Source: Candidatus Woesearchaeota archaeon (lineage in GTDB: Archaea; Nanobdellota; Nanobdellia; Woesearchaeales; SKIA01). From it: a stretch of 32,309 bases of DNA. Below, piece after piece: positions 1 through 32,309 of this stretch. Position 1 is the first letter of the stretch. Every line of letters starts with the position of its first letter. The translations under genes were made by a program, and so were the position numbers. The DNA lies in assembly GCA_007117065.1 (NCBI GenBank), contig SKHI01000008.1, positions 1 to 32,309 of the forward strand, given 5' to 3'. The notes under the pieces were generated by a model, which saw nothing but the letters and a program-made list of their open reading frames with translations, did not search any database and was not told the DNA's origin.

Positions 1-419
1 ACCTTTGGGTTTCTAAAGTTGAGGTCTATTTGATCTGAGCTAAAGGTGCTCCAATAATACTCTCCTGAAAAACGCGTGAACAACGGAGAAGTCCGAGGTC
101 GAAACAGTGTGGTTTTAGGTTCCTGTGCATAATGAACATAATAGTCTTTGTTCGTGTTTAGCCACGGGTGTTGACTGCTTGTATGATTGAATATGCAGTC
201 TATCATAAGTGGTTTGGGAAGGTCACTCCAGTCCCCAAATGCAGGGTCTACTGCATAGTAGTCTGAAACTGCAAATCCTCTATCTGATGTGCTAGGAAAA
301 AATGGGAGTACGTGGTACGTGGCAAATGTGCTAAGCGGGAGTGAAGCAATTGTTTGTAATGGTTTTTCACCTGGCTTAGTAACGGCATCTGGATACAGAA
401 TAATAACGGCGTCGTTCAT
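1..419 (-). CDS. GH13 subfamily 18-like sucrose/glucosylglycerate phosphorylase, N-terminal part, truncated by the window edge
   Basis: Own reverse-strand translation from ATG at 419: MNDAVIILYPDAVTKPGEKPLQTIASLPLSTFATYHVLPFFPSTSDRGFAVSDYYAVDPAFGDWSDL...DCIFNHTSSQHPWL...FRPRTSPLFTRF...YYWSTFSSDQIDLNFRNPK. Matches GH13_18 motifs (LPFFP-SSDxGFxVxDYxxVxPxxGDW, NHxSxQxxW, RPRxSPL, WxTFSxDQIDLNFxNP). An AAGGAG precedes the ATG. Absent from the supplied ORF track because it runs off the edge. Confidence 0.85.
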   Translation of the reverse strand, partial: MNDAVIILYPDAVTKPGEKPLQTIASLPLSTFATYHVLPFFPSTSDRGFAVSDYYAVDPAFGDWSDLPKPLMIDCIFNHTSSQHPWLNTNKDYYVHYAQEPKTTLFRPRTSPLFTRFSGEYYWSTFSSDQIDLNFRNPK

Positions 420-451
420 ACTCCTTAAAGGAGACTGCCTTTATTTAAAGG

Positions 452-1069
452 TTACCTGGGTTGTATTCTGCTCAGTTGCATTTGTATATATTTTTCGTTT
501 GGTAACTTGCTCACTACCGAAACAGCAGCTCGTATAGCTGTTCCAGGTTTATTCAGAACATGTTTGAGCTGCATGGCTGGATGTAGAGATTGATGTATTT
601 GACGCGAGTCATCAACTAACGGAGGCGTTGGGCCGTAATAGTCGCATATCATAACGTTAGTAGGTCCAGGTTCTTTGACGTATTCTCCTCGTCCCAGATG
701 TGCGAGGTGGTTGTTAGGATCTGTTGATAATGGTATCACCACAAGACAAATGCCGCTAGGAGCATCTTCCATCAGTGCTTCTTTGTATTGAGGTTCTATT
801 TGAATCAGTGTACTAGATCCATGTTCCTTAGCAATTAAACGCGCCATCTCAAGATTCTGCACAAAAGAACCTTCAATCGTAGAAATATTCATTTTAGGTA
901 ATTTTCTAAATACATATTGGGCTATTAGGTGGTGGTTCCCTATTCCCTCGCTTTTTAAAGTATCTCCTATGTAAGTCGGGCCTTGGATACCGAGGGACTG
1001 TATGCGTTCAGCTAATCCATTTTGTTTAAATGGGATTGATTGAATATCTTTCAAATACACTATTGACAT
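452..1069 (-). CDS. hypothetical protein, 205 aa, upstream of and likely co-transcribed with the GH13_18 gene
   Basis: Long ORF, same strand, 32 nt upstream of the GH13_18 start; no family recognised. Confidence 0.6.
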   Translation of the reverse strand: MSIVYLKDIQSIPFKQNGLAERIQSLGIQGPTYIGDTLKSEGIGNHHLIAQYVFRKLPKMNISTIEGSFVQNLEMARLIAKEHGSSTLIQIEPQYKEALMEDAPSGICLVVIPLSTDPNNHLAHLGRGEYVKEPGPTNVMICDYYGPTPPLVDDSRQIHQSLHPAMQLKHVLNKPGTAIRAAVSVVSKLPNEKYIQMQLSRIQPR

Positions 1070-1166
1070 ATACTCTTTAAATCGCCCTTAATTTTTAAGG
1101 ATTATTCTTTTTTTACACTTCTTACATAGCAACGCTTTTAAAATACTGTACATCTTCTTGCTTTCT

Positions 1167-1652
1167 ATGCGCATCAGAATTATTGGGCCTCCTGGGAGTG
1201 GAAAGAGCTATCTTTCACGTAAACTATCTCAAAAAACAGGTGTCTCTTATGTTGATTTGGATGATGTGCATTGGAAAACGAAGTACACAAGAAAAAATAC
1301 TGTTGCGTATCGAAAAGAACAAGTTCGTAAGCATATAAAACCACGTGATTGGATTATTGAAGGGGTGTATATGGATACTTGGGCGCACCCTACTATTTCC
1401 CAGGCTGACATGGTTATTGTTCTTCGTCCGCCTAAAATTGTTCTGTTTTATCGCCTTATTTCTCGTTTTTGTTTTACTGCGCTGCTTGGTAAGCGCCGTT
1501 TTGATTATGCAAAGCTGCTTCATCTGTTGCGCGGGGCTTGGTATTTTCATGAGGATCAGGAAAAAAAGATGCCTCCCGCGAAGTATTTTATTTATCGATA
1601 CGCTGACCACGCACTTTCTTCATTCGATAACAATCAAGCATATCTAAGCTGA
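1167..1652 (+). CDS. P-loop adenylate kinase-like / FlaR-like topology-modulation family protein
   Basis: MRIRIIGPPGSGKSYLSRKLSQKTGVSYVDLDDVHW...WIIEGVY: Walker A GPPGSGKS and the LDDVHW / WIIEG motifs of this family. The ATG at 1167 fits better than the upstream TTG at 1158. Confidence 0.75.
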   Translation: MRIRIIGPPGSGKSYLSRKLSQKTGVSYVDLDDVHWKTKYTRKNTVAYRKEQVRKHIKPRDWIIEGVYMDTWAHPTISQADMVIVLRPPKIVLFYRLISRFCFTALLGKRRFDYAKLLHLLRGAWYFHEDQEKKMPPAKYFIYRYADHALSSFDNNQAYLS

Positions 1653-1923
1653 TGTGCTGTACTGCTCCTACTCCAAACCAAAAAGTAGCGGGTATAAATA
1701 CCATTCCTATATATGCTGCTATTGCTACATACGTGTGTAAGAGGTGTGCTTGTATACTGCACCTGTGCGGATCAAAGCGTGGTTGTGAAAGAAAGTGATC
1801 AATATCAATGCTGTTTGCGAGAACAAGAAGGAGTATCCCATACATTCCAATAGGGTATTGTATGGTGTGCAAAATTCCTATGAGCAGTGCATTACTGGCA
1901 AGATGTATGATGAGATGTGGCAT
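1588..1923 (-). CDS. small membrane protein, DUF6122-like
   Basis: Hydrophobic 111 aa with IDIDHFLSQPRFDPHRCSIQAHLLHTY...FGVGAVQHISLDMLDC, resembling the DxDH...FDPxRCSIxxHxLHTY...GxHxxLDxxDC pattern. Its C-terminus overlaps the 3' end of the convergent 1167-1652 gene. Confidence 0.6.
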   Translation of the reverse strand: MPHLIIHLASNALLIGILHTIQYPIGMYGILLLVLANSIDIDHFLSQPRFDPHRCSIQAHLLHTYVAIAAYIGMVFIPATFWFGVGAVQHISLDMLDCYRMKKVRGQRIDK

Positions 1924-1925
1924 AC

Positions 1926-2588
1926 TTACTCGGAAGGGAATAGTTCGCTAATGGAAGGGTATATTGCCACACGTGTTCCTTGCTGTACAAGCGCGAATAA
2001 TTCGATAATATCCTTGTTTTTCATGTTTACGCATCCTGTTGAAATTGGACGCCCGATGTTTCCTTCAAGTTGGGTGCCATGAATATATATAAAGCGCCTC
2101 TTTGACGTCCTGTTGTGCTCTTCTTTCCCATCTAACCAAAGTATTCGTGTAGTTATTAATCCCTCCTCGTTATGTCTTTCAGTAGGTATTATTGTTGCTA
2201 TTTCTCCGGTCGGTACTCGTCCAATAAAAACTGCGCCCAGTGGTTGACCATCCCCTATTTTTCGGTCTATTACATGTACTCCCGTTGGTGTCTTGTAGGA
2301 GTTTGGCGTACTTCCAAAACCATTTCTACTTGTGCTTATTGTATATTCGCGAACTATCGTTACTTCATTGTTATCGACCCCCAATAAGAAGAGTTTCTGT
2401 GTCTGTCCGTCAACGAGAATTACATCTTGGTTGTGTATCCCTGTTTGCTCACTTACGTATACATAGGCTCGTTTTAGGCTTGTAAAATACCCATCTTCTG
2501 TTCCTTCTTGGTACCAAGGCAACAGTAATTTGACGAATCCTCCTATGGTGCCTGCTCCGAGGAGTTTGAGAAATGTTTTGCGTTTCAT
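1926..2588 (-). CDS. L,D-transpeptidase (YkuD catalytic domain) with N-terminal signal/TM segment
   Basis: N-terminus MKRKTFLKLLGAGTIGGFVKLLLP; C-terminal motif YIHGTQLEGNIGRPISTGCVNMKNKDI matches HGx...G.xxSxGCxxMxxxD with catalytic His and Cys present. Confidence 0.85.
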   Translation of the reverse strand: MKRKTFLKLLGAGTIGGFVKLLLPWYQEGTEDGYFTSLKRAYVYVSEQTGIHNQDVILVDGQTQKLFLLGVDNNEVTIVREYTISTSRNGFGSTPNSYKTPTGVHVIDRKIGDGQPLGAVFIGRVPTGEIATIIPTERHNEEGLITTRILWLDGKEEHNRTSKRRFIYIHGTQLEGNIGRPISTGCVNMKNKDIIELFALVQQGTRVAIYPSISELFPSE

Positions 2589-2700
2589 AATTTTTCATCA
2601 CACGACTCAAACGCTTCGATGGTTCTCTCACCGCTCTACGACTGCGTGTAATAAGAACAGTACTGAATAGATATATAAATGATACTTTATTTGTGCAGAT

Positions 2701-3513
2701 ATGGAAATTGGATTTGATATGATCACTCCCCTTATAGTGTGGAGTCAGGAAATTGTACCTTCCGTAGTGCAAGCTATTATTATATTTGTTATTGGCTGGG
2801 TATGTATTCGTTTATCTACTCGTTTTGTTCGGAGACGTTTTGAAAGCAGCTCTATAGACAAAGGAATAACGAGTTTTCTTCTCTCATCATTGACAGTAGT
2901 ACTGTGGTTCCTTCTTGGTATCACTGTTATTGGTACTCTTGGTGTTCCGACGACTAGTTTTGTAGCATTGCTTGGTGCTGCGGGCTTAGCCGTTGGTCTT
3001 GCTTTACAAGGTAGCCTGGCAAATTTTGCTGGGGGAGTATTAATTCTTGCTCGCAGGCCATTTACTGTAGGCGAGTTTATCACTGGTTCAGGTGTAAGTG
3101 GGACTGTGGAAGAAATAAATATATTATATACTACTCTATCTAGTCCTGATGGTCAGCATATCGTTGTTCCTAATGGAAAACTAAGTAACACTGAGATAAC
3201 TAATTTTAGTCGTAAAAAGGAGCGTCGCATAAATTTTGAGGTAGGTATCAGTTACTTGGCAAATATTGGCCATGCAAAAAAAGTACTATCGGCCATTATG
3301 GAATCTGAAGAACGGTTTCTGGCTACGCCCAAATATACTATTCATGTAGTTCAACTAGCTGATTCTGCTGTGGTCTTACGTGCTCGGGGGTGGGTGAAGA
3401 ATGCTGATTATTGGGATGTTCTTTTCAGTCTTACTGAAACAGTAAAGAAAACGTTTGATAAGGAAAAAATTAGCATTCCCTTTCCGCAACGAGAGATTCA
3501 TATTCGAAAATAA
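2701..3513 (+). CDS. mscS: mechanosensitive ion channel, MscS family
   Basis: TM helices followed by ALLGAAGLAVGLALQGSLANFAGGVLILARRPFTVGEFI and VVPNGKLSNTEITNFSR, classic MscS TM3/beta-domain signatures. Confidence 0.93.
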   Translation: MEIGFDMITPLIVWSQEIVPSVVQAIIIFVIGWVCIRLSTRFVRRRFESSSIDKGITSFLLSSLTVVLWFLLGITVIGTLGVPTTSFVALLGAAGLAVGLALQGSLANFAGGVLILARRPFTVGEFITGSGVSGTVEEINILYTTLSSPDGQHIVVPNGKLSNTEITNFSRKKERRINFEVGISYLANIGHAKKVLSAIMESEERFLATPKYTIHVVQLADSAVVLRARGWVKNADYWDVLFSLTETVKKTFDKEKISIPFPQREIHIRK

Positions 3514-3532
3514 TCGTTTGCTGGTCAAAACC

Positions 3533-3543
3533 TTTATAAATAC
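3533..3543 (+). promoter_or_regulatory. putative archaeal TATA box upstream of the tRNA-Asp/tRNA-Lys pair
   Basis: TTTATAAATACC about 65-75 nt upstream of the tRNA-Asp 5' end, in the MscS-tRNA gap. Confidence 0.45.
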
Positions 3544-3609
3544 CTTGTTATTTGCAATACTAGCATAAAGGGTTAGGCAGTGATATTCATTGTTTTTCCT
3601 AGTTGCGCT

Positions 3610-3684
3610 GCCCTGGTAGTGTAGTCTGGCCTAACATGGAGCCCTGTCGAGGCTCCGCCCCGGGTTCGAATCCCGGCCAGGGCG
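3610..3684 (+). tRNA. tRNA-Asp (anticodon GTC)
   Basis: Acceptor GCCCTGG/CCAGGGC, D-stem GTGT/ACAT, anticodon arm GAGCC-CTGTCGA-GGCTC (GTC), T-arm CCGGG-TTCGAAT-CCCGG, discriminator G. CCA not encoded. Confidence 0.95.
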
Positions 3685-3689
3685 TCATC

Positions 3690-3797
3690 GGGCTCGTAGC
3701 TCAGCCTGGAGTGCTATAGTATAAGTGCTTTGAGCGCGGGTAATAGAGCATCCGCCTTTTAAGCGGGTTGTCGCGGGTTCAAATCCCGTCGAGCCCA
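3690..3797 (+). tRNA. tRNA-Lys (anticodon TTT) interrupted by a putative ~32-nt D-loop intron (about 3711-3742)
   Basis: Acceptor GGGCTCG/CGAGCCC, D-stem GCTC/GAGC with an over-long D-loop, anticodon arm TCCGC-CTTTTAA-GCGGG (TTT), T-arm GCGGG-TTCAAAT-CCCGT, discriminator A. The D-loop insertion folds as a bulge-helix-bulge. Confidence 0.88.
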
Positions 3798-3826
3798 TCA
3801 CAGTCAATAAACATCTACGGTTCACC

Positions 3827-4105
3827 ATGGGGAAAATACAAACATCGGATTCTAAGGCGAGTGCAAAGGAAGAATTTTTAGCAAATGAGCATAGGCTCGT
3901 TCCGCTGCATGAAGTCCTATCTGAAGAAGAAGGTCTTGCTGTTCTGTCTTCATTGCGTCTTGACTCAACTTCTATTCCGAGTATTCTCGCTACCGACGCT
4001 GCTATTAAGCAGCAAGAGGTAAGTCCTGGGAGTATTGTCCGCATAACGCGTACCAGCCCTACAGCAGGAAAGGCAGTATTTTACCGGAGGGTTTCTTATG
4101 AATAA
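3827..4105 (+). CDS. rpoH: DNA-directed RNA polymerase subunit H (RPB5-like)
   Basis: EHRLVPLHEVLSEEEGLAVL...LPSILATDAA (SIPSILATDAAIK)...PGSIVRITRTSPTAGKAVFYRRV matches RpoH; overlaps the rpoB'' start. Confidence 0.9.
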   Translation: MGKIQTSDSKASAKEEFLANEHRLVPLHEVLSEEEGLAVLSSLRLDSTSIPSILATDAAIKQQEVSPGSIVRITRTSPTAGKAVFYRRVSYE

Positions 4106-5579
4106 ACGAACTGAAACATTAATTAGACGCTATTTTGACGAGCACGGTTTTGTTGCAAGCGATATTGAAAGTTTTAATAACTTCCTTGATTTTGAGCTGC
4201 AACGTATCATTGAAGAAAACAAGACGGTCGAACCTACAATCATTCCTCCTAACATTGAGACGTTTCACATTCGTTTAGATAAAATATGGGTTACTAAGCC
4301 CGAAATTACCGAGGCGGACGGAAGTCGTCGTGATTTGTATCCATTTGAGGCACGTATTCGTAAGATAAGTTATTCCGCTCCTATTTTTATGGAGATATCT
4401 GCTCATATCAACGGTATTCAGCGTGAGAGTTTTAAGACGCAAATAGGAAATATTCCCATTATGCTTAAGAGTAAGTATTGTCATTTAAGTGGTCTCTCTT
4501 CGGAGCAATTAATAGCTGCTGGTGAAGATCCTGATGATACGGGAGGCTACTTTATTGTTAATGGAACAGAAAAAGTTCTTATAAAAATTGAGGACCTCGC
4601 TGCTAATGTGCTCACTGTTGATGAGCAGAAAACTGGTATAGCTGATTTTGTTGGAAAAATATTTAGCGAAAAAGTAAGTTACAAAATTCCTCACACCATT
4701 GAAAAGTTGAAAGACGGAACGTTTTATTTAAGTTTTACTCGTGTAAAAAGAATACCTCTCATTCTTATTGTAAAAGCTCTTGGATTGTCTGATGAAGAGG
4801 TCGTTAAGCATGTTAATCTTGGCACGAACAGTGATTTATTAGTAAATTTATATCAGCAAGCAGACATAAAAGATCAAGCTATCGCAATTGATGCTGTAGC
4901 AAAAAAGATTGGTATTACGCAAACACAAGAGATTCGGATGCAACGTGTAGAGGACATTCTTGATAAATATCTCCTCCCGCACATTGGTTTAGAGCAGGCT
5001 GACCGCAAAGCAAAGGGAGTAAATTTGTGTAAGTACTTACGAAGTTATATTCGGGTTGCTAGTTTGGGAGAACTTGTTGATGATAAAGATCACTACAAGA
5101 ATAAACGTCTCAAACTTTCTGGAGATCTTCTGGCCGACTTATTTAGGGTCAATCTCAAGGTCCTTGTCGGTGACATGCTATATAACTTCCAGCGGATTGT
5201 AAAACGAGGAAAATTCCCAAGTATTAAAGTAATTATTCGTGATAAGCTCTTAACGCAAAGAATTTACAGCGCTCTTGCTACTGGTGTTTGGATTGGTGGA
5301 CGAAAAGGAGTGAGTCAGCGTATGGATAGGATGAATCATCTTGCTACCCTAAGCCACTTACAAAGAGTAGTGAGTCCGTTAGCTGCTACACAAGAAAATT
5401 TCGAAGCACGTAGTTTGCATAGCACTCATTTAGGAAGATTGTGTCCTACAGAAACTCCTGAAGGAAGTAATATTGGTTTACGTAAAAATCTTGCTTTGCT
5501 TGCAAGTGTTACTCACGAGGTTGATGAGGCTAAGCTTACTGAAAAACTTGTTTCTCTTGGTTTGGAGGTTGTACAATGA
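4098..5579 (+). CDS. rpoB2: DNA-directed RNA polymerase subunit B'' (split RpoB, N-terminal half)
   Basis: GGYFIVNGTEKVLIKIEDLAAN, WIGGRKGVSQRMDRMNHLATLSHLQRVVSPL, HSTHLGRLCPTETPEGSNIGLRKNLAL. Confidence 0.97.
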   Translation: MNKRTETLIRRYFDEHGFVASDIESFNNFLDFELQRIIEENKTVEPTIIPPNIETFHIRLDKIWVTKPEITEADGSRRDLYPFEARIRKISYSAPIFMEISAHINGIQRESFKTQIGNIPIMLKSKYCHLSGLSSEQLIAAGEDPDDTGGYFIVNGTEKVLIKIEDLAANVLTVDEQKTGIADFVGKIFSEKVSYKIPHTIEKLKDGTFYLSFTRVKRIPLILIVKALGLSDEEVVKHVNLGTNSDLLVNLYQQADIKDQAIAIDAVAKKIGITQTQEIRMQRVEDILDKYLLPHIGLEQADRKAKGVNLCKYLRSYIRVASLGELVDDKDHYKNKRLKLSGDLLADLFRVNLKVLVGDMLYNFQRIVKRGKFPSIKVIIRDKLLTQRIYSALATGVWIGGRKGVSQRMDRMNHLATLSHLQRVVSPLAATQENFEARSLHSTHLGRLCPTETPEGSNIGLRKNLALLASVTHEVDEAKLTEKLVSLGLEVVQ

Positions 5580-7378
5580 CTGAAGTATATATTGATCACA
5601 AATACGCTGGTACCGTAAAAAATGCCGAAGATTTCGTCGAAAAAATTCTTACAGAACGAAGAATTGGAAAAATTAGTATACACGTAAACGTGCTATATGA
5701 ACGCGACATGGATGCTATTCTTATTGAGACGAGCACTGGTAGAGTTGTTCGTCCATTGCTTGTTGTAAAAGAGGGTAAAATTCTTCTCACCCAGCGCCAT
5801 GTAGATCAGTTGCATAGCAAGGAACTATCTTGGACTGATTTGGTGAAGCAGGGAATTATTGAGTATCTCGATTCTACCGAAGAAGAGGGTGCGCTCGTTG
5901 CGTTTGACGAAGCTGATTTAACAAAGCAGCATACCCATCTTGAAATAGCTCCTATGAGTATTGTAGGTCTTACAACGAGTCTTGTTCCGTTTGGACAACA
6001 TAATCACGGTGTACGTAATGCCCAGGGTGCTAAGAATCAAAAACAAGCTGTAGGGTTTTATGCAGCAAACTTCTATAATCGTAATGATATGGATTTATCT
6101 ATCTTGTATTACCCTCAAATCCCTATTGTTCATACAATCATGCACGAACTCTCTGATTATAACAAGCACCCAAGCGGTCAAAACGTGACCATAGCAGTTC
6201 TTTCTTATGAAGGATATAACATGGAAGATGCGCTTGTTATCAATAAAGGCAGCGTACAGCGCGGTTTTGGACGTAGCGCGTATTTTAGGCCTGTTATTAG
6301 TGAGGAGCTGCGCTACAGCGGAGGTCTTACTGATAATATCACTGTCCCTGATAAAGAGACAAAAGGGTATCGTAGTGAGCACGAGTATCGATTCCTCGAA
6401 GATGACGGTATTGTATACCCTGAAGCGAGTGTTGCTGAGGGCGATGTTGTTATTGGAAAAACGTCTCCTCCACGTTTCTTAAGTGCTATGGACGAGTATA
6501 ATCTCGAAACAAATAGCCGTCGAGAAAGTAGTGTCAGTCTAAAACACGGTGAAGAGGGAATTATTGATTTTGTGTTGCTTACTGAGAATGAGGAAGGAAA
6601 CAAGCTGGTTCAAGTAAGAATTCGTGAATCTCGTATTCCTGAAATTGGTGATAAGTTCACCTCTCGACATGGGCAAAAAGGAGTTATCGGTCTTCTCGTT
6701 CCAGAGGCAGACATTCCATTTACTGCAAGTGGTATTCGTCCAGACATTATTTTTGGACCGCACGGTTTACCGAGTCGTATGACAGTAAGCCATCTTATTG
6801 AAATCATCGGTGGAAAAGTAGGTGCGTTAAGTGGAAGATTTATTGATAGTACTCTGTTTGAGAGTGAGAAGGAAGAAGATCTTCGTAAAGAACTAGGCTC
6901 GCATGGTTTTAGTGAGAGCGGTCAAGAAACGATGTTCAACGCTGTTTCTGGTGAGCAGTATATTGCTCGTGTCATGGTGGGAAACATGTATTACATGCGT
7001 CTAAAACACATGGTAGCAAATAAGCTACACAGCCGTGCACGCGGTCCTATTCAATTATTAACGCGTCAACCCACTGAGGGTCGTGCCAAAGAAGGGGGTC
7101 TGCGTTTAGGTGAGATGGAGAAGGATACCTTTGTTGCTCACGGAGCAAGCCTTCTTCTCAAAGAACGCTTTGATTCCGATAGAACTGTTGTTCCTGTATG
7201 TGAACGCAGCGGCCTCTTAGGATATTATGATGCACGTAAGCGCAAACTTATGAGTCCAGTCTATGGCGAGGACAGTGAAGTAAGTTACGTTGAGATGAGT
7301 TATGCCTTTAAACTCATGTTAGACGAGCTCAAGTCGCTGGGAATATATCCTCGTATCGAGTTGGAGGGTAAATACTAA
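5576..7378 (+). CDS. rpoB1: DNA-directed RNA polymerase subunit B' (split RpoB, C-terminal half)
   Basis: SYEGYNMEDALVINKGSVQRGFGRS, RIPEIGDKFTSRHGQKGVIG, GLPSRMTVSHLIEIIGGK; ATGA overlap with rpoB''. Confidence 0.97.
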   Translation: MTEVYIDHKYAGTVKNAEDFVEKILTERRIGKISIHVNVLYERDMDAILIETSTGRVVRPLLVVKEGKILLTQRHVDQLHSKELSWTDLVKQGIIEYLDSTEEEGALVAFDEADLTKQHTHLEIAPMSIVGLTTSLVPFGQHNHGVRNAQGAKNQKQAVGFYAANFYNRNDMDLSILYYPQIPIVHTIMHELSDYNKHPSGQNVTIAVLSYEGYNMEDALVINKGSVQRGFGRSAYFRPVISEELRYSGGLTDNITVPDKETKGYRSEHEYRFLEDDGIVYPEASVAEGDVVIGKTSPPRFLSAMDEYNLETNSRRESSVSLKHGEEGIIDFVLLTENEEGNKLVQVRIRESRIPEIGDKFTSRHGQKGVIGLLVPEADIPFTASGIRPDIIFGPHGLPSRMTVSHLIEIIGGKVGALSGRFIDSTLFESEKEEDLRKELGSHGFSESGQETMFNAVSGEQYIARVMVGNMYYMRLKHMVANKLHSRARGPIQLLTRQPTEGRAKEGGLRLGEMEKDTFVAHGASLLLKERFDSDRTVVPVCERSGLLGYYDARKRKLMSPVYGEDSEVSYVEMSYAFKLMLDELKSLGIYPRIELEGKY

Positions 7379-9951
7379 TGGAAACGCCTAATAGTATCAC
7401 AAAAAAAATTAAGAGTATTCGGTTTGGGATTTTTAGTCCTGAAATGATCAAAGATATGTCTGCTGCAAAAGTGGTTACTCCAGAATTATATGATATGGAA
7501 GGATACCCTGTTGATGGAGGTCTTATGGATACTCGTCTTGGTGTTATCGATCCTGGTATCGTTTGTAAGACGGACGGTTTACGCCTCAAGGATAGCTTGG
7601 GCCACTTTGGGTATATCAGTCTTGCACGCCCGGTTATTCATGTAAAGTTTGCAGGTCTTATTCTTGATCTGTTACGAACGAACTGTCGTGATTGTGGTCG
7701 CATTCTTATTCCTGATGATAAGCGCGATACGTTTATCGAAAGCTTTGCCCGTGCTGAAAAAGAAGATGGTTTTTCAGGAAGACGCGCTGCTGTAAAAGAC
7801 GCTATTAGTTCTTTACGTACGATTAAGAAATGTCCGCACTGTGATGCAAAGCAGCAAAAGATTACTCTTGAGCGCCCTACGACGTATCTTGAGAATGAGC
7901 GCCGTATCAGTCCTATTGAGATACGCACCCGCCTAGAAAAGGTGACTGATGAGGACATGATGATTTTCGGAATGAATCCTGAATTTGTACGTCCTGAATG
8001 GCTTGTGCAGACGATTCTTGCAATTCCTCCGGTAACAACTCGTCCAAGTATCACTCTTGAGAGTGGTGAGCGAAGCGAAGATGACCTGACCCACAAATTA
8101 GGAGATATTGTTCGTATTAATCAACGATTGTTCGAGAATATTAATGCAGGTGCTCCTGAGATAATTATTGAAGATTTATGGGATCTGTTACAGTACCACG
8201 TAACAACGTACTATGACAACGAAGTTACTCAGCTTCCTCCAGCACGGCACAGAACTGGTCAGCCCCTCAAGACACTCAGTAGTCGTATTAAGAGTAAAGA
8301 GGGTCGTATCCGTCATAATCTTGCTGGTAAACGTACCAACTTTAGTGCTCGTACTGTGGTTAGTCCTGATCCAAAAATTGAGTTAAATGAAGTTGGCATT
8401 CCTCGCTCTGTCGCTATGAAGCTCACCGTTCCTGAGCGGGTTACGGAGTGGAATATTAATTACTTAAAGCAATTTGTACAACAGGGTCCTAAGGCGTATC
8501 CTGGAAGTAATTACATTATTCGACCTGATGGGAAGAAAATGAAAATTACTGATGAAACACAAGAAATGCTTCTTGAAGAAATTCAGCCTGGTTTTATTGT
8601 TGAACGCCATCTCTTGGATGGAGATATCACTCTCTTTAACCGTCAACCAAGTTTGCACAAGATGAGTATGATGGCTCACCGTGTTCGTGTTCTGCCGGGT
8701 AAAACATTTCGCGTAAACCCTGCTGTATGTGCCCCATACAACGCTGACTTCGATGGTGACGAGATGAACTTACACGTTCCACAAACAGAGGAGGCGCGTG
8801 CAGAGGCTGAAGTTCTCCTACAAGTCCAGACTCAAATCATTAGTCCTCGTTATGGATTAAGTATTATTGGTTGTAATCAAGACGCTATCACTGGGAATTA
8901 CCTCCTTACCAAGTTCATGACGCTCCGCTATGAGCAGGCAGTTGATTTACTTGCACAAACTGGGGTAACTGACTTTAGTGCCCTTCCTAAAAAAGAAATC
9001 GTTACTGGTAAGGAAGTCTTTAGTGTGCTTCTTCCAAAGGGTTTTGATTTCACTGGTGAAGCAAAGGACAGAACTCCTGTTGCTATAGAAGACGGAATTC
9101 TTCTTGAAGGTTTCATGGATAAAGCAAATCTTGGTGAAGGTGCTGGCCTGATGTTGCGTAACATTCATAAGAAGTATGGCGAGGATCAAGCTCTCGATAT
9201 ACTAGGTAAATTCTATCGTTTGGGTGCTCAGGCGCTTCAAATTTATGGTTTTAGCTTTAATTATGATGATCTTATTCTTTCTGAGAATTCTCAAAAAGAA
9301 ATGCACAAGGTTATAGAGCAGGCGTATGCTGATGTTGATATTCTTATTAAGAAGTATCAAGAAAATAGGCTTGAAGTCCTTCCTGGACGGTCCCCAAGTG
9401 AAACCCTCGAGCTGACTATTCTTGAGCGTCTTAACAGAGCGCGTAATGATACTGGTGCTGTGGCACAGAAACAATCTTCAGAACTAGGCCCTACCATGGT
9501 TATGGCTCAGAGTGGTTCTCGGGGCAGTGTTATTAACATGTCTCAAATGAGTGCTTGTGTCGGTCAACAGAGTTTCCGTGGTGGTCGTATTGATAGAGGA
9601 TATAGCAATCGTACACTTAGTTGTTTTAGTCGTAATGACCTACAACCAGCGGCTCGTGGTTTCATTGATGTCGGTTTCCGTAATGGTATGAAGCCTTGGG
9701 AGTTCTTCTTTATGGCAATGACAGGAAGAGATAGTCTGATGGATACTGCTTTACGTACGCCAAAGAGCGGATATTTATACCGCCGTCTTGCAAACGCCCT
9801 TCAAGATTTAAAGGTCGATTATGATGGTACTGTGCGTGATGCTGGTGGGAAAATCGTTCAATTCGCTTACGGTGAAGACGGCCTTGCTGTTGCAAAGACT
9901 CGTGGTGGTCGCATTGACATTAAGAAAATTGTTGAGCAGGTGAAAGAATGA
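7378..9951 (+). CDS. rpoA1: DNA-directed RNA polymerase subunit A'
   Basis: Catalytic [31 protein letters not shown]; second zinc motif CRDC...CPHC; stop/start overlap TAATG with rpoB'. Confidence 0.97.
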
Positions 9952-11081
9952 GCGCAGATATATTTATGACATATGAAGGTAAGCTTCCAACGAGCATCAT
10001 CGAGGAGGTTAAGCAATTGCTTCCCGCTTCTGCTTCTCAAAAACGTATCGAGAATGTCCTCTCAGCAGTATATGAAGAATATTTGGATACGCTTGAAGAA
10101 GCCGGTGATGCTGTTGGTATTGTTGCTGCTGAAAGTATTGGTGAACCGTCTACTCAGATGGTTCTGCGTACCTTCCACTTCGCAGGAGTAAGTGAGATGC
10201 AGGTCACAAGTGGTCTTCCACGTATTATAGAAGTGTTTGATGCTCGTAAAACAATTCAGACTCCTACAATGGAAATTTATTTACGTGAACCCTACAACGC
10301 GGGCAAGGACTTAAAGAGTATTGCACAACGGATTCTTGAGACTACCGTCGATGATTACGTATCAAGTATTTCGTTAGATATTTCCGTTCCACAAATCGTG
10401 CTTGCTGTTGATAAACAAGCGTTAGCTCATATTGACTGGACTGTTGATATGCTTGCTAAGCATATTAATAAGAAATTCAAGAAGTTTAAAGTAGCTGCTT
10501 CTGATAAAGAAATTACTATTAAACCAGGTAAGGAAAAAAATATTGATGACCTTGTAAAGACTCGTGAGCGGATTAAAAAGACGTTTGTGAATGGGATAAA
10601 AAATGTTTCTCAAGTCCTTCCTGTTAAGCGCGGTGATGAATTTATCATTATGACTGCAGGGACGAATTTAAAAGATGTTTTTGAGCTTGAGTACGTAGAT
10701 ACTACGCGAACGATATCTAATGATCTCTATGAAGTCGAGTCCCTTTTGGGTATAGAGGCTGCTCGTCAGCTTATTATTGATGAAACGGTCAAGGTCCTTC
10801 GCACGCAAGGGTTAAACATTGATGTTCGTCATATCATGCTTGTAGCTGATACTATGACTATGACTGGTGAGCTCCAAGGTATTAATCGTACTGGTATTGT
10901 TCGTGAAAAAGCAAGCGTTCTTGCACGAGCATCTTTTGAAACTCCTTTTAAACATCTTGTTAATGCATCTCTGGTAGGTGAGACTGACGAGCTTAACAGT
11001 GTTGTAGAAAACGTTATGGTAAATCAACCTATACCGCTTGGTACTGGCTTACCTCGTTTGGTTGTAAGGAGGGATGTATAA
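9948..11081 (+). CDS. rpoA2: DNA-directed RNA polymerase subunit A''
   Basis: [53 protein letters not shown] overlap with rpoA'. Confidence 0.97.
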
Positions 11082-11341
11082 TGAATAATGCAGAAATTCG
11101 TTCTTTAGTAGAGAAAGGTAGTGTAATCATCGGTCATAATGCTGTGCATAAAGCTATTGTTAGTGGTGCTGTGCAAAGAGTTCTTATTGCAAGTAATGCT
11201 GAGTCTGAACTTGTCACAGACATCCAACACCTCTGTTCTCTAGGCTCTATTGATTGTGACGTTCTCGATTTACGAAATGACCAATTGGGCGTTGCGTGCA
11301 GAAAACCATTTCAAATAAGTTTTTTAGCGGTGAAAAAGTAG
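11081..11341 (+). CDS. rpl30e: 50S ribosomal protein L30e-like
   Basis: Position between rpoA'' and nusA; GSVIIGHNAVHKAIVSGAVQRVLIASNAE... L7Ae/L30e-type fold pattern. Confidence 0.82.
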   Translation: MNNAEIRSLVEKGSVIIGHNAVHKAIVSGAVQRVLIASNAESELVTDIQHLCSLGSIDCDVLDLRNDQLGVACRKPFQISFLAVKK

Positions 11342-11342
11342 T

Positions 11343-11786
11343 ATGGAAAAGAGTTTTGACGCAGAGCTTATTCGCATCATTGGCTTTTTTGAAGAGTTTA
11401 CCACGGCTTCTGTTAAAGATGCGTTCTATGACGACAATCAGAAACTTACCTTTATCGTTCAACCAGGCAATATTGGTAAAGCTGTAGGAAAAAATGCTAC
11501 TATGCTAAAAAAGGTTGAAGACAAACTAGGTAAGCGTATTCGTGTTGCTGAATTCACTGATGACAAACTCGCCTTTATCAGAAGTTTAGTAAGTCCTCTG
11601 ACGCTTGTACGTATTGAGGAAGATGAAGACACTGGGATTATTACTCTTGAAGGTAAAGATGAAAAAACTACTGGCTTGCTTATTGGAAAGCATGCTCGTA
11701 ATTTACGCAATCTTGAAAATATGGTGCGCCGTTACATGCCTTGTGAAGAGATTCGCGTGGTCGAGGAACCGCGTGTACAACAATAA
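11343..11786 (+). CDS. nusA: NusA-like transcription termination/KH-domain protein
   Basis: Operon position and tandem KH motifs: FIVQPGNIGKAVGKNATMLKKVEDKLGKRIRV and LLIGKHARNLRNLENMVRRYM. Confidence 0.9.
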   Translation: MEKSFDAELIRIIGFFEEFTTASVKDAFYDDNQKLTFIVQPGNIGKAVGKNATMLKKVEDKLGKRIRVAEFTDDKLAFIRSLVSPLTLVRIEEDEDTGIITLEGKDEKTTGLLIGKHARNLRNLENMVRRYMPCEEIRVVEEPRVQQ

Positions 11787-11820
11787 ACTTTAAAAACGAA
11801 TTAGTATTCTTTCTTTACTC

Positions 11821-12258
11821 ATGGCAAAAAAATCACGCGGAATCAATGCTGCAAAAAAATTACAGGCAAGAAGAAGCAATTCTCAGGAATTGAATAAATG
11901 GTTCGTAAAAAAGAAATATGGCTTACGTGAGAAGGCTGACCCTCTTGAGGGGGCTAGTCAAGGTAGTGCCATTGTTGTAGAAAAATTACAATTAGAAGCT
12001 AAGCAGCCAAACTCTGCTATGCGTAAGTGCGTACGGGTACAACTCATTAAGAATGGGAAGCAAGTTACTGCATTCCTTCCTGGAGATGGTGCTACTAAAC
12101 TTGTTGATGAGCACGATGAAGTTATGATCGAGCGAATCGGTGGAAAAATGGGTCGTGCAAAAGGAGATATTCCTGGTGTACGCTGGCAAGTTATTAAAGT
12201 AAATGATCAAAGTTTACATGCATTACGAACTGGTAAACTGGAGAAGGCAAGAAAATGA
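11821..12258 (+). CDS. rps12: 30S ribosomal protein S12
   Basis: [31 protein letters not shown]; operon position. Confidence 0.97.
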
Positions 12259-12854
12259 GCGATATTAAATTATTCAATGAATGGGATGTATCTGGCATAT
12301 CTGTGACTGACCAAGGTTTAGTGTCGTATATCACACTACGGCCTGTTATCGTTCCAAAGACTGGTGCACGCTATGCTGGTAATCGTTTTCATAAAAGTAG
12401 AACAAGCATCGTTGAGCGTCTTATTAATAAAATGATGGTTGCTGGACACCGGGCAAAAAAACACAAGTACAGTAGCGGTCATATCACTGGTCAAGCTGAG
12501 CGCACCTATCTTATTGTGTATACCGCTTTCAAGATACTTGAAGAGAAGACGAAGAAGAATCCGGTTGCGGTGTTTGTGCAGGCTGTAGAAAACGCTGCTC
12601 CTCGTGAAGAGATTATTAATATTGAATATGGTGGTGCTCGTTATCCTAAGGCTGTAGAGTGTGCTCCTCAGCGAAGAATTGATATTGTATTACGGCAAAT
12701 GGCTCAATCAGCGTATCAGCGAAGCGTAAATAAGAAAGTTTCTGCTGCTCAGAGTCTTGCTAATGAGATTCTGAACGCATATGAGTGTAAGCAAGATAGT
12801 CAGGCTATCCAGAAAAAATTAGACCTTGAGAGAACAGCTGACAGTAGCCGATAG
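12255..12854 (+). CDS. rps7: 30S ribosomal protein S7
   Basis: [24 protein letters not shown]-type S7 pattern, [45 protein letters not shown] overlap with rps12. Confidence 0.96.
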
Positions 12855-12863
12855 TTAGGTTTT

Positions 12864-13407
12864 ATGGCGTATCAGTTATACCAAGTACAAGCTGATACAC
12901 TCGATCCCATATTACAAGCGCGCCATGTTGGTGCATTCGCAGAGACACAGTATGATACTCTTGTAGTACCTACAAATCATGTGGTTTTACCTTACCCTAT
13001 CCCGCAAGGAGTTGTATTGCCGCTGATCGATACTGAGATACGATTAAGCTATGAACTTGCTGTGGCTGGTGTTATGAGAGGTGAGCTTGTATTTGATCTA
13101 AGACACGCTCAATTACTTGTATTAGATAACGAATTTACTGGCTATTTTTCTTTTATCTCGCATCAATCAGGTACTGATATACAAAGCAGTCGTTCCTTTT
13201 GCTAAACCATTAGGTGCGCAGTATGCTGTCTGTTGTATGATGGATGGTAATACTTTCGTTTATTCAGTTGGGGCTAACAATGTCTTTGACCGTCAGAAGC
13301 GTATTTCTTTATCTATGCTTGAGCAGCCGATACTGCATCCTACAGCATTCGGTCGGTTGACTATGCCGTATGGAATTATCCTAGATAAACATTGTTTGCA
13401 ATTCTAA
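12864..13407 (+). pseudogene. hypothetical ~180-aa protein interrupted by a +1 frameshift (or programmed frameshift / sequencing indel)
   Basis: The frame-1 ORF stops at 13205, but the +1 frame continues without a stop to TAA at 13405-13407: ...LDNEFTGYF|LLSRINQVLIYKAVVPFAKPLGAQYAVCCMMDGNTFVYSVGANNVFDRQKRISLSMLEQPILHPTAFGRLTMPYGIILDKHCLQF*. Removing one T from the T5 run at 13145-13149 restores an exact 181-codon ORF. Confidence 0.75.
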
Positions 13408-14084
13408 AAACTGTGTATACCTTCAAGTACGTGCTCTGCATTGAGTATGGGTTTTGATACTTTGTTGTAATCGTCAAGCCCTATTCGTGGACAGCCGGTG
13501 TTTATCCAGCATTCTATGAATGGAAAGTCGTCGAGTCCTTGCCAGTCTAGTGTGTTGGCCAGAAATACGATAAAGTTCTTTTGCGGATATTCTTTTCTCA
13601 AATGAGTAATCGCATCGGTATCTTTTTGTCCGCTTTTTGTTGTTGTTAATACACCTAGTGTTTTTGCGTGATAAAACGTGAGCATAGCTCCTTTATGCTG
13701 TTTCATTATCTTACTTATCTCTTCATGACTAAACACGTCCCAGGTGAGTCTGAGCGGGTCGTAGCGATAGGTGGGTTGGGGGTTCTTAAAGAGTATTGCT
13801 CTTGGATGAAATTCTCCTTCTCCTACGTAGAGAAAAGCTTCTACATCCGGCCATGTTTGAATACTGCATCCGAGTATTTGGCCTTCTTCGCTTGTGTGTC
13901 GTGCGCGATAGAGTTCTACTTCTTTGTCAGCGTTAAGCAGTTGTTGTTTCATATCAGCAAGTTTATTGCTGTATTGTGCTGTGGTAAAAAGTGCTATTTT
14001 TTTAGGAAGTGCTGCTAGGAGGTCCTGAGGAAATTGTATGTCTGCTTTTCTTCGTACATGAATGTGTTCTACGCGTAATACCAT
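13404..14084 (-). CDS. dph2: diphthamide biosynthesis protein Dph2-like (2-(3-amino-3-carboxypropyl)histidine synthase), lacking N-terminal domain 1
   Basis: KKIALFTTAQYSNKL...GQILGCS...EAFLYVGEGEFHPRAILF...TYRYDP...TTKSGQ...FIECWINTGCPRIGLDDY aligns with archaeal Dph2 domains 2 and 3, including their cysteines. Confidence 0.88.
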   Translation of the reverse strand: MVLRVEHIHVRRKADIQFPQDLLAALPKKIALFTTAQYSNKLADMKQQLLNADKEVELYRARHTSEEGQILGCSIQTWPDVEAFLYVGEGEFHPRAILFKNPQPTYRYDPLRLTWDVFSHEEISKIMKQHKGAMLTFYHAKTLGVLTTTKSGQKDTDAITHLRKEYPQKNFIVFLANTLDWQGLDDFPFIECWINTGCPRIGLDDYNKVSKPILNAEHVLEGIHSF

Positions 14085-14124
14085 AGAGGCATAATTATTG
14101 TATTTCTTTTAAAGGTTATGTTGA

Positions 14125-16695
14125 TTAAATATATTTTGTAAACAGTTTCATTCCTATCTTCTTCAGTATTTCAATGAAGAAGAATGTTGCTACTGCTCCT
14201 CCTAACACTATCATCCATTGTTGTGCTCCGAGTGGTACGTGTTCAAACCAGCCTGCAAATAGTGGTACGTATATCGTTGCAAGTAAGAGGGGTATGCTAA
14301 ATGCTGTGCTGGCCAGTATCCATTTGTTTTTGAAAAAGCCTACTGTAAAAATGCTTTGGGTGAGGCTTCTAAAGTTAAATGAGTGGATGATGATCATTAC
14401 TATGAGTGTTGCAAAGAGCATTGTTCGTGCTTCTGCGGTGAACTCTAGTGGTTGACCAAGGGTGTATACGAGCACTCCTGCCAGTGCCATAAAGAGCGCC
14501 ATGCTGGTGATGAGAAACATGTTTCTTTTGTGTAAGAGTCCTTGATTTGGATTTCTTGGTGCTCGTTGCATTATTCCTTTAGTAGCAGGATCTAGTCCGA
14601 GTGCTATTGCGGGAAACTCTTGTCCTATGACGTTAAGAAAGAGTATTTGTACTGCAAGTAATGGTAAGTATTCGAATCCGAATATGCTTGCTACGATGAG
14701 GATGATTGTTACTTCTGTAAAATTTCTGGATATCAGGTAGGTGGTGAATTTTTCTATGTTGTCATATATTCTTCTTCCATCTTCTACTGCGGTTACTATT
14801 GTTTGGAAGTTGTCATCTTGTAATATGATATCTGCGCTTTCTTTTGTGATATCTGTTCCTTTTATTCCCATTCCTACTCCTACATCTGCTTTCTTAATCG
14901 CTGGTGCGTCATTCACGCCATCTCCAGTCATAGCTACTATCTCTCCATTCGCCTGGAGTGCTGTTACAATGCGCAGTTTGTGTTCCGGTTTTGTTCGTGC
15001 ATATATGTCTACCTCTGCTATTACTTGAGCAAACTCTTCATCTGAGAGGGAGTCTATTTCACTGCCTGTCAATACGCGCGGATTTTCTGTTAGTCCTATT
15101 TGTTTTGCTATTGCTGCGGCAGTGAGTGGGTTGTCTCCAGTGATCATTTTTACGCGTATTCCTGCTGTGTGCGCATCTTTGATTGCCTGAGGCACTTCAT
15201 CTCTTGCTGGGTCTATCATGCCGGCAAGTCCTAAAAAGACGAGTTCCTTTTCTACTGAATCTTTCGTATATGGCCCTTGAACTTCTGGTTTGTATGCTAC
15301 TGCAAGAACGCGTAATGCTTGTTCTGCATACGTCTTATTTTGTTGGAGTATTTGTTGTTTTTGCTCTTTTGTGAGTTTTTTCTTTTCTCCTTGGATGAGG
15401 ATGTGGCTGCACTTTTCTAATATTATCTCTGGGGCTCCTTTTGTGTAGGCGCGCAGCTGTTTGGCGCTGCTGTGTATAGTAGTCATCATTTTCCTCTCTG
15501 AGGTAAAGATATACTCTTCTTTTCGTGTGCTTTTTTGCTGTTCTTGTATGAGGTTTGTTTTGTGGGCGAGTACAATGAATGCTCCCTCAGTGGGATCTCC
15601 TGCGAGCGTCTGATCGTCATTAAGTATTGCGTTATTACAGAGCATTCCGGCACGAACTAGCTCTTGTAAAGATTGATTTTGTTCAAGGGATACTTTCTTG
15701 TTTGCATGCAGTACTGCTCCGTCTGTTTGATAGCCTGTTCCAGTAATATCATATTCTTTACCGTCAACATATACTGTGGTTATGGTCATTTCGTTTTTTG
15801 TAAGAGTTCCTGTCTTGTCGGTACAGATGACTGTCGTGCTTCCCAGGCCTTCGACTGCAAGCATTTTTTTTACTATGGCTTTTTTGTTTGCCATCTCTCT
15901 CATTCCTATTGAGAGTGTCAGAGTAAGTGTTAGTGGGAGTGCTTCTGGTACTGTTGCTACAGTGAGTGCTAGAGTGATGATAATGATTGCTTCAAAAGGA
16001 ACTCCTTCAGACAATCCGTATATGAGGACAAATATGCTTGTACAAACTGCTATTATTCCTAGTGTTCGTCCCAGTCTATTTATTTTTTTTTGTAGTGGGC
16101 TTATTGTTTCTGTTTGCTGCATGTTTTTAGCTATTTTTCCTAGTTCTGAGCGCATTCCAGTTTTTGTAATGACTGCTTCTGCTCTTCCATGCACTACTAT
16201 TGTCCCGCTAAACAAGTCATCCTTGTTTTTTTTCGCTACTGCTTTGCTTTCTCCAGTCAGTATGCTTTCATCGACGCGGAGTTCTGCTGACTCAAGTACT
16301 TGTGCATCTGCAGGAATTTTGTCGCCCATGTCCAAACGAATAATGTCTCCTTCGACGAGTTCTTCACTTGGTAACTCGGTTATCTTCCCGTCTCTGTATA
16401 CTTGTACGGTTGCTTTGGCGAGTTGCTTGAGTTGTTCCATGGCTTTTTCTGCACGCCATTCTTGTATGAACCCCATCGCTGCTATGATAAGTATTATCCC
16501 TATGATAAAGTAAAATTCTAATTGTTTATTTACAAAAAGGGATATAGTGGCTGCGACGAGAAGAATCCAGATAAGTACATTATTTATCTGTGCAAAAAGT
16601 ACGGAGTACCATGTTTTTTTATTTTCTTCTTTAATCTCGTTCTTGCCGTCTTGTTCTTGTTTTTTTTGTGCTTCAGCTGCACTCAACCCCTTCAT
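14125..16695 (-). CDS. cation-transporting P-type ATPase (P2/Ca2+-type)
   Basis: TVPEALPLTLTLTLSIG, ICTDKTGTLTKNEMT, MITGDNPLTAAAIA, MTGDGVNDAPAIKKADVGVGMG; N-terminal cation ATPase motifs and C-terminal TM cluster. Confidence 0.95.
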   Translation of the reverse strand: MKGLSAAEAQKKQEQDGKNEIKEENKKTWYSVLFAQINNVLIWILLVAATISLFVNKQLEFYFIIGIILIIAAMGFIQEWRAEKAMEQLKQLAKATVQVYRDGKITELPSEELVEGDIIRLDMGDKIPADAQVLESAELRVDESILTGESKAVAKKNKDDLFSGTIVVHGRAEAVITKTGMRSELGKIAKNMQQTETISPLQKKINRLGRTLGIIAVCTSIFVLIYGLSEGVPFEAIIIITLALTVATVPEALPLTLTLTLSIGMREMANKKAIVKKMLAVEGLGSTTVICTDKTGTLTKNEMTITTVYVDGKEYDITGTGYQTDGAVLHANKKVSLEQNQSLQELVRAGMLCNNAILNDDQTLAGDPTEGAFIVLAHKTNLIQEQQKSTRKEEYIFTSERKMMTTIHSSAKQLRAYTKGAPEIILEKCSHILIQGEKKKLTKEQKQQILQQNKTYAEQALRVLAVAYKPEVQGPYTKDSVEKELVFLGLAGMIDPARDEVPQAIKDAHTAGIRVKMITGDNPLTAAAIAKQIGLTENPRVLTGSEIDSLSDEEFAQVIAEVDIYARTKPEHKLRIVTALQANGEIVAMTGDGVNDAPAIKKADVGVGMGIKGTDITKESADIILQDDNFQTIVTAVEDGRRIYDNIEKFTTYLISRNFTEVTIILIVASIFGFEYLPLLAVQILFLNVIGQEFPAIALGLDPATKGIMQRAPRNPNQGLLHKRNMFLITSMALFMALAGVLVYTLGQPLEFTAEARTMLFATLIVMIIIHSFNFRSLTQSIFTVGFFKNKWILASTAFSIPLLLATIYVPLFAGWFEHVPLGAQQWMIVLGGAVATFFFIEILKKIGMKLFTKYI

Positions 16696-16786
16696 ACTAA
16701 TCTATCAAGATGTTTTCTTTATAATTCTTTCGAGAGAAGACTGTTTTTTCGATGTACTTATATAATAGTTCTATACACTTTTTTTT

Positions 16787-18688
16787 ATGGCTTCTTTGCA
16801 AAGAACTCTTTCTTTTCCTGTATTATTAATCATTGGAATTAATAGTATTATGGGAACGGGTGTTTTTTTCCTACAAGCAATTGCTGCAGGCATTGCAGGT
16901 CCTGCAAGCATTATTTCCTGGGGTATCATGGCCTGTATTGCTATTGGTATGTCTTTAGTATTTGCTGAACTTTCAAGTATGTTTGATACGGCTGGTGGGG
17001 TATATGATTATACTAAGCGCGTGTTTGGGAGTTTTTCTTCCTTTCTTGTTGGCTGGCTTACTATTCTTGTGAGCATGATTACTATTGCTACGTTAGTCGT
17101 GGGTGCTATTCAGTACCTGAATCCTTCTTTGCCTGTTTCTCAGATTATTGGAATTTCTCTTTTATTTCTCTTAATTTTTAATTTCATGGCGTATCGTGGT
17201 ATGCAAACAAGTGCTGTTATGCTTGTCGCTTTTGGTATTATTACTTTGAGTGCTGTCTTGTTATTGCTCGTTCCTGGTTTCTTTTTTGTACAGCCACAGA
17301 ACTTGTCTCCTTTTTTCTCATTTGGGGTTATTCCCGTATTTATTGGGGTTTTTCTGGTTGCAGATACGTTTTTTGGCTGGCAGACTATCACTTTCTTAGC
17401 TGAGGAGACACAAGATGCTCGTCGCGTACTTCCTAAGGTGTTCATATACTCAACAGCTATCATTGCACTTCTGTGTATTCTGTTTGCGATTGTTATTCTT
17501 TCTATTATTCCTTGGTCTGAGTTGAGCGCTTCTGGGGCTCCTTTGTTATTAGTCAGTGAGCGGATTTATGGCTCGTTACTGGGAGAGTGGTATACTCTAC
17601 TCATTTATTCTGCTATTATTGGTAGTGTTGCTGGATGGATTGTTTCCTCTCCCCGTCTTCTTATGGCACTTGCTAAAGATAAAATGTTTATCCCTCGTCT
17701 GGCTGAGGTGCACCCAGTTTATAATACTCCTCACATTGCCATTTTGTTTCAGACAATTCTTACCGCATGCATTGTATTCATCGGTGCAGGTAGTTATGAA
17801 ACGCTCCTACGTCTTTCCCTTCCCCTTGTATTCCTCTTATATATGATTGTAATCATTGTCCTTATTCGTATGCGCTATGCGTTTCCGGATGAGCAGAGGT
17901 ATTTTTCTCTTCCCGGGGGAGTACTCAGTGCTTCTCTTCTCTTATGCATCATGATTTTTTTTGTTTTATTTTGGATTTTTTATGATCCTACCGCGATTTT
18001 TACAGTATTGCTTGCGGGAAGTTTTTTACTTTTGGGTGTTCCCATTTACTATTTGCTTAAGTTCACGTATGTTCCTGATTCTATATTAAATAACATGCAT
18101 TTTCTTGGTCGCCTGCATTTGCTTTTAGAAAATGTCCTTCTTCCAAAGAGTGTTCGCGCATATGTTCTTTCTCTCGTATCTCTTTCTGATAAACATGTTT
18201 TAGAATTTGGTGGAAATGTTGGAACAATGACCATGCACATTGCAGAGCAGACAAAATTGCGTGGCCGTATAACTGCCACAGAGTTTAGTTCAGCTAACGC
18301 ACACATTATTCGTCAGCGCATGAAAAAAGCAGGCCATTCCCATGTTACTGTTTTGCATGATGAGCATCATCTCAATCGCATTCATCCTTCTATTCATTCT
18401 TTTGATGTTCTTGTCAGTGTGGGTTATCTGAGTTATTTGCAGGATATGCAAAAAATTTTACGTGAGGCGCGAAATGCTATTCGTGAAAATGGCGAAGTAT
18501 TGTTTGTAGAATATATTGATTATTTTAAGTTTCTTCCCAATGCTGGTTGGACAAGCAATATTGGGCATCTTGTTCTGTTGTTTGAAGAACAAGGTTTTCG
18601 GGTTCGTATACTAAAGAAAAAAGGATTTTTTTGGAATTATCTTATCGTGCATGGTATCCGTACTGATAAAAACATTCCTTTTGTTTAG
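16787..18688 (+). CDS. APC-family amino acid permease fused to a C-terminal SAM-dependent methyltransferase domain
   Basis: N-terminal ~420 aa polytopic APC permease (INSIMGTGVFFLQAIAAGIAGPASIISWGIMACIAIGMSLVFAELSSMFDTAGGVYDYTKR). C-terminal ~180 aa Rossmann methyltransferase (HVLEFGGNVGTMTMHIAEQTKLRGRITATEFS...SFDVLVSVGYLSYLQDMQKILREARNAIRENGEVLFVEYIDY) in one uninterrupted frame. Confidence 0.92.
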   Translation: MASLQRTLSFPVLLIIGINSIMGTGVFFLQAIAAGIAGPASIISWGIMACIAIGMSLVFAELSSMFDTAGGVYDYTKRVFGSFSSFLVGWLTILVSMITIATLVVGAIQYLNPSLPVSQIIGISLLFLLIFNFMAYRGMQTSAVMLVAFGIITLSAVLLLLVPGFFFVQPQNLSPFFSFGVIPVFIGVFLVADTFFGWQTITFLAEETQDARRVLPKVFIYSTAIIALLCILFAIVILSIIPWSELSASGAPLLLVSERIYGSLLGEWYTLLIYSAIIGSVAGWIVSSPRLLMALAKDKMFIPRLAEVHPVYNTPHIAILFQTILTACIVFIGAGSYETLLRLSLPLVFLLYMIVIIVLIRMRYAFPDEQRYFSLPGGVLSASLLLCIMIFFVLFWIFYDPTAIFTVLLAGSFLLLGVPIYYLLKFTYVPDSILNNMHFLGRLHLLLENVLLPKSVRAYVLSLVSLSDKHVLEFGGNVGTMTMHIAEQTKLRGRITATEFSSANAHIIRQRMKKAGHSHVTVLHDEHHLNRIHPSIHSFDVLVSVGYLSYLQDMQKILREARNAIRENGEVLFVEYIDYFKFLPNAGWTSNIGHLVLLFEEQGFRVRILKKKGFFWNYLIVHGIRTDKNIPFV

Positions 18689-19515
18689 GTTTGTATGACA
18701 AGTCTGCTTGGTTGAGCGGAGAAGAGTCCTTCTAGTGCGCTTCGTCGTACTTGATATCTGCTGAAACGAATTTCTCCTCCCACTAGCTCTCGCAGAATGG
18801 CGTCTACTTCCTGTCTACTTCCAAGTACGTCTACTAGTCCTTTTTGGTATGCTTCAATCCCGATATAGAATTCTGCAGATTGGATCTCTGCTCGTTGTTC
18901 GTCAGTGAGGTTTCTTGCCTCCTGCACGGAGTCTAGGAAGTATTCGTGCATAGCGTCTAACTTGGCTTGCATTCGTTCTCGTTGATCATCAGAGAGTGGC
19001 ATGAACGGGCTAGCGAGGTCTTTTTGCTCTCCTGCCACGAGTCGTTCTTGTGTGATGTTGTATCTCTGAATAAATTCTGCGAAGTTAAGATAGCTTGCTA
19101 CTACTCCTATACTTCCTGTGATGCTAAATGGGTTTGCCACGATAATGTCTGCTTCGCTTGCTATCCAGTACGCTCCACTCGCTCCACTTTCTCTTATCCA
19201 TGCGACAATTGGTTTGTCGACGCGTTGTAATGTGCGTACTATCTCGTCACTTGCAACTGCACTTCCTCCCGGACTGTTTATTTCAAGCAATATTGCTTGT
19301 ACGCTTTTGTCAGCGTTTGCTTGCTCTATCCAGCGCGTTATTTGTGTGCTGCTTGCTACTTGTGTTGCAAATATTCCCTGTGGGCTCTCTACTGAGATAA
19401 CACCTTGTATTGGAATAACTGCTACTGTTCCTGCTCGGACAGGTGCTTGCGGTTGTATGAGTGCGATGAGAATGAGTACACCTATGCCTACAAATATAAT
19501 ATTTCTTGGGTTCAT
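18685..19515 (-). CDS. sppA: signal peptide peptidase SppA-like serine protease (S49)
   Basis: AGTVAVIPIQGVIS, ILLEINSPGGSAVASDEIVRTL, GASGAYWIASEADIIVANPFSITGSIGVV; N-terminal TM segment. Confidence 0.94.
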   Translation of the reverse strand: MNPRNIIFVGIGVLILIALIQPQAPVRAGTVAVIPIQGVISVESPQGIFATQVASSTQITRWIEQANADKSVQAILLEINSPGGSAVASDEIVRTLQRVDKPIVAWIRESGASGAYWIASEADIIVANPFSITGSIGVVASYLNFAEFIQRYNITQERLVAGEQKDLASPFMPLSDDQRERMQAKLDAMHEYFLDSVQEARNLTDEQRAEIQSAEFYIGIEAYQKGLVDVLGSRQEVDAILRELVGGEIRFSRYQVRRSALEGLFSAQPSRLVIQT

Positions 19516-19601
19516 AAAGGGTATTTTTTTTTCCCGCTTTATTAAATGTTTGTGCCCTTAGATACGCAACTTTTTTAAACCAATCTTGTTTTCTTGTCTG
19601 T

Positions 19602-19985
19602 ATGGTTCTAAATCAGTCTCGAAGTAAACGAAAACCGTCAGGTGGTCGGTATAAGTATCTTAAGGTGCGCCGTCAGTATGAATCTGGTGGATCTCCTGCA
19701 TTAACGCGTATCGGTGCTTCTCGTATTCGTGTTACAGAAGGCTTAGGTTGTACGCAAAAACACAAGCTACTTACTGTAGATAGTGTGTATGTTATGAATC
19801 CTGCTACACAAAAGGTGCAGAAAGCTACTATTATTGAAGTTCTGGCTAATCCTGCAAACAGGCATTTCGTTCGCCGTAACATTATTACAAAGGGAGCGCG
19901 GGTAAATACGAGTCTGGGTCCTGTTGTTATTACAAGTAGGCCTGGTCAATTCGGTTCTTTGCAAGGTGTTCTTGTTTCGCAGTGA
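19602..19985 (+). CDS. rps8e: 30S ribosomal protein S8e
   Basis: SRSKRKPSGGRYK...RNIITKGARVNTSLGPVVITSRPGQFGSLQGVLV. Confidence 0.96.
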   Translation: MVLNQSRSKRKPSGGRYKYLKVRRQYESGGSPALTRIGASRIRVTEGLGCTQKHKLLTVDSVYVMNPATQKVQKATIIEVLANPANRHFVRRNIITKGARVNTSLGPVVITSRPGQFGSLQGVLVSQ

Positions 19986-20024
19986 TGAGAAAGTTCTTTA
20001 AATGAATTTTTTCTTATTTACTTT

Positions 20025-20402
20025 ATGAATTGGAAATTTTGGGAAAAAAAAGAGGATGACTTTTCTTTTTCTGATATGGATTTTTCTTCTTTATCCTCGT
20101 CTGATACAAAGGAGCCTTCCTTTGACTCTTCCTTTGGTTCTTCCTCTGCACCTGACTTTAGTCAACAATTTTCTCCTCCTGCTGAGGATCGTTTCCAACC
20201 ATCTTTTCAGCAACCAGTTTCGGTCTCCAATCAATCATCTTCTTCCTCAGGCGAACGTAATCTGCAGTGGGATGTTGTTATTTCGCGTCTCGATGCAATC
20301 AAGATCCAACTCGAGCATATTTCTTCTCGGCTGGATAAGTTAGAACAAAAAGAGGTTTCGTCATCTCCTACTCAGAGAGGTCCCTGGTATGCGCAACGCT
20401 AG
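20025..20402 (+). CDS. small Ser/Phe-rich low-complexity protein with C-terminal coiled-coil
   Basis: N-terminal acidic/Ser/Phe-rich segment (DDFSFSDMDFSSLSSSDTKEPSFDSSFGSSS) then amphipathic DVVISRLDAIKIQLEHISSRLDKLEQK; overlaps the lspA start. Confidence 0.7.
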   Translation: MNWKFWEKKEDDFSFSDMDFSSLSSSDTKEPSFDSSFGSSSAPDFSQQFSPPAEDRFQPSFQQPVSVSNQSSSSSGERNLQWDVVISRLDAIKIQLEHISSRLDKLEQKEVSSSPTQRGPWYAQR

Positions 20403-20826
20403 TTGGTTGCTTGTCGTCAGTTTTTTTTTCTTACTTGATCAGTTTACGAAACTTCTTGCTCTATCCTTTGCGCCTCCCTGCGTACAACAAGCAGGCGTTT
20501 TTTGTCTTATTTTTAATTCAGGTGCTGCTTTTGGCATTCTAAGCGGTTTTAATACTGTACTACTTCTTCTCTCTATACTAGCATCACTCATTCTTTTATA
20601 TGCCTTACATACTGTTTCGTCGCGATTTGATAAGTGGGGCGTGTCTTTCGTGCTTGCGGGCGTATTAGGTAATGGTTTAGATCGAGTCCTGCATGGTGCT
20701 GTCGTTGATTTTATTCGTATAGGTTCGTGGCCTGTATTTAATGTCGCAGATATGTGTATCGTCTGCGGGGTATGTCTGTTGCTTCTTCAGAATTCTTCGT
20801 CTAAATCGTCTAAGTCATCTAAATAG
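20389..20826 (+). CDS. lspA: lipoprotein signal peptidase (signal peptidase II)
   Basis: [62 protein letters not shown]: LspA motifs including both catalytic Asp contexts (GNxxDR and FNxAD). Confidence 0.93.
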
Positions 20827-21095
20827 CCGTTTTGTTGTAGCCATGCCACTTGATGAGGCTTGTATTTGTAAATAATATCTCCTTTTTCATCGCCACCAAA
20901 CTCCCATGGTTCTACAAGCACGGTATCTTTTTCTCGTACCCACAGGTAGCGTTTCATACGCCCAGGAATTCTGCATGTTCGCGTTTTTCCATCTACGCAC
21001 CGTACTGTGCTTCTACTTGCTCCTAGTCGCGCATCTAATATTCCGAGTATTTCGCCTTCTTTTGGGATGCGCACTCGTGTGTGTTCTTCTTCCAT
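20787..21095 (-). CDS. eif1A: translation initiation factor aIF1A
   Basis: [54 protein letters not shown]...[20 protein letters not shown]. Confidence 0.95.
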
Positions 21096-21113
21096 ACTGT
21101 GTGTCTTTTTTTC

Positions 21114-21125
21114 GTATTTATAAAC
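21114..21125 (-). promoter_or_regulatory. putative TATA box for aIF1A
   Basis: Reverse strand GTTTATAAATAC starting about 20-30 nt upstream of the aIF1A ATG (21095). Confidence 0.6.
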
Positions 21126-21150
21126 TTGTCTTTTCTTTTTCTCCGTAAGC

Positions 21151-21161
21151 CTTATAAATAC
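21151..21161 (+). promoter_or_regulatory. putative TATA box for the LSM-L37e operon
   Basis: CTTATAAATAC about 20-30 nt upstream of the LSM ATG (21181), consistent with a leaderless transcript. Confidence 0.6.
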
Positions 21162-21180
21162 TTTCTTGTTCTCTATTTGT

Positions 21181-21402
21181 ATGGATCCGACAAGACCGTT
21201 AGATGCTTTACAAGTAATGCGTGATAAGCGCGTTATTGTTGAGCTTAAAAGTGGACGCCAATTCGATGGGGTTTTGAAAGCATTTGATATTCATATCAAT
21301 ACGGTGCTTTTTGATGCTCGTGAACTTGGTGTTGAAGGCGCTTCTCATGAACGTCTTTTTCTTCGCGGAGACAGTATATTATTGGTGACACCTAAACAAT
21401 GA
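21181..21402 (+). CDS. archaeal Sm/LSM-like RNA-binding protein
   Basis: [48 protein letters not shown]...[12 protein letters not shown]; Sm1/Sm2 motifs. ATG at 21181 preferred over the ORF track start at 21166. Confidence 0.93.
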
Positions 21403-21566
21403 CAAAAGGAACTCCGAGTATGGGTCGCAAGAGCGGTAAGAAGACACACATCAAATGTCGTCGTTGTGGACGAAACGCATTTCACATGAGTCATAAAGTG
21501 TGTGCGAGTTGCGGATATGGAAAGTCTAAAAAACTGCGTTCTTATGTCTGGGCTACTCGCATTTAG
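21399..21566 (+). CDS. rpl37e: 50S ribosomal protein L37e
   Basis: Own translation: [55 protein letters not shown] (55 aa, below the ORF-track cutoff); CxxC...CxxC zinc ribbon; ATGA overlap with LSM. Confidence 0.96.
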
Positions 21567-21677
21567 TTTCTCTAATTAATCTGTTATGTTTCTGTATGCT
21601 TTTTAGTATTTTTATTACTGAGAATTTTTTTATCGTAATCGACAAATTTATAAATCACTTCTGTGGTTATAGAAACT

Positions 21678-22193
21678 ATGATGTATAAAAGAGGGAGTTT
21701 ATCCATTTCTACAAACGCTATTGTTGTGCTTATTATTGCTGTGATTATGCTTGGCTTAATTGTTGGTCTTGTGACAAATGCATTTAGTAATGTAGAAGAT
21801 CGTTTATTTGAACAAATCGCTGGTACAGAAAACCCTGCCCCGAGCGTAAGTACTGCTGAGCCAGTCACGATAAGTCGTCCAAGTATGCGTGCAAGTAGAG
21901 GTTCTTTGCAGGGTGTTAAAGTTCGTGTTCTCAACACGCTTGATAGCAACCTCCAAAATGCTCGTCCGTTCCTAGATTGTAGTCAAGGATCCGAGAATGA
22001 ACCTATTGTGGATCATGCTAATTCTCAAGTTATTCCTCAAATAATTGACTCAGGTGCCCAGGATGAATTCGTATACTTATTCAGAATCAAATCAGACGCT
22101 CCTCAGGGCACTCGTCTTTGTCAGATGAGAGTTCAAGAAGGCGAAGCGGCACAACCTATTCGTGGAGTTCAGTTTACAATTGAGGTATCCTAA
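21678..22193 (+). CDS. pilin-like secreted/membrane protein with class III (type IV pilin-like) N-terminus
   Basis: From ATG 21678/21681: MMYKRGSLSISTNAIVVLIIAVIMLGLIVGLVTNAF: short basic leader followed by a single long hydrophobic helix, soluble C-terminal domain. Confidence 0.7.
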   Translation: MMYKRGSLSISTNAIVVLIIAVIMLGLIVGLVTNAFSNVEDRLFEQIAGTENPAPSVSTAEPVTISRPSMRASRGSLQGVKVRVLNTLDSNLQNARPFLDCSQGSENEPIVDHANSQVIPQIIDSGAQDEFVYLFRIKSDAPQGTRLCQMRVQEGEAAQPIRGVQFTIEVS

Positions 22194-22414
22194 TGGCAAA
22201 AAAGAAATTAACCCGCAGTGAAGAGTTTGAGATATTAAAGTTAGTCCTTGATAAGTTCCTCTGGGCAGGTCTATTCATCCTGTTGTTTGGATTTTACCTA
22301 CTGTTTACTGACGCTGACTCGCTTTCTCGTGGACTTTGGGTCATGGGTGCTGGTGCCATCATTCTCGTCTTGTTTATGGGCGTCTTGATTAAGGAGTATG
22401 AGATTATTCGATAG
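22193..22414 (+). CDS. small two-TM membrane protein (73 aa)
   Basis: Overlaps both flanking genes' ends in a tight three-gene cluster; two hydrophobic segments. Confidence 0.7.
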   Translation: MAKKKLTRSEEFEILKLVLDKFLWAGLFILLFGFYLLFTDADSLSRGLWVMGAGAIILVLFMGVLIKEYEIIR

Positions 22415-22979
22415 GCGTGCTATAGAGCTTGCTACAAACATTATTGTTATGCTTATTGTAGGCATACTTATCTTCGTTCTCTCTCTAGGCATTACGTTTG
22501 GTGTCTTTTGTGCGACTCAGGAGATTAGTGAGGATGTTTCTCTTCAGAACGAGCGTCGCGTCGAGCAATTATTGTCTGGTGGTGGTCGTGTATCTGTAGC
22601 TGATAATACAAAAGTAGCGCAGATGCGCGGGAATATCTTATGTGGTATGAGTCGTGAGCGTACCGCTGATTTCGTATTAGGTATAGGCAACGATAATCCA
22701 AATACGCCTCAAGATTTTCTCTTTAATGTTACTCGAGTCCAACCTCCTCATGAAGGTCATGTGCAGTATGTGCAGTCAATACAGCCTCAGAATGAGATCT
22801 TTAGATTTGCCGCGCGCGAGTTTAGTACGCATTCCCTTCTTTTTGTTCTTCCCGGCGATGCCGTTGTTGATCAGCAGCGTATTTATCGCGTAACAGTATT
22901 TGTTCAAACGGATGATCTTGACGGAAATCCGATGCAAACGCCTTATGGCGTTCAACAACTGTATATTACTCCTCGTTAA
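22398..22979 (+). CDS. second pilin-like protein
   Basis: MRLFDRRAIELATNIIVMLIVGILIFVLSLGITFGVF: short basic leader plus ATNIIVMLIVG matching STNAIVVLIIA of the 21678 gene. Confidence 0.68.
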   Translation: MRLFDRRAIELATNIIVMLIVGILIFVLSLGITFGVFCATQEISEDVSLQNERRVEQLLSGGGRVSVADNTKVAQMRGNILCGMSRERTADFVLGIGNDNPNTPQDFLFNVTRVQPPHEGHVQYVQSIQPQNEIFRFAAREFSTHSLLFVLPGDAVVDQQRIYRVTVFVQTDDLDGNPMQTPYGVQQLYITPR

Positions 22980-23602
22980 ACAAGCTTTTTGAGTGCTTGT
23001 GCACTATTTTTTGGTTTGCTAATAACTCCAGAAGCGAGGAGTACTCCTACTGCTCCCAGTCGTAATGCTGTTTGTACATCTTTTTTATTTTTTACTCCTG
23101 CTCCTACGAGTAAGGGTATGGGTATTTCTTGTACTGCTTGTGTGATAATGTCTGGGTCTGCTTCTGTTATAGATACTTCTCCTCCAATGAGTTCGGGTGG
23201 TTCAAGAGCGATATAGTCTGGTTTGTACCGCGCTATTTTCTTTGCTTCTTGAATGCTATCGGCGCAGACTATTGTTTGTAGTCCTACTTCTTTGCATCGC
23301 TTGACTATTTCTTTGAGTACTTTTTGTGAAACTTTTTTTTCTGCGTGATTTATCAGTGTGCCCCTAGCTCCTGCTTCTTTTACTGCTTCTGGTAGTACAT
23401 GGCCTGTGTGGCTTCCATACGTTATTGCATCCACGTGTTGTGCGTACACAGTTACTCCTGCTCGTTTTGCGCTACGTATATCTGTGTTTTGTACTGCGAT
23501 CCACGCGCCTACCTCTTTTGCTGCGGTGTACAGTTCTGCTAGTTCTTTACCGGTGCCTTTTTGGTAGGTTTTTGTGTTTACTACTATGAGTGGTTTTTTC
23601 AT
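22976..23602 (-). CDS. tpiA: triosephosphate isomerase (archaeal type)
   Basis: MKKPLIVVNTKTYQKGTG...VYAQHVDAITYGSHTGHVLPEAVKEAGARGTLINHAEKK...YIALEPPELIGG...LLVGAGVKNKKDVQTALRLGAVGVLLASGV. Confidence 0.95.
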   Translation of the reverse strand: MKKPLIVVNTKTYQKGTGKELAELYTAAKEVGAWIAVQNTDIRSAKRAGVTVYAQHVDAITYGSHTGHVLPEAVKEAGARGTLINHAEKKVSQKVLKEIVKRCKEVGLQTIVCADSIQEAKKIARYKPDYIALEPPELIGGEVSITEADPDIITQAVQEIPIPLLVGAGVKNKKDVQTALRLGAVGVLLASGVISKPKNSAQALKKLV

Positions 23603-24371
23603 GTGTTTCTCCTTTCTTAAAAAATTCTCGTATGTCTCTTTTGTAGCGTGTATATAGAACGATGATTGCTCCTATTCCTATTCCTAAACTGAGTAGTTGG
23701 CCCATTTTTAATCCCAGGAGTATGGCAGTATCTTCTCTCCAATAATTTACTATGAATCGCAGTATTGCATACATGAGTGTGAATATCCAAAAAATGAACC
23801 CTGGCGTATATTTCTTGCGCGCCCAGAGTGCTAGTGTGGTTCCGAGAAGAAAAAGATTTTTTATTGCTGCATACAGTTGTGCTGGGTGTCTACAAACATC
23901 ATCATATGTTGGAAAGACGACACACCAGCTATGTTGTGAAACAGTTCCTATTATCTCTGCATTGATAAAGTTTGTAATTCTTCCAAGAAAAAGTATTCCT
24001 CCTGTGTAGAGTGCACCAATGTCTGCTAGTTCCCACATGTTTTGTTTGTATTTTTTACTCCAGAAATACAGGCCTGTTACGAGTCCGATAAACCCTCCAT
24101 GAAAGCTCATTCCTCCGTTCCACACCGCAAAGAATTCTTGTATACTAAACAAGTCTGGTCGATAAAACAAAAAGAAGAATACTCGTGCCCCAATAATCAT
24201 TCCCAGCAGTACTGCTAAGAGCAGGCTATCTCGTTGTTTCTCGTCGAGGTTGCTGTGTTTTTTTAAGGCGTAATAGAGAAGAAGAAAACCTAGAGCGTAG
24301 ACAATTCCATAGTAGCGTATTTCAAGCGATCCAATACTCAGGAATACTGGGTCTATGTTGTGTACAAACAT
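23547..24371 (-). CDS. lgt: prolipoprotein diacylglyceryl transferase
   Basis: IRYYGIVYALGFL; AVWNGGMSFHGGFIGLV; LFLGRITNFINAEIIG; DDVCRHPAQLYAAIKN; LRFIVNYWRED: Lgt signatures. Confidence 0.92.
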   Translation of the reverse strand: MFVHNIDPVFLSIGSLEIRYYGIVYALGFLLLYYALKKHSNLDEKQRDSLLLAVLLGMIIGARVFFFLFYRPDLFSIQEFFAVWNGGMSFHGGFIGLVTGLYFWSKKYKQNMWELADIGALYTGGILFLGRITNFINAEIIGTVSQHSWCVVFPTYDDVCRHPAQLYAAIKNLFLLGTTLALWARKKYTPGFIFWIFTLMYAILRFIVNYWREDTAILLGLKMGQLLSLGIGIGAIIVLYTRYKRDIREFFKKGETHEKTTHSSKHKNLPKRHR

Positions 24372-24390
24372 ATCCTGTTCTCTGTTTGGG

Positions 24391-24402
24391 CCTATTTATA
24401 GG
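24391..24402 (-). promoter_or_regulatory. putative TATA box for lgt
   Basis: Reverse strand ACCTATAAATAGG starting 20 nt upstream of the lgt ATG (24371). Confidence 0.5.
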
Positions 24403-24455
24403 TATCTGTTTTTTGTTATCAGAACGTTTTTATACTTCCTGATGTTTGTGTGTGT

Positions 24456-27400
24456 ATGAAATATCGCTCCTTTACACCGTCACAGATAGAGCCTGCTATT
24501 CGTTCTTTTTGGAAAGAACAAGGCGTCACCGCTCAATTAAACACTCCTAATCCGTCTTTACCGCCGTTTTATTTCTTAGATGGTCCTCCCTACACGAGTG
24601 GCCAAGTTCATATTGGTACTGCGTGGAATAAGTCTATGAAAGACTTTTTGGTGCGTTATAAGCGCATGCAAGGATGTAGTGTTTTTGATCGTGCTGGCTA
24701 TGACATGCATGGCCTTCCTAACGAGCACGCCACTATGAAAGAACTTGGTTTACATACAAATGAGGACATATTCTCTTTTGGTCTTGCCGAGTTTATCAGG
24801 GCTTGCAAGAAACGTGGATTGGATAATCTCGCTGTTATGAATACGGACTTTGAACGTTTGGGCGTGAGTTTGAATCTTACTGATGCATACCAAACGATGT
24901 CTGATGAGTGGATTGAGGCTGTGTGGTGGCTTGTCAAAAAAGCACATACTGAAGGCCGATTGTATGAAGGGTTTAGGCCTATGGCATGGGATCCGGTGCA
25001 TGAGAGTGCGTGTGCGAAGCATGAATTGTTCTACAAGGAAGTGTCTGATGAAAGCATATATGTCAAATTTAAACTAGATTCTGGTGAATTCGCTATTGTT
25101 TGGACTACTACTCCCTGGACTATCCCGTTTAATCTTATGATCATGGTTAATCCCGCCCTTGAATACGTGCGTTTGCGCGTGGGTGAGGAGAAGTGGATTG
25201 TTGCAAAGGAGTGTGTTGAGCGAGTTTGTAAGGCTGCCTTGTGTACTCCATACGTTGAAGAGACGTTTCTTGGTTCTGCTCTTCTTGGAAGGTCTTATAC
25301 GCACTTCTTTAAGGATGAGCTTGATTATGCAAGCATAAAAAAAGATCATCCTGCAGTACACACCATTGTAGGAAGTGCCGAGTACGTTACAACTGCTGCT
25401 GGAAGTGGTCTTGTTCACGCCGCTCCTGGTTGTGGTCCTGAAGATTATGAGGTGGGGGTACAGCACGGTGTTCCAGCGTGGAATTTGTTAGATAGTAAAG
25501 GAAGGTACCCTGTAGACGCTGGTGTGTTTTCAGAAAAGACTGCTCGCGCTGATGATGATTTCTTTGTAGAGCGTATTGACGCAGCAGGCGCGCTTGTGGC
25601 TCAAAAAACGTATGTACACGATTATCCGCACGCTGAGCGGAGTAAGGCTGCTGTTGTGTACAAGACGACTCCTCAATGGTTCTTTAAAGTTGATGATATC
25701 AAAGAAGAGATGATTCAACAAAATCAAGGTGTTTCATGGAATCCTCAGGCTGGCTTTAACAGTTTTGCCAGCTGGCTTTCACACCTCAGGGATAATAGTA
25801 TTACTAAGCAACGATTCTGGGGTACTCCTTTTCCTGTTTGGCGTAGTTCTGATGGGGAAATTATTGTTGTTGGCAGTAAGGAAGAACTTATGGAGCTAAG
25901 CGGCTCCTCTCTTGACGAATTACATAAACCATGGATTGATGACGTTGTTATTGTTCGTGACGGAAAAGAATTCCGCCGTATTCCTGATGTTATCGATGTA
26001 TGGGTGGATGCGGGAGTCGCTAGTTTTGCAGCTCTCGGGTTTCCAAAGAACACTGAGCTGTTTGAGCGCTACTTCCCCGCTGATTTTATTATTGAAGGCA
26101 ACGATCAGGTTCGTGGTTGGTTTAATCTCTTAATGGTTACTGGTGTTCTTGGTTTTGGCAAGGTTCCTTTCAAAAACGTCTACATGCATGGAATGATTCA
26201 GGATGCGCACGGACGTAAGATGAGTAAGTCGTTGGGCAATTATATTGTTCCCGGCGAGGTTATTGACGCATTTGGGGCTGACGCTGCTCGACTCTATTTC
26301 ATTTCTGGCGCTCGTGCTGGTAACGACTTTAGTTACAACAAGGATGATTGTGAGCAAAAGATGCGCTCCTTAAACGTGTTTTGGAATGTGCATCAATATA
26401 TTCTTGACCTTGCAAGCAGTGTGTCTGCTGGATCTCTTTCTGAGGGTACACTAGGTATTGAGGAGCGGTACATACTTTCGTGGTATCACAGAACGCTTCA
26501 GGAAGTTGATCAGCGCATGTCAGTATATGATCTTGAGAACGCTGCTCGGTTGGTTGAGGAGTTATACTTGGGTATTTCCCGTGAGTACATACAACTCATT
26601 CGTCATAAAGTAAGTGGTTCAGATGATGAGCAAAAGCGCGCAGTTGTATACACTCTTCTTGAAGTGTACGGTGGTTGTGTCCGTCTGCTTGCTCCTCTTT
26701 GTCCGTTTGTCTCTGAGGCTGTGTATCAGAATATGCGCTCAGTACTTCCAGATTCTGCACAGAGTGTTCATCTCTGTACTCTGCCAAAGGCTGAGGCTTC
26801 TCTTATTGACGCCTCCCTTGAGGAGCGTATGCGTTTGACCCAACAAATCATAAGCGCTCTTCTCGCCGCCCGTGATGCTGCACAAATTGGTGTTCGTTGG
26901 CCTCTTGAGCGCGCGAGTATACAAGGAGTTTCTGTTCCTGCCGAGTTTGTTACGATCATAAAAGAACAAACAAATATTCATGAACTATCGTTTGTCTCTG
27001 ACCTGCCTGTTCAGATAGCTCTTGAGCCAAACTATCGTGCTCTTGGAAAATCTTTTGGTGCACAAACTGCTGAGATCGCATCCGCCCTAAAACAACAACA
27101 CCATGTGTTTGCAAAGACGTTTGCTGCGTCCGGTGCGTGTACTGTTTTGGGTGTTGAGTTAACCAAAGAACATCTGAATATATCATACCTTGCTCCAGAG
27201 CATCATGCTCTAGGAGGAACTGATGAATGCAGAGTTCTTGTGTACACAAAACAGTCTCCTGCATTGTTACGTGAGGGCTTTGAGCGAGAGTTGGTACGGC
27301 GCATTCAGCAAGCACGAAAAGATGCCGACATGCAAAAGTCTGATCGCATTCATCTTGTTCTTTCAGACTCGTGTAAAGAGATACTCTCTTCTCAGGAGGC

Positions 27401-27521
27401 GTTTAGTTCTCTTGTAGGTGCGCAAAGTCTTGCCTATGGAGATGCGTCTACGCTTCCTCATCTTGTTCGTTTCTCTATAAAGGGAAGGGAATTCGAATTT
27501 GGTTTTCATCACAAGCCATAA
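24456..27521 (+). CDS. ileS: isoleucyl-tRNA synthetase
   Basis: DGPPYTSGQVHIGTAWNKSMKDF (archaeal HIGT form), GYDMHGLPNEH, AWDPVHESACAKHE, GRKMSKSLGNYI. ATG at 24456. Confidence 0.96.
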   Translation: MKYRSFTPSQIEPAIRSFWKEQGVTAQLNTPNPSLPPFYFLDGPPYTSGQVHIGTAWNKSMKDFLVRYKRMQGCSVFDRAGYDMHGLPNEHATMKELGLHTNEDIFSFGLAEFIRACKKRGLDNLAVMNTDFERLGVSLNLTDAYQTMSDEWIEAVWWLVKKAHTEGRLYEGFRPMAWDPVHESACAKHELFYKEVSDESIYVKFKLDSGEFAIVWTTTPWTIPFNLMIMVNPALEYVRLRVGEEKWIVAKECVERVCKAALCTPYVEETFLGSALLGRSYTHFFKDELDYASIKKDHPAVHTIVGSAEYVTTAAGSGLVHAAPGCGPEDYEVGVQHGVPAWNLLDSKGRYPVDAGVFSEKTARADDDFFVERIDAAGALVAQKTYVHDYPHAERSKAAVVYKTTPQWFFKVDDIKEEMIQQNQGVSWNPQAGFNSFASWLSHLRDNSITKQRFWGTPFPVWRSSDGEIIVVGSKEELMELSGSSLDELHKPWIDDVVIVRDGKEFRRIPDVIDVWVDAGVASFAALGFPKNTELFERYFPADFIIEGNDQVRGWFNLLMVTGVLGFGKVPFKNVYMHGMIQDAHGRKMSKSLGNYIVPGEVIDAFGADAARLYFISGARAGNDFSYNKDDCEQKMRSLNVFWNVHQYILDLASSVSAGSLSEGTLGIEERYILSWYHRTLQEVDQRMSVYDLENAARLVEELYLGISREYIQLIRHKVSGSDDEQKRAVVYTLLEVYGGCVRLLAPLCPFVSEAVYQNMRSVLPDSAQSVHLCTLPKAEASLIDASLEERMRLTQQIISALLAARDAAQIGVRWPLERASIQGVSVPAEFVTIIKEQTNIHELSFVSDLPVQIALEPNYRALGKSFGAQTAEIASALKQQHHVFAKTFAASGACTVLGVELTKEHLNISYLAPEHHALGGTDECRVLVYTKQSPALLREGFERELVRRIQQARKDADMQKSDRIHLVLSDSCKEILSSQEAFSSLVGAQSLAYGDASTLPHLVRFSIKGREFEFGFHHKP

Positions 27522-27547
27522 AAAGGTGTAGGTATTTATGTGTTGTA

Positions 27548-28003
27548 ATGGCTAAAGTTTCTAAGGATACTCCGTTATCCGAGTTAACCCTGCGCAAATA
27601 TGAGCCTCCCCGAGGAGCATCTTTTATTGAGCTTATTCGAAAAACTGTTCTTTCCTTGGGATTGTTGCAGCCTGGAGATAGCCGAGATGTTATTGTTGAC
27701 GTCTTGGCAGTACTTGTGCGCTCAAAGCATGCTATGACGAGTAAGGAGATTGAGCATGCAGTCATTGATTCTCGCTCTGCTCGTGGTGCCGTCATGCTTG
27801 GTGTTGCGCCCAGTAATATACGACGTCAGGTTTTGCGTTTACGTGACGTGTTTCTTATTGAAAAGGTGCAGAATACGTATCGGGTGCGCGAGGGCATGCC
27901 TCTTCTTTCTTTGTTTGAGGAGCACTTAGAACAGTACGTTATTGCACATATTGTTTCTCGTATTAAGGAGTATTTGAGCGCTATTGACTCGTATTCGGAG
28001 TAA
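27548..28003 (+). CDS. winged-helix DNA-binding-like protein
   Basis: 151 aa; SKHAMTSKEIEHAVIDS...VAPSNIRRQVLRLRDVFLIEKVQNTYRVREG reads as a wHTH; C-terminal helical segment. Confidence 0.6.
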   Translation: MAKVSKDTPLSELTLRKYEPPRGASFIELIRKTVLSLGLLQPGDSRDVIVDVLAVLVRSKHAMTSKEIEHAVIDSRSARGAVMLGVAPSNIRRQVLRLRDVFLIEKVQNTYRVREGMPLLSLFEEHLEQYVIAHIVSRIKEYLSAIDSYSE

Positions 28004-28006
28004 TGT

Positions 28007-29011
28007 ATGGTTGTGTATGAGCCGTGTGATGACAGCGAATTATTAGCATCTACTTTTTTGCAAAACATGTCTGGTTCTGTTCTTGATGTTGGGACGGGCA
28101 CTGGATTTCTTGCTCTGCAAGCACTCCCCTACGCCACTCTTGTTCATGCGGTTGATATAAATCCGCATGCTGTGCGCACAGCTTCTGCTGCGGGGGTTCA
28201 TGCGTGGGAGTCTGACTTGTTTTCTGCTGTTACACAGAAATATGATACTATTGTCTGTAATACTCCCTACTTACCAAACGATCCTCTTGTATCAGATACT
28301 GCCCTTGATGGCGGCCCTAAAGGCTTTGAATGGACGCTTCGTTTTCTCTCTGAGGCTAAGTCGTTCTTGCAGCCGCATGGGCGTATTCTTTTTCTTATCA
28401 GTACATTAACCAATGTTCATGTCGTTGAGGAGGCGTTAATACGCTTGGGGTATTCGTTTTCTGTTCTTGCCCGTAAGAAGCTCTCTTTTGAGGAATTAAT
28501 CGTATACAAAGCAACTCATGCCCTTCCAGAGTATTCAGATGCAGTTTTTCTTGCTAAGGGGCATCGAAGTAAAGTGTATCGGTTGTCTGATGTTGTCATT
28601 AAGGTTTCTTCAGTTGTATCTGCTCAACATGAAGCGAGTATTCTTTCCCGGGTTAATGCGCATGGTCTTGGTCCTCGTCTTGTGCGTCAATACGATGATC
28701 GCGTAGTTATGGAATATGTAGAGGGAGCATTATTCGAGGATGTGTTGCAAAGCGGTTCTTCTGCGTATCGTCATGACGTGTTGCGAGATGTCTTTACTCA
28801 GGCTACTCTTCTTGACAGTCTGGGAATTAACAAGAGCGAGTTTTTACGCCTACATAAGCATGCTCTTATTCGCGATAACTCAGTTGTTCTTCTTGATTGG
28901 GAGCGTGCACGATTTTCTCCTCGTCCACAGAATGTTGCTCAATTTATTGAATGTATGCGTCGTTTAGTACGGCGGGGGGTGCTTTCTTCTGATGACTTCT
29001 TTACTCGCTAA
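28007..29011 (+). CDS. HemK/PrmC-Mtq2-like N5-glutamine methyltransferase fused to a COG2112-like Ser/Thr protein kinase domain
   Basis: N-terminus VYEPCDDSELLASTFL...VLDVGTGTGFLALQAL...AVDINPHAV...DLF...YDTIVCNTPYLPND...DGGPKGFEWTLRFL; C-terminus LAKGHRSKVYRLSDVVIKVSS...EASILSRVNAHGLGPRLVRQYDDRVVMEYVEG...DSLGINKSEFLRLHKHALI...VVLLDWERARF. Confidence 0.88.
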   Translation: MVVYEPCDDSELLASTFLQNMSGSVLDVGTGTGFLALQALPYATLVHAVDINPHAVRTASAAGVHAWESDLFSAVTQKYDTIVCNTPYLPNDPLVSDTALDGGPKGFEWTLRFLSEAKSFLQPHGRILFLISTLTNVHVVEEALIRLGYSFSVLARKKLSFEELIVYKATHALPEYSDAVFLAKGHRSKVYRLSDVVIKVSSVVSAQHEASILSRVNAHGLGPRLVRQYDDRVVMEYVEGALFEDVLQSGSSAYRHDVLRDVFTQATLLDSLGINKSEFLRLHKHALIRDNSVVLLDWERARFSPRPQNVAQFIECMRRLVRRGVLSSDDFFTR

Positions 29012-29291
29012 GCAGGTGTATGATATCGTTTCTACTATTCCTGCTGGAAAGGTGTCTACCTATGCTGCTCTTGCCCGTAACGTTGGTTCATCTCCTCGTG
29101 CTGTGGGTCGCGTTTTACGCAACAACCCTCACCCGTCTGTTCCCTGTCATCGAGTCATTTGTAGTGATGGTCGTCTTAGCGGGTATTTTGGTATTTCCGA
29201 CTCTGCAGATAAACGTTTGTTACTTGTTTCTGAGGGCGTACTATTCATTTCTGAACGCGTCTCTCCTGAGTGTATTATCGTATTCGAGTAA
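28992..29291 (+). CDS. ogt: methylated-DNA--protein-cysteine methyltransferase-like (Ogt C-terminal domain only)
   Basis: VYDIVSTIPAGKVSTYAALARNVGSSPRAVGRVLRNNPHPSVPCHRVICSDGRLSGYFG; active-site PCHR present; 99 aa; overlaps the kinase fusion gene by 20 nt. Confidence 0.9.
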   Translation: MTSLLAKQVYDIVSTIPAGKVSTYAALARNVGSSPRAVGRVLRNNPHPSVPCHRVICSDGRLSGYFGISDSADKRLLLVSEGVLFISERVSPECIIVFE

Positions 29292-29856
29292 TCATGCTTT
29301 CTGTGCCACTAAATCGTACTCTGCTCGTTCTGCACGTTCTGCACGCTGGGTCAAGCCAGGTTATTTCTCCGTCTATTTCTGCTTCTACAAAATTGCTTTG
29401 TCGCGTGTGCATTACTGTACTATTTATCTGTTGTGCGCGTAAGAGTGTTACGAGTAGTATTGCCTGTGAGAGATCATCTCCTCCCCGTGTAAGAAGTGTT
29501 TGTTCCGGCCACGAGAGTGCTGTTTGTTGCGGGTTTCTTGTGTGAGTTATTTTTTCTTGTGTCCAGGCTGTAAGTATGTTCATTGCGCACTTTTTGTCGT
29601 CTTGCGTACATGCGTGAAGTACTATATTATTGCTTACTTGTTTTATCTGTTCGCTTGGCTCAAGCATAATGGTGCTTGCTTGAGGATCTACGATGCGTTG
29701 CAGGTTCACTCCTCTAAATCCTTCTGGGAGTGTTTGATTGTAGGGTAACAGGGGCATTTCTGTTGTTTGCGTTACTTGGGCGCTAAACGTAAGTACAGTA
29801 TAAAGTACTATTCCTGTGGCAAGTAAGGTAAGTAGTCCGTACACATAATGTTTCAT
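29275..29856 (-). CDS. membrane-anchored transglutaminase-like protein with substituted catalytic residues
   Basis: From ATG 29856: MKHYVYGLLTLLATGIVLYTVLTFSAQ (TM) ... NILTAWTQEKITHT...SWPEQTLLTRGGDDLSQAILLVTLLRAQQINSTVM...NFVEAEIDGEITWLDPAC; resembles the transglutaminase core TLxxxxGDCxDxAILLxxLLRA...HxWVExxxxGxWxxLDP. Confidence 0.6.
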   Translation of the reverse strand: MKHYVYGLLTLLATGIVLYTVLTFSAQVTQTTEMPLLPYNQTLPEGFRGVNLQRIVDPQASTIMLEPSEQIKQVSNNIVLHACTQDDKKCAMNILTAWTQEKITHTRNPQQTALSWPEQTLLTRGGDDLSQAILLVTLLRAQQINSTVMHTRQSNFVEAEIDGEITWLDPACRTCRTSRVRFSGTESMITRIR

Positions 29857-29930
29857 TATTCTTCTTTTGTGTGTTCTTCTTTTTATGTCTTCGCAAAACG
29901 TATATAAGTAATGGATTATTTTCAAGGAGT

Positions 29931-30617
29931 ATGGGTTATCCGCGACACGTTGGAATCATTATGGACGGTAATCGTCGTTTCGCCCAGAATAATTCTCAGC
30001 TTCCGTGGAAGGGTCATGAGGCTGGTAGTCGTAAATTGTATGATGTTTTGGAGTGGTGTGAGGAACTTGGCGTGACTACCCTTACTGTGTTTGCGTTTTC
30101 GATGCAAAATTTTTCTCGCGCATCTGATGAAGTATCAGAATTAATGCACATTTTTGAGAATGGTTTACGCGATATGAAAAAAAAACTACGTACGTTCTCA
30201 GAAAAAGGCGTTCGTATTCGTTTTATTGGGAGACTTCATCTCTTTGCCGACCCGCTTTCGGCGTTAATGCAGGAAATCTCTCAAGCTACGGCCAATCATA
30301 CAACATATGTGTTAAATATTGCTGTTGGCTATGGTGGCCGTGAGGAGATATTGGATGCGGTTCGCGCCCTTATCAGTTCTGGTGTATCTTCTGATGAAAT
30401 ATCTGAAAAACTGTTTTCTCAATATCTTAGTTTGTCTTGCGAGCCCGAATTAATCATTCGCACTGGTGGAGCCATTCGTACAAGTAATTTTTTGCTTTGG
30501 CAGTCACAATATAGTGAATGGATGTTTATTGATACTCTATGGCCGAATTTTTCTAAGGAGGAGTTTGTTTCTTGTTTGCACGAATTTTCTTCTCGAAAAA
30601 GAAATTTTGGTAAATAA
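29931..30617 (+). CDS. uppS: cis-prenyltransferase (UppS/DHDDS family polyprenyl diphosphate synthase)
   Basis: PRHVGIIMDGNRRFAQ...KGHEAGSRKL...TVFAFSMQNFSR...AVGYGGREEILDA...ELIIRTGGAIRTSNFLLWQSQYSEWMFIDTLWPNF. ATG at 29931 preceded by AAGGAG. Confidence 0.95.
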   Translation: MGYPRHVGIIMDGNRRFAQNNSQLPWKGHEAGSRKLYDVLEWCEELGVTTLTVFAFSMQNFSRASDEVSELMHIFENGLRDMKKKLRTFSEKGVRIRFIGRLHLFADPLSALMQEISQATANHTTYVLNIAVGYGGREEILDAVRALISSGVSSDEISEKLFSQYLSLSCEPELIIRTGGAIRTSNFLLWQSQYSEWMFIDTLWPNFSKEEFVSCLHEFSSRKRNFGK

Positions 30618-30618
30618 C

Positions 30619-30885
30619 TTATTGTATTGCTTTTAGGAGAATTGCATTTTGCTCTTTAATCCTTTTTACTGTGTCTGTTAGTATTTTCTTTATTTCTTTT
30701 TTTCCGTTAGTGTTAATAATGAATGTAGGTAGACTTACGAGTGGATGGTCTACTTTGTATGCTGCTACTTCTACTGCTTCATCTGCGTAGAGTTCGTGTT
30801 TGAGATTATTTGAGAATGTGTGACCTGCTCCGCTTAGACTAAAGAGTATTTTCTGTTGTGATTGTTCTAGTACTTGTATTTCCAT
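30619..30885 (-). CDS. rpoL: DNA-directed RNA polymerase subunit L (RPB11-like)
   Basis: GAGHTFSNNLKHELYADEAVEVAAYKVDHPLVSLPTFIINTNGK...: RpoL pattern. Confidence 0.88.
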   Translation of the reverse strand: MEIQVLEQSQQKILFSLSGAGHTFSNNLKHELYADEAVEVAAYKVDHPLVSLPTFIINTNGKKEIKKILTDTVKRIKEQNAILLKAIQ

Positions 30886-30904
30886 GTGCCTTGTTAACCA
30901 TGAA

Positions 30905-30915
30905 GTATTTATAAG
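30905..30915 (-). promoter_or_regulatory. putative rpoL TATA box embedded in the 3' end of the METTL5-like gene
   Basis: Reverse strand CTTATAAATAC starting 20 nt upstream of the rpoL ATG (30885). Confidence 0.55.
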
Positions 30916-31508
30916 CGTTGTTGTAGTCTGATGATGCTTATACCGATATATTTTTGTGGTTTTTTGTGGATGCTCATGGTCGCGTGTATGCGAAACTCCT
31001 CTTCAAGTGTGTGTGTTCGCTCGTAGTGGTAGGTGCTGCACAGTTGATCAATAAATTCCTCACTTCCTTTAAGATGTATGCTGTATATGACTGGTGCTGT
31101 TTTCATTGCTGCCAGTAAGAATTGTTTGTCTGCATGTCGTTGTTTTGTTCCAAACGGCGGGTTCATAATAACGACATCAATACCTGTTATCGCTCTTATC
31201 GGTGCGTGTATAATTGTGTGTTCCATTCCCTCTGGTATGTTCTCTTTGAGTGTTTCGAGCGCTTGCTTATCAATGTCAAGAAATGTAACGTGCTTGGCTT
31301 GCAGTATGCCTGCCCCAATACCTAGTATTCCTGTTCCACATCCAAGGTCTGCTATTCTCTTCTCTGCAATATCGTCTTGCATGTATGCAAAGTGTATCAG
31401 TGTTGCTGCCAGCTCGCTTGGTGTGCTATATTGCTCTCGCTGTATATCTGGATTCTTAAACGGGTGTAGTTTTGAGAGTCGTATTGCCAGTTGTTTTTTT
31501 GAAAGCAT
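30909..31508 (-). CDS. METTL5-like RNA methyltransferase
   Basis: EQYSTPSELAATLIHFAY...IADLGCGTGILGIGAGILQAKHVTFLDIDKQAL...DVVIMNPPFGTKQRHADKQFL. Confidence 0.88.
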   Translation of the reverse strand: MLSKKQLAIRLSKLHPFKNPDIQREQYSTPSELAATLIHFAYMQDDIAEKRIADLGCGTGILGIGAGILQAKHVTFLDIDKQALETLKENIPEGMEHTIIHAPIRAITGIDVVIMNPPFGTKQRHADKQFLLAAMKTAPVIYSIHLKGSEEFIDQLCSTYHYERTHTLEEEFRIHATMSIHKKPQKYIGISIIRLQQRL

Positions 31509-31614
31509 GTTCTGTGTGGTTATTTTCTTGTTATTAAGGTATGGGTATTTTTTTTTCTCTATTTCAGATTAATAGAAGATTTTAAAAATAGGTGTTGGTT
31601 TTATTACCTTGGGT

Positions 31615-32121
31615 ATGGCTTTATTTAATCGAGACAACGAGCGTCGCATTCGCGCAGCATTTAACGCGGTGCATCGTGAATTTGAGGATCATTTACAGTC
31701 CATTAATGAAAACACCTCAGAAATCATGGAGAATAGGTACATGATTATTTCTCTGCAGGAGCGCTTAGATAAAATCGCCTCTGATATTGCGTGTTTGAAA
31801 CGTCAGCTCTCCCACACAATTCCTAACCGTCTTTCTGTTCGTGAACAAGAAGTTTTCTTGTGCGTATACAGCGAGCAGCGCGGTGTTTCGGTGTCACACA
31901 TTTCTGCTCGTCTTCAGCTTCCCGTTGGTGTTGTTGAGGACGTTCTTGAATCACTGCGTATAAAAAATATTCCGTTATATTTCCGTGAGACTGATTCTGG
32001 TATGTTTGTAACTCTTGATCCTGCATTTAGAGAGTTACAGTCGACAAGAAATGTTGTTGGTATAGAGAGTTTTGTATCCACTGAGTTTAGTAAAGGTTTA
32101 CAAAGGACCTTATTTGAATAG
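31615..32121 (+). CDS. coiled-coil plus winged-helix-like protein
   Basis: N-terminal helical ALFNRDNERRIRAAFNAVHREFEDHLQSINENTSEIMENRYMIISLQERLDKIASDIACLKRQL, then SVREQEVFLCVYSEQRGVSVSHISARLQLPVGVVEDVLESLRIKNIPLYFRET resembling MarR-like wHTH. Confidence 0.62.
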   Translation: MALFNRDNERRIRAAFNAVHREFEDHLQSINENTSEIMENRYMIISLQERLDKIASDIACLKRQLSHTIPNRLSVREQEVFLCVYSEQRGVSVSHISARLQLPVGVVEDVLESLRIKNIPLYFRETDSGMFVTLDPAFRELQSTRNVVGIESFVSTEFSKGLQRTLFE

Positions 32122-32237
32122 AGTACAACCTAGAGGCCTCAAATCTTTGATAATCAGCAATATATCTTGAGGGAGTGCAGGTGCAAGAACTATCATCACA
32201 TCTATAAACTCTGCATTTAGAAAGTCAATATTTTATT

Positions 32238-32253
32238 TATCGGTTAACCGATA
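32238..32253. repeat. 16-bp perfect palindrome, candidate operator
   Basis: TATCGGTTAACCGATA in an AT-rich intergenic tail next to TATA-like sequence. Confidence 0.5.
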
Positions 32254-32283
32254 TAATTTATATTATTTAAACATTATAAGCAG

Positions 32284-32302
32284 ATACTAAAAATTTTAGT
32301 AT
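32284..32302. repeat. 9-bp inverted repeat with 1-nt centre
   Basis: ATACTAAAA-A-TTTTAGTAT. Confidence 0.5.
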
Positions 32303-32309
32303 TTTATTG

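Follow-up and report, generated by a model that had tools for sequence, protein, structure and literature searches.

The window analysed here is a stretch of 32,309 nucleotides from a genome of the Woesearchaeales, DPANN archaea that live as symbionts or depend on hosts. The stretch carries lspA, which encodes a lipoprotein signal peptidase II of 145 amino acids (positions 20389–20826, forward strand), and lgt, which encodes a prolipoprotein diacylglyceryl transferase of 274 amino acids (23547–24371, reverse strand); both open reading frames start and end exactly where an earlier note on this DNA had placed them. The genome (907 kb, 97% complete, 0.26% contaminated) has one copy of each gene, and the pair is flanked by archaeal genes, including those for S8e, aIF1A and an archaeal-type triose-phosphate isomerase. 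The aIF1A gene (20787–21095, reverse strand) is the convergent neighbour of lspA, and the isomerase gene, tpi (22976–23602, reverse strand), overlaps the 3′ end of lgt. These two genes are context and lie outside the pathway, and both adjacencies are common to the same-genus relatives G001 and G002 and to G038. Directly upstream of lspA, and overlapping its start, is a 125-residue open reading frame with no Pfam match (20025–20402, forward strand), a homologue of which adjoins lspA in both same-genus relatives. In these relatives lspA is also adjoined by sppA, which in the window spans 18685–19515 (reverse strand) and encodes a 276-residue S49 signal peptide peptidase scoring 160.7 bits against TIGR00706 (cut-off 155.45). 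An lgt-lspA operon was rejected, since the genes are convergent, 3.2 kb apart, and lie far from each other in other genomes (12 kb to 1 Mb where both are on one contig); their closeness is peculiar to the window genome.

The Lgt sequence matches PF01790 with an E-value of 1.1e-55 and scores 158.1 bits against the equivalog model TIGR00544, above the cut-off of 118.9. It retains residues equivalent to E. coli Y26, G99, H103, G104, G142, R143, N146, E151, G154, Y235, R239 and R246, the exceptions being G145, which is T133 here, and E243, which is N209. Six residues are absolutely required in the E. coli enzyme (Y26, H103, R143, N146, G154 and R239; PMC13251419), and the window protein has all of their counterparts (Y21, H91, R131, N134, G142 and R205). 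A further five are reported to be essential for viability (G99, G142, G145, Y235 and R246; PMC13251419); four of these are present as G87, G130, Y201 and R212, and the fifth is the glycine replaced by T133, a threonine found in the window sequence alone among the archaeal Lgts aligned. The AlphaFold2 model (pLDDT 92.5) has a single significant match in the PDB, E. coli Lgt (5azb; E 2.4e-15, TM 0.70). Lgts from monoderms reportedly do not rescue E. coli depletion strains (PMC13251419). The window protein shares with bacterial Lgt (PDB 5azb/5azc; TIGR00544) its fold, its catalytic residues including H103, and the motifs GGMSFHGG, GR-x-x-NF and RHPxQLY, and differs from it in a shorter head region, in the T and N replacements, and in an archaeal host where no GGGPS, PlsC or Lnt was detected.

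LspA matches PF01252 (E 1.6e-29) and exceeds the cut-off of the equivalog model TIGR00077 (81.6 against 73.95 bits). In an alignment that includes S. aureus LspA it retains D17, K21, N43, N95, D98, R99, N118 and D121, so that both catalytic aspartate motifs previously claimed for it, with D98 and D121, are indeed there. Its AlphaFold2 model (pLDDT 91.3) matches 6ryp, 5dir and 6ryo with TM-scores to the query of 0.76–0.86; 6ryp gave E 8.4e-9 and TM 0.86. The aspartyl dyad, the four-helix fold and the motifs NxGAAFG, GNxxDR and FNxAD are common to it and bacterial LspA (S. aureus 6ryo/6ryp, P. aeruginosa 5dir; TIGR00077); it differs in its archaeal genome and in an identity to the solved enzymes of only about 30%. 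Equivalog scores, catalytic residues, predicted folds and archaeal neighbours all bear out the earlier note's claim that a genuine Lgt and LspA are encoded on an archaeal chromosome. The two are ordinary members of their families, and the novelty lies in the archaeal setting.

The replacements of G145 and E243 would fit a divergent pair with another job, for example the transfer of another lipid group onto other cysteine-containing proteins, or a pair decaying in this species. The earlier note had named loss of essential residues as an outcome that would refute the maturation pair; the residues are kept, with the exception of G145. Moreover, across all archaeal Lgts aligned, the equivalents of Y26, R143, N146, E151, G154 and R239 are invariant and H103 is present in all but two rows, while in the archaeal LspA alignment D121 is invariant and D98 is at least 90% conserved. 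Both open reading frames are also intact and retained by genus mates.

For such a pair one has to weigh contamination by bacterial DNA, or the mis-binning of a contig into a metagenome-assembled archaeal genome, the more so as the relatives are mostly metagenome assemblies and PF01790 and PF01252 had no match in any archaeon among 14 control genomes. Among 279 genomes of the same phylum, however, 207 had Lgt and 199 had LspA; for the 166 of the Woesearchaeales, single-contig genomes among them, the counts were 155 and 151. The genes are present in the single-contig genomes G013 (1.30 Mb), G101 (0.83 Mb), G073 (0.74 Mb) and G104 (1.16 Mb), which in themselves already refute contamination; recurrence of the pair in about 200 genomes, the archaeal genes around it in the window, neighbourhoods conserved across families and the separation of archaeal from sampled bacterial Lgts also speak against it, and we give it next to no credence. 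Across the phylum, 189 genomes have both genes, 18 Lgt only, 10 LspA only and 62 neither, a co-occurrence with an odds ratio of 65 (p 9e-35, n=279; the statistic ignores relatedness). Outside the order, the rest of the class has 47 genomes with both, 60 with neither, and five and one with a single gene, indicating that the two genes are retained or lost as a unit. The earlier statement that most archaea lack Lgt and LspA stands, but the pair is not an oddity of one chromosome: nearly all members of the order have it, as do many members of the class outside the order, and the lineage is therefore a systematic exception to that statement.

Recent bacterial transfer of lgt and lspA into the window lineage alone would accord with both families being otherwise bacterial and with the spacing of only about 3 kb here. 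Against this stand the order-wide distribution, the neighbours in common with G001 and G002, and the Lgt tree, in which the window sequence clusters with its genus mates (SH-aLRT 99); we regard such a transfer as very improbable, if marginally less so than contamination. Constraining the archaeal Lgts to a single clade improved the fit by 47 log-likelihood units over that of the unconstrained quick tree (p-AU 0.91), which is compatible with the archaeal Lgts being one clade, and archaeal Lgts grouped apart from the sampled bacterial ones with no intermixing. The bacterial sequences used, none of them from CPR, were taken mostly from collections of plasmids and phages, a sampling that does not identify the donor phylum. 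A scan of viral contigs gave only five Lgt matches, two of them full-length. One ancient transfer into the ancestor of the class, on the other hand, is likely and forms part of the explanation favoured below.

Candidate substrates were sought in 332 kb of the 907-kb window genome and in parts of six other genomes, with lipobox signal peptides called by a home-made scan rather than SignalP. The earlier note had held that a genome devoid of lipobox proteins would undermine a maturation pathway; in the 332-kb, 37% sample, seven signal peptides ending in a lipobox were found against 1.05 expected (p 9e-5). G013 likewise had seven against 1.32 expected, and sampled stretches of G042 and G122, both without lgt and lspA, had none, a comparison of pair-bearing with pair-lacking genomes that is drawn from few sampled genomes. 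A stricter first scan of the window genome gave a weaker result (3/61 sites), and a scan of the short flanks of lgt and lspA gave five against 1.03 expected; both were taken as lower bounds. The lipobox proteins include an FKBP-type isomerase, a cytochrome b5-like protein and a PKD/Ig-domain protein. Among PF04392 substrate-binding proteins in the phylum, seven of eight have a lipobox, all seven in genomes with lgt and lspA, and the single one without it belongs to G225, a genome in which no Lgt was detected. Since G062 and G065, which have neither Lgt nor LspA, nonetheless encode lipobox-like proteins, a lipobox alone is no proof of the Lgt/LspA route. Judged by sequence, the lipobox proteins are likely substrates of the two enzymes, and their enrichment in the same genomes counts further against another job for the pair.

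The scan for Lnt that had been proposed was run, and no match to its N-terminal domain (PF20154) was found in the 97%-complete genome. The complement of Lgt and LspA with Lnt absent resembles bacterial lipoprotein pathways that do without Lnt, the difference being the archaeal cell and a lipid donor that is probably scavenged or archaeal-type; it differs from diderm-type pathways, which have Lnt. The window genome has CarS-like and PgsA-like genes, and neither GGGPS nor PlsC was found in it; PF01884 matches in the order were weak and partial, and were rejected as GGGPS and read as other TIM barrels. With GGGPS and PlsC both missing, the cell probably scavenges its core lipid. Bacterial-type CdsA and PlsC are encoded in a same-genus relative, and PlsC-family genes occur in 19 of 40 genomes of the order. 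The earlier note had argued that Lgt must use an archaetidylglycerol-like or host-derived lipid. Both options remain conjectural, and the argument omitted a third, bacterial-type phospholipids, given the CdsA and PlsC genes just described. That cells without GGGPS and PlsC have no evident source of the canonical donor, and that Lnt is absent, would again suit another job or decay; weighed with the conserved residues and the lipobox proteins, we consider that reading unlikely.

We therefore favour, with considerable confidence, a working bacterial-type lipoprotein maturation pathway that is old and resident in the Woesearchaeales and their class. The genes, catalytic residues, predicted folds, distribution, co-occurrence and likely substrates are demonstrated here; we infer the activities of Lgt and LspA, the lipid donor and the order of steps, which is taken from the bacterial enzymes. 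Substrates would carry a Sec-type signal peptide with a lipobox at its end. Lgt would draw on a phosphatidylglycerol-like or archaetidylglycerol-like lipid to attach a di-lipid-glyceryl group to the lipobox cysteine, and LspA would then cleave immediately N-terminal of the lipidated cysteine, the freed signal peptides probably being degraded by SppA. Since no Lnt was found, the product, on the outward-facing side of the membrane, would be a di-lipidated lipoprotein whose N-terminus is free or otherwise capped. The best guess for the donor is a core lipid that is taken up and completed by the CarS-like and PgsA-like enzymes.

Archaeal lipoprotein biogenesis has been described for AliA/AliB in Haloferax volcanii (Hong et al., 2025, as cited in PMC12186497 and PMC13251419). 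As presented in the citing papers, that system also places a lipid, there diphytanylglyceryl, on the lipobox cysteine, and AliA/AliB are non-homologous to the bacterial enzymes, whereas the window genome has the bacterial enzymes themselves. According to a 2026 mBio paper, archaea lack Lgt, a statement that about two hundred archaeal genomes contradict at the sequence level; in the literature searched, which took in subscription papers in part, we found no report of Lgt or LspA in DPANN, Woesearchaeota or Nanoarchaeota. Tentatively, woesearchaeal Lgt might place onto lipobox cysteines an archaeal isoprenoid diether glyceryl group from archaetidylglycerol that the CarS-like and PgsA-like enzymes would build on a host-derived core lipid, a proposal that we hold somewhat likelier to be wrong than right. 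If it is true, one Lgt family serves both kinds of lipid, crossing the lipid divide independently of AliA/AliB. Whether Lgt uses a bacterial- or an archaeal-type lipid where the cell does not synthesise its own core lipid becomes a testable question, for which the archaeal Lgts provide natural variants for studies of donor specificity. The pathway also offers a testable account of how proteins are anchored at the cell surface of the Woesearchaeales, where some of them probably contact the host or import nutrients.

The reading frames proposed in the earlier note for the two enzymes were both confirmed at their coordinates. LspA (signal peptidase II, 145 aa; 20389–20826, + strand) matches PF01252 at 1.6e-29 and Lgt (prolipoprotein diacylglyceryl transferase, 274 aa; 23547–24371, − strand) matches PF01790 at 1.1e-55, and each scores above the cut-off of its TIGR model (TIGR00077 and TIGR00544, respectively). 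The closest solved relatives are S. aureus LspA (6ryo, 1.7e-14) and E. coli Lgt (5azb, 2.3e-32). AlphaFold2 models, for which the input alignments held archaeal sequences only, reached pLDDT values of 91.3 for LspA and 92.5 for Lgt; in Foldseek searches the Lgt model gave 5azb as its sole significant match, and the LspA model matched three LspA entries (6ryp, 6ryo and 5dir).

The earlier note had named catalytic Asp motifs in LspA and conserved motifs in Lgt, and the essential residues are largely in place. LspA has both catalytic aspartates, D98 and D121, along with D17, K21, N43, N95, R99 and N118, while Lgt retains Y26, G99, H103, G104, G142, R143, N146, E151, G154, Y235, R239 and R246 (E. 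coli numbering). Across an alignment of 67 archaeal Lgt rows (60 distinct sequences and seven duplicates) Y26, G99, G104, R143, N146, E151, G154 and R239 never vary, and two rows have Q in place of H103. The position of E243 is occupied by N209, as it is by N in a few relatives. The exception is G145, which is T133 here and in no other archaeal sequence aligned, the second row with T being a repeat of the window. Since E. coli is reported to need G145, among other residues, to be viable (PMC13251419), this substitution is the only real point against the function of Lgt in this organism.

The pair is widespread. The window makes up one contig of its genome (907 kb, 97.02% complete, 0.26% contaminated), which carries one copy of each gene, and Lgt was detected in 34 and LspA in 33 of 40 relatives from the order, the named relatives in the same search being Candidatus Woesearchaeota. 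Among 279 genomes of the phylum at least 80% complete, 207 have Lgt and 199 LspA (189 both, 18 Lgt only, 10 LspA only, 62 neither); these counts are lower bounds, the PF01790 search having failed on the control Bacillus subtilis, which has lgt. The two genes co-occur strongly (Fisher odds ratio 65, p 9e-35), although p serves only as a guide because the genomes are related rather than independent. Within the window's order Lgt is found in 155, LspA in 151 and at least one of the two in 164 of 166 genomes. Elsewhere in the class the figures are 52 and 48 of 113, with 47 genomes having both, 5 only Lgt, 1 only LspA and 60 neither; class members outside the order gain or lose the pair almost together. 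Carriers include the single-contig genomes G013, G101, G073 and G104, so that binning error cannot be the general explanation. Extra Lgt copies occur in G105 (six matches), G029 (four), G006, G026 and G034, some of them in frames of about 460 aa.

A tree of 60 archaeal, 21 bacterial and two viral-contig Lgt sequences showed no mixing of archaeal with bacterial rows. A quick tree placed diderm bacterial sequences within an archaeal grade, but a tree holding all archaea together was better by 47 log-likelihood units (p-AU 0.91). These sequences are most simply read as the outcome of a single old acquisition of Lgt by the archaeal class, after which inheritance would have been mainly vertical. 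Archaea from inside and outside the order do not separate cleanly (6 changes), and exchange between orders or poor resolution may therefore have contributed; with bacterial rows from a minority of phyla, all outside the CPR, the tree gives no more than a tentative count of entries and does not point to a donor.

Gene order is retained among close relatives. Two genomes of the same genus, G001 and G002, share both IleRS-lgt-tpi-orf193-orf176, where tpi encodes an archaeal-type triose-phosphate isomerase, and the grouping of orf125 (a 125-aa frame), lspA, aIF1A and SppA, and in G038, from another family, lgt adjoins tpi and lspA adjoins aIF1A. The window thus also encodes SppA, a signal peptide peptidase (18685–19515, − strand; above the TIGR00706 cut-off), and three genomes have its gene close to lspA. 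Only in the window are lgt and lspA as little as 3.2 kb apart; in 18 other genomes that carry the two on a single contig, they are separated by 12 kb to 1 Mb. Two frames in the window (21663–22193 and 22398–22979, both + strand), each with one N-terminal hydrophobic stretch, adjoin tpi and lgt in the two same-genus genomes as well; a Pfam search with them gave no match.

Candidate lipobox proteins, which the earlier note had proposed to look for, do exist in the window's genome. Stretches covering 37% of it were searched for hydrophobic N-terminal signal peptides that finish in a lipobox; a cysteine occupies the lipobox position in seven proteins, where cysteine frequency predicts 1.05 (p 9e-5), including MRVVFLCLLVLVLASC|STPSQS, MRSYLVVILAIALFAAGC|TTTNEA and IACTLLFLAAGC|ASSDGN. 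Three of the seven adjoin on one contig (L098, 6219–10227), and domains among the candidates include FKBP isomerase, cytochrome b5-like and PKD/Ig repeats. G013 likewise gave 7 against 1.32 expected, and G042 and G122, which have neither enzyme, gave 0 and 0. For a test on a family picked independently of the window's genome, the full set of 279 was searched for PF04392 binding proteins, which turned up eight in six genomes. Seven have a clear lipobox, each in a genome with both enzymes; the only one without, from G225 (L247), starts with a plain hydrophobic helix, and in that genome LspA is present and Lgt was not detected. The lipobox also occurs without Lgt: G062 and G065 (loci L157, L162, L148 and L151), class members with neither enzyme, gave one and three lipobox proteins, respectively, and encode textbook lipoboxes. 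This suggests that a second lipidation route, AliA/AliB or another, may serve there.

Which lipid Lgt would use is less clear-cut. Lnt was not found in the window's genome, and neither it nor the other 39 genomes of the order set gave a convincing match to GGGPS (PF01884); the PlsC family (PF01553) is absent from this genome and present in 19 of the 40. The genome does encode a CDP-archaeol-synthase-like protein (L194, 3952–4491; PRK04032, 118.3 bits, cut-off 148) and a CDP-alcohol phosphatidyltransferase (L088, 3488–4018; TIGR00560, 100.7 bits, cut-off 109.1) closest to bacterial PgsA (39.9 bits for archaetidylinositol phosphate synthase), both just below their equivalog cut-offs and hence of uncertain substrate. 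Together they could place a phosphatidylglycerol-like head group on an externally acquired core lipid. In G001 one cluster (L191, C64) combines a full-length, bacterial-type CdsA with a PlsC-family acyltransferase, an AcpS-like protein and an archaetidylinositol-phosphate-synthase-like protein, and published surveys list scattered bacterial phospholipid genes (PMC6431249) and cardiolipin-synthase-like matches (PMC8141893) among Woesearchaeota. Given this mix of lipid genes, diacyl, diether and mixed donors are all possible.

Three further genes of the window merit description. A YkuD-domain protein (1926–2588, − strand; PF03734, 1.4e-18), most like the cell-wall recycling L,D-carboxypeptidase ElsL (119.8 bits, cut-off 270), is predicted to be of a peptidoglycan-acting type, in an archaeal host. 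A 633-aa frame (16787–18688, + strand) is an unusual fusion of an amino acid permease (residues 8–402) and a SAM methyltransferase domain (about 467–576). A Dph2-like protein of 226 aa (13404–14084, − strand) covers only profile positions 97–290 of 308, its N-terminus thus being short.

Papers of 2010 (PMC2945643) and 2025 (PMC12186497) state that no archaeal homologues are known, and Haloferax is described as using AliA/AliB instead (Hong et al. 2025, cited in PMC12186497 and PMC13251419). A literature search combining DPANN or Woesearchaeota with Lgt or LspA found no report, although Hong et al. 2025, on archaeal lipoprotein prevalence, may mention DPANN homologues, and woesearchaeal Lgt and LspA have probably already received these names in public databases through automatic annotation; the enzymes are accordingly classed within known families. 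What is surprising is not the families themselves but the lineage that hosts them, the breadth of their distribution and the question of the lipid donor.
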